Assembly (NCBI GenBank): GCA_016188005.1
Contig: JACPIQ010000134.1
Coordinates: forward strand, 1 to 40,658
Length of the DNA: 40,658 bases
Direction: 5' to 3'
DNA from: Candidatus Rokuibacteriota bacterium
GTDB lineage: Bacteria; Methylomirabilota; Methylomirabilia; Rokubacteriales; CSP1-6
Position numbers and translations under genes: made by a program. Within the stretch, counting starts at the first letter, position 1. Each line of letters starts with the position of its first letter. This document shows positions 1 through 40,658 of this stretch, in pieces. The notes below the pieces were generated by a model. The model saw nothing but the letters and a program-made list of their open reading frames with translations, did not search any database and was not told the DNA's origin.

Positions 1-41
1 CCCGAGCCAGCGCGGCGGCTGGCGGTGGGCTTTGACTTGCT

Positions 42-71
42 CCCGACTCCGTAGTAACTACGCTCCTCGGG
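42..71 (-). terminator. Interrupted hairpin downstream of the hpnN-like gene
   Basis: Outer arms CCCGA and TCGGG and an inner perfect arm pair CGTAGT/ACTACG around a single A form a two-part stem with a small internal loop. It lies about 65 nt past the stop of the hpnN-like gene, at the end of the long minus-strand run, so it could stop transcription. There is no T-run. The rest of positions 1-135 shows no gene. It could also be a copy of a dispersed repeat. Confidence 0.3.
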
Positions 72-135
72 CGAGAATCGCGCGTGATTTCAGCCCGTTT
101 CCCGAAGCGCCCACCAGCTCCGGGGTAAACTCACG

Positions 136-2886
136 CTAGGCGGCGGGGGAGCGGGTGAGCGTGTCCGCCGCGGGCTGCCGCCGGACCCCCGTGCGCGGCA
201 GCATGCGGAGCACCACGGGCAGCACCACCAGCGAGGCCAGCAGCCCGCAGGCCGACCCGAGGGTGAGGAGCAGGCCGAGGCCGAAGATCCCCTGGTGGCG
301 GGCCATCATCAGGCTGCCGAAGCCCACGATGGTGGTGAGCCCGTTGAGCGCCACCGCCATCACCGTGCTCCGCGCCACCAGCGGGCCCCCGTGCTCCCGG
401 CCTTCCAGGTAGCGCATCACGATGTTCAGCCCGAACTCCGCCGAGGTCCCGATGATCAGCGGGAGCCCCCACACGTTGGCCATGGTGAACTTGAGGTCGA
501 AGACCCACATGAGGCCCAGGGTCCAGAGCAGCCCGAGGCCCAGCGGCAGCAGGGCCAGCAGGGTCAGGCGCACCCGCCGGATCATCCAGAACGTGAGCCC
601 GCCCACCAGGATGAAGGCGTAGGCCGTCCCCTGGACGTAGGCCCGTTCCATGAGCCGGATGGCCTCGTAGGTGATGATGGGCGCGCCGGTCACGTCCGGG
701 TCCACCGACCTGAGCTCGGTGACGAACTGCTCCGCGCCCGCGCGCTCCCAGATGTCCACCTTGGGGTGGACCTGCAGGAGGAAGCGCCCGCTGTTGCCGA
801 CGAACTTCCGGCGCAGCTCGTCGGGCAGGTCGGTCAGCTCCACCGGCCGGGGCCGGAGGTTCCGCTGGAGCATGTGGAACTTGGCCACGAAGTCGCGGTA
901 GAGCTGCGCCTGCAGGTGGGTGAGCGCCGGCTCGGCCAGCTCCCGGTCCGCCGAGGCGAGCTGGCTCAGCAGCGCCCCCGTCTGCTCCCGCAGCTGGCGG
1001 ACCTCCTTCGGGAGCCGGTCGCCCGCCTCGCTTGCCGCCAGGTCCAGGCGGCGCTTGAGATCGCGCACGGCCTGGGTCAGCCGGTCGACGTCCACCGCGC
1101 TGGACCGCGCCACCTTCACCGGCGCCACCAGCGGGGCGAAGCTCTTGATGAGGGCGGTCTTCTCCCGCTGCTCCTCCGGGATCAGGTGGAGCACGGAGTC
1201 CACCTCGGAGACGGACGGGAGCCGCTCGAAGGCCTCCTGCTTCCGCCTGAGCTCCTCGAGGGAGCCGGCCGAGGCCAGCCCGTTGAAGCCGGAGCGCCCG
1301 GTCGTGGCGAGGATCCGCTTCTCCCACGCCACGGATTCCGTCCCCTTGGCCTGGAGATTGAGCATGTTGTAGTCGAAGCCGACGGACGGCAGCGCCCAGA
1401 CGGAGGCGGCCGTGAGCGCGCCGGCCGCCACGAGGATGGTGACCGGAAAACGGGTGAGGCGCTCGAGAATCGGCACACGGATGCGCTCGAGCTCGTGGGC
1501 GCGCGGCTTCTGGTCCCGCGGGCGGGCGGCATGGTGCCGGTCAATCAGGACGAGGAGCGCCGGGAAGAAGGTCATCATGCTGACCCAGGCCAGCAGGATC
1601 GAGCTGCCCGCGATGAAGCCCAGCTCCTGGATCCCCCGGAAATCCGTGAGCCCGAGCACGTAGAAAGTCCCGCCCGCCGTGAGCGCCCCGAGGAGCATCC
1701 CGGGGCCGGTGCGGGCCGCGGTGAGCTCCAGCGCCTCCTTCAAGTTCCGGCCCAGGAAGATCTCCTCCTCGTAGCGGAAGAGGAAGTAGATCCCGTAGTC
1801 GATGCCGATGCCGACCACGATGGAGATGAACATCACGGAGAAGATCGTGAGGTGGCCGACCGTGAGCGTGACGACGCCCATGGCCCAGGCCAGGCTCACG
1901 GCGAGCACAACCAGCATCAGGAGCGGCTTCCCCACGCGCCAGAACGCGAGCGTCATCACCAGGAGTGTCAGCGCGAACGCAAGGACGGTGGCGACCTGGC
2001 TGTCCTGGAAGGCCGCCGACATCTCGTCGTTGGAGAGCACGGGGGCTCCCGTCACGCCCGCCTGCACGGAGGGGAAGACCGGGCGGAGGCGATCGATCAC
2101 GCTCCGGATCGTGTCGATGGCCCGCTGATCCCCGACGAAACTGCCCTTCTGTCCCTCGGGGGTCTCGACGAGCACGAAGAGCAGGCTCTTGTCATCGGAG
2201 CGGAAGTAGCCGGCATCCGCCGGCGCCTCCCCGCCGAACGAGAAGAGCGTCCCCCAGGGGGAGCGGTAGGGCATCGGGCGGTCGAGCCGGGTCGCGATCT
2301 GCTCCAGCAGGACACGGAGGAACCGCGTGTCGGTGGGCTGGTTGTCCGACAGGCCCAGGTCGAAGATGTTCGTGATGAACGCCGCAGCAAGCTGCCTGTT
2401 CACCCCTTCCACGAGCTGGGCAAGGCTCGGATCGGCGGCGAAGCTTTCCATGAACTCCTGGTGATCGAAGATCTTGTCGCGGATCTCGCGCAGCTTGGCC
2501 GTGGACAGGTAGAGGAGCTGGCGCCCCTCGAAACGCTTCGGGTCGATGCGGTAGGAGGCGCGAGGGAACTGGACCGGGGAGTGGCGGAGCTCCTGGACGA
2601 GGCGGCTCGCATAGTCCTTCGCCGCCTCGAACGAGCGCGTCTCGACGACGACGACGATGTCCTCCAGCTCGCCGAACTCCCGGCTGTACTCCACGTAACG
2701 GAGGACGTAGCCGGCGTTCTTGGGCAGGACGTCGCGCCCGGAGGTCTTGAAGCGCAGGCCCTGGACCGTGACCGCCGCACCCAGCAGCGCCAGAAGCAGG
2801 GACAGCGCGACCGTCAGGACCGGGCGCCGGCAGGACACCCGAACCAGGCTGCGCAGCAGGCGGCCAGTTCTCGAGATCGCGATCAT
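136..2886 (-). CDS. hpnN: HpnN-like hopanoid RND/MMPL transporter
   Basis: The protein (916 aa from this start) has the two-fold MMPL/RND layout: one membrane helix near residues 22-44, a large extracytoplasmic domain, a bundle of helices from about 295 to 450 carrying the conserved GIGIDYGIYFLFRYEEE segment, a second extracytoplasmic domain and a closing helix bundle near 755-900. HpnN proteins move hopanoids from the inner to the outer membrane in hopanoid producers, and the length fits. The assignment rests on this architecture and on the shared neighbourhood with squalene-hopene cyclase. I chose the ATG at 2886, just before the basic segment preceding the first helix; a GTG at 2943 is also in frame and neither has a clear ribosome site. 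It is the last gene of the minus-strand run. A generic MMPL lipid exporter is the main alternative. Confidence 0.83.
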   Translation of the reverse strand: MIAISRTGRLLRSLVRVSCRRPVLTVALSLLLALLGAAVTVQGLRFKTSGRDVLPKNAGYVLRYVEYSREFGELEDIVVVVETRSFEAAKDYASRLVQELRHSPVQFPRASYRIDPKRFEGRQLLYLSTAKLREIRDKIFDHQEFMESFAADPSLAQLVEGVNRQLAAAFITNIFDLGLSDNQPTDTRFLRVLLEQIATRLDRPMPYRSPWGTLFSFGGEAPADAGYFRSDDKSLLFVLVETPEGQKGSFVGDQRAIDTIRSVIDRLRPVFPSVQAGVTGAPVLSNDEMSAAFQDSQVATVLAFALTLLVMTLAFWRVGKPLLMLVVLAVSLAWAMGVVTLTVGHLTIFSVMFISIVVGIGIDYGIYFLFRYEEEIFLGRNLKEALELTAARTGPGMLLGALTAGGTFYVLGLTDFRGIQELGFIAGSSILLAWVSMMTFFPALLVLIDRHHAARPRDQKPRAHELERIRVPILERLTRFPVTILVAAGALTAASVWALPSVGFDYNMLNLQAKGTESVAWEKRILATTGRSGFNGLASAGSLEELRRKQEAFERLPSVSEVDSVLHLIPEEQREKTALIKSFAPLVAPVKVARSSAVDVDRLTQAVRDLKRRLDLAASEAGDRLPKEVRQLREQTGALLSQLASADRELAEPALTHLQAQLYRDFVAKFHMLQRNLRPRPVELTDLPDELRRKFVGNSGRFLLQVHPKVDIWERAGAEQFVTELRSVDPDVTGAPIITYEAIRLMERAYVQGTAYAFILVGGLTFWMIRRVRLTLLALLPLGLGLLWTLGLMWVFDLKFTMANVWGLPLIIGTSAEFGLNIVMRYLEGREHGGPLVARSTVMAVALNGLTTIVGFGSLMMARHQGIFGLGLLLTLGSACGLLASLVVLPVVLRMLPRTGVRRQPAADTLTRSPAA

Positions 2887-2982
2887 GGGAAGGGACACGC
2901 AGAACGCCTCAAGTCTACCACCGGGGTCCGCCAGCGGCGACACGTGGCGGAGGGGAGTCCCGGGCTCCCCGGGGCCGCGGGG

Positions 2983-4056
2983 CTACTCGTCGCCGGCGAT
3001 GAACTGCTCGAGGCGCGCCCGGGCCTCCTCGTCCGACCACTGCCGGGGCGGGGACTTCATCAGGTAGGCGGACGGGGCGAGGAGGGCCCCCTTGAGGCCC
3101 CGGTCCATGGCGATCTTGCAGCAGCGGATGGCGTCGATCACGACGCCGGCCGAGTTTGGCGAGTCCCAGACCTCGAGCTTGAGCTCGATGTTGATCGGCT
3201 GGTCCCCGAAGCCGCGCCCCTCGATCCGGATGTGCGCCCACTTCCGGTCGGCGAGCCACGGCACGTAGTCGCTGGGGCCGATGTGGACGGCGTCGTCGGG
3301 GAGGTCGTGGGCGAGCTGCGAGCGGACGGCGTCGGTCTTGGAGATCTTCTTGGACTGCAGCCGCTGGCGCTCCAGCATGTTGTAGAAGTCCGTGTTCCCG
3401 CCCACGTTGAGCTGGCTCGTGCGGTCCATGTGGATGCCCCGGTCCATGAAGAGCTTGGTCAACGCCCTGTGCACGATGGTGGCGCCGAGCTGCGATTTCA
3501 CGTCGTCCCCCACGATGGGCAGGCCCCGCTCCTCGAACCGCCCCCGCCAGTACGCCTCCCGGGCGATGAACACGGGGATGCAGTTGACGAACCCGCAGCC
3601 CGCGTCGAGCACCTGCTCGACGTACCACTTGGTCGCCATCTCGCTGCCCACGGGCAGGAAGTTGACCACGACGTCCGTGCGGGTCTCGCGGAGGATCCCC
3701 GCGATGTCGGCCGTGGAGCCGGGCGCCTTGGTGATCACCTGGGAGAGGTAGTGCCCGAGGCCGTCGTGGGTCATTCCGCGGTGGACCGGTACGCCGAGGG
3801 GCGGCACCTCCGCGAAGCGCACGGTGTTGTTGGGGGCGGTGGCGATGGCCTCGGACAGATCGGCACCGACCTTGCGTGCGTCGATGTCGAAGGCGGCGGA
3901 GAACTCGATGTCGCCGACGCGGTACCCGCCGACGCGGGGCCGCATGAGCCCGGGGATGAAGCCGTCAGCGTCGGCTGTCGCGTAGTGCTGGATGCCCTGG
4001 ACGAGGGCCGAGGCGCAGTTGCCCACTCCGATGATGGCGACGCGGACGGAACCCAC
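2983..4056 (-). CDS. ino1: Myo-inositol-3-phosphate synthase
   Basis: This 357-aa protein converts glucose-6-phosphate to L-myo-inositol-1(3)-phosphate with bound NAD. An N-terminal Rossmann signature ([15 protein letters not shown]) is followed by conserved MIPS segments including [42 protein letters not shown] and IGPSDYVPW. Length and motifs fit the short bacterial/archaeal type. The start is a GTG at 4056, preceded five bases away by AAGGAGG; the open frame continues upstream only as non-homologous sequence. Together with the nucleotidyltransferase and CDP-alcohol transferase upstream it forms an inositol-phosphate cassette, pointing to an inositol-containing lipid or phosphodiester and not simply inositol catabolism. 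Confidence 0.94.
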
Positions 4057-4136
4057 GTGAGCCTCCTTGATGAGTGCACCGTAGACGGGACCCCCTCCGG
4101 CGTGCGATGCAGGGGGCAGCCGCGGCCGGCCCGAGT

Positions 4137-5186
4137 CTAGCACAACGGGGGGCGGCCGGGTCGGGTCTGGTGCTCCGTGGCGGCGGCCCCGGCCGCCGCC
4201 TGGCGCCCCGATAGCGGGGCCATGGCGGCAAGCCCGACCAGGATCCACGCCGCCTCGCGGAGCCGACGAATCAGCGTGTAGGACAATCCGGCGGCGCCGC
4301 CCAGCCCGAAGGCGGCGAAGATGGCGACGTTGCCCCCTTCGAGCGCCCCCAGCGAGGCCGGGATCATGAAGCTCGCGAACTTGACGGCGGTCCCGAAGGA
4401 CTCGATCGCCACGGCGGCGGGAAGCGAGATCGGCAGCCCGAGAAGGGTGAGCACCAGGTAGATCTCGAGGCTGCCGGCAGTCCAGGCCGCGAAGTGGAAC
4501 AGGACGGCGGCCAGGAGCCGGCGGCGGTGAGCGCGGTAGAACGCGGCCAGGGCCCGGTCCAGACCCTCGAGCCGCTCCTGTCCGCGCTCGCCTGGCCCCA
4601 TCCCGAGGCGCCCGAGCAGGCGGCCGCCGCGCCCCGCCGGGCCCCGGAGCTGGACCATGACGAAGCCCCCCACCCCGGCTACTTCGAGTCCGAGCAGCAG
4701 GACCATCGCGGTCATCAGGGGGCTCGCGGCCGGCACGAGCGAGGTGGCGACGAGGAGGCCGAGCACGAGAAACAGCCCCTGGCCGACGACGACCGTGGTC
4801 TTGTCGACGATCACCGAGGCGAGCCCCTCCGGGAGCGGCACCCAGGGCCGCAGCAGGTAGGCCTTCACGGGCTCCCCGCCGACGGAGGCTGTCGGCGTGG
4901 TCGCGTTGACCGCCTCCCCGGCCAGCCGGGCACCCCACAGCGGCCAGAAGGGCGCCGCGCGCCCGAGGAAGACGCAGCGCCACGCGAGCGTGTCCAGTGT
5001 CGTGGTGAGCGCGTACGGGAAGCAGACCACGAGCAGCAGGCGCCAGGAGAGCGTGCGCACCGACTCCCAGACGGTGGCAGGGCCGACCTCGTACACCAGG
5101 TACACGATGAACGCGGCGCCTGCAAGGAGCAGGAGCGGACGGAGCATCCGGAGGAGAACCGAGGCGGGACCGTCGAGGCGGGACAC
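4137..5186 (-). CDS. Flippase-like integral membrane protein (HpnL/UPF0104 type)
   Basis: A 349-aa hydrophobic protein with about eight predicted membrane helices spread along its length, matching the lysylphosphatidylglycerol-synthase transmembrane / UPF0104 family to which HpnL of hopanoid clusters belongs. Family landmarks visible are [10 protein letters not shown] near residue 100, a [10 protein letters not shown] segment, and SLGALEGGN near residue 285. Members lack the soluble aminoacyl-transferase domain of MprF, and this one does too. It lies 25 nt after the CDP-alcohol transferase and 80 nt before ino1, so a role moving or accepting the inositol-linked or hopanoid lipid is reasonable inference. 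The last 30 residues are low complexity. Function is not proven by sequence. Confidence 0.75.
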
Positions 5187-5211
5187 GGGAGACGGGAGCG
5201 GGTGGCCGGCC

Positions 5212-6402
5212 CTAGAGCAGGGCGGCGTGGCGCCGGATCTTCGCCACGCAGGCGATCCAGTACGCCTGCGAGCCCAGGGCGATGATCAGGACGAGGATCG
5301 GCAGCGCCGCAGGCAGCGCCCAGGTCAGGAGGACGAAGGTGAGCAGCAGCAGGTAGAAGAGGTCGCGGTTTCCCATGCTCTTGAGCGCCCCCCCGATGGT
5401 CTCGCCGACGGCGATCTTTCGCGGCAGGTAGCGCGCCACGAGGGCGCTCAGCGTCACGCCGAGCGCGCCGAGGAAGCCCATGGCGACGGCCCCGGGGCCG
5501 CGCCCGGCCGACAGCCCCATGGCCAGGACGACCAGCGAGAGGACCACCGTGTCGATGGTCCAGTCCAGCGCGGCGCCGAATCGCGTCTCCTGGAAGGTGA
5601 GGCGCGCCAGCTCGCCGTCGACATGGTCCAGGACCACGGCCAGCGAGTAGAGCCCCAGGCCGAGGACGGCAGCCAGCGGCGTGCCCTGGCAGAAGCCCGA
5701 CGCCGCCCCGAGCCCGATGAGGAGGCTCGCGGCGCTCACCTGGTTCGGCGTCGCTCGCGTCTGGACGAGGACCCGCGTGATCGGCCGGGAGCAGCGCCGA
5801 TGGATGAGCCGGTCCACGGCCGTGTCATCGTCGGTGCCGAGGGAGGCGTAGAGGGCCGCCTCGGCGTCCCGGCGGTCGGCCTCGGCGGTCACCCGCACGA
5901 AGAGCCCCCCGGCCGGACGGAGCTTTGGCCGCGTCTCCTCCACATGGCGCATCAGCGCGGCCCCGAGACCCGCTCCCGCCGCCAGGAGGGCCCAGAGTCG
6001 CGTCACCAGCTCGGGCGGCGCCAGCAGCACGGGCGCCCCGCTCTCTGCCGACTCGACGATGGCCGCCCCACCGACCTCCATGGGGCTCGCCAGGAGGCTG
6101 GCCAACGTGCGTGCCTCGATCAGGGCCGAGGCTGGCACGAGGAGGCACGGCTCACACGCGAAGGCCCGGCTCTCGGCCGGGTCGCGGCCGTCGAGCCAGC
6201 GCACCCGGCCCGCCAGCCCCTGGATGCGCCGGAGCGCCGCCTCGAGAGCGGGAGTGCGCAGCGCGGCCGGGACGCCCACTCTCTCGGCGCCCGTCCGTGC
6301 GGCGGCCACAATGGCCCGCACCGCGAGCGGACGGCCGGCCACTGGCAGCGCGGCGAGGCGGCGCTCGGCGGCGTCTGGGAGGTACAGGACGGCCCGCGCC
6401 AC
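5212..6402 (-). CDS. CDP-alcohol phosphotransferase with N-terminal nucleotidyltransferase-like domain
   Basis: The C-terminal half (about residues 200-390) is a membrane CDP-alcohol phosphotransferase. It carries the complete family motif D262-G263-x2-A266-R267-x8-G276-x3-D280-x3-D284, which binds the CDP-alcohol and two metal ions, plus about six membrane helices. The N-terminal 190 residues are soluble and look like a degenerate nucleotidyltransferase lacking a clear active-site loop. This two-part plan recalls the bifunctional IPCT/DIPPS enzymes of di-myo-inositol-phosphate synthesis. Here the functional nucleotidyltransferase is probably the next gene upstream, whose TGA lies one base before this GTG start, implying coupled translation. 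With ino1 nearby, a CDP-inositol donor is the likely substrate; the acceptor (inositol phosphate, a glyceride or a hopanoid alcohol) cannot be read from the sequence. Confidence 0.86.
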   Translation of the reverse strand: MARAVLYLPDAAERRLAALPVAGRPLAVRAIVAAARTGAERVGVPAALRTPALEAALRRIQGLAGRVRWLDGRDPAESRAFACEPCLLVPASALIEARTLASLLASPMEVGGAAIVESAESGAPVLLAPPELVTRLWALLAAGAGLGAALMRHVEETRPKLRPAGGLFVRVTAEADRRDAEAALYASLGTDDDTAVDRLIHRRCSRPITRVLVQTRATPNQVSAASLLIGLGAASGFCQGTPLAAVLGLGLYSLAVVLDHVDGELARLTFQETRFGAALDWTIDTVVLSLVVLAMGLSAGRGPGAVAMGFLGALGVTLSALVARYLPRKIAVGETIGGALKSMGNRDLFYLLLLTFVLLTWALPAALPILVLIIALGSQAYWIACVAKIRRHAALL

Positions 6403-6403
6403 G

Positions 6404-7144
6404 TCAGTGCCCGAGGCGCTCGATCCTCGGGAGGATCTGGCTTTCGGCGCGGGCGAGGTCCTCGGCGAAGTCGACCTCGGTCCAGGGCAGGCCCGTGACG
6501 TCCACCCAGCCGACCTCCACGACGCCCAGCAGGCGGTGGAGGGCGTCCTCGTACTCGTTGACGCCGCCGGTCTCCTCGATGGACTCGGCCAGGAGCCGGA
6601 TGTACTCGGGAGCGTGGGTCGGGCTGCACTTGAAGAACCCGATGCCCTCGCCGACCACCTCCCAGCGCTGGGGGACGAACTTCTTCCCCAGGGCGATCAG
6701 GCGATCCCCGACGCCGTAGAGCTTCACCTCCTCGCCGGTGTCCGTGAAGCTCTGATCCAGGAGCAGCGCGCTCGGGTGCGGGGAGGCCATGAGCCGCGAC
6801 AGGAACGTCGACGGGAACAGCACGTCGGCGTCCATCACGAGGGTCGTGTCCTGCAGGAGGACCTCGCGCGCCCGCCAGAGCGAGAGGATGGAGCCCTTCT
6901 GGTACTCGGGATTGTAGACGCAGCGGATGCGCATGTCGCCCCGCCGCTCGCCGGCCGCCGCGCGCACCTGGTCCTCACAGTGGCCGACGACGATAACCGT
7001 CTCCTCGACACCGCTGCCGGCGAGGGCAGCGACCATGCGGTCCAGCAGGGAGCGGCCGCCAACGGGCAGTAGGCACTTCTGGGTGTGGTCGGTGAGCGGG
7101 CCGAGGCGACGGGCGACGCCGGCCGCCAGGATGACGGCGTTCAT
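6404..7144 (-). CDS. NTP transferase, probable CTP:inositol-1-phosphate cytidylyltransferase type
   Basis: A 246-aa single-domain sugar-phosphate nucleotidyltransferase. The N-terminus has the LAAGVARRLGPLT loop, followed by K23 in the KCLLPVGG segment and the metal-binding D105/D107 of VMDADVLF; later acidic motifs EYEDALH and WTEVDF are typical of the family. Members activate a phosphorylated alcohol or sugar with CTP or another NTP. Substrate is inferred from context: ino1 and a CDP-alcohol transferase are in the same run, so inositol-1-phosphate and CTP are the best guess. Its ATG overlaps the stop of a small upstream reading frame by ATGA. Alternative: a phosphocholine- or glucose-1-phosphate-type nucleotidyltransferase. 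Confidence 0.88.
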   Translation of the reverse strand: MNAVILAAGVARRLGPLTDHTQKCLLPVGGRSLLDRMVAALAGSGVEETVIVVGHCEDQVRAAAGERRGDMRIRCVYNPEYQKGSILSLWRAREVLLQDTTLVMDADVLFPSTFLSRLMASPHPSALLLDQSFTDTGEEVKLYGVGDRLIALGKKFVPQRWEVVGEGIGFFKCSPTHAPEYIRLLAESIEETGGVNEYEDALHRLLGVVEVGWVDVTGLPWTEVDFAEDLARAESQILPRIERLGH

Positions 7145-7251
7145 CGGCGCCCCCCCGCCGAGCCGCCGGGCGCCTGCCGGACGCGGTCCGTGGCCTGCGC
7201 CGCGGAAGCCGCGACGTGGACGAAGTGCACCGGCCGGTCCTGTTCCTTCAC
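7141..7251 (-). CDS. Possible 36-aa small protein ahead of the nucleotidyltransferase
   Basis: Between mlaC and the nucleotidyltransferase a short frame opens with GTG at 7251, four bases after GGGGGAGG, and ends in a TGA that overlaps the next ATG as ATGA. That arrangement is the usual sign of coupled translation. The product begins VKEQDRPVHFVHVAASAAQ, is soluble and has no recognised family. An in-frame ATG at 7290 would give 49 aa but has no ribosome site. The frame is also open back to the mlaC stop, so chance is possible in such GC-rich DNA. The rest of the 7252-7398 gap holds nothing I can support. Confidence 0.3.
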   Translation of the reverse strand: MKEQDRPVHFVHVAASAAQATDRVRQAPGGSAGGRR

Positions 7252-7398
7252 GGGTCCTCCCCCGATCCTCGGCAGGGCGCCCTGGCCCATCCGCGCGGTG
7301 CGGCCGCCGTCGAAGACCACGCGCTCCGCCCGCGGCGGGCCGGGGTCACCCCGGGGCCGGCGCAGGGCGGACCCGCGCGGTTGCAGGCGGGCGCCGGT

Positions 7399-8049
7399 CT
7401 ACTGCGTCTTGGTCGTCTTGCTCTTCTTCTGCGCCTCGTCCTCGAAGGAGACCTCGTCCTGCTTCGCCTTCATCTTCTTGACCAGCTCGCCGTACGAGGA
7501 GGTCTGGATGATCTTGTTGAACTGCGTGCGGTAGTTCGACACGAGGCTCACGCCCTCGATGTTCACGTCGTAGACGAGCCACCGGTCCCCCCGGCGGAGC
7601 AGGCGGTAGTCGATGGGCACCTCGCTGCCGTTCTTGGTGATGATCTTGGTGCTCACCACCGCCACCTCCGCCTCTACCCGCTCGCTCGTGTACAGGATCC
7701 GCTCGCCCCCGTATAGCTCGATCTTCGAGATGTAGGAGCGCTCCAGGAGGTCGCCGAAGAGCCTGATGAACTCCTCGCGCTCTTTGTCGGTGCGCCCCTG
7801 CCAGTGCCGCCCCAACGAGCGGCGGGCGATCTCGCCGAAGTCGAAGATGTCGTTGGCGATCTTCCGGACCGCGCTCCGGCGGTCCGCGACCTTGTTGTCC
7901 CCCTTCAGGGCCGGGGTGTCGAGCGTCTTGATCACGCGGTCGATGGCCCCCCGGAGCTGCTCCGTGGGCGTCCCCGCCCACGCGCCGCCCGCCGCGGCCA
8001 GGCCGAGGAGACACGCGAGTCCCATGCCCACCACGCGAGAAACAGTCAT
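7399..8049 (-). CDS. mlaC: MlaC/Ttg2D-family periplasmic lipid-binding protein
   Basis: A 216-aa protein with a Sec signal peptide (hydrophobic stretch in residues 5-25, cleavage probably after AWA) and a mature MlaC domain: the TPTEQLRGAIDRVIKTL start, RRSLGRHW, FIRLFGDLLERSYISKI, and the VDYRL-type end (IDYRLLRRGDRWLVYDVNIEGVSLV). MlaC carries lipids through the periplasm between the inner-membrane ABC complex and the outer membrane; HpnM of hopanoid clusters is the same family. The ATG at 8049 has GGAGG seven bases upstream, and its ATGA overlaps the stop of the TolC-like gene. The tail after residue 190 is Lys/Glu rich. In this operon hopanoids are a plausible cargo. Confidence 0.91.
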   Translation of the reverse strand: MTVSRVVGMGLACLLGLAAAGGAWAGTPTEQLRGAIDRVIKTLDTPALKGDNKVADRRSAVRKIANDIFDFGEIARRSLGRHWQGRTDKEREEFIRLFGDLLERSYISKIELYGGERILYTSERVEAEVAVVSTKIITKNGSEVPIDYRLLRRGDRWLVYDVNIEGVSLVSNYRTQFNKIIQTSSYGELVKKMKAKQDEVSFEDEAQKKSKTTKTQ

Positions 8050-9500
8050 CGAGTGACCTCCGCTGTCGTCAGTGACGTGACGGTCCCAGCCATGAGCGCG
8101 CGGATCTCCTCGAGATCCCGACCCGCGGCGTTGTCCAGTCGAGCCAGTCCCACGCGATAGTTGAACACGGCCTGGAGGTACTCCGCGCGGGTTTTCGCCA
8201 GCGCCAGCACCGCGTCCGCCAGATCCTTGGTGTCGCCGATGCCGAGGTCGACGTTGGCGCTGGCCGAGACGACCCACTTCTTGGCGTTGTCGCGGGCCCG
8301 GTCGAGGACGGCCACGTTCTGTGCCGCCTCGCGGACCTCCCCGTGGGCCCTCGCGACCTGCAGCGGGATGCCCTCGACGGCCTGCACCCGGAGGGTCTCG
8401 AGCTTGGCCACCTCCGCCTGGGCCTCGCGGACGCGTCCCGAGGCGACGCCGAAGTCCAGATCGTACCTGAGCCCGAGTACCGGGCCGATATAGGCGTGCT
8501 GGAGCGGATCGGAGAGGTAGGCGTTGTTGAGCACGCGGTCCCGGTTCGTCGCCTGGGCCACCGAGCCCTGGATGCCGAAGAACACCATGGGCCAGGCCTT
8601 CGCCCGCTCGGCCTCCACCAGCGCCCGCTTCGCGCGCAGTCCTGCTGCGAGCTGGGTGAACTCAGGGCGGTTCGCGCGCGCGTCCTCGACGAAGCGCTCG
8701 AGCGGCGGCAGGGGTTCGAGGTCCGCCAGGAGCCGGCTCTCCCCGGGCTCCACGCTGGCCCCCGCCGGGAGCCCCGTCCAGACGCGGAGCGCCTCGGCGG
8801 CGATGCCGGCACCGCGCGCGGCCATGTTCATGTTCTTCTCCAGCTCGCCCTGGAGTGCGCGCAGCTTGAAGACGTCCTGCTCGGCGGCGAAGCCGCCTTC
8901 CTGGAGGAGCTCGAGGCGCTCGCCGGCCCTCACGAGCTGCTCGTGCAGGTCGTCGAGGAGGGAGCCGAGCTCCCTGAAGAGCAAGAGCCCCGTGTAGGCC
9001 TCGCGCACCCTGAGGGCGACCTCTGCGGCCGTCTTGTCGCGTCCCGCCTGCCGGGCTCGCACGCCGTGCTCGGCCGCGGCCCGGAGATTGTCGATGAGCC
9101 CGAAGGTGTAGATGGGCTGGACGAGGAGGAGATCCAGACGGCCGAAGGCGCCGTTCACCGCACCCTCCCGGGCGTTCACCGAGCGCAGTGGCGTCGAAAG
9201 CCCCGAACCGTCCAGCCGCTCGGCCTCCGGGGACGGCCCGACCACCCCCAGCGCCGTGAGCTGAGGCCAGCGAGCGCCGTCGGCCTGCTCTTTCTTCGCG
9301 AGGAAGGCTTCGACGTCGAGGGCCGCGCCCCTCACCTCCGGGCTCCGGGTGACAGCCGCCTTCACGGCGTCGGCGAGCGTGAGGACGACGGTGCCGGCCG
9401 GTCGCGGGGCCTGGGCGGAGGCGCCCGCGGCGGTGGCGAGCACGGCCAGCAGTCCGGCGATGCCGAGGCGGAGGCCCCGCGCGTGATCTCTGCGGCTCAT
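8046..9500 (-). CDS. TolC-family outer-membrane efflux protein
   Basis: A 484-aa protein with a signal peptide (hydrophobic residues about 10-30, ending ASA) and the duplicated helical outer-membrane efflux protein pattern: TLADAVKAAVTRSPEVRGAALDVEAF at the front, the long heptad-like barrel helices between about 130-230 and 350-470, and the second-half repeat DARANRPEFTQLAAGLRAKRALVEAERAKAWP. Such trimers form a channel through the outer membrane and periplasm. The start is ATG 9500, with GGGAGG upstream; frames continuing further upstream are antisense-like noise over mlaD. Position between mlaD and mlaC, with a 4-nt overlap to mlaC, is unusual, since the Escherichia coli mla operon has no TolC gene, and suggests a through-envelope lipid route. 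Confidence 0.88.
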   Translation of the reverse strand: MSRRDHARGLRLGIAGLLAVLATAAGASAQAPRPAGTVVLTLADAVKAAVTRSPEVRGAALDVEAFLAKKEQADGARWPQLTALGVVGPSPEAERLDGSGLSTPLRSVNAREGAVNGAFGRLDLLLVQPIYTFGLIDNLRAAAEHGVRARQAGRDKTAAEVALRVREAYTGLLLFRELGSLLDDLHEQLVRAGERLELLQEGGFAAEQDVFKLRALQGELEKNMNMAARGAGIAAEALRVWTGLPAGASVEPGESRLLADLEPLPPLERFVEDARANRPEFTQLAAGLRAKRALVEAERAKAWPMVFFGIQGSVAQATNRDRVLNNAYLSDPLQHAYIGPVLGLRYDLDFGVASGRVREAQAEVAKLETLRVQAVEGIPLQVARAHGEVREAAQNVAVLDRARDNAKKWVVSASANVDLGIGDTKDLADAVLALAKTRAEYLQAVFNYRVGLARLDNAAGRDLEEIRALMAGTVTSLTTAEVTR

Positions 9501-9526
9501 GCGGCGTTGCTCCCTCCCACCTGTGC

Positions 9527-9967
9527 TCACACCTTCCCGAAGATGTACTTGGACAGGAGCTCCTCGAAGTCCACCGGCGGCTCCACCTCGGTGATGCGTC
9601 CGTCGGGCGGGATGATCTTCTCGGAGCCACCGGGGTTGATGCGGATGTACTTCTCTCCGATGAGGCCCTTGGTCTTGATCGAGGCGATGGAGTCTTCCTG
9701 GAGGCGGATGCCCCGGCGGATGCTCATGAGCACCCGGGCCTGGTAGTCCCACAGCGTGATCCCGTCCACGCGGCCCACCTCGACCCCCGCGATCTCGACG
9801 CTGGAGCCGGCCTTCAGCCCCCCGACGGAGGGGAAATCCGCGGTGACCCGGTAGCCTTGCCCTCCGAAGACATCGACTTTGCCGAGTCTGACGGAAAGCC
9901 ACCCCAGCGCCAAGACGCCGATCAGCACGAACACTCCCACCGACAGCTCCAGCGTGGTACGCCTCAT
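9527..9967 (-). CDS. mlaD: MlaD/MCE-domain lipid transporter subunit
   Basis: A 146-aa protein with one N-terminal membrane helix (residues 9-27) and one MCE domain (about 38-120): YRVTADFPSVGGLKAGSSVEIAGVEVGRV is the diagnostic part. MlaD rings sit on the MlaFE transporter and form a hydrophobic tunnel for lipid. Length fits single-MCE MlaD (about 150 aa). The ATG is preceded by GAAGGAGA at six bases. It is separated from mlaF by 193 nt containing a structured repeat, the one real gap inside the mla genes, and it lies 26 nt before the TolC-like gene. Confidence 0.93.
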   Translation of the reverse strand: MRRTTLELSVGVFVLIGVLALGWLSVRLGKVDVFGGQGYRVTADFPSVGGLKAGSSVEIAGVEVGRVDGITLWDYQARVLMSIRRGIRLQEDSIASIKTKGLIGEKYIRINPGGSEKIIPPDGRITEVEPPVDFEELLSKYIFGKV

Positions 9968-10080
9968 GCCGGGTCTCCTTCACCAGGGGCGGGCACCCGG
10001 GCTGTCGCCCGCCCGCCCCCGCCGGAAGCTCCGCCTCCGTGTGTTCCCTCTCGCGATGTCAGCCGCCGCCTTCTTCTCTT

Positions 10081-10146
10081 GTCTCGCCTGAACGTGAATG
10101 ACCTCACGCGGCAGCTTGGCCTCTTCGCCCCCATGGAGCTCATCGG
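10081..10146 (-). repeat. Structured intergenic repeat, copy R1 (mlaF-mlaD junction)
   Basis: Read on the minus strand this begins CCGATGAG and ends GGCGAGAC. It carries the hairpin GCTCC-ATG-GGGGC, then the conserved GCGAAGAGGCC box, then a diverged middle and the closing TTCAGGCGAGA. It starts 15 nt after the mlaF stop and points towards mlaD, like the other copies relative to their downstream genes. It is the most diverged copy, yet the hairpin is still paired (one G-T pair). Confidence 0.75.
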
Positions 10147-10160
10147 TGTCGTCGGGGCCG

Positions 10161-10907
10161 TCATGCCGGCCGGAGGGCTCCCTCGACGTCCCCGCGGATG
10201 AACTGCTGCACGGTGGGGTTCGCGGAGGCCTGGATGGCATCCGGCGCCCCTTGCTCGATGATCACGCCGTCGTGCAGCATGGCCACGCGGTCGGCGATCC
10301 CGAAGATCTCGGGAATCTCGTGGCTCACCATCACGGCCGTGAAGCGGAACTTCCGGTGCATCGCGAGGATGAGGTGGTGGATCGTGTTGACCAGGATGGG
10401 GTCGAGCCCGGTGGTCGGCTCGTCGAAGAACACCACCTCGGGCTCCGTCACCAGCGCCCGCGCGATGGCCACCCGCTTCCGCATGCCTCCCGAGATCTCC
10501 GCGGGGTTCTTGTGCCCCATGCCCGCCAGGCCTACCTGGTCGAGCTTCTCCTCCACGCGCTCCGCGATCTGGCGCCAGCGGAGCGGCGTCTTCTCCCGCA
10601 GCGGGAACGCCACGTTGTCGAACACCGACATGGAGTCGAAGAGCGCGCCCCCCTGGAACACGACCCCGTAGCGCTCGCGGACGCGGTCCAACGCCGGGCC
10701 GCGGAGTCGGGTGATGTCCGTGCCGTGCACCAGCACGCGGCCCGAGTCCGGCCGCAGCAGCCCCAGGAGGTGCTTCAGCAGCACCGACTTGCCGCCGCCG
10801 CTCCGCCCGATGACCACCATGATCTCGCCGGCAGCCACCTCCAGGGTCAGCCCGCGGAGCACGCGCTGGCCGCCGAAGGACCGATGGAGATTCTCGACGC
10901 GGATCAC
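10161..10907 (-). CDS. mlaF: MlaF lipid-transport ABC ATPase
   Basis: A 248-aa ABC ATPase with Walker A GRSGGGKS (residues 34-41), Q-loop VVFQGGALFDSMSV, signature ISGGMRKRVAIARAL, Walker B and D-loop VVFFDEPTTGLDP, and the switch His in VMVSHE. The FQGGALFDSM segment and the GGMRKR signature are typical of MlaF/Ttg2A. It powers lipid transport by MlaE. GTG 10907 overlaps the mlaE stop as GTGA, so translation is probably coupled; further upstream sequence in this frame belongs to mlaE read out of frame. Confidence 0.95.
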   Translation of the reverse strand: MIRVENLHRSFGGQRVLRGLTLEVAAGEIMVVIGRSGGGKSVLLKHLLGLLRPDSGRVLVHGTDITRLRGPALDRVRERYGVVFQGGALFDSMSVFDNVAFPLREKTPLRWRQIAERVEEKLDQVGLAGMGHKNPAEISGGMRKRVAIARALVTEPEVVFFDEPTTGLDPILVNTIHHLILAMHRKFRFTAVMVSHEIPEIFGIADRVAMLHDGVIIEQGAPDAIQASANPTVQQFIRGDVEGALRPA

Positions 10908-11710
10908 GGGAGCACCGTCCCCAGGAAGTAGTCCCACACCAGGATCAGGACCGAGGAGAGCACAACCGCCTGGGTGGTGGCGCGCGCGACCCCCTCGGCG
11001 CCGTGCCCGCAGCGGAAGCCCTTGTAGGTGCAGACCCATGTCACGATGACCCCGAAGGAGAGCGCCTTCCAGAAGCCCGTCATGATGTCGGTCATGTCCA
11101 CGAAGCTCTGCATCTCGCCGAAGTACGTGCCGGCGGACATCCCCAGGAGCTCCACCCCAACCAGGTAGCCGCCGAAGATGCCCACCACGTCGAAGATGCC
11201 GGTCATGAGCGGGAAGGTCAGGAGGCCGGCGACGACGGGCGGCACCACCAGGTAGCGGACCGGGTTCAGCGCCATCACCCTGAGCGCGTCGATCTGCTCG
11301 GAGATGCGCATGATCCCGATCTCGGCGGTCAGCGCCGAGCCCGCGCGCCCGGTGACGATGAGGGCGCAGAGCACGGGGCCCAGCTCGCGGATCAGCGCCA
11401 GCGCCACGGCCGGGCCCAGGAAGGCCTCGGAGCCGAAGCGGGACAGCGTCAGGAAGACCTGCAGACCGAGCACCATGCCCGTGAAGGCGCCCGTGAGGAG
11501 AACGATGGTGAGGGAGCGGAAGCCGATGAAGTGGATACGCTCCACCAGCTGGCGCACCTTGAACGGCGGGATGAACACATGCACGACGGCATCGGCCAGG
11601 AAGGCGCCAAAGCGCCCCAGCGCGGCCACCACGTCGAGCGCGCCCGCCCCCAGGGTCCCCACGAGACGGGCCGGGAGGGCCTGGGCCGCGGGGGGGACGG
11701 ACTGGCTCAT
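10904..11710 (-). CDS. mlaE: MlaE lipid-transport ABC permease
   Basis: A 268-aa MlaE/Ttg2B permease with about five membrane helices and the conserved family core: LTGAFTGMVLGLQ near residue 75, RELGPVLCALIVTGRAGSALTAEIG near 110-135 (the permease hallmark), and MRISEQIDALRVMALNPVRYLVVPP. It forms the transmembrane dimer of the Mla complex. Its ATG overlaps the stop of squalene-hopene cyclase by ATGA, so the cyclase and the transporter are translationally linked, which is the best argument that this Mla system handles hopanoids. Confidence 0.95.
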   Translation of the reverse strand: MSQSVPPAAQALPARLVGTLGAGALDVVAALGRFGAFLADAVVHVFIPPFKVRQLVERIHFIGFRSLTIVLLTGAFTGMVLGLQVFLTLSRFGSEAFLGPAVALALIRELGPVLCALIVTGRAGSALTAEIGIMRISEQIDALRVMALNPVRYLVVPPVVAGLLTFPLMTGIFDVVGIFGGYLVGVELLGMSAGTYFGEMQSFVDMTDIMTGFWKALSFGVIVTWVCTYKGFRCGHGAEGVARATTQAVVLSSVLILVWDYFLGTVLP

Positions 11711-13662
11711 CCGCGGCTGTTCCGGTAGACCCCGAGCGCCCAGAGCGGGAAGTAGCGGGCGTAGAGGTGGTACTTCAGGTAGAAGACGCGCGGGAAGCCC
11801 GTCCCGTTCCAGAACGGATCCTCCCAGGTTCCATCCCCCCCCTGGCTGTCCAGCAGGAAGGCGATGCCCCGCTCGACGGTCGGGCCGTCACGGCGCCCGG
11901 CGGCGAGAAGGCCCAGCAGCGCCCACGCAGTCTGGCTCGGGATGGACTCCCCGCAGCCCGCCAGCGTCGGGTCCTCGTAGGAGGCCAGAGTCTCGCCCCA
12001 GCCGCCGTCCGGGTTCTGCCGCGCCTCGAGCCAGGCCACCGCGCGCTCCACGTACTCCTGCGACAGGCTCTCCCCGACGACGCCGACGCCGCGCAGCACG
12101 GACCAGGTGCCGTAGATGTAGTTGGCCCCCCAGCGCCCGTACCAGGGGCCATCGTGGCGCTGGGTTCGCCGGATGAACCCGACCGCTCGGCGGACCACGG
12201 GGAGGTCGGGGGCGTAGCCGAGGGTGCCGAGCAGCTCGAGCCCGCGCCCCGTGAGGTCCTCCGTAGACGGGTCCAGGAGGGCGCCATGGTCGGCGAAGGG
12301 GATGTTGTTGAAGATGAGCCGGTTGTTGTCGGCGTCGAAGGAACCCCAGCCGCCGTCGGAGCCCTGCATCCCCAGGAACCACTCCAGCCCCCGCTCGAGC
12401 GCGCGCCGCCGGCGCGCCGGATCGAGCCCGTCGATCTTGCGGAGGGCCATCATGACCATGGCCGAGTCGTCAAGATCCGGGTAGAAGTCGTTGTGATACT
12501 GGAAGGGCCAGCCCCCCGGCGTGACATCGGGGCGCTTGGCCTGCCAGTCACCGGGGACCGTGACCTGGTGGTCCATCATCCACTCGCCGGCGCGCACGAG
12601 GGCCGCGTGATCGGCAGGCAGCCCCGACTCGATCAGCGCGTTGGCGGCGATGGAGGTGTCCCAGACCGGCGACACGCACGGCTGGTAGTGCAGCGACTGG
12701 CCGTCCTCCACGCCAAGCGCCTCGATCTCCTTCACCTGGCCGCGGATCAGCGGGTGATCGTCCGGGTATCCCTGGCAGCGCAGGGCAAGCACCGAGTTGA
12801 CCATGGCCGGGAAGATTCCCCCGAGCCCGCCCGGCACGGCCAGCCGTTCCTCGAGCCAGCGGCGCGCCGCCTCGATGGCGCGGCGGCGGAACGGCCGGGG
12901 CCCCAGGCGCTCCCAGCCCTTGAGGCAGTCGTCCACGCCGATGAAGAAGTTCTTCCAGAGGAAGGTCTTCGCGGAGAAGGGACGGGGCACCCGGTGGAAC
13001 CGGAGGCTGGAGCGCTCCCGGGGGACCGGCCAGAGCTCGTCCAGGTGGCACTCCGGAGCCAGGCGCTTCACCGGCTTGACGTCCATCAGGATCAGGAGCG
13101 GTACGATGACGGTGCGCGACCAGTAGGAGACCTCGAGCAGGTTGAAGTACGACCAGCGTGGCAGGAGCATGATCTCCACGGGCATGGCCGGGATACCCGA
13201 CCAGTCGTACTCCCCGAAGAGCGCCAGCAGGATCTTGGTGAAGACGTTGGCCTCGACGGGACCGCCTGATCGCCGGACCAGCGCCCGGGCCGCGGTCATG
13301 GCCGGATCCTCGGGCAGCACCCCGGCCGCCTTCATGGCGAAGTAAGCCTTGATGGTTGCCGAGAGGTTCGCCGGGCCGCCGTCATAGAGGCTGAAACCCC
13401 CGTCTGGCAATTGCTGGCGACGGAGGTAATGCACCATCTTCTCCTCCCGCTCCCGATCGACGCGGCCGAGGAGGTGGCAGGAGAGGAGGTACTCGCTGGT
13501 GATCGTGCTGTCGGCCTCCAGCTCGCCCACCCAGTGGCCGTCCGGGGCCTGGGCCGAGAGGAGATGCTGCTGGGCCCGCTCGATGGCGGCGTCGATGTCG
13601 CGTGCGCGTGTGCCAGACGACGCCCGAGAGGCAGGGGCCGGATCGGTTCTCGGGACAAACAT
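11707..13662 (-). CDS. shc: Squalene-hopene cyclase
   Basis: A 651-aa class II triterpene cyclase turning squalene into hopene and hopanol at the membrane. The catalytic DXDD motif is present as DLDD (residues 396-399, in FYPDLDDSAM). QW-type repeats are numerous, for example near residue 40 (PDGHWVGEL), 87 (PDGGF), 424 (SDGGWGSF), 489 (HDGPWYGRW) and 543 (PDGGWGETL). Length fits bacterial SHC (about 630-690 aa). No ribosome site precedes the ATG; a TAGTAT box ends exactly six bases before it, suggesting a leaderless message. It opens the long minus-strand run and is divergent from the carotenoid/hpn arm. Confidence 0.98.
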   Translation of the reverse strand: MFVPRTDPAPASRASSGTRARDIDAAIERAQQHLLSAQAPDGHWVGELEADSTITSEYLLSCHLLGRVDREREEKMVHYLRRQQLPDGGFSLYDGGPANLSATIKAYFAMKAAGVLPEDPAMTAARALVRRSGGPVEANVFTKILLALFGEYDWSGIPAMPVEIMLLPRWSYFNLLEVSYWSRTVIVPLLILMDVKPVKRLAPECHLDELWPVPRERSSLRFHRVPRPFSAKTFLWKNFFIGVDDCLKGWERLGPRPFRRRAIEAARRWLEERLAVPGGLGGIFPAMVNSVLALRCQGYPDDHPLIRGQVKEIEALGVEDGQSLHYQPCVSPVWDTSIAANALIESGLPADHAALVRAGEWMMDHQVTVPGDWQAKRPDVTPGGWPFQYHNDFYPDLDDSAMVMMALRKIDGLDPARRRRALERGLEWFLGMQGSDGGWGSFDADNNRLIFNNIPFADHGALLDPSTEDLTGRGLELLGTLGYAPDLPVVRRAVGFIRRTQRHDGPWYGRWGANYIYGTWSVLRGVGVVGESLSQEYVERAVAWLEARQNPDGGWGETLASYEDPTLAGCGESIPSQTAWALLGLLAAGRRDGPTVERGIAFLLDSQGGDGTWEDPFWNGTGFPRVFYLKYHLYARYFPLWALGVYRNSRG

Positions 13663-13668
13663 CGCTAC

Positions 13669-13674
13669 ATACTA
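13669..13674 (-). promoter_or_regulatory. -10 box of shc, leaderless arrangement
   Basis: TAGTAT on the minus strand, then six bases (GTAGCG), then the shc ATG. With the usual -10 to +1 distance transcription would begin at the A of ATG. No ribosome site is present. The -35 side is weak (TTGCCG lies only 11 nt upstream). Confidence 0.45.
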
Positions 13675-13709
13675 GCACAGCGCCCCGGCAATCCCTATGC
13701 AGCCAAACC

Positions 13710-13738
13710 TTGAAAAAACTCGCGGGCTTGGATAACTT
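13710..13738 (+). promoter_or_regulatory. Sigma-70-type promoter for the carotenoid/hpn arm
   Basis: TTGAAA at 13710-13715 and TAACTT at 13733-13738 are separated by exactly 17 bases in an A/T-richer stretch of the shc/carotenoid divergent gap. It reads towards the plus-strand genes starting at 13799. A plausible housekeeping promoter; not tested. Confidence 0.5.
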
Positions 13739-13798
13739 GACGCAGCGGCCCGCTTCCACGCGGCCCAGCGGCGGCGGGTGTCACGGAGGGCACTGCGA

Positions 13799-14599
13799 GT
13801 GAGCGAGGTCGTGGCGATCGGCACGCTCGTGTGGGGGACCGTGTCCCTGCGCCCCTATGTCGTCGTCCTTCTCGCGGCCTTCCTCGTTCTCGCGGTACGA
13901 GACGTGGGGGGCAGGAAGGCCGCGGCGTTCCTCGTCTGGGGCTGGGCCGTCGCCTTCGCGGCCGAGTACGCCTCGACCCGGGTGGGCCTGCCCTTCGGCC
14001 TCTACCACTACACGGGCGCGACGGTGGGGCGCGAGCTGTACCTGTCGAATATCCCGCTCTTTGACTCACTGTCCTTTCCCGTCCTGGCCTATGCCTCCTG
14101 GTGCCTCGCCCGCTGGGCGTCGGGGCGCGCGGGGGGCGCCGCCGCGGTGGGGCTGTCCGGGATCGTGATGATGCTCCTGGACGTGGTGATCGATCCGCTG
14201 GCGGTCCGGGGGGAGCGGTGGTTTCTCGGTTACATCTTCTTCTACCCGGACGGGGGAGCCTATTTCGGCGTGCCGTTGTCGAACTTCTTCGGCTGGACGA
14301 TCGTCGGCTGGGTCATCGTCGCGGGGTACGTACGGGTAGCGGCCGGATCCACGCCTCTGCGAGGGTCGGTGCGCCTCGGGGCCGGTCTCTACTACGGCGT
14401 CTTCCTCTTCGGCTGGATCCTGACGGTCTGGATCGGCCAGCCCTTGCTGGCCGCGACGGGATTCCTGATTCACGGCGCTCTGTTTCTGGTACTCTGGGGC
14501 GGGTTTGCCGGCCGGGCCGTGGCGCTGGCGGATGCGGGCGGCCACTGGCGGGGCTCGTCCGGCCCCCGCGAGCCCGAGGGTGCCACCTCTACCTCATGA
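13799..14599 (+). CDS. Carotenoid biosynthesis (CruF/DUF422-like) membrane protein
   Basis: A 266-aa polytopic protein with about seven helices. It carries the DUF422/CruF landmarks: FGLYHYTGATVG near residue 65, LSNIPLFDSLSFPVLAYASW, VIDPLAVRGERW, and FFYPDGGAYFGVPLSNFFGW. Family members hydrate terminal double bonds of carotenoids (1',2'-hydratase; bisanhydrobacterioruberin hydratase in archaea). I chose GTG 13799, which has GGAGG nine bases upstream; a GTG at 13778 is in frame but lies ahead of that site. It is the first gene of the plus-strand arm ahead of hpnH. No other carotenoid gene is present, so its substrate here could be a different polyene or isoprenoid. Confidence 0.8.
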   Translation: MSEVVAIGTLVWGTVSLRPYVVVLLAAFLVLAVRDVGGRKAAAFLVWGWAVAFAAEYASTRVGLPFGLYHYTGATVGRELYLSNIPLFDSLSFPVLAYASWCLARWASGRAGGAAAVGLSGIVMMLLDVVIDPLAVRGERWFLGYIFFYPDGGAYFGVPLSNFFGWTIVGWVIVAGYVRVAAGSTPLRGSVRLGAGLYYGVFLFGWILTVWIGQPLLAATGFLIHGALFLVLWGGFAGRAVALADAGGHWRGSSGPREPEGATSTS

Positions 14600-14620
14600 C
14601 CGGGAACGCGGTAGGATGGT

Positions 14621-14653
14621 CCCCGATGAGCCTTTGCGCGAAGAGGCTCGGGG
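14621..14653 (+). repeat. Degenerate repeat copy R2a
   Basis: Begins CCCCGATGAG and contains GCGAAGAGGC like the full copies, but stops after that box and the inner hairpin is reduced. Its ends pair (CCCCGA with TCGGGG, GCC with GGC), so as RNA it folds as an interrupted stem behind the carotenoid gene. It precedes the full copy R2b. Confidence 0.5.
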
Positions 14654-14664
14654 TGGAGCGGGCG

Positions 14665-14732
14665 CCCCGATGAGCCGCGTAGCGGCGAAGAGGCCAAACC
14701 GCAACCCGATGTCTTCCACATTCAAGCGAGAT
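14665..14732 (+). repeat. Structured intergenic repeat, copy R2b (upstream of hpnH)
   Basis: Full-length copy starting CCCCGATGAG. The hairpin is GCCGC-GTA-GCGGC, followed by GCGAAGAGGCC, AACCGCAACCCGATGT, a CTTCC loop and ACATTCAAGCGAGAT. The last base of the repeat is two nucleotides before the hpnH ATG, so it forms the whole leader of hpnH; there is no normal ribosome site between them. Confidence 0.8.
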
Positions 14733-14734
14733 AA

Positions 14735-15751
14735 ATGAGCGTCCCACTATCCCAGATGGTGACGGTGGCCTCCTACATCGTGAGGCAGAAGCTCGCTCGC
14801 CGGCAGCGCTACCCGCTCGTGCTGATGCTCGAGCCCCTCTTCCGCTGCAACCTGTCCTGCGCCGGGTGCGGGAAGATCCAGTACCCCGCTCAGATCCTCA
14901 AGAAGCACCTGACAGTGGAACAATGCGTCAATGCCGTGGAGGAGTGCGGGGCCCCCATCGTGGCCATCCCCGGGGGCGAGCCGCTCATGCACCCGGAGAT
15001 CGACAGGCTCGTGGCGGCGCTGGTCGCGAAGCGGAAGTACGTGTACCTCTGTACCAATGGCCTCCTCCTCGCTGAGAGGCTCGCGTTGTTCACGCCCTCC
15101 AGGTACCTGAGCTTCAGCGTGCACGTGGACGGGCTGCGCGACGAGCACGACGACGCGGTCTGCCGGGAGGGTGTCTACGACCGCGCCGTGGGGGCGATCC
15201 GCGAGGCCCTGGCCCGCGGGTTCCGCGTCACCACCAACACCACGCTCTTCGATGGGACCTCGCCGGTCAGGATGCGCGCCTTCTTCGACGAGATGATGAG
15301 CCTGGGGGTGGAGGGCATGATGCTCTCGCCCGGGTACAGCTACTCGAAGGCGCCCGATCAGGAGCACTTCCTGCGCCGGACGAAGACCCATGCCCTGTTC
15401 GCGCGGATGCTCGACCGCCCCAAGCGGCGCTGGAAGTTCAACCAGTCGCCGCTCTTCCTGCGCTTCCTCATGGGCAAGCACGACTTCGACTGCACGCCCT
15501 GGGGCATGCCGACCTACAACATGTTCGGCTGGCAGCGCCCCTGCTACCTCCTGCAGGAGGGCTATGCCGCGACCTTCCGGGAGCTGATGGAGACCACCGA
15601 GTGGCAGCGGTACGGCCACCGGAGCGGCAACGAGAAGTGCCAGGACTGCATGGTGCACAGCGGGTTCGAGGCGACGGCGGTGAACCACACCTTCGGCTCG
15701 CTCAGGGGTTTCCTCGAGACCGTGGTGGTCACGCTGACGCACAGGCTCTAG
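14735..15751 (+). CDS. hpnH: Radical SAM adenosyl-hopene transferase HpnH
   Basis: A 338-aa radical SAM protein that attaches the 5'-deoxyadenosyl group to hopene/diploptene, the first step of the hopanoid side chain. The cluster-binding cysteines are C38, C42 and C45 (RCNLSCAGCGK), followed by IPGGEPLMHPEI, the SAM-binding GGE region, and VYLCTNGLLL. The C-terminal half has the HpnH-specific WKFNQSPLFLRFLMGKHDF and CTPWGMPTYNMFGW segments, and a late Cys pair in EKCQDCMVHSGFE. Length matches HpnH. The ATG follows a structured repeat without a visible ribosome site. It is separated by one base from the next gene. Confidence 0.97.
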   Translation: MSVPLSQMVTVASYIVRQKLARRQRYPLVLMLEPLFRCNLSCAGCGKIQYPAQILKKHLTVEQCVNAVEECGAPIVAIPGGEPLMHPEIDRLVAALVAKRKYVYLCTNGLLLAERLALFTPSRYLSFSVHVDGLRDEHDDAVCREGVYDRAVGAIREALARGFRVTTNTTLFDGTSPVRMRAFFDEMMSLGVEGMMLSPGYSYSKAPDQEHFLRRTKTHALFARMLDRPKRRWKFNQSPLFLRFLMGKHDFDCTPWGMPTYNMFGWQRPCYLLQEGYAATFRELMETTEWQRYGHRSGNEKCQDCMVHSGFEATAVNHTFGSLRGFLETVVVTLTHRL

Positions 15752-15752
15752 C

Positions 15753-16085
15753 ATGTCCCTGGAAGGGTGGACGCCACAGCTCGGGCCCTATCTCACGCTG
15801 GAGGAAGTGGTCGAGCACGCCTTCGACTACCGCGGCAACGTCACCGTGGTCAGCACAGACGGGACCGAGACCGTCGGCTATCTGTTCAATCGCGACGCGG
15901 GCGCGCCCGAGCCCTTCGTCGAGATGTTCGACGAGGCCGGCCAGGGCCCCATCCGGATTCGCCTCGCCGACATCGCGACCATCACGTTCACCGGCAAGGA
16001 CACGGCCGCCGGCAACTCGTGGACCGCCTGGCTCGAGCGCAAGGACAGGGAAAGGGCCGAGAAAGCCGCCGCCTCCGGCGCGTAG
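15753..16085 (+). CDS. Uncharacterised 110-aa protein between hpnH and hpnG
   Basis: I do not recognise this family. The protein is acidic and soluble with no signal or membrane helix. It begins with a short helix (TLEEVVEHAF) and then has beta-rich stretches (GNVTVVSTDGTETVGYLFN, PIRIRLADIATITFT) that look like a small SH3/LSM-like barrel, ending in a charged helix WLERKDRERAEKAA. Its start codon is one base after the hpnH stop, and four bases separate its stop from hpnG, so it is locked inside the side-chain operon. A helper of HpnH or HpnG is reasonable inference, but nothing in the sequence names a reaction. Confidence 0.8.
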   Translation: MSLEGWTPQLGPYLTLEEVVEHAFDYRGNVTVVSTDGTETVGYLFNRDAGAPEPFVEMFDEAGQGPIRIRLADIATITFTGKDTAAGNSWTAWLERKDRERAEKAAASGA

Positions 16086-16089
16086 CGCG

Positions 16090-16797
16090 GTGAGCGGACT
16101 CCTGATCCTGACAGCCGTGGAGCTCGAGACCGCGGCGCTGGCACGCCGGCTCGAGTTCCCGCGCCTCTCCGGGCTCCCGTTCCGCGCCTTCGGGCGCGGC
16201 GACGTGCGGCTCGCCGCGATCGGCCCACGGGCCAGCCTCCTCGCCGAGCGCTGGTACGGCCTCTCCTGCGGGCTGCACGCGCCGCTCGTGGTGTCCGCGG
16301 GGCTCTGCGGAGCTCTGGATCCCCACCTGAGAGTGGGGGACCTCGTCCTTCCCGAGGCCGTCCTCGCTCCGTCCGGCGAGCTCTTGCGGGTGAACGCGCA
16401 GGCGCATGGGCTCCTCCTTGCCCGCGCGGGCGGGCGGGCCCGCGCGGGGCGCCTCGTGACGATCTGCGAGGTCGCCGCCACGCCCGAGGCCAAGGCCAGT
16501 CTCCGCGCCGGGACGGGCGCCGTGGCGGTGGACATGGAATCGGCCCCGATCCTGACCTGCGCGGAGGAGGCGGGCTGGCCGTCCCTCGTGGTCCGCGGCG
16601 TCTCCGACGAGGCGGCCCACGGCGTGCTTCCCGCGCTGAGTGGGCTGGTCGGGGCGGACGGCCGCCTCCACGGCGGACGAGCGCTGGCCCTGGCCCTGAC
16701 CCACCCGGGGAGCATCGCGCAGGCCGTGGCCCTGCGCCGGGGCAGCCGGCTGGCCCTCGGCGCGGTGGCACGATCGCTGGCTGCGCTGATGGCGTAG
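16090..16797 (+). CDS. hpnG: Hopanoid-associated nucleoside phosphorylase HpnG
   Basis: A 235-aa member of the PNP/UDP phosphorylase family. HpnG removes adenine from adenosylhopane to give the ribosylhopane intermediate. Visible family parts are the N-terminal LILTAVELETAAL strand-helix, LVVSAGLCGALDPHLRVGDLVLP, where other phosphorylases have the phosphate/ribose-binding G-x-AG segment, and AVDMESAPIL with the ribose-binding Met-Glu pair, followed by VVRGVSDEA with the catalytic Asp region. GTG 16090 is used; no ribosome site is clear, in keeping with coupling to the previous gene four bases away. Confidence 0.92.
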   Translation: MSGLLILTAVELETAALARRLEFPRLSGLPFRAFGRGDVRLAAIGPRASLLAERWYGLSCGLHAPLVVSAGLCGALDPHLRVGDLVLPEAVLAPSGELLRVNAQAHGLLLARAGGRARAGRLVTICEVAATPEAKASLRAGTGAVAVDMESAPILTCAEEAGWPSLVVRGVSDEAAHGVLPALSGLVGADGRLHGGRALALALTHPGSIAQAVALRRGSRLALGAVARSLAALMA

Positions 16798-16802
16798 GCG
16801 GG

Positions 16803-17822
16803 GTGCGCATGGACGCCCTGGTCACGGGCGGCACGGGCTTCGTCGGCGCCAACCTCGTCCGCGAGCTCCTGGCGGAGGGCCAGACGGTGCGTGTGCTGGC
16901 CCGCCCGGGGGGTGATCGCCGGGCCCTCGCTGGCTGCGCTGTCGAGATCGTGGAAGGCGATCTCCTGGTGCCGGATTCCCTCGTCCCGGCGGTGCGCGGC
17001 GTGCGTCGCGTCTACCACGTGGCCGCCGACTACCGCCTGTGGGCGAAGGACGCCTCGGCACTCTTCCGGGCCAACGTGGACGGCACGCGCCACGTGCTGG
17101 AGGTGGCTGCGACCGCCGGCGTCGAGCGCATCGTCTACACCTCCACCGTGGGAGCGCTCGGCATACCGAAGGACGGCAGCCCCGGGGACGAGCGGACGCC
17201 GGTGTCGCTGGCGGACATGGTGGGCCCCTACAAGGCCTCCAAGTTCCTCGCCGAGGAAGTCGCCCGGGAGTACGCGGCGCGCGGCACGCCGGTGGTCATC
17301 GTCAATCCCTCGGCGCCGGTGGGGTCGTGGGATGTCAAGCCGACCCCCACCGGCCGGATGATCGTGGACTTCCTCCGGGGCAGGATGGTGGCCTCCCTCG
17401 ACACGGGGCTCAACCTGGTCCATGTCCGCGACGTCGCGCGCGGCCACATCCTGGCCGCCGAGCGCGGGCGTGTCGGGGAGCGCTACGTGCTCGGGCACCA
17501 GAACGTCTCTCTGCTGGAGATCTTCCGCCTGCTGGGTCGTCTCACGGGGGTGCCCGCGCCCCGCTTCCGGGTGCCGTACGCCGTGGCCTGGCTGGCGGCG
17601 GTCGGGATGGAGGGCATCGCCAGGCTGACGGGCGTCCCGCCCTCGGTGCCCCTGACGGCGGTGCGCATGGCGCGCAAGCGGATGTACTTCAGCCCGGCCC
17701 GCGCCGTCCGGGAACTGGGGCTCCCCCAGACGCCCATCGAGGAGGCGCTCGGGGAGGCCGTCGAGTGGTTCCTGACGCGCGGCTACGCCGAGCGGCGGGC
17801 TGGCGGGAGGCGGGCGGCGTGA
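16803..17822 (+). CDS. hpnA: Hopanoid-associated NAD-sugar epimerase/reductase HpnA
   Basis: A 339-aa extended short-chain dehydrogenase. The nucleotide loop TGGTGFVGANLV starts at residue 8, VYHVAADYRLW and YTSTVGALG follow, and the catalytic pair is in YKASK near residue 142. The C-terminal part binds the sugar-like substrate (VHVRDVARGHILAAERG). It matches HpnA of hopanoid clusters, annotated as dihydroflavonol-4-reductase-like; its exact reaction in hopanoid synthesis is not settled. GTG 16803 or ATG 16809 may be used. Its stop overlaps the hpnD GTG as GTGA. Confidence 0.93.
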   Translation: MRMDALVTGGTGFVGANLVRELLAEGQTVRVLARPGGDRRALAGCAVEIVEGDLLVPDSLVPAVRGVRRVYHVAADYRLWAKDASALFRANVDGTRHVLEVAATAGVERIVYTSTVGALGIPKDGSPGDERTPVSLADMVGPYKASKFLAEEVAREYAARGTPVVIVNPSAPVGSWDVKPTPTGRMIVDFLRGRMVASLDTGLNLVHVRDVARGHILAAERGRVGERYVLGHQNVSLLEIFRLLGRLTGVPAPRFRVPYAVAWLAAVGMEGIARLTGVPPSVPLTAVRMARKRMYFSPARAVRELGLPQTPIEEALGEAVEWFLTRGYAERRAGGRRAA

Positions 17823-18700
17823 ACCCCGAGCGCTTCGTCTCGCGGCTGACCCGCAAGAGCCGCTCGAACTTCTTCTACGCCTTCCTCCTCCTGCCGCGTG
17901 CCCAGCGCGAGGCGATCTTTGCGGTCTACGCCTTCTGTCGCATCGTGGACGACACCGTGGACGTGGGGCAGGACCGCTCGGCCCAGCGCCAGGAGCTGCT
18001 GCGCTGGCGGGAGGAGATCGGCCGTGTGTTCGACGGCCGCCCCGAGCACCCCGCCGCCCAGCGCCTCCTGGAAGCGATCCGCGCCTTCCCCATCCCGCGC
18101 GGGGCGCTGGAGGACATCATCGACGGCGTGGAGATGGACCTGGACCATCCCAGCTACGAGACCTTCGAGGCACTCTACCCGTACTGCTACCGGGTCGCCT
18201 CCGCGGTCGGGCTGTGCGCCATCGCGATCTTCGGCCACTCCGACCCGCGAGCCCGGGAGTACGCCATCAACCTTGGCATCGCGCTGCAGCTCACCAACAT
18301 CCTCCGCGATGTCCAGCCCGACGCGCGCATGGGGCGGGTCTACCTGCCGCAGGAGGATCTGCGCCGCTTCGGCGTGACGGCGGACGAGCTCCGAGAGGGG
18401 CGCTACACTCCCGCGTTCGTGGAGCTGATGACGTGGGAGGCCGGACGCGCCCGCGACTACTACGGGCGGGCCTGGCGGGCCTTCCCGGAGGCCGACCGGC
18501 GGACGCTCTTCGCCGCCGAGATCATGGGGCGGACCTACTTCGCCCTGCTGCGCGCCATGGAGGCGAGAGGTTTCCGCGTGTTCGAGCGGCGCGTCAGCGT
18601 CCGGGCCTCCCGCCGGCTGGCCATCGCCCTCCGCTGCTGGGCCGGTGCCCGCCTCCGCCCCCGCCGCTCGGAAACTCCAATGACGCGCACGCCCCGATGA
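17819..18700 (+). CDS. hpnD: Presqualene diphosphate synthase HpnD
   Basis: A 293-aa squalene/phytoene-synthase family protein. The first Asp-rich motif is DDTVD (residues 44-48) and the second RDVQPDARMGRVYLPQED begins near 163; both bind diphosphate through magnesium. HpnD joins two farnesyl diphosphates into presqualene diphosphate, which HpnC and HpnE convert to squalene; neither partner is in this window. GTG 17819 overlaps hpnA. The last codons run into a repeat copy: the TGA stop is the TGA of the repeat's CGATGAG box, so the repeat has supplied or preserved the end of the gene. Confidence 0.93.
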   Translation: MNPERFVSRLTRKSRSNFFYAFLLLPRAQREAIFAVYAFCRIVDDTVDVGQDRSAQRQELLRWREEIGRVFDGRPEHPAAQRLLEAIRAFPIPRGALEDIIDGVEMDLDHPSYETFEALYPYCYRVASAVGLCAIAIFGHSDPRAREYAINLGIALQLTNILRDVQPDARMGRVYLPQEDLRRFGVTADELREGRYTPAFVELMTWEAGRARDYYGRAWRAFPEADRRTLFAAEIMGRTYFALLRAMEARGFRVFERRVSVRASRRLAIALRCWAGARLRPRRSETPMTRTPR

Positions 18701-18758
18701 GCCCGACAGGGCGAAGAGGCCGAACCGCAACGCGATGTCATCCACATTCAGGCGAGAT
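18692..18758 (+). repeat. Structured repeat copy R3a (end of hpnD)
   Basis: 67 bp beginning CCCCGATGAG with hairpin GCCC-GACA-GGGC, then the GCGAAGAGGCC box and the tail ending TTCAGGCGAGAT. It is identical over all 67 bp to copy R3c, 111 bp further on. Its TGA is the hpnD stop codon. Confidence 0.85.
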
Positions 18759-18789
18759 GAACAGAGCGCCGCAGGCGCGAAGAGGCCGC
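18756..18789 (+). repeat. Partial repeat copy R3b
   Basis: Between R3a and R3c lies a shortened unit: GATGA, then hairpin GCGCC-GCA-GGCGC and the GCGAAGAGGCCG box, without the tail. The hairpin again differs in sequence but pairs perfectly. Confidence 0.6.
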
Positions 18790-18802
18790 GGTTGAAGCGA
18801 CG

Positions 18803-18869
18803 CCCCGATGAGCCCGACAGGGCGAAGAGGCCGAACCGCAACGCGATGTCATCCACATTCAGGCGAGAT
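18803..18869 (+). repeat. Structured repeat copy R3c (upstream of the first zinc dehydrogenase)
   Basis: An exact 67-bp duplicate of R3a. Its last base lies two nucleotides before the TTG start of the downstream dehydrogenase, the same spacing as R2b to hpnH. Confidence 0.85.
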
Positions 18870-18871
18870 AA

Positions 18872-19882
18872 TTGAAAGCCTGCGTGCACGTTGGCGCCGG
18901 GATGCTGGAGCTGCGCGACTGGCCCGCACCCTCCGTCGGGCCCGGCGAGCTCCTGCTGCGAGTCCGGGGGTGCGGACTCTGCGGCTCCGACATCGCCAAG
19001 CTCGCCTCGAGCCAGGCCACAGTGCCGGCCGTGCTGGGGCACGAGGTCGTCGGGGAGGTGCTGGACGCAGGCCCGGGGGTCTCGCGCTTCGCGCCGGGCG
19101 ACCGCGTCGTCGTCGCCCATCACGTGCCGTGCTTCCACTGCCACTACTGCCGGCGGGGCAGCCCGTCCATGTGCCGGTCCTTCAAGCGTGGCAACCTGGA
19201 CCCGGGCGGCTTCGCCGAACGCGTCCGCGTGCCCGCGCCGAACGTCGCGCACGCCGCCTTCGCGATCCCGGCCGGCATGTCCGACGAGACGGCCTCGTTC
19301 ACCGAGCCCCTGGCGTGCTGCCTGCGCGCCGTCAACCGCTGCGGAACGGCAGCCGGCGACACGGTGCTCGTGGTCGGGCTCGGGTCCATCGGCTGTCTCC
19401 TCGTCCAGAGCTTCCGGCTGGCCGGCGCGACGGTGCTGGCCACGGATCTCCTGGCCCAGCGCCGGCGCCTGGGGATCGCGGCGGGGGCGCGGGTGCACGA
19501 GCGCGAGGCGGAGCTGGACGGAGAGCTACGCGCCACCACGCAGGGCCGCGGCGCGGATGCCGTCGTCCTCACGGCCGGTGGGGGCGCGGTGCTGCCGTGG
19601 GCCCGGGCCCGCGTCCGCGACGGGGGGACGCTCCACTACTTCGCCGGCGGGGCAGGGGAGGCACTGCCGCTGTCGCTGGAAAGCCTCTACCACCACGAGG
19701 TGACGCTCTCGGCCACGTACTCGTCCTCGCCCGTGGAGCTCGCCGCGGCGTTCGAGCTCCTCCTGCGGGGCGCAGTGACGGTGGACGGCCTCGTCACTCA
19801 CCGGCTGTCGCTGGCGCGGCTGGCCGAGGGCGTGGAGCTCGTCAAGCGGCAGCAGGCCGTGAAGGTGTACGTGACCCCATGA
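18872..19882 (+). CDS. Zinc-dependent medium-chain dehydrogenase (first of a pair)
   Basis: A 336-aa alcohol-dehydrogenase-type MDR protein. Catalytic zinc ligands are visible in GLCGSD (Cys) and GHEVVGEV (His-Glu); the structural zinc site is CFHCHYCRRGSPSMC near residues 90-104; the cofactor loop is VVGLGSIGCLL near 168. The start is TTG, two bases after a structured repeat and with no ordinary ribosome site. Its stop overlaps the next dehydrogenase by ATGA. It follows hpnD in the same direction, so it probably belongs to hopanoid side-chain processing; a reductase acting on the ribosylhopane aldehyde is an attractive but untested role. Substrate cannot be read from the sequence. Confidence 0.87.
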   Translation: MKACVHVGAGMLELRDWPAPSVGPGELLLRVRGCGLCGSDIAKLASSQATVPAVLGHEVVGEVLDAGPGVSRFAPGDRVVVAHHVPCFHCHYCRRGSPSMCRSFKRGNLDPGGFAERVRVPAPNVAHAAFAIPAGMSDETASFTEPLACCLRAVNRCGTAAGDTVLVVGLGSIGCLLVQSFRLAGATVLATDLLAQRRRLGIAAGARVHEREAELDGELRATTQGRGADAVVLTAGGGAVLPWARARVRDGGTLHYFAGGAGEALPLSLESLYHHEVTLSATYSSSPVELAAAFELLLRGAVTVDGLVTHRLSLARLAEGVELVKRQQAVKVYVTP

Positions 19883-20910
19883 GGGCCCAGGTCTTCCACG
19901 GGCCGGGCGACCTCCGCCTGGAGGAGATCGCGACGCCCGAGCCCGCCGCAGGCGAGCTGCTCGTCAAGGTCGAGGCGGCACTCACCTGCGGCACCGATGT
20001 GAAGACGCTCCGCCGTGGCCACCCGGTCATGATCCCGCGCCTGCCCACCGTCTTCGGTCACGAGCTGGCCGGCACCGTGGCCGGCGTCGGCGCCGGCGTC
20101 ACCGGCCTTCGCGAGGGCGATCGGGTGGTCGCGGCGAACTCGGCGCCCTGCGGCCGCTGTGCCCTCTGCCGAGCCGGGCGCCCGAACCTCTGCGAGGATC
20201 TCCTCTTCGTGAACGGGGCCTATGGAGAGTACATCGCGCTGCCTGCCCGGCTCGTCGAGCGGAACGTGATCCGGATCGCCGCCGGGCTCCCGGCGGCCCG
20301 GGCGGCCTTCGTCGAGCCCTTGGCGTGCGCGCTCCGGGGGATCGAGCGCGGGCGGGTTGAGGCCGGGATGACGGTGGTCGTCTTCGGCCACGGCCCCCTC
20401 GGCTGTCTCCTGGCGATGGTGGCCGCGCAGCGGAAGGCGCGCGTGCTGCTCGTGGGGAAGGCGGGATGGCGCCTCGACCGGATCCGCGAGGCGCGGCTCG
20501 CCGACTGCCTGGATGTGCTGGCGGCGCCCGATCTCCAGGCCGCGATCCGGGCGGCCACGGGCGGGCGGGACGCCGACGTGGCGGTGGATGCCACGGGCCA
20601 GCCGGCCGTGTGGGAGCTCGCCATCACCGTCACCGGGCGTGGCGGCACCGTGGTGTTCTTCGGCGGCTGCGCACCCGGGACGACCGTGGCGCTGGACACG
20701 CGACGGGCCCACTACGAGGAGCTGACTCTCGTGGGCGCCTTCCATCACACGCCGGACCTGATCCACCGCGCGGTCGAGCTCCTGGAGGCACAGACCCTCG
20801 TGCCGGATCGTCTCCTCACGCACACCATGGGGCTGGAGGGCGTGCCCCGCGCCCTCGACATGATGGCCCACGGCGCGGCGCTCAAGGTCCTGATCCACCC
20901 GGACCGCTGA
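19879..20910 (+). CDS. Zinc-dependent medium-chain dehydrogenase (second of a pair)
   Basis: A 343-aa MDR protein with the catalytic Cys in TCGTD, GHELAGTV, a structural zinc site CGRCALCRAGRPNLC and a cofactor segment VFGHGPLGCLLAM. It is clearly related to the preceding protein but not a recent duplicate; the two differ across most positions. The ATG overlaps the upstream stop by four bases. It is the last gene of the plus-strand hopanoid arm, followed by a strong hairpin. The pair may form a heteromer or act in sequence; sugar-alcohol dehydrogenases are the closest general type. Confidence 0.88.
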   Translation: MRAQVFHGPGDLRLEEIATPEPAAGELLVKVEAALTCGTDVKTLRRGHPVMIPRLPTVFGHELAGTVAGVGAGVTGLREGDRVVAANSAPCGRCALCRAGRPNLCEDLLFVNGAYGEYIALPARLVERNVIRIAAGLPAARAAFVEPLACALRGIERGRVEAGMTVVVFGHGPLGCLLAMVAAQRKARVLLVGKAGWRLDRIREARLADCLDVLAAPDLQAAIRAATGGRDADVAVDATGQPAVWELAITVTGRGGTVVFFGGCAPGTTVALDTRRAHYEELTLVGAFHHTPDLIHRAVELLEAQTLVPDRLLTHTMGLEGVPRALDMMAHGAALKVLIHPDR

Positions 20911-20991
20911 CCGGCGGCCGCTCCGGGAGATCGTGCTCGCCGGCTCGTGGGCCCGAGCGCGGGGCAACCGTCGCCGCGTCACCGAAGATGC

Positions 20992-21022
20992 CACGGGCGC
21001 CGAACCATGGCCGGCGCCCGTG
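20992..21022. terminator. 11-bp hairpin between convergent genes
   Basis: CACGGGCGCCG and CGGCGCCCGTG form a perfect 11-bp stem with a 9-nt loop, between the dehydrogenase pair and the convergent PEP-CTERM-like gene. No T-run on either side; it may act in both directions. Confidence 0.55.
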
Positions 21023-21048
21023 TGAGATACGAAGTCCTGCGGCGAGCG

Positions 21049-21792
21049 TTACCTGCGGCGGCGAAGCCGCCGTGCTATCGCCATGCTCATCAGGCCCGAT
21101 CCGATCAGGATGAGGCCGGCCGGTGCAGGAACGCCCGGCGTGACAGGCCCGGGGCCTGCCGCGGCCAGACCGTACTGGAGGTGGTCGACCTCGATACCAC
21201 CCGCGGTGTTCGAGATGGTGATCGACGAGACCCCACCCGGATCGCTGCAGCCGAAGAAGCGGTCGTCACCGGTCGTGCCGGAGATCCCCCCGTCCGGAGA
21301 CCCCGCATCCGAAAAGCCCGCGACCGCGCATGGAGCCAGGACGCCGCCTGGTCCGCTGGCCGAGAATGAGATGGTGCCGGCACCATCGGTCCACGCGATG
21401 CCTACGTGAGTCGGAAGCCCGCCGAGCGCCACGGAGCTGAAGGTGAAGGTGACAGGAGGCGAGGTGAAGAACGAGCGTCCGCCGGTCCCGGACCCATCGA
21501 TTGTCCCGTCGTCGGCGTCGACGGAGTCGGTGATGCCGGTGGGCGGAAACGGAGCTCCCGAGGAGGCGCTCACGCCGGGTGTGTTGAGCAAGCCATCCTC
21601 GAACGTCTCGAGGAAGAAGGACGAGAACGACAGCGACTTGAACGGGCTATCCGCCCCCCCGCAGCCGGCCGGCGCCGTTGCCGTGTCGAAGCAGAGGTAC
21701 GGGGACGGCCCGAACAGGGTTACCGCTCCCGCCGGGCCCACGGGGAGCAGCCCCACGCCAAGGGCGATCACTATAGCCAATCGAGCGACCAT
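21049..21792 (-). CDS. PEP-CTERM-like exported protein
   Basis: A 247-aa secreted protein. Signal peptide in residues 1-25, then a Ser/Thr/Gly-rich beta-type body, then a C-terminal sorting tag: VPAPAG, a hydrophobic segment (LILIGSGLMSMAI) and the basic end RRLRRRR. That three-part tail is what exosortase-type enzymes recognise, with Ala in place of the usual Glu of Pro-Glu-Pro. Two cysteine pairs (LCFDTATAPAGC; PCAV and FGC) may be disulphides. The ATG at 21792 has GGAGG five bases away. A sigma-54-like promoter lies about 95 nt upstream. Specific function unknown; such proteins usually end up at the surface or in an exopolysaccharide matrix. No exosortase gene is in the window. Confidence 0.85.
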   Translation of the reverse strand: MVARLAIVIALGVGLLPVGPAGAVTLFGPSPYLCFDTATAPAGCGGADSPFKSLSFSSFFLETFEDGLLNTPGVSASSGAPFPPTGITDSVDADDGTIDGSGTGGRSFFTSPPVTFTFSSVALGGLPTHVGIAWTDGAGTISFSASGPGGVLAPCAVAGFSDAGSPDGGISGTTGDDRFFGCSDPGGVSSITISNTAGGIEVDHLQYGLAAAGPGPVTPGVPAPAGLILIGSGLMSMAIARRLRRRR

Positions 21793-21886
21793 TGCCACCT
21801 CCTGAACGCTCCGTGAGAATGCACTTCGTCTTACATCATCTGCACTGTCGAATAGCTTGACGCATATGACTCAGGAGTCCTGGGTA

Positions 21887-21902
21887 TGCAAGCGTTGCGC
21901 CG
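21887..21902 (-). promoter_or_regulatory. Sigma-54-like promoter of the first PEP-CTERM gene
   Basis: On the minus strand CGGCGCAACGCTTGCA keeps the defining GG, ten-base spacer, GC pattern and the TTGCA end of the sigma-54 consensus. Transcription would start about 80-85 nt before the ATG at 21792. The -24 half is weaker than in the second PEP-CTERM gene. Confidence 0.5.
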
Positions 21903-22237
21903 CGCAAGAGAGCGCTTTCCCCCTGGGCAGTTACACGCCCGCTCCAGGGCGGCCTGCCGCAACCTGTAAAGAGAACTGACATCCCGGGGTGCCGGGTGGC
22001 GCCGGCTCGCCCCTGGTCCGAGCCAGCGAGATCTGGGACGATCCGTTCTCGGGTGACTCCGTGCCGGCGCCACGGCGCGTGCAGCCCGTATCGCCTGGAA
22101 CCCTACCTCGAACTTCACAGGTTGGAGGCGCCTTACTCGCCCGTATGCCGTCACGGGTGCTGCCGGCCCGGCAAGGTCGAGAAGCTGCCGTCCTCGCCCC
22201 GCGGGTGACCGGAGGTGAGCGCCCGACCCCCCTGGTC
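21903..22237. other. Gap without a recognised gene
   Basis: About 335 nt between the sigma-54-like site and the end of the glycosyltransferase gene. Open frames here show no signal peptide, family motif or ribosome site that I can support. An activator-binding region for the sigma-54 promoter may lie here, but I see no clear inverted repeat. Confidence 0.4.
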
Positions 22238-23206
22238 TCAGCCCCGCGTCTTCGCCTCCCGCCGCTTCGCGGGTTGCGGGTCCAGCAGCCGTTCCAGCGG
22301 CCCGAGGTGCGACCAGAGGAGGAGTCGCCAGGAGTAGGGGCGGAGGGGCGATTCCTTCACGCAGAGCCTGGCGTGCCGGCGGGCGCGGGCCCGCCAGCCG
22401 ATCTCCATGCACCACACGACCCACCGCACGTCGTGCGTCCACATCAGGTGCCGGTCGCGGAGCCCACGCTCCACCTGTGGACGGATCACATCAAACATGC
22501 GGGCGGACTGCCTCACCTTCCAGTCGCGGGGCTTGGACGACCACGTCCCGGCCCCGTGCTGTCGATAGACTGCCATCACCTCGTCGAGGAAACCCACGTC
22601 CCCACGGAGGGCGTGGAGGATGCCCAAGGGCCAATCGCCCAGCGCGAGCACGTCGAGAACCTCCGGCCACGCCCCGAGCACCCCCTGGCGGTACATGACG
22701 CCGCACGGCTGGATCGGGTTGGATGCGAGCAGCTCCCGGACGGTGAACACCGGCACCTGCGGACCCGCGGGATGCTCGAGCGGGGGCCGCCCGTCGTCGA
22801 AGACCATCCGCACCCGCACGAAGCACATGGACCACTCGGGGTGCCGGTCCATGGAGTCGATCTGTCGCTGCAGCTTGTGGGGGCTGATCCAGTAGTCATC
22901 GCCTTCGAGGACCGCGATGTACTGACCGCGACAGGCCTCCCAGCATCGCCGGAAGTTCGGCATCATCCCGAGGTTCCGGTCCGTCCACAGGGGGCGTACG
23001 AGGTCCGGGTATCGCTCGGCGTAGCGCCGGATGATGGCACCCGTGGCGTCCGTGGAGCAGTCGTCTCCGATCACCACCTCGTAGGGCTCGCTCACGCGCT
23101 GCATGAGCACACTGTCGATCGCCTGGGTGATGAAGCGCTCTTGGTTGTAGGTGAGCATGAGGACGCTGGTTTTCACGGGAGACGCCCGGTCACGACGCGG
23201 ACGCAT
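22238..23206 (-). CDS. Family 2 glycosyltransferase
   Basis: A 322-aa GT-A-fold glycosyltransferase. SVLMLTYNQERFITQAIDSVL opens the domain, GDDCSTDAT binds nucleotide, NLGMMPNFRRCWEACRGQYIAVLEGDDYW carries the metal-binding acidic motif, and PCGVMYRQ and HGAGTWS lie in the acceptor half. No membrane helix is obvious. ATG 23206 overlaps the end of the aminotransferase by 17 nt; GTG 23176 is an alternative. As the last gene of the glycan cassette it probably adds the sugar made by the neighbouring enzymes. Confidence 0.9.
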   Translation of the reverse strand: MRPRRDRASPVKTSVLMLTYNQERFITQAIDSVLMQRVSEPYEVVIGDDCSTDATGAIIRRYAERYPDLVRPLWTDRNLGMMPNFRRCWEACRGQYIAVLEGDDYWISPHKLQRQIDSMDRHPEWSMCFVRVRMVFDDGRPPLEHPAGPQVPVFTVRELLASNPIQPCGVMYRQGVLGAWPEVLDVLALGDWPLGILHALRGDVGFLDEVMAVYRQHGAGTWSSKPRDWKVRQSARMFDVIRPQVERGLRDRHLMWTHDVRWVVWCMEIGWRARARRHARLCVKESPLRPYSWRLLLWSHLGPLERLLDPQPAKRREAKTRG

Positions 23207-24422
23207 GCCCCGGCACCAGGCCGCCCGCCGCCAGCCGGCGCATGACCTCGCCCGCGTTCTCCACCACGACGCGGACGACCGCGCACATCGCGTCGACGCT
23301 CCTCTCGGACACGGCCGTCCCGTTGGGCAGGAGCATCACTCGCGCGGCGACCCTCTCGGTCTGCGGCAGCCGAAGCCGGGCCTGCGGGTACAGCGTCCGG
23401 TAGGGCTCCCAGCGGTGGCAGCCCGGATGGAAGTGCCGTCGGGCCAGGACGTTCTCCCGGGTCAGCACCTGGACCAGGGCGTCCCGGCTCACACTCGCCT
23501 GCACCTCGTCGATTTCCAGGACGAGATAGTGGTAGTTGTTTCGCTCGGTCTCGTCGTACTCGATGACGGAGACACCGGGCAGGCCCGCGAGGTTCCTTAC
23601 CGTTCGCCGCCAGTTCCGGTGGTTGACGGCGACCACGTCGCCGGCGCCCTCGAGGGACGTCAGCCCCATCGCTGCCGAGAACTCGTTGAGTTTGCCGTTC
23701 GTCCCCTCGGACACCACGGTGTCGGCGCCGCGGAAGCCGAACGTGCGCATGCGGTCGACCCGCTCCGCCAGGGTGTCGTCGTTGGTCGTGATCAGGCCCC
23801 CCTCGAGGCTGTGGCAGAACTTGGTGGCGTGGAAGGAGAAGATCTCCGCGTCGCCGAAGCCGCCCACGAGCGCGCCGCGATACGAGCAGAGGAAGGCGTG
23901 CGCGGAGTCGAAGAGCAGCCTGAGCCCGTGGCGGCGGGCGATCGCCGACAGGGCGTCCACGTCGCATGGCCGGCCCCACAGGTGCACCGCGAGGATGCCC
24001 GTGGTCCGTGACGTGATGCGCTCCTCGACACGTCCCGGGTCGATGTTGTGCCTGCGTGGGTCGATGTCGCAGAAGACGGGCGTGAGGCCGAGCCAGTGGA
24101 CGGCGTGGGGCGTGGCAGCCGCGGTGAAGGCGGGCACGATGACCTCTCCCGTGAGGCCCGCGGCCCGAATGGCGATCTCCAGACCCACCGTGGCGTTGCA
24201 GACGGCCAGGCAGTGCTTGACGGCGAGGATGGCGGCCACCCGCCGCTCGAGCTCCTGCTCGTACGGCCCGTGGTTCGTCAGCCAGCACCGGTCCAGGATG
24301 TCGTTCAACCGGGCCATGAGCGCGTCGCGGTCGCCGATGTTGGGCCGCCCGACGTGCTGAGGCTCGGTGAAGCTCGGCGCGCCGCCAAAGATGGCCAACT
24401 CGTCGATCCGCGTCTTCGTCAT
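23190..24422 (-). CDS. DegT/DnrJ/EryC1-family sugar aminotransferase
   Basis: A 410-aa PLP enzyme of the nucleotide-sugar aminotransferase family. The PLP-binding Asp is D172 in LLFDSAHAF and the Schiff-base lysine is K201 in FSFHATKFCHSLEGG; NATVGLE near residue 76 binds the phosphate. Such enzymes convert a keto-sugar nucleotide to an amino sugar. I chose ATG 24422, with GGGAGA five bases upstream; the in-frame extension to 24494 looks non-coding. It lies about 100 nt from the formyltransferase, an order seen in formylated dideoxy-amino sugar pathways. Confidence 0.92.
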   Translation of the reverse strand: MTKTRIDELAIFGGAPSFTEPQHVGRPNIGDRDALMARLNDILDRCWLTNHGPYEQELERRVAAILAVKHCLAVCNATVGLEIAIRAAGLTGEVIVPAFTAAATPHAVHWLGLTPVFCDIDPRRHNIDPGRVEERITSRTTGILAVHLWGRPCDVDALSAIARRHGLRLLFDSAHAFLCSYRGALVGGFGDAEIFSFHATKFCHSLEGGLITTNDDTLAERVDRMRTFGFRGADTVVSEGTNGKLNEFSAAMGLTSLEGAGDVVAVNHRNWRRTVRNLAGLPGVSVIEYDETERNNYHYLVLEIDEVQASVSRDALVQVLTRENVLARRHFHPGCHRWEPYRTLYPQARLRLPQTERVAARVMLLPNGTAVSERSVDAMCAVVRVVVENAGEVMRRLAAGGLVPGHASAS

Positions 24423-24521
24423 GGAAGTCTCCCGCTCCGCGCCGGCTGGGCCCGCGTCAGTCCCCAGCGGGCGCTCCGTGGCGGCGGCGCGCACGCCCGG
24501 CGGCCGGCGCCGCTGCTCCCG

Positions 24522-25250
24522 TCAGTCAGGGCGCCGCTCATCGAGCGGTGGCCCGGTCATCGCGCGGCTGGCGAAAGCGGCGGCTCCCGGGAACGGGATC
24601 TCGAGCCGGCGGGCCTCGTCCCAGTCGAGCGCCGGGGAGAACTCCGGATCGTCGAAGCGCGCGCCGGTGACCGTCACGCGCTTGCCATTCACGTGAAGGC
24701 GTCCATCGACCAGCCACTTGGCCGCCTGGAGAAGCGACTTGCACTGCTGGACGAACAGGCGATGGCGAAGCACGAGGTCCGGGAGCGCGGGGTCCCGCGG
24801 GAAGAGAGTCTGCATGACGATCTTGCCTCCGTCCATGACCTCGTCGATCAACTCGACGGTGCTGCCAAGGAACTTGACGCCGTGGCGGCAGCCGTCGCCG
24901 AAGCCGTCCATCCCCTTGAACGCTGGGAGGAGGGAGGGGTGGAAGTTCAGAATGCGGTCGCGAAACGCGTCGCGGACGGCTGCGGAGTAGAACTGGGTGT
25001 AGAAGGAGAAGACATAGTCGACGCGGCGGTCCTGGAGGTAGCGGAGCAGCCGGTCGCCAAACCGATCCGGATCCGGCTCGGGGATCACCTCGACGGCCAG
25101 GCCGTGCGCTCTTGCTTTGTCGAGCGCGGGGCAGAGGCGGTCGCAGACCAGCCCCAGGGTGAGGCGGCGCACCAGGGCGTGGTGCAGGACCTGGTCCATG
25201 ATCGACCCCGCCGAGGACGAGACGAAGGCAAACCGCAAAGATCCCGTCAC
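24522..25250 (-). CDS. Formyltransferase-family protein (PurN/MetF-type fold)
   Basis: A 242-aa protein with the formyltransferase core. The catalytic Asn-x-His is N102/H104 in ILNFHPSLLPAFKG, and the downstream loop GSTVELIDEVMDGGKIV supplies the catalytic Asp (about D140); the His usually found in this loop is Glu here. It transfers a formyl group from 10-formyl-tetrahydrofolate to an amine. Because it sits between an amino-sugar aminotransferase and a FemAB-like acyltransferase, an amino sugar is more likely than GAR or Met-tRNA. GTG 25250 has GGAGGAG five bases upstream and overlaps the previous stop as GTGA. Confidence 0.85.
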   Translation of the reverse strand: MTGSLRFAFVSSSAGSIMDQVLHHALVRRLTLGLVCDRLCPALDKARAHGLAVEVIPEPDPDRFGDRLLRYLQDRRVDYVFSFYTQFYSAAVRDAFRDRILNFHPSLLPAFKGMDGFGDGCRHGVKFLGSTVELIDEVMDGGKIVMQTLFPRDPALPDLVLRHRLFVQQCKSLLQAAKWLVDGRLHVNGKRVTVTGARFDDPEFSPALDWDEARRLEIPFPGAAAFASRAMTGPPLDERRPD

Positions 25251-26149
25251 GCGAACTCCTCCTGACGGTAAGCGGGGAAGTAGCGCGTGGTCCCGGTGCC
25301 GCGGGAGGCGCACAGGGCTTCATAGCGCGACCGGTCCAGGATCCTCCCGCACAAGTGGGCCATGCGCGTGCCCGTTGCCCAGCCGCGCTTGAACGCCGAG
25401 AGGCCGTCGGCCACTCCGGGCCGCGTGCCCGCGGCGCCGCCCAGCCCGAGCCAGCGAACCTTGCCGTGGAAGTGGCGCAGGACGTGCCACTTGGTGGCGT
25501 ACGACGCTCGCAGCTCATACCCCCGACTGCTGAACGCCGCCAGGTGTCCGTACGCGACGTCGCCCTGAACGTACCAGAGGTCCATGCCGATCGTCTCCCC
25601 GGCGCCGGACGTGGCCCGGAACATCACCATCCCGGGCAGCGCAAGCTGTCGTGCGAAGGCAGCGCGCGAGAAAGCTCGGATGCCGGTGATCCCGTGGCGC
25701 TGGATGAGGCAGTCGTACAGCCGTACCCACTGGTCGAGCTGCGCCGCCGGGTCGTGACAGACCTCGACGTCGACGTGCCGGAGCGCCCGCCGGACCGCAG
25801 CCTGGTGCGAGCGCGAGACAATGGCTTCCACCGGGCGCGTCAACTCGGTCACGAAGTGGGGCTTGAAGTCGAGCACCACGTCGAACCACTGTTCGAGCGT
25901 GGAGCGGTCACAGGGGGCGAAGGGGTCTGCCACGCACGTGAGGCTGACGAGGTCCTCCAGGTCGCGCAGGTCTTGGGGCAGCGCGCGCCACTCCGCGCAG
26001 CAGAGGAGTGGGTAGCAGCCCATCGCGTCACGATCGGTCGAGCCGGGGATGGGCCGCTCCAGGACATAGGCGCCGGAGCGGGGAAGGGCTCTCGGGCGAC
26101 CAAAGGCGTCGAAGGAGCCTGCATATCCCGGATGGAGGTACCCCGTCAT
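25247..26149 (-). CDS. FemAB/BioF2-like GNAT acyltransferase
   Basis: A 300-aa soluble protein whose middle and C-terminal parts resemble the FemAB/GNAT acetyltransferases of exopolysaccharide and PEP-CTERM loci: VSRSHQAAVRRALRHVDVEV, then GMDLWYVQGDVAYGHLAAFSSRGYELRASYATKW, a typical acyl-CoA- or aminoacyl-binding core, and GTRPGVADGLSAFKRGW. Members add an acyl or aminoacyl group to a glycan or peptide. It leads the four-gene glycan cassette and overlaps the formyltransferase. No good ribosome site precedes ATG 26149; a candidate promoter lies 200 nt upstream. Substrate unknown. Confidence 0.75.
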   Translation of the reverse strand: MTGYLHPGYAGSFDAFGRPRALPRSGAYVLERPIPGSTDRDAMGCYPLLCCAEWRALPQDLRDLEDLVSLTCVADPFAPCDRSTLEQWFDVVLDFKPHFVTELTRPVEAIVSRSHQAAVRRALRHVDVEVCHDPAAQLDQWVRLYDCLIQRHGITGIRAFSRAAFARQLALPGMVMFRATSGAGETIGMDLWYVQGDVAYGHLAAFSSRGYELRASYATKWHVLRHFHGKVRWLGLGGAAGTRPGVADGLSAFKRGWATGTRMAHLCGRILDRSRYEALCASRGTGTTRYFPAYRQEEFA

Positions 26150-26577
26150 GCGAGGGGGACGATCCGGCGCGGGCGCTGGCCTCGGATTGGCGCCGACTGC
26201 GAGGCGTCTCGGTCAACGGGAGTGCGTCTGCTGGGCCACGTCCGGGCGCGCGGCGGCCCTCCTGAGCGGGCGGTTTCCGGCGTCCGTGCGCGCCAGCGCC
26301 CGGTGAGGGCCGAATGGCGTGGGGCAGTGTCTGCCAGCATCCGGGAGCACTATAGCACCAGCGGGCGCCAGGAGCCGGGCGAGGCGCGAAGCGTGCCCGC
26401 GGAAGCCACCGCACCAGCCCGGCGAAGGGGGGATTGACGGCGAGCATGCCCGCCAGCGCATCCAGGAAGAGCCACGGCAGGTGCGCTACGCTGCCCGCGA
26501 CCCCCCGCCCGCGACCCCCGGCTCGTCCCGGATGGGCCGGAGGATGTAGTACGGGCCCGGTCATCTCGGGCGGCGCT
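26150..26577. other. Intergenic region, no gene recognised
   Basis: About 430 nt between the glycan cassette and the aldo/keto reductase. Open frames on both strands are Arg/Ala/Pro-rich noise without motifs. The one notable part is the promoter-like box at 26349-26354. Confidence 0.4.
26349..26354 (-). promoter_or_regulatory. Extended -10 promoter for the glycan cassette
   Basis: On the minus strand TGCTATAGT: a TATAGT box preceded by TG at the extended -10 position, in otherwise GC-rich DNA, 200 nt upstream of the FemAB-like gene. No convincing -35 box. Confidence 0.35.
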
Positions 26578-27498
26578 TCACAGCCGGTCGATGAAGGCCT
26601 CCATCCGCCGCCGCGTCGCCACGTCCGGCAGGCGGCCCTCGGCGGCGCCCAGATTGTCGAGGAGATAGTCGACCCTGGCGATCCCCGGAACGCAGCAGGT
26701 GACGGCCGGGTGCGACACGATGTACTTGAGGAAGAACTGGGCCCAGCTCGCGCAGTCGAACTCGCCTGCCCACGGTGGCAGCGCCCGGCCCTGGACGGCC
26801 TGGAACAGCCGGCCCCGCCCGAATGGCAGGTTGATCATGACGGCCACTCCGCGGTCAGCCGCCAGCGGGAGGATGGTCGCCGCCGCGTCCCGGCGGTCGA
26901 GCGCGTAGTCCACCTGGATGAAGTCGAGCGTCTCGGCGCGCATGGTCCGCTCGAAGTCGGCGTACTGCTTCGGGAACGACGTGGTGATGCCCACGTAGCG
27001 GATGCGCCCCGTCTGCTTGAGCGACCGGAGCGTCTGCAGCTGGATCGTCGTGTCGCGCAGGTTGTGGACGGCGATGAGATCGATGCGGGCGGTTCGTAGC
27101 CGGCGGAACGAGGCCTCGATCTCCTCGATCCCGGCCTGGCGCCCGGTCGCGCCGACCTTGGTGGCGAGGAAGAGGGACCCGCGCACGCCCAGGTCGGCGA
27201 CGAGCTCGCCCGCCACCGCCTCGGCGGCGCCGTAGGACGGCGCGGTGTCGATGACCCGGCCGCCTCGCGCCGCGAACCGCCGCAGGACCTCGCGGAGGGT
27301 TGCCCGGTCGCTGGACCTCGGCCCCGCCTCCCAACGCCGCGCCGTCCCAATGCCGATCACCGGCACGCGCTCGCCCGTGGAGGGAATCGACCGCTCGATC
27401 AGGGACCCCGGCTGGGCCGCGGGTCGGCCATTGGGTAGCAGGCACGCAGCGCCCGCCCCGACCGCGGCTTTGAGCAGATCGCGACGAGCCACGTCCAC
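26578..27498 (-). CDS. Aldo/keto reductase with a twin-arginine signal
   Basis: A 306-aa aldo/keto reductase. The first 30 residues form a Tat-type export signal (RRDLLKAAVGAGAACLLP), so the enzyme is probably periplasmic, unusual for an NADPH-dependent fold. The barrel follows: VIGIGTARRWE, FAARGGRVIDTAPSYGAAEAV with catalytic Asp and Tyr, LATKVGA with the Lys, and RIDLIAVHNL with the His. A bound cofactor exported already folded would fit the Tat route. The GTG at 27498 is used. It is 13 nt after the DUF2214-like gene in the same direction. Confidence 0.9.
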   Translation of the reverse strand: MDVARRDLLKAAVGAGAACLLPNGRPAAQPGSLIERSIPSTGERVPVIGIGTARRWEAGPRSSDRATLREVLRRFAARGGRVIDTAPSYGAAEAVAGELVADLGVRGSLFLATKVGATGRQAGIEEIEASFRRLRTARIDLIAVHNLRDTTIQLQTLRSLKQTGRIRYVGITTSFPKQYADFERTMRAETLDFIQVDYALDRRDAAATILPLAADRGVAVMINLPFGRGRLFQAVQGRALPPWAGEFDCASWAQFFLKYIVSHPAVTCCVPGIARVDYLLDNLGAAEGRLPDVATRRRMEAFIDRL

Positions 27499-27511
27499 GC
27501 TCGACCTGCCG

Positions 27512-27961
27512 CTATCTCTGCCCGAAATCCCGGGCCATGGAGCTTGCCACGAACACGATCAGCACAACGATACCCATCTGGATGTGGTTGAGCACGTAGA
27601 GGGTGCGGGCGCGCGAGGTATCCGGCGTGCGACCTTGGCGGAGCTGGACGCGCCACCGGATGAAGGTGAGCATCGGCCAGATCTCCAGCGCCACCACGCC
27701 CAGGAACAGGGCCAGCTTCGCCCAGAAGAGCGTCGAGTTCAGATAGAACTGCGAGCCCTTATCGAGCCCGCCGAAGGCCCGCAGCAAGCCCGTCAGGATC
27801 CAGAGTAGCGCGGCCAGGCCCCACACCGTATCGGCCGCGAACAGTCGCCGGAACCCGTCGGCGTCGAGCCGCCCCTCGAGCGCGCGCCCGCGCCACCACA
27901 CGCTCGGCAGGCCGATCGCCAGCGCCAGCACGTGGAGCGCGGAGACGACCGCTGCGAGCAT
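27512..27961 (-). CDS. DUF2214-like four-helix membrane protein
   Basis: A 149-aa protein with four predicted helices at about residues 3-22, 45-65, 80-100 and 122-142. It has the spacing and the His (ALHVLAL, residue 9) and charged loop (EGRLDADGFRRLFAADTVWG) of the DUF2214 family, which resembles haem-binding membrane helices. ATG 27961 has a perfect TATAAT six bases upstream and no ribosome site. Function unknown. Confidence 0.8.
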   Translation of the reverse strand: MLAAVVSALHVLALAIGLPSVWWRGRALEGRLDADGFRRLFAADTVWGLAALLWILTGLLRAFGGLDKGSQFYLNSTLFWAKLALFLGVVALEIWPMLTFIRWRVQLRQGRTPDTSRARTLYVLNHIQMGIVVLIVFVASSMARDFGQR

Positions 27962-27967
27962 GGGACG

Positions 27968-27973
27968 ATTATA
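27968..27973 (-). promoter_or_regulatory. -10 box TATAAT, leaderless start of the DUF2214-like gene
   Basis: A perfect TATAAT on the minus strand, followed by six bases (CGTCCC) and the ATG at 27961. The transcript would begin at or next to the start codon. Confidence 0.55.
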
Positions 27974-27991
27974 CTGCGCGCGGTTCCCCTC

Positions 27992-28135
27992 CTACCTCGC
28001 CTGCCTCTCGCAGAAGGTATCGCGCCACACTCCGCCTTCGTCCCTGCACCGCTCGGCGTCCGACTTGGTCGGGCAGCCGGCGAGGCCGAGGGCCGCGATC
28101 AGCAGGGCGATCAGAGCCATCACGTGATGTTTCAT
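27992..28135 (-). CDS. 47-aa lipoprotein
   Basis: A very small exported protein: MKHHVMALIALLIAALG is the signal, LAGC the lipobox with lipidated Cys at residue 20, then a 27-residue mature part TKSDAERCRDEGGVWRDTFC with two further cysteines that could form a disulphide loop. AGGAGGAG lies seven bases before ATG 28135. Only the lipoprotein nature is clear. The stop is about 30 nt before the DUF2214-like gene, which has its own promoter. Confidence 0.75.
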   Translation of the reverse strand: MKHHVMALIALLIAALGLAGCPTKSDAERCRDEGGVWRDTFCERQAR

Positions 28136-28293
28136 CGCCGTTCTCCTCCTCGGTACGCTCATCATGCAGCACCTCATCCCGGCAAACCACTTCAGGACGC
28201 CGGGGAGAGGCCCGGTCGTATTGCAGCCCCCCAGCGCCCTTCCACTTCGCCCGTGGCCGACGCGGCCGATGCCCTTCCGACGCCTTCCTGGTC

Positions 28294-28299
28294 TAGAAT
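28294..28299 (+). promoter_or_regulatory. -10 box of the zinc-ribbon gene, leaderless arrangement
   Basis: TAGAAT followed by six bases and the ATG at 28306, without a ribosome site; the same layout as shc and the DUF2214-like gene. Confidence 0.45.
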
Positions 28300-28305
28300 G
28301 AGCGC

Positions 28306-28545
28306 ATGGCAGACAGCTTCGGCGAGTTCGAGGCGTCGAGCCTCTTCTGCCCCCGCTGCAAGCAGGCTACGCCCGTGCGGAAGAAGCTCCTGCTCGTCCT
28401 GCCGAGCGGCAACAAGTACGATTACACGTGCAGTGTCTGTGGGACGCAGGTGGGCGGAAAGACCGACTCCGACAGTAGCGACTTTCACCGGGTGGCGTCA
28501 GCCTCCCGGGCGCCCCGTTCGCCCCGTCCGGGCCGCCCGGCCTGA
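28306..28545 (+). CDS. Small zinc-ribbon protein
   Basis: A 79-aa cytoplasmic protein with two CxxC knuckles, CPRC (residues 15-18) and CSVC (42-45), separated by a basic beta-rich stretch (PVRKKLLLVLPSGNKYDYT), which together form one zinc ribbon. The C-terminal 30 residues are Ser/Arg/Pro-rich and probably disordered. No specific family name; nucleic-acid or protein binding is likely. Confidence 0.75.
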   Translation: MADSFGEFEASSLFCPRCKQATPVRKKLLLVLPSGNKYDYTCSVCGTQVGGKTDSDSSDFHRVASASRAPRSPRPGRPA

Positions 28546-28614
28546 TCGTAGCGCTTCCGACTCTACTGATCGCATCGCGGCACAAGAGGTGGGGGGGCAC
28601 GCGCTCACACCGAC

Positions 28615-29571
28615 CTACACCAGTACCGCTTTCCCCATGACCTTGCGCTCGCGCACCACGGTCAGCGCGTCGGCGGCCTGCGCGAGCGGGAACCGGTGGG
28701 AGACATGCGGGGTGATACGCCCGGCGGCGAGCCACCCCATCAGGGTCGCAAGATTCTTGCGCTCCCGGACGGGATCGAGCCGGCCCAGTGCGCCGATCGT
28801 GAACCCGATCGCCTCCGCGTCCTTGATCAGGAGGTGGTTGGTCTTGACGACGGCAGCCCGGCCGCTGGTGAACCCGACGATGAGCAGCCGACCGAACGGA
28901 GCGATGCAGCGCATGGATTCGTCGAACACGTCGCCCCCGACGGGGTCGTAGATGACGTCCGCGCCGCGGTCAGCCGTCAGACCCTTCACCTGTTCCCGGA
29001 ACCCCTCCGTGTAGTTGATGACGTGATCCGCTCCCATGCGCGTGCACACGGCGAGCTTCTCGGGGGTGCTGGCGGTGGCGATCACGGTGGCGCCGAGCAG
29101 CTTGCCGACGTCGACGGCGGCCAGCCCCACGCCGCCGGCGGCGCCGTGCACGAGCAGGACTTCCCCGGCCTGCAAGCGGCCGCGTTGAAGAGCGTAGTAG
29201 GCGGTGCAGTAGCTCGAGCGGAAGGCGGCCGCGGTCTCGAAGCTCACGGTCGCGGGCAAGGGTATCGCCTGCCGCGCCGCCACGACTGTCTCGTCGGCGA
29301 AGCCCCCCGGCACGAGCACCCGGTCCCCGGCGGTGACGTGCTCGACCCCCGGCCCGGTCTCGATGACGACTCCGGCCGCTTCACTCCCCGGGATGAAGGG
29401 GACCTCGCGCTTCGTCTGGTACTGCCCGGCGATCATCAGCACGTCGACGAAGCTCACGCCGCGGGCACGCAGCGCGACCCTCACCTCTCCAGGGCCGGGC
29501 GTCGGTGACGCGACCTCGCGCAGCACCAGGTGCTCGGGGCCCCCCAATTGCTCACAGAAGATGGCTTGCAT
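28615..29571 (-). CDS. NADPH:quinone oxidoreductase (zinc-free MDR)
   Basis: A 318-aa quinone-oxidoreductase-like protein. It lacks the zinc-binding cysteines of the alcohol dehydrogenases and has VSFVDVLMIAGQYQ, VPFIPGSEAAGVV, HGAAGGVGLAAVDVGKLLGATVIATAST (cofactor loop) and DVIYDPVGGDVFDES, all typical of the family. These enzymes reduce quinones or activated enones with NADPH. ATG 29571 has GGAG six bases upstream; ATG 29583 is four codons earlier and also possible. Transcribed alone. Confidence 0.92.
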   Translation of the reverse strand: MQAIFCEQLGGPEHLVLREVASPTPGPGEVRVALRARGVSFVDVLMIAGQYQTKREVPFIPGSEAAGVVIETGPGVEHVTAGDRVLVPGGFADETVVAARQAIPLPATVSFETAAAFRSSYCTAYYALQRGRLQAGEVLLVHGAAGGVGLAAVDVGKLLGATVIATASTPEKLAVCTRMGADHVINYTEGFREQVKGLTADRGADVIYDPVGGDVFDESMRCIAPFGRLLIVGFTSGRAAVVKTNHLLIKDAEAIGFTIGALGRLDPVRERKNLATLMGWLAAGRITPHVSHRFPLAQAADALTVVRERKVMGKAVLV

Positions 29572-29583
29572 TCTGGTCTCCAT

Positions 29584-29891
29584 GCTCTTCCGCCAAGGGT
29601 GAGATTGGCCCTCGCCTTCTCCCCGTCGGAGCGGGGGAAGAGGCTGGTATGGTCGCCTAGTCTACAGGACAATCACGTCTCCCGAAGCACACTGCCGCCA
29701 ATCCGACAGTCGTAATCCTCAGTGCGGGCCAGAAGATCGCGCGCTTGCAGTAATCGGCGGTCGCTGAGAGTGATCGGGCTGCTGTCGCGGCGGTCGGCGG
29801 GGGTTGCGTTGAAGCGGGCGGCGGCCGGGAGCGCTGCGGGCCCAACCGGGGGCAGGCCGGCGGGCCTCGCAGCGGCTGTGGATCCCTGCTC
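29584..29891. other. Gap holding a degenerate CTCCCC/GGGGGA hairpin
   Basis: About 310 nt without a gene. At 29615-29643 CCTTCTCCCCG and CGGGGGAAGAGG form an imperfect stem close to a very widespread bacterial intergenic repeat (CCCTCTCCCC...GGGGAGAGGG type), with GGGTGAG beside it at 29598. It may stop transcription or simply be a decayed mobile repeat. Confidence 0.45.
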
Positions 29892-30683
29892 TCAGGCGAT
29901 CCGGCCCACCTTCTTCGAATGCATCTCCGCCATCTGCGTTCCGGCGCGCTCGCGCCGTCCCTCGTCCCAGACCCTGGTGATGCGGGGGAAGATGTCTTGC
30001 TCTTCTTCGCGGATGTGGGTCTCGAGGCTCGAGTGAACCTCCTTGATCTTGTCCAGCCAGGCGGCCTCGTCCGGCCGCATCCGGCCGGTCGCCTCGATCA
30101 AGCCCTCGACCTTCTGGACTTCCTTGTGGTGCTGCTCTCTCCACTCGGATAGCCTCGCGTCCTTCGAGCCCCCATCGCGCGCGAGCGGCTCGTACAGGCA
30201 CGCGTCCTCCATCTGCTCGTGGAGCTTGAGCTCGGGCTTGAGCTCCTCCCAGAGCTGGCCCCGCTGCTGCGGTGAGGCGTGCAGGACCTTGTCGAAAGCC
30301 GCCTTGGCCTTGTCGTGCTCTTGCTTGATGAATTGAGTCGCCTCCATGGGGTGACCTCCTCGGATTGGTATGGGTGTCCGTGGGGCTGGTGAAAGACCTG
30401 ACCGCGTGATCGGCTCGACCCTGGCCGGCGCCGCCGCGGTCGACAGCCCGGCGCAGAGGCGCTCCAGCTTCCGGATCTTGCCCCGGAGCCGGATCTGCTG
30501 AGCGAAGCCGCTGATCGAGGCGACGACGACGCCCACCGAGGCCGAGAGCAGGATGATCAGCGACAGCGGCAGGCTGACGGAACGCCAGTGCAGAAAGCTC
30601 ACGGCCACCGGGTCAGGGTTCTGGATCGTGAAGATCACGGCCGCCACTCCGATGATCGCCATCAGCAGATAGACGAAGACCAT
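29892..30683 (-). CDS. LapA-like membrane domain in frame with a hemerythrin domain
   Basis: One uninterrupted 263-aa frame. Residues 1-90 are a LapA-like module: a helix VYLLMAIIGVAAVIFTIQNP, the characteristic PVAVSFLHWRSVSLPLSLIILLSASVGVVVA hairpin and a short coiled helix. A Pro/Arg-rich linker (about 91-112) follows, then a hemerythrin/HHE domain (113-250) with iron ligands likely in FIKQEHDKAK, LHEQMEDACLYEP, EWREQHHKEVQK and LETHIREEEQDIFP. ATG 30683 has GGAGG five bases upstream. An internal ATG at 30347, with GAGGAGG, would give a free 151-aa hemerythrin. Either a true fusion, or a dual-start gene making membrane-bound and soluble forms, or two genes whose gap happens to stay open. 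Confidence 0.75.
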   Translation of the reverse strand: MVFVYLLMAIIGVAAVIFTIQNPDPVAVSFLHWRSVSLPLSLIILLSASVGVVVASISGFAQQIRLRGKIRKLERLCAGLSTAAAPARVEPITRSGLSPAPRTPIPIRGGHPMEATQFIKQEHDKAKAAFDKVLHASPQQRGQLWEELKPELKLHEQMEDACLYEPLARDGGSKDARLSEWREQHHKEVQKVEGLIEATGRMRPDEAAWLDKIKEVHSSLETHIREEEQDIFPRITRVWDEGRRERAGTQMAEMHSKKVGRIA

Positions 30684-31138
30684 AGCCGCCTCCGCAGTCG
30701 ATGGAATGCTCTTTCCCGGAAGGGTGCATCGCGTGTGCCAAGCCCGCAAGTGGCGTGAACCTGGCGGAAACGCGGTCATGCGCACGCCGGCGAGACGCAG
30801 ACTCCAGTAAGGTCTTCCGGTCGCGGAGTAGGAATTACATGTCCACTCCGGCTCCCCCGGGCCCAGCCCTCCTCGCGCAGCCGGGGATCCAGGGTGTCGC
30901 GGACGGCGATCGCCGCGAAGATCGAAGCCGAGGGCGACGAGCATGATGGCCGGTCCCGAAACGGTGGCGACGCGGGGCGCGGTGCAGCGTGGCGCCTGAC
31001 GTCGATGTCCGACGCGGTGCGATACGCCGCGTTCGCGGGCTGCCGGGCGGGGTGTAGCCTTGTTCAAGAGGGGGAGACGCGGGATAGGAGCCGCTCTTCT
31101 GGGCGAATATCGAAGCGCCTTTCCGGAAGGAGGTCCCA
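30684..31138. other. Intergenic region between divergent genes
   Basis: About 455 nt between the hemerythrin frame and the repeat protein. Long open frames are present but show no motifs. A TTGTTC near 31058 and GATAGG near 31082 are weak promoter-like boxes for the plus-strand gene. TTCCGGAA at 31119-31126 is a palindrome just before the ribosome site of the next gene. Confidence 0.35.
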
Positions 31139-31705
31139 ATGGACACGCGCGAGAGCCAGAAGGACATCATGGAGTCGGTGAAGGACACGGTGGTCAGTTC
31201 GATCCGCGGCACCGGTGAAGTCGCCAACAGCGTCATCGAGACGGTCAGTGGCACGATGGTGACGGCGATCAAGGGCACCGGCGCCGTCGGCGCTGCGTTG
31301 ACGACGACCCTTTCCGATATCCTGCGCGGGGCCATCACGGGCACCGCCCAGGTCGGCGGCGACGTCGGCACCGCCGCCAAGGGCGCCGTGGTGGGCGTTC
31401 TCAAGGGTGCCAAGGAGGTCGGGATCGAGGGTACCGACGCCGTCAGCGCCAGCGCCCGCGCCGTCGTCAAGGGTGCCGCCGAGGTGGGCAGCGACGTCGG
31501 CGTCGCCGCCAGGAACGCCGTCGAGGGAGCCATCTCCGGCGCCAAGCAGATCGGTCTCGACGTCGGGCAAGCGGCCTCGGCCGCGGCGACCGGGGCGCTC
31601 AGGGGCGCCGGCGAGATCAGCCAGGAAGCCGTGGAGCAGGTTCGCAAGGCGGCTACCGGCGTCATCGCGGGCGTCAAGGTGGTCGTGAAGGAGCCGTTCA
31701 AGTAG
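31139..31705 (+). CDS. Apolipoprotein-like 22-residue repeat protein
   Basis: A 188-aa protein with no recognised family. After the initial Met it is exactly eight 22-residue units plus a final 11-residue half unit (1 + 8x22 + 11 = 188). From unit 2 on, each unit starts with Gly (residues 24, 46, 68, 90, 112, 134, 156, 178); Val/Ile often stands at position 5, small residues at 15 and Lys/Arg at 22. There is no Cys, Trp, Tyr or His. Periodicities of 11 and 22 are those of lipid-binding amphipathic helices in apolipoproteins, synucleins and some LEA or perilipin-type proteins. A function at lipid surfaces is inference from this. AAGGAGG precedes the ATG at the ideal distance and a hairpin follows the stop. 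Codon usage resembles the neighbours. Confidence 0.85.
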   Translation: MDTRESQKDIMESVKDTVVSSIRGTGEVANSVIETVSGTMVTAIKGTGAVGAALTTTLSDILRGAITGTAQVGGDVGTAAKGAVVGVLKGAKEVGIEGTDAVSASARAVVKGAAEVGSDVGVAARNAVEGAISGAKQIGLDVGQAASAAATGALRGAGEISQEAVEQVRKAATGVIAGVKVVVKEPFK

Positions 31706-31711
31706 CGCCTC

Positions 31712-31734
31712 AGGCCCGCTCGCGCGGCGGGCCT
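31712..31734 (+). terminator. 8-bp hairpin after the repeat protein
   Basis: AGGCCCGC and GCGGGCCT pair perfectly around a 7-nt loop, starting six bases after the stop codon. No T-run follows. Confidence 0.5.
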
Positions 31735-31872
31735 CCGCAGGGGAGGGGCCGCCGAGGCCGGAGAGGATCCGGCCCGCGGCCGCTGGGGGGACGACGCGGG
31801 AGGCGGCCGCCCCCGGCTCCGCCGCCTCGCGCGCCCCGTCGCCATCGAGGGGCGCGCGGCCTGGAGCCGGCC

Positions 31873-33126
31873 TCACTCCCCCTCCGTGCCGTCCTTCCCC
31901 CGCGTCATCAGCCTGATGGGGCGATCGTAGAAGACGTAGTTCCACGCCCACGAGATCAGCACCACCAGACGGTTCCGATAGCCGATGATGTAGTACAGGT
32001 GCACGAAGAGCCACACGAACCAGCCGAAGGGCCCGGTGAACGAGAGCGGTCCCACCTGGGCGACGGCGGCGTGGCGACCGATCGTGGCCATGATGCCCCT
32101 GTCGCGGTAGCGGAAAGGCTGCAGCGGCTGCTTCCGCTCCAGCCGGACGATCGCATCGGCGACATAACGCCCCTCCTGCATCGCCTGCGGCGACATCATC
32201 GCGAGCTCACTCCCGTCCTGGATGGCCCCCGCCACGTCCCCGATCGCGAAGGCTCCGGGGTAATCCGGGATCCGGAGGTACTCGTCCACCGCGATCCGCC
32301 GAGACGGGGTGCGCCGGACGCCGAGTGCCGTGTCGAGCTCCGACGGCTTGACGCCCGCCGCCCACACGAGGGTCCGCGCGGCAACGATCTCGCCGCTCGA
32401 GAGCGTGATCCGCCCGTCCGTCGCGTCGAGCAGCCGGGCGCCCAGCCGGACCTCGACACCGAGCCGCTCCAGCCGCGTCCGCGCGTCCGACGAGAGGGCC
32501 GGGAGAAAGGCCGGGAGGACGCGATCGAGCGCCTCGACCAGGATCACGCGCACGGCGCGGAGATCGAGCTCCGCGTAGTCCCGGATCAGCACCCGGTGGA
32601 TCAGCTCGGAAAGCGCGCCGGCGTACTCCACGCCGGTGGGCCCGCCGCCCACCACGACAAACGTGAGACACGCGCGCAGGGCCGCCTGGTCCGTCTCGCG
32701 GGCCGCTCGTTCGAATGCGCGGATGACGTGGGTCCGGAGCGCCACGGCCTCGGGCAGGTCCTTGAGCCCGTGCGCCGCCCGCTCGACCGAGCCCAACCCG
32801 AAGAAATTGGTGGCGCTCCCCGTCGCGATCACGAGATAGTCGTACGGAAGCCGGCCGCCGTCGGCCGTCCGCACGATCTTCGCATCGAGTGCCACGCCGG
32901 TCACCTGGACCACGAGAAAACGAACGTTGGGCGAGCCGCGAAAGACCGCTCGCACCGGGTAGGCGATGTCGCTCGGGTTGAGCAGGGAGCTGGCGACCTG
33001 GTAGAGGAGTGGCGTGAACAGGTGGTAGTTGTTGCGGTCGATCAGCAGCACGTCCACCGGCGTGCCGGAGAGACGCTGCGCGCACTGGAGGCCGGCGAAT
33101 CCGGCGCCGATGATGACGACCTTCAT
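31873..33126 (-). CDS. Type II NADH dehydrogenase (NDH-2-like FAD oxidoreductase)
   Basis: A 417-aa flavoprotein that passes electrons from NADH to quinone without pumping. The FAD loop VVIIGAGFAGLQCAQRL starts at residue 3; LLYQVASSLLNPSDIAYP and YDYLVIATGS follow; the NADH loop is VVVGGGPTGVEYAGAL near 158; and AFAIGDVAG near 300 closes the FAD site. The C-terminal hydrophobic stretch (GWFVWLFVHLYYIIGYRNR to the end) anchors it to the membrane, as in this family. Length is normal. Monocistronic as far as can be seen. Confidence 0.94.
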   Translation of the reverse strand: MKVVIIGAGFAGLQCAQRLSGTPVDVLLIDRNNYHLFTPLLYQVASSLLNPSDIAYPVRAVFRGSPNVRFLVVQVTGVALDAKIVRTADGGRLPYDYLVIATGSATNFFGLGSVERAAHGLKDLPEAVALRTHVIRAFERAARETDQAALRACLTFVVVGGGPTGVEYAGALSELIHRVLIRDYAELDLRAVRVILVEALDRVLPAFLPALSSDARTRLERLGVEVRLGARLLDATDGRITLSSGEIVAARTLVWAAGVKPSELDTALGVRRTPSRRIAVDEYLRIPDYPGAFAIGDVAGAIQDGSELAMMSPQAMQEGRYVADAIVRLERKQPLQPFRYRDRGIMATIGRHAAVAQVGPLSFTGPFGWFVWLFVHLYYIIGYRNRLVVLISWAWNYVFYDRPIRLMTRGKDGTEGE

Positions 33127-33232
33127 CGCGCCGATCCTGCCAAATCGTCAGGGGCTGGTCAAACCGGCCCCTCACCGCCGGACGGATCCGCGCTTCAGGT
33201 ATCCAAGAGGGGCGTAGGCGAAGGGGGCCGTT

Positions 33233-33817
33233 CTACCTCTTGCCGCGCGCGATCAGCCTCATCCCGGCAAGGCCGAGACCGAGAAGCACGAGAGTGGCGG
33301 GCCCGGGAACGCTCGGGCTCGGCTCGGTGGTTTGGACATTCGTGAAGGAAAAGCTCAGATCGTTGTAGTCGAACGGCCCATTGAGGAGGTCTTCGAAGCT
33401 GACGAGGGTCTCGTTGGGCTGCCAGCCTTCCTGGACCCGGGCATGCTCGTGCAGGTCAGGATTGCGCGAGGCCGGACCCGTGAAGAAGTCGTGTCCCGTG
33501 TTGTTCACGTGCAACCTGAAGATCAACTCGGTGCCGATTGGAAAGGAGCCCAGATCCACGGTGCTCCCGACGGCGGACGTATGGTTGTTGAAGATGATGC
33601 TCGTCGAGAAGAAACCCGCGGGCGTCGACAGGTAGAGGTCATTGCTGAAGGCCGCGGAGTTCCCCTGATACGTGGCGATCACGTTACTGGTGCTTCCGAC
33701 AAGAACCTTCAGCCCTTCCGTTCCCGGGGCGGCAATGGGGAATGCCGAAGCCGTCCCAGGCAAAGCCAGTGCCGCCAACGCCAGCAGCCCGATCCCCATC
33801 GATCTGATCGTGGACAT
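33233..33817 (-). CDS. PEP-CTERM-like exported protein with sigma-54 promoter
   Basis: A 194-aa secreted protein. Signal peptide in residues 1-24 (ending ASA), a beta-type body rich in Asn/Ser/Phe with no cysteine, including FDYNDLSFSFTNV, a pattern common in DUF4114-like PEP-CTERM proteins, and a C-terminal tag of VPGPATLVLLGLGLAG followed by RLIARGKR. Gly replaces the Glu of the usual Pro-Glu-Pro. ATG 33817 has AAGGAGG four bases upstream. The near-consensus sigma-54 site at 33862 gives a leader of about 35 nt. Probably surface anchored or released to the matrix; exact role unknown. Confidence 0.88.
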   Translation of the reverse strand: MSTIRSMGIGLLALAALALPGTASAFPIAAPGTEGLKVLVGSTSNVIATYQGNSAAFSNDLYLSTPAGFFSTSIIFNNHTSAVGSTVDLGSFPIGTELIFRLHVNNTGHDFFTGPASRNPDLHEHARVQEGWQPNETLVSFEDLLNGPFDYNDLSFSFTNVQTTEPSPSVPGPATLVLLGLGLAGMRLIARGKR

Positions 33818-33861
33818 ACCGCCTCCTTGCCCTATCAGTTCACACCGTGGGAGCTGAGATG

Positions 33862-33877
33862 AGCATGTGTCGTGCCA
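33862..33877 (-). promoter_or_regulatory. Sigma-54 promoter of the second PEP-CTERM gene
   Basis: TGGCACGACACATGCT on the minus strand matches TGGCACG-N4-TTGCW at all but one position, with the exact GG-N10-GC spacing. It is about 45 nt before the ATG at 33817, which fits a start site close to the gene. Confidence 0.75.
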
Positions 33878-34310
33878 CTCACACACGAGGACGAAAAGAT
33901 ATGCAGGACAGTAAGTTGAGAAAGGGCCAGCGGGAGTCGAGGAAGGGATTGTAAAGACACTCGACACTTCTGGGCCACGCGGGCCAGCGACGGCTGCTTC
34001 ACGAAGCGAGAACGCGATGAGACCGAGCAACCAGGGGGACGCGGGCGAAGTGAACGGATGCTGGGGGGTCTACGATATGATCGAGTCTCGCCTCGGCGTC
34101 CCGAAGTGCTTGGCCGGGTTGATCTTCAAGTCCTACAACGAGGCCATGCGGAAGAGAGTGCTGCTGAATCACAACCTCTGCAGGCACTGGTGTTGGCTGG
34201 AAGATGTCCGCCTATGTCACGTCCACGTCCACGCCCGGCGTCGGCCGCCCGAGGGCCCGACCCCGGAGACATCCTGCACCCCGGCTGGCTGAGCGCCATC
34301 GCGTCACCCT
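33878..34310 (+). other. Gap with one doubtful small frame
   Basis: About 430 nt between the sigma-54 promoter and the EamA gene. A frame at 34017-34292 (91 aa, starting MRPSNQGDAGEVNGCWG) has a less GC-rich front part and an Arg/Pro-rich end, no ribosome site and no recognised motif; it could be a gene remnant. I do not call it as a gene. Confidence 0.3.
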
Positions 34311-35168
34311 GTGGATAGCCCCTGGCTCCTGGTCCCCACCCTGCTGCTGGTCGACAGCCTGCACTTCGTCTTCGCGCGGCTCTTGCTGCCTCACGTGCCG
34401 CCCGAGGTCTCGGGCGTCTACATCATGGCCCTCTCCACGCTGGAGGTGGCCCTGTGCACGCGCGGGCGGTGGCGGCTCGACCTGCTGCGGCGTCATCTCG
34501 GCTTCTTCGTCGCCATCGGCCTCCTGGTGGGCGCCAGCACCTATCTGAGCCTGCTGTCGGTGCGCTACATCGATCCGGGCACGGCTTCCTTGCTCAGCCG
34601 CATCTCGGTGATCTTCGGTCTCGGCTTCGGCGTGCTGTGGCTCCGCGAACGCCTCGGGCGGATCAAGGCCCTCGGCGCGGCCGTCGCGGTGGCCGGCGTC
34701 GTCGTGGTGGCGTTCCGGCCGGGCGACTATCTCCGCCTGGGCGCGCTCATCTCGCTCGTGAGCACGTTCATGTACGCGCTCCACGCGGCGCTGGTGAAGC
34801 GGTTCGGCGGCGAGATGCCCTTCGTGACTTTCTTCCTGTACCGCCTGCTGGCTTCGACGGCGATGCTGGGCCTGATCGCCGTGGCGTCGGGTCATCTCGG
34901 GTCGGTCCCCGGCCCCGCCGGCCTCGCGCTGCTCGCGCTCACTGCCACGGTGGACACGGTGATCAGCCGCGGGCTCTACTACCTCGCGCTGAGGCGTCTC
35001 GACATGAGCCTGCACACCATCATCCTGACCCTCAGCCCGGTGGTGACCATGCTGTGGTCCTTCGGCCTGTTCGGCAGCGTGCCGTCGCCGCGCGAGGTGC
35101 TGGGGGGCCTGCTCGTGCTGGCCGGGGTGCTCGTGGTGACGACGAGCCGCGCGGGACGACCAGCGTAG
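34311..35168 (+). CDS. EamA/DMT-family transporter
   Basis: A 285-aa membrane protein with ten predicted helices in two five-helix EamA halves. Each half ends with the DMT-type pattern: DPGTASLLSRISVIFGLGFGVLWLRERLG in the first, and LDMSLHTIILTLSPVVTMLWSFGLFG plus SPREVLGGLLVLAGVLVV in the second. Members export metabolites or amino acids; substrate unknown. The start is GTG 34311 without a strong ribosome site. Confidence 0.9.
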   Translation: MDSPWLLVPTLLLVDSLHFVFARLLLPHVPPEVSGVYIMALSTLEVALCTRGRWRLDLLRRHLGFFVAIGLLVGASTYLSLLSVRYIDPGTASLLSRISVIFGLGFGVLWLRERLGRIKALGAAVAVAGVVVVAFRPGDYLRLGALISLVSTFMYALHAALVKRFGGEMPFVTFFLYRLLASTAMLGLIAVASGHLGSVPGPAGLALLALTATVDTVISRGLYYLALRRLDMSLHTIILTLSPVVTMLWSFGLFGSVPSPREVLGGLLVLAGVLVVTTSRAGRPA

Positions 35169-35262
35169 TCCGGACGGCCCGAGGGGGGGGCGCCGGGACG
35201 CTGCCGGGGTGCTGGGCGTGAGGCTGAGGCGCGGGCGAACGCGCCGGCGGACCGGCGCTCCG

Positions 35263-35769
35263 TTACTTCCTCGTCCGTCGGCGCGACTTCTTCACGCGAA
35301 GGCGAGCCTTCCGCGTCCGCGACGCGGTCTCTTTCGTGCGTCGAGCGAGGAGCGTCTTGACCTCGCGCTTGCCCACCTTCCGGAGTGCCACGAGGGCTGC
35401 CCGGTTCTGCCCGTTGGGAGTCGATTCTCCCGCCTCCCAGTGCGCCACGGCCGGCGCGCTCACCCCGACCAGCCGCGCCAGAGCCATCCGGCTGAGCCCG
35501 AGGCGCTTCCTCAGGCTCTGGACGAGTCGGGGCGACAGCCGGGCGGCCTTCGCTGCCTCCCCCGACACCGGCGGGAGAAGCGGTGCGGCCTCCATCAGTC
35601 GCTCCCAGCCCACGGCCAGCCGACGCAGAGCCGTGAGCGCGCTGTGGAGTTGCGCCACCTTTCGCCGGAGCCGAAAGACCTCTCGCCGGAGCGGCAGGAC
35701 CACCGGGCGCACTTGCCGCCGGGCACCCCGGGCGATTGCTTCCCTGATCGCGGTCTCGATGTTGGCCAC
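35263..35769 (-). CDS. Coiled-coil/HTH DNA-binding protein with a basic tail
   Basis: A 168-aa protein in three parts. Residues 1-60 are a basic amphipathic helix (LRREVFRLRRKVAQLHSAL), probably a coiled coil. Residues 76-130 are an XRE-type helix-turn-helix (VQSLRKRLGLSRMALARLVGVSAPAVAHWEAGESTPN). The last 35 residues are almost all Lys/Arg/Thr/Ala, like a histone-type tail. It starts at GTG 35769 after GGAGG. A chromosome-associated regulator is likely; target unknown. Confidence 0.82.
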   Translation of the reverse strand: MANIETAIREAIARGARRQVRPVVLPLRREVFRLRRKVAQLHSALTALRRLAVGWERLMEAAPLLPPVSGEAAKAARLSPRLVQSLRKRLGLSRMALARLVGVSAPAVAHWEAGESTPNGQNRAALVALRKVGKREVKTLLARRTKETASRTRKARLRVKKSRRRTRK

Positions 35770-36072
35770 GCGGTTGCCTCCTCTTCTCCTCTTCGCACAT
35801 GGATCCCCGGAACGACGAAGGGGCTGCGACGGAGGCCGTAACCTCTTCTCTCTGCATGCATGCGGGGTGAGCCTGGATTGTACAACGTGAACGGGCGACT
35901 CTGCTCCCGAACGGGGGACGGGCGCCTGAGCAAGAGTCCGATGACGACCCTGCTCCGTGACTCCGAGCGTTGAACGTCAACGGCGAGTATCATTCAGGGG
36001 CTGAGAGGCGCCGGTACTCTCCGGGATCTCTCGACGGCTGCTCACCGAACGAAGAACGAAGAAGGACGTACG
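35770..36072. other. Intergenic region between divergent genes
   Basis: About 300 nt. On the minus strand TACAAT at 35877-35882 could be a -10 box for the HTH gene, within the palindrome TTGTACAA, which may be a regulator site. Nothing else is clear. Confidence 0.35.
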
Positions 36073-36243
36073 ATGAGAGCATTCGAGCCGCTCGGCATCG
36101 ACCACATCGTCCTGCGCGTGAGCGACCAGGAGGCCTCGCAGCGGTTCTACGTGGAGGTCCTGGGGTGCACGCTAGCTTACAAGCTGCGAATGAAAACAAT
36201 CAGTTGTATATGGCCGTCAGAGAGGAGCCCCAGATGGGTGTAA
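36073..36243 (+). pseudogene. Truncated VOC/glyoxalase-family gene
   Basis: The frame begins like a normal VOC metalloenzyme: GIDHIVLRVSDQEASQRFYVEVLGCTLAYK contains the first metal-ligand His (residue 11) and the first beta-alpha unit. After about residue 40 the sequence turns into unrelated, less GC-rich DNA and stops at 57 aa; a VOC domain needs about 110-130. The break lies near 36180. It appears to be a gene cut by deletion or insertion. A short real peptide is unlikely. Confidence 0.75.
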
Positions 36244-36344
36244 AGCAGGCTGACACCCTGAACGGCTTCTCGAGGTGTCCCTCAGGTTTGAGAATGCCTG
36301 AAGCATCGGGCTTGTCAGTGACCGCCTGAAAGCCCACGCCATCG

Positions 36345-36376
36345 CCGGCGGGCGGCGAGCATCCGCCGCCCGCCGG
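36345..36376. terminator. 13-bp perfect hairpin between convergent genes
   Basis: CCGGCGGGCGGCG pairs with CGCCGCCCGCCGG around a 6-nt loop AGCATC. It lies between the truncated VOC gene and the stop of the DUF1059 gene; a two-way terminator. Confidence 0.65.
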
Positions 36377-36384
36377 TCCGCCAT

Positions 36385-36576
36385 TCACTCCTCGGTGACC
36401 CGCGCCTTGACTGCTTCGACCAGCTCGGGCGTCACGGCGAGCCCGTGGCTTTCCACCGCGTGCTTGCCCGCCTGCTGGAGGATGTCGTCCACCGTCCGCC
36501 CGCGGGCGACGAACTGGCAGGACGTACCCGACACATCCGCGCAGCGCAGGACCTTCTCCATCTCGACCTTCTTCAT
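36385..36576 (-). CDS. DUF1059 small protein
   Basis: A 63-aa soluble protein matching DUF1059: KVLRCADVSGTSCQFVARG with two cysteines, TVDDILQQAGKHAVESHG, and a C-terminal helix LVEAVKARVTEE. ATG 36576 has GGAGGAGGAG upstream. Function unknown; such proteins are often induced under stress in other bacteria. It is divergent from the HxlR-type regulator across a 134-nt gap. Confidence 0.85.
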   Translation of the reverse strand: MKKVEMEKVLRCADVSGTSCQFVARGRTVDDILQQAGKHAVESHGLAVTPELVEAVKARVTEE

Positions 36577-36698
36577 GGCATCTCCTCCTCCGGCCATCCA
36601 TGGCCGCCTTGGGAATGGCGCCTCCCTCGGAAAGGCTACGATCGCGCGTTCGCCCGCGGCGGTACGAAATCCGCACCAGTCTGCGCCGCCCGCCGGGG

Positions 36699-36704
36699 TA
36701 TCGT
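36699..36704 (+). promoter_or_regulatory. Weak -10 box of the regulator gene, leaderless arrangement
   Basis: TATCGT followed by six bases and the ATG at 36711, with no ribosome site; same spacing as three other genes of the window. Confidence 0.3.
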
Positions 36705-36710
36705 TGGTGT

Positions 36711-37460
36711 ATGAAGGGCTACGGTCAATTCTGCTCCGTGGCACGGGCGCTCGATCTGCTCGGTCAACGGTGGACGTTGCTCATCGTACGTGAGCTCCTG
36801 TGCGGAAGCCGTCGCTTCGGGGAGGTGCAGCGCGGCATTCCGCGCATCTCGCGGACGATGCTCTCGGCGCGTCTCCGTGAGCTGCTCGACGCTGGGGTGA
36901 TCGAGCGCCCGGACGGCAGCCGCGGGCCCGAGCACCGAATGACGGCAGCCGGTATGGAGCTCGCGGCCGTCGTCCGTGAGCTGGGCACGTGGGGCCAGCG
37001 GTGGCTGCCCCGCGAGCTCCACACGAGCGAGCTGGACGTGGACGCACTCGTCTGGGACATCCATCGCCGCGTACGCAGGGAGACGCTTCCGGAGAAGCCG
37101 CTCGTCGTCCGGATCGAGCTGTCGGACGTGCGCGGCGCCGCGAGTCGTCGCTATCTGCTGCTCCGGCGCAGCGAGGTGTCGCTCTGCACCGCCAACCCTG
37201 GATTTCCGGAGGAGCTCTGCCTCCGCGTGGACCGCCGAACCCTGATCGGATGGTGGCGCGGTGATCTGACGCTCCCGCAGGCGCGCGCGGCAGGGTTGAT
37301 CCTCGAGGGTCCACGCGAATGGGTGCGCGCCTTTCCGAGGTGGTTCGAGCGCTACCTGTTCGCCGCGGTTGCCCCGTTCTCCAAGCCGAGCGCTGCCCGG
37401 AAGCACGCGCGGATGGCGCGGCCGGGCGAGCAGGTACGCCGAAGACAGGAGGCATCGTGA
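36711..37460 (+). CDS. HxlR-type winged-helix regulator with C-terminal domain
   Basis: A 249-aa transcription factor. Residues 1-95 are an HxlR winged helix: YGQFCSVARALDLLGQRWTLLIVRELL and FGEVQRGIPRISRTMLSARLRELLDAGVIER. Cys8 in the N-terminal helix is at the place where redox-sensing HxlR members have their sensor cysteine. Residues 120-240 form a second domain (WDIHRRVRRETLP onward) resembling the SCP2-like extension of longer members. Its stop overlaps the start of the selenoprotein-like FrnE gene as GTGA, so it probably controls that gene in a redox-linked way. Confidence 0.88.
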   Translation: MKGYGQFCSVARALDLLGQRWTLLIVRELLCGSRRFGEVQRGIPRISRTMLSARLRELLDAGVIERPDGSRGPEHRMTAAGMELAAVVRELGTWGQRWLPRELHTSELDVDALVWDIHRRVRRETLPEKPLVVRIELSDVRGAASRRYLLLRRSEVSLCTANPGFPEELCLRVDRRTLIGWWRGDLTLPQARAAGLILEGPREWVRAFPRWFERYLFAAVAPFSKPSAARKHARMARPGEQVRRRQEAS

Positions 37461-38083
37461 CTCAGCCAGTGACGATGAGGATCTTCTCCGACTACGTCTG
37501 ACCCTGGTGCTACCTCAGTACCGTGCGTATTGAGCGGCTCAAGGCAGAGCACAACGTGAAGGTCGAGTGGGTGCATTTCCCGCTGCACCCGGACACCCCG
37601 GCGGAGGGCCGCGCGCTGGCCGATCTGTTCGCGGGGCGCCACCTGGACCGGAAAGCCATGCACGCACAGATGAAGGCCCGCATGGACGCCGAAGGTCTCC
37701 CGTACGGCGAGCGCACCATGACGTACAACAGCCGCCTGGCCCAGGAGCTGGGCAAGTGGGCGGACACGCAGCCGGGCGGCGAGGCCATCCACGACGCGCT
37801 GTTCCGCGCCTACTTCGTGGCCGCGCGCGACATCTCCCAACCCGCGGTGCTCCTGGACATCGTGCAGCACGTGGGCCTGTCCACCGAGCGCGCGCGCGAG
37901 GTGCTGGAGAAGCGCACGTTCAAGGACGCCGTCGACGCCGACTGGGAGCTCTCGCGCCAGTACGGGATCACGGGCGTGCCGACGTTCGTCGCCGGGCGCT
38001 CCGGCGTCGTGGGCGCGCAGCCCTACGAGGCGCTGGAGCAGCTCGTGCGCAAGGCCGCGAGGGAGGACGACGCCGGAGAGTAG
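37457..38083 (+). CDS. DsbA/FrnE-family oxidoreductase, probable selenoprotein (Sec15)
   Basis: The gene starts at GTG 37457, four bases after GGAGG, as MTQPVTMRIFSDYV; codon 15 is TGA (37499-37501), followed in the same frame by PWCYLSTVRIERL and a complete FrnE-like domain to residue 208. In this family the site is CPWC, so UGA stands exactly where the first catalytic Cys belongs. A hairpin fitting the bacterial SECIS rules follows at 37514-37534. The conserved cis-Pro is in GITGVPTFVAG near residue 178. It should be a cytoplasmic thiol/selenol oxidoreductase. A plain stop would leave a 14-aa peptide and a headless domain, so read-through as selenocysteine is much more likely. Standard annotation would start it late (37523) or miss it. 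The SelA/SelB/SelC machinery is not in the window. Confidence 0.88.
37514..37534 (+). promoter_or_regulatory. SECIS-like hairpin for Sec insertion
   Basis: CTCAGTAC and GTATTGAG form an 8-bp stem (one G-T pair, no mismatch) with the 5-nt loop CGTGC. The loop begins 20 nt after the UGA and has G as its second base followed by U. Known bacterial SECIS elements lie inside the gene just after UGA, with the loop 16-37 nt away and a G in the first two loop bases; all are met. Confidence 0.82.
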
Positions 38084-38091
38084 GAACGGCC

Positions 38092-39288
38092 TCAGGCGTC
38101 GGGGTCGGCGGCGCGCGGCGCGTCCGGACGGGGCAGGCCGAGCGCCACGAGGACACCCAGGGCATTGCAGCCGGCGGCGATCAGGACCGCTGCGCCATAG
38201 CCCTGGGTCAGGTCGAACAGGCGGCCGGCCGTGATCGGCAGCACGATGGCGGCGGCGCACCACGCGGTGTAGAGGCGGCTGGCCATCCGGCCGTACAGCG
38301 CACGCCTCCAGTAGACAGCCACCGCAGCCGCCGTGACGCCGGAGATCAGCCCGTAGCCCAGCCCCACGAGCGCCAGCGCGAGCACCGACACCCCGGGACC
38401 GGGCCACAGCGTCAGTGCCACGTTGCCGGCGAGCGCGACGGCGTGGGCGCCGGCTGCCACCGTGGGAATGGCGAGCCAGTCGACCATCCAGCCGCCCCCC
38501 ATGCGCGCGGCCGCGATGCTGCCGGTGATGAACGTCGTGCCGTAGATGGCGAGCGCGGCGGCGCCGCCGTAGGAGGCGATGATGCCCGCGGCCTGGCTGA
38601 GCACCATGAGCCCGGCGGACGCCGCCAGGAAGAAGACGAGCCACAACCGCCAGAACAGGGGCCGGCGACGCTCCTGGGCGTCGGGCTCGACGGCCGCGGT
38701 CGCCGCCGCGAGCGTGATCCCCGAGCGCGCGATGAGCCACGCGCTGATCACCCCGGTGACGGCCAGGACAGTGGCGAGCCCCCCGAGCGTGGCGCGCACG
38801 CCGAACTCGCGGACGGACCACCCGAAGAGGGGCGCGGCGATCATGGCGCCCGCGGGATACAGGCCGATGATATAGCCGTTCACCAGGCCCTGGTGTCTCG
38901 TCACCGCCAGGTTCACCGCCTGCTGCATGAGGATGTACCCAGCGCCGCCACCGGCGCCGAAGAGCAGCCCGTATCCGATGGCCAGCTGGGCCAGCCCGCC
39001 GGCCGTGGCGGCAAGCGCGATGCCCAGGGTGCTCGCGGCCGCGCAGGCCAGCACCAGTATCGGGGTCGACGCGAGGCCGTAGACGTGGGGCGCCAGGTTC
39101 ATGCCGGCGCCAAATCCGGCCGTGGCCAGGGCGAAGACGAGCGCGAGATCGGCTCGGCTCAGCCCGAGCAGAGTTTCCAGCGGCGTCAAGAACACGCTGA
39201 ACGCATAGAGCGAGCCGAGCGGGGTATTGAGTGCGGTGGCGGCCGCGACCGCGCGCCACGGGCTCTGCCTGACGTCGGTGTCGCTCAC
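38092..39288 (-). CDS. MFS transporter (OFA-like)
   Basis: A 398-aa membrane protein with about 12 helices in two halves and a hydrophilic loop near residue 200 (AVEPDAQERRRPLFWRLW). The start of the first half, TALNTPLGSLYAFSVFLTPLETLLGLSRADLALVFALAT, is typical of the oxalate/formate antiporter-type MFS. Substrate unknown, probably a carboxylate. I chose GTG 39288, just before the first helix; the frame stays open to 39480 but that part is unlike protein. It is convergent with the selenoprotein gene, eight bases apart. Confidence 0.9.
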   Translation of the reverse strand: MSDTDVRQSPWRAVAAATALNTPLGSLYAFSVFLTPLETLLGLSRADLALVFALATAGFGAGMNLAPHVYGLASTPILVLACAAASTLGIALAATAGGLAQLAIGYGLLFGAGGGAGYILMQQAVNLAVTRHQGLVNGYIIGLYPAGAMIAAPLFGWSVREFGVRATLGGLATVLAVTGVISAWLIARSGITLAAATAAVEPDAQERRRPLFWRLWLVFFLAASAGLMVLSQAAGIIASYGGAAALAIYGTTFITGSIAAARMGGGWMVDWLAIPTVAAGAHAVALAGNVALTLWPGPGVSVLALALVGLGYGLISGVTAAAVAVYWRRALYGRMASRLYTAWCAAAIVLPITAGRLFDLTQGYGAAVLIAAGCNALGVLVALGLPRPDAPRAADPDA

Positions 39289-39364
39289 GATGATCGGCCG
39301 TCCCCGTGTGTGCAGGCAGTGGCCGCCGGCGTTTTCGATGGGAGGGCGGTGGCTGCGCGGCCAG

Positions 39365-39370
39365 AGTATA
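39365..39370 (-). promoter_or_regulatory. -10 box for the MFS gene
   Basis: TATACT on the minus strand, 76 nt before the chosen GTG, in an otherwise GC-rich gap. The -35 side is weak. The rest of 39289-39476 holds nothing recognised. Confidence 0.35.
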
Positions 39371-39476
39371 CGGGATTCTCGCGCCGGCGGACACCCCGCG
39401 ATGGCCCGAGGATCTCGGTCGGCGCCGCCGGCGAGCGGAGCGAGTCCCGCCGGACGTCGAGACGGGCGGATCGTGT

Positions 39477-39513
39477 CCATGAAATCCTAGCTCATATCGC
39501 TAGGATTTCATGG
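39477..39513. repeat. 14-bp perfect inverted repeat at the break of the DUF4143 gene
   Basis: CCATGAAATCCTAG and its exact reverse complement are separated by 9 nt (CTCATATCG). This is A/T-rich compared with all neighbours. The right arm contains the ATG of the headless DUF4143 frame. It could be an operator, or a scar or target of a mobile element; the gene truncation begins right here. Confidence 0.7.
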
Positions 39514-40145
39514 TACAGCCCCAGCTCGGAATCACGATCGGCGCCGGGACGATCCGCAGGTTCTGGACGATGCTCGCCCACTACCACGCTCAGATCTGGA
39601 ATGGCGCCGAGCTGGCGCGGGCCTTCGGCATTGCCGAATCCACGGTGAAGCGATATCTCGACCTGCTGGCCAGTACGTTCATGGTGCGCGTGCTGCTGCC
39701 CTGGAGCGAGAACATCGGCAAGCGCATGGTGAAGACGCCCAAGGTCTACATCGGCGATACCGGCCTGCTCCATGCGCTGCTCGACATTCCGAGCGCTCGG
39801 GCCCTCGAGACACACCCCAAGGTCGGGGCCTCGTTCGAGGGGTTCGCTCTGCAGGAGGTGATGCGGGCGCTCTCCGCGCGACCCGAGCAGTGCTTCTTCT
39901 GGGCCACCCATCAGGGCGCCGAGCTGGACCTGCTCGTGGTGCGGGGGGGAAGGCGCCGCGGATTCGAGTTCAAGCGGACCGATGCGCCCGGCGTCACAAA
40001 ATCCATGCACGTCGCGATCCGAGATCTGGGCCTCGAGTCGATCGACGTGGTCCATGCCGGCGGCGACACGTATCCTCTCTCGACCAAGATCCGGGCGCTC
40101 GCCATCTCCAGGCTGACGACAGAGTTGGGCCGGGTCGCGCGTTGA
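39510..40145 (+). pseudogene. C-terminal half of an AAA+/DUF4143 ATPase
   Basis: The 211-aa frame is the part of an AAA+ (DUF4143) protein that follows the ATPase domain: a winged-helix segment (IWNGAELARAFGIAESTVKRYLDLLASTFMV) and the DUF4143 nuclease-like domain with KVYIGDTGLLHALL, FEGFALQEVM and the FFWATHQGAELDLLV and GFEFKRT motifs (E-x-D and E-x-K type). Whole proteins are about 380-420 aa and begin with a P-loop domain; neither Walker A nor B is present here or in the DNA before it. The frame starts inside a palindrome. Probably a truncated gene, though a surviving stand-alone domain cannot be excluded. Confidence 0.8.
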
Positions 40146-40270
40146 CCAGCCCCTTCGTCGCCGGCTCGCCGCTGCGGCTCGCGGGTGCACCCGGCGGCCC
40201 GCTCGCGGGCCTGACGGTCGCTGGCAAGGATCTCTTCGTCTCCACCATCAACGACGCGCCGCTGTGGTGA
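40142..40270 (+). pseudogene. N-terminal stub of an amidase-family gene
   Basis: Starting at TTG 40142, overlapping the DUF4143 stop, the frame reads SPLRLAGAPGGPLAGLTVAGKDLF, the usual front of amidase-signature enzymes up to the catalytic Lys of the Ser-Ser-Lys triad (GKDLF), then departs after VSTINDAPLW and stops at 42 aa. Whole amidases have about 380-500 residues. A gene remnant. Confidence 0.45.
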
Positions 40271-40282
40271 GTGGCAGTTGCG

Positions 40283-40658
40283 CTACGGGAGCCCGACGGT
40301 CTCCCGGAAGCGGCGCAGCGTCTCGACGTGATCGGCCGGCGTCGCCAGGCCCATCCCGGAGGTGTGGACGCAGAGGTGGCTGATCCCGCGCATCGCGCGC
40401 CAGGCCTCCAGCTCCTTGCGCCAGTCCGCCGGCGGGATCTGGGGCAGCGTCATGCGGCCCTCGATCCCGAACGCTTTCGGGTCGCGGCCGGCGTCGCGGA
40501 TCATGCCGTGGAGCCGATCGACGGCGGCCTGCGCCGGCGCGCCGGGCCGGAAGTGCGGCATCCATCCGTCGGCGATGCGGGCCATCCGCTGCTGCACGAC
40601 CTCGCTCTCGCCGCCCATCCACACCGGGATGGGTCGCTGCACCGGGAGCTGGTTGAGG
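40283..40658 (-). CDS. LLM-class F420-dependent oxidoreductase (partial)
   Basis: Only the C-terminal 124 residues are in the window; the gene continues past the right edge. RPIPVWMGGESEVVQQRMARIADGWMPHF is the conserved C-terminal strand of luciferase-like monooxygenases, followed by DRLHGMIRDAGRDPKAFGIEG and a final helical part (DHVETLRRFRETVG). Members use F420 or FMN to oxidise varied substrates. It suggests the host makes or uses F420. Start not visible. Confidence 0.88.
   Translation of the reverse strand, partial: LNQLPVQRPIPVWMGGESEVVQQRMARIADGWMPHFRPGAPAQAAVDRLHGMIRDAGRDPKAFGIEGRMTLPQIPPADWRKELEAWRAMRGISHLCVHTSGMGLATPADHVETLRRFRETVGLP

Follow-up and report, generated by a model that had tools for sequence, protein, structure and literature searches.

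A probable FrnE/DsbA-like selenoprotein with selenocysteine at its active site in a Rokubacteriales genome

A frame with one UGA at an active-site codon

We analysed a 40,658-nucleotide stretch of DNA (the window) from Candidatus Rokuibacteriota bacterium, contig JACPIQ010000134.1 of assembly GCA_016188005.1, around a frame that an earlier note, made from the letters alone, had read as a probable selenoprotein gene. The features of the locus are as follows.

36600–37460, + strand: HxlR-family transcription regulator (PF01638, E 4.9e-23); its end forms a GTGA overlap with the start of the next gene
37447–37452, + strand: AGGAGG ribosome-binding site, 4 nt ahead of the GTG start (direct reading)
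37457–38083, + strand: gene from a GTG start to a TAG stop at 38081–38083, encoding a probable selenoprotein of 208 aa, an FrnE/DsbA-like thiol-disulfide oxidoreductase
37499–37501, + strand: UGA, the probable selenocysteine codon for residue 15, which opens the U-P-W-C motif and aligns with the Cys of FrnE CPWC
37508–37510, + strand: TGC, putative resolving Cys18 of the UxxC motif, invariant in 36/36 aligned homologues
37514–37534, + strand: putative bacterial SECIS hairpin, arms 37514–37521 and 37527–37534, apical loop CGTGC at 37522–37526
37973–37981, + strand: G173-V174-P175, the expected cis-proline loop facing the active site in thioredoxin folds (from the protein alignment; the cis geometry is that of the family)

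The frame from GTG 37457 contains a single in-frame TGA, at 37499–37501 (codon 15 counted from that GTG), and this TGA falls at the catalytic CxxC, as the earlier note had described. With the TGA translated as a residue, the frame encodes a protein of 208 amino acids, VTQPVTMRIFSDYV-U-PWCYLSTVRIERLK..., in which U15-P-W-C18 forms a UxxC motif and Cys18 is the sole cysteine. The good ribosome-binding site claimed for this start was found, as was the overlap with the upstream ORF, whose TGA stop (37458–37460) shares the sequence GTGA with GTG 37457. A plain ORF list puts the start of the gene at GTG 37523, which is 66 nt late and leaves 186 aa; this is the error that had been predicted for ordinary gene finding. 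In the protein alignment, the residues ahead of the UGA are kept as protein, F10 and D12 being invariant and Y13 and V14 conserved at >90%, and farther downstream T172, V174 and P175 are invariant and G173 nearly so among 36 homologues. No signal peptide was seen in the protein by inspection. We also listed other in-frame TGAs near Cys across the window, and none was convincing besides that at 37499–37501.

Family assignment and predicted fold

We compared the encoded protein with known families and structures. It matches PF01323 with an E value of 2.1e-34 (119.4 bits against a gathering score of 25.6), and its best phmmer match is FrnE of Deinococcus radiodurans (E 1.5e-21, ∼31% identity), with the UGA aligned to the first Cys of CPWC. 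Structure prediction gave a confident model (pLDDT 93, pTM 0.88). Foldseek returned FrnE and SCO1869 as the top six matches, and the best PDB match of the predicted fold was FrnE 5coh, with a TM score of 0.86. The FrnE/DsbA-like assignment made in the earlier note is thus borne out by domain, sequence and predicted fold.

D. radiodurans FrnE (DR_0659; PDB 5cnw, 5coh) shares with the window protein the fold, the position of the active site, the absence of a signal peptide and the P-W-C that follows the nucleophile. It differs in having Cys where the window protein would have Sec, and in carrying a C-terminal CxxxxC that the window protein lacks. This motif, which has been proposed to recharge D. 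radiodurans FrnE, is found in many but not all FrnE proteins; because the FrnE proteins of D. maricopensis and S. roseofulvus lack it too, it is no strict requirement for the FrnE subfamily, cd03024 (PMC8945050). SCO1869 of Streptomyces coelicolor (PDB 3gl5) has the same FrnE/DsbA fold (TM 0.83) but is, as deposited, no selenoprotein.

The UGA and its hairpin are kept in homologues

We scanned one genome per GTDB species for homologues, which gave 198 relatives, and used the best 80. At the column of the UGA, 66 of these 80 have TGA and 14 have a Cys codon (TGC or TGT), a ratio that is no census since the selection favours query-like sequences. Alignment with homologues, a check that the earlier note had proposed, thus gave either Cys or UGA at this position. 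That note had also named CPWC in all close relatives as a finding that would refute its reading; the three closest homologues, with identities of 94, 89 and 88%, have TGA in every case. The TGA homologues span Rokubacteria, alpha- and betaproteobacteria, as well as MAGs that carry the labels Acidobacteria and Deltaproteobacteria. In 40 taxonomic relatives of the genome that holds the window, TGA was present in every match that covers the site, and it stood at the active-site position in 20/20 of the matches that were read out.

An 8-bp hairpin with a CGTGC loop had been proposed at the proper distance from the UGA. The hairpin is present at that distance, CTCAGTAC-CGTGC-GTATTGAG at 37514–37534, with eight pairs, one of them G-U. 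Published limits for bacterial SECIS elements are a loop of 3–9 nt, a stem of 4–16 bp, G in loop position 1 or 2, a UGA-to-loop distance of 16–37 nt and an MFE <= -7.5 (PMC13188914). Here the hairpin falls within these limits: the loop is 5 nt with G second, the stem 8 bp, the UGA spacing 20 nt and the energy of the isolated 21-nt hairpin -7.5. Two qualifications apply. Of 48 distinct sequences, 26 lack the outermost pair (columns 16/36), which leaves a conserved helix of 7 bp. In addition, the energy is unremarkable by itself: the 46-nt fold has -14.6 kcal/mol, with a z score of -0.99 and 23 of 200 shuffles as good, which is not significant.

The hairpin is nonetheless far above chance, because it is kept in the 66 Sec-form homologues with compensatory changes and frozen synonymous codons. 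Four of the eight pairs have changed on both sides while 93% of cells remain paired (48 distinct sequences), a result as high in 0/500 shuffles; when the partner was slid by 1–3 columns, pairing was lost and these controls scored far lower. Compensatory changes were clearest in the homologues L066 (C-G to U-A and A-U to G-C), in L072 (A-U to U-A) and in L061, L069 and L077 (U-A to C-G). Codons 20–25, CTC AGT ACC GTG CGT ATT, are fixed in 97–98% of sequences with the respective residue, whereas in the remainder of these genes only 6% of Ser codons are AGT, 6% of Arg codons are CGT and 16% of Ile codons are ATT. RNAalifold added a possible lower stem. A SECIS covariance model run over the whole genome gave convincing matches to the 37457–38083 gene and one paralogue, on contig C68, only, so it is too sequence-bound for counting the selenoproteome; it also gave 17–26 bits on Cys homologues and is no clean discriminator of Sec and Cys forms, because it captures shared coding sequence.

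Selenocysteine machinery and further in-frame UGAs in the genome

The assembly comprises 5.4 Mb in 140 contigs and is 98% complete with 4.7% contamination. The earlier note had named a genome without Sec machinery as another finding that would refute its reading; selC, selA and selB lie in that order on contig C4, with selA at 577 bits and selB at 364 bits against a cut-off of 242, and selD lies on contig C86. The genome also has three further DsbA-family genes in which an in-frame TGA takes the place of the first Cys of the active site. These loci are listed below.

C4:43285–43378: tRNA-Sec (selC), 69.3 bits, anticodon UCA (TCA in DNA)
C86:102037–102972, minus strand: selD (L101), 348 bits
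C59, minus strand: DsbA-family gene (L098), UPYCYTAAVRLRRL
C68: DsbA-family gene (L099), UPWCYPAAVRLRRL
C99, minus strand: DsbA-family gene (L100), UPYCKRAQ, lipoprotein-like N-terminus

The C99 gene resembles NF041057 (Rcas_1661 seleno-lipoprotein), below the cut-off (124 vs 190 bits). Across genomes, SelB was detected above its curated cut-off in 33/36 genomes with the Sec form vs 4/13 with the Cys form (Fisher p 6e-5, uncorrected for kinship). The three Sec-form genomes without SelB over the cut-off are all draft MAGs.

Separately, SelD (L101) is itself a probable selenoprotein, in which the UGA of ACAGU-ASKM is followed by a strong hairpin (z -3.56). The C68-type paralogue, UPWC[YF]PAAVRLRRL, was found again, with TGA, in most of the relatives' genomes that were read out (L126–L142) and has its own conserved nucleotides after the UGA (CCGGCGGC...GCCTCCGG), which look like a second SECIS type.

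Proposed function and alternative readings

Taken together, the TGA in 66 of the best 80 of 198 relatives, the conservation of the hairpin and the sel genes support the selenoprotein reading of the earlier note, and interpretation of TGA 37499–37501 as selenocysteine at the active site of a thiol-disulfide enzyme is very well supported by these comparisons. We consider it highly probable that the gene encodes a cytoplasmic DsbA/FrnE selenoprotein with SECIS/SelB-directed Sec15 and Cys18 as the resolving residue, most likely acting in disulfide reduction or isomerisation. In such a mechanism, the SECIS hairpin just downstream of the UGA would recruit SelB carrying Sec-tRNA(Sec), anticodon UCA, and SelB would deliver selenocysteine at codon 15. 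The protein is predicted to have a thioredoxin fold into which a helical domain is inserted, with the U-P-W-C active site where the first helix begins. Sec15, as a selenolate at neutral pH, would be the attacking nucleophile and form a mixed selenide-sulfide with a substrate disulfide, which Cys18 would resolve; a separate reductant would then recharge the enzyme, the catalytic direction, substrate and reductant all being presumed.

FrnE of D. radiodurans acts in vitro both as a disulfide isomerase and as a reductase, and a cytoplasmic location is predicted for it (PMC8945050). Given this activity, the fold match to FrnE and the single cysteine, Cys18, the likeliest course is that Sec15 attacks, Cys18 resolves and a partner reduces, with the catalytic direction taken from FrnE at 31% identity. 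The likeliest role would accordingly be reduction or isomerisation of cytoplasmic disulfides, since a signal peptide and any Cys besides Cys18 are absent from the protein.

The alternative that survives best concerns the activity. The protein could be a selenoprotein whose activity is that of an oxidase, peroxidase or conjugating enzyme (GST kappa/HCCA isomerase-like) rather than of a disulfide reductase or isomerase. Many bacterial selenoproteins are peroxidases, and GST kappa and HCCA isomerase have the same fold, at a TM score of about 0.7. The UxxC pair is intact, however, and FrnE is the best match by both sequence and fold; GST kappa and HCCA isomerase are not known to use a CxxC pair. 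We regard this alternative as unlikely, though it keeps an appreciable share of the probability.

The remaining alternatives deny the selenocysteine itself. Were the UGA a true stop, with the protein made from GTG 37523 as mechanical ORF calling has it, the product would be truncated and lack its first strand and active site. We judge this very improbable: the residues before the UGA are conserved, a good ribosome site stands ahead of 37457, and the active site would have been lost while the remaining protein stayed conserved. On another reading the true codon is Cys and the TGA stems from faulty sequencing or assembly, or marks a pseudogene. One base change would give TGC or TGT, and the assembly is a fragmented draft; yet the same TGA occurs in 66 separately assembled homologues among the best 80 of 198, with frozen hairpin codons and compensatory changes, which leaves almost no room for an error. 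Equally negligible is the reading of UGA as another amino acid, by a code change or another suppressor tRNA: several genes of the genome do have an in-frame TGA, but only at the Cys/Sec position, UGA stops normally elsewhere (for example at the HxlR ORF end, 37458–37460, and at the end of the C59 paralogue), selA, selB, selC and selD are present, and the conserved hairpin would be without a role.

With the selenoprotein reading retained, we place the gene as a solid new example and not a new kind, DsbA-like UxxC selenoproteins having been on record by 2008 or earlier. "DsbA 1" (PF01323, UxxC) is in the selenoproteome list of the Global Ocean Sampling (PMC2398784), and later reviews name it "DsbA-like protein form 1" (PMC9312934, PMC13188914), an example being NIP15863.1. 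This form shares with the window protein the PF01323 domain and the replacement of the leading Cys of CxxC by Sec; it is common in marine samples, and the same holds for many homologues of the window protein. No separating difference was seen, and the subfamily identity is proposed from the match to the domain and motif description. In a literature search, we found no paper linking FrnE by name to bacterial selenoproteins. A Methylomirabilota MAG with 63 predicted selenoproteins has been described (PMC13188914), and the present gene is one more piece in the picture of Methylomirabilota as rich in selenoproteins. It is also a clean case for annotation correction, as ordinary gene calling cuts off 22 N-terminal residues here, the active site among them, and probably does so in dozens of relatives.

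Sec and Cys forms in the family

On a tree of 81 proteins, effectively unrooted so that an ancestral Sec or Cys state is not readable from it, the Sec/Cys label needs three changes. The main split separates a Cys clade (mostly CPWCYLGDNRVK) from the rest, and two lone Cys sequences, L045 and L088, stand among Sec sequences. The clade of Sec forms that contains L045 is well supported, and L088 lies on a long branch with weak support; SelB over the cut-off was absent from both genomes. In L088, a Caenispirillum MAG, the Cys form is accompanied by a SECIS-like sequence, CTCAATACCGGGCGCATCGAG (L088:1003–1048), that is recognisable but decayed (46 bits vs 70 with the SECIS covariance model), as expected after Sec has been replaced by Cys. 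L045 and L088 are thus probably Sec-to-Cys reversions, that in L088 being recent.

A broader proposal, which we put forward tentatively and hold somewhat short of an even chance, is that of a cytoplasmic FrnE clade with Sec as the rule (67/81) and a SECIS nearly fixed across Rokubacteria, proteobacteria and other MAGs, from which L045 and L088 would have reverted to Cys later, in genomes with no detectable SelB. The sampled DsbA/FrnE paralogues of this lineage would also be selenoproteins, suggesting that selenium-based disulfide chemistry may be central to it. With its Sec and Cys forms, and with a SECIS that is frozen in the former and decayed in L088, the family offers a natural experiment on Sec loss.

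Neighbouring genes

The GTGA overlap itself stands; the operon that it may hint at is the one weak part of the earlier reading. A search of up to 3 kb on the flanks of all 80 homologous loci gave no match to the HxlR gene, and an MFS neighbour recurs in two close relatives only, so we rejected a conserved operon and, with no conserved neighbour, propose no partner. The overlap is therefore local and says little on function. The HxlR regulator at 36600–37460 has an N-terminal Cys, in FCSVARAL, and could be redox-sensing.
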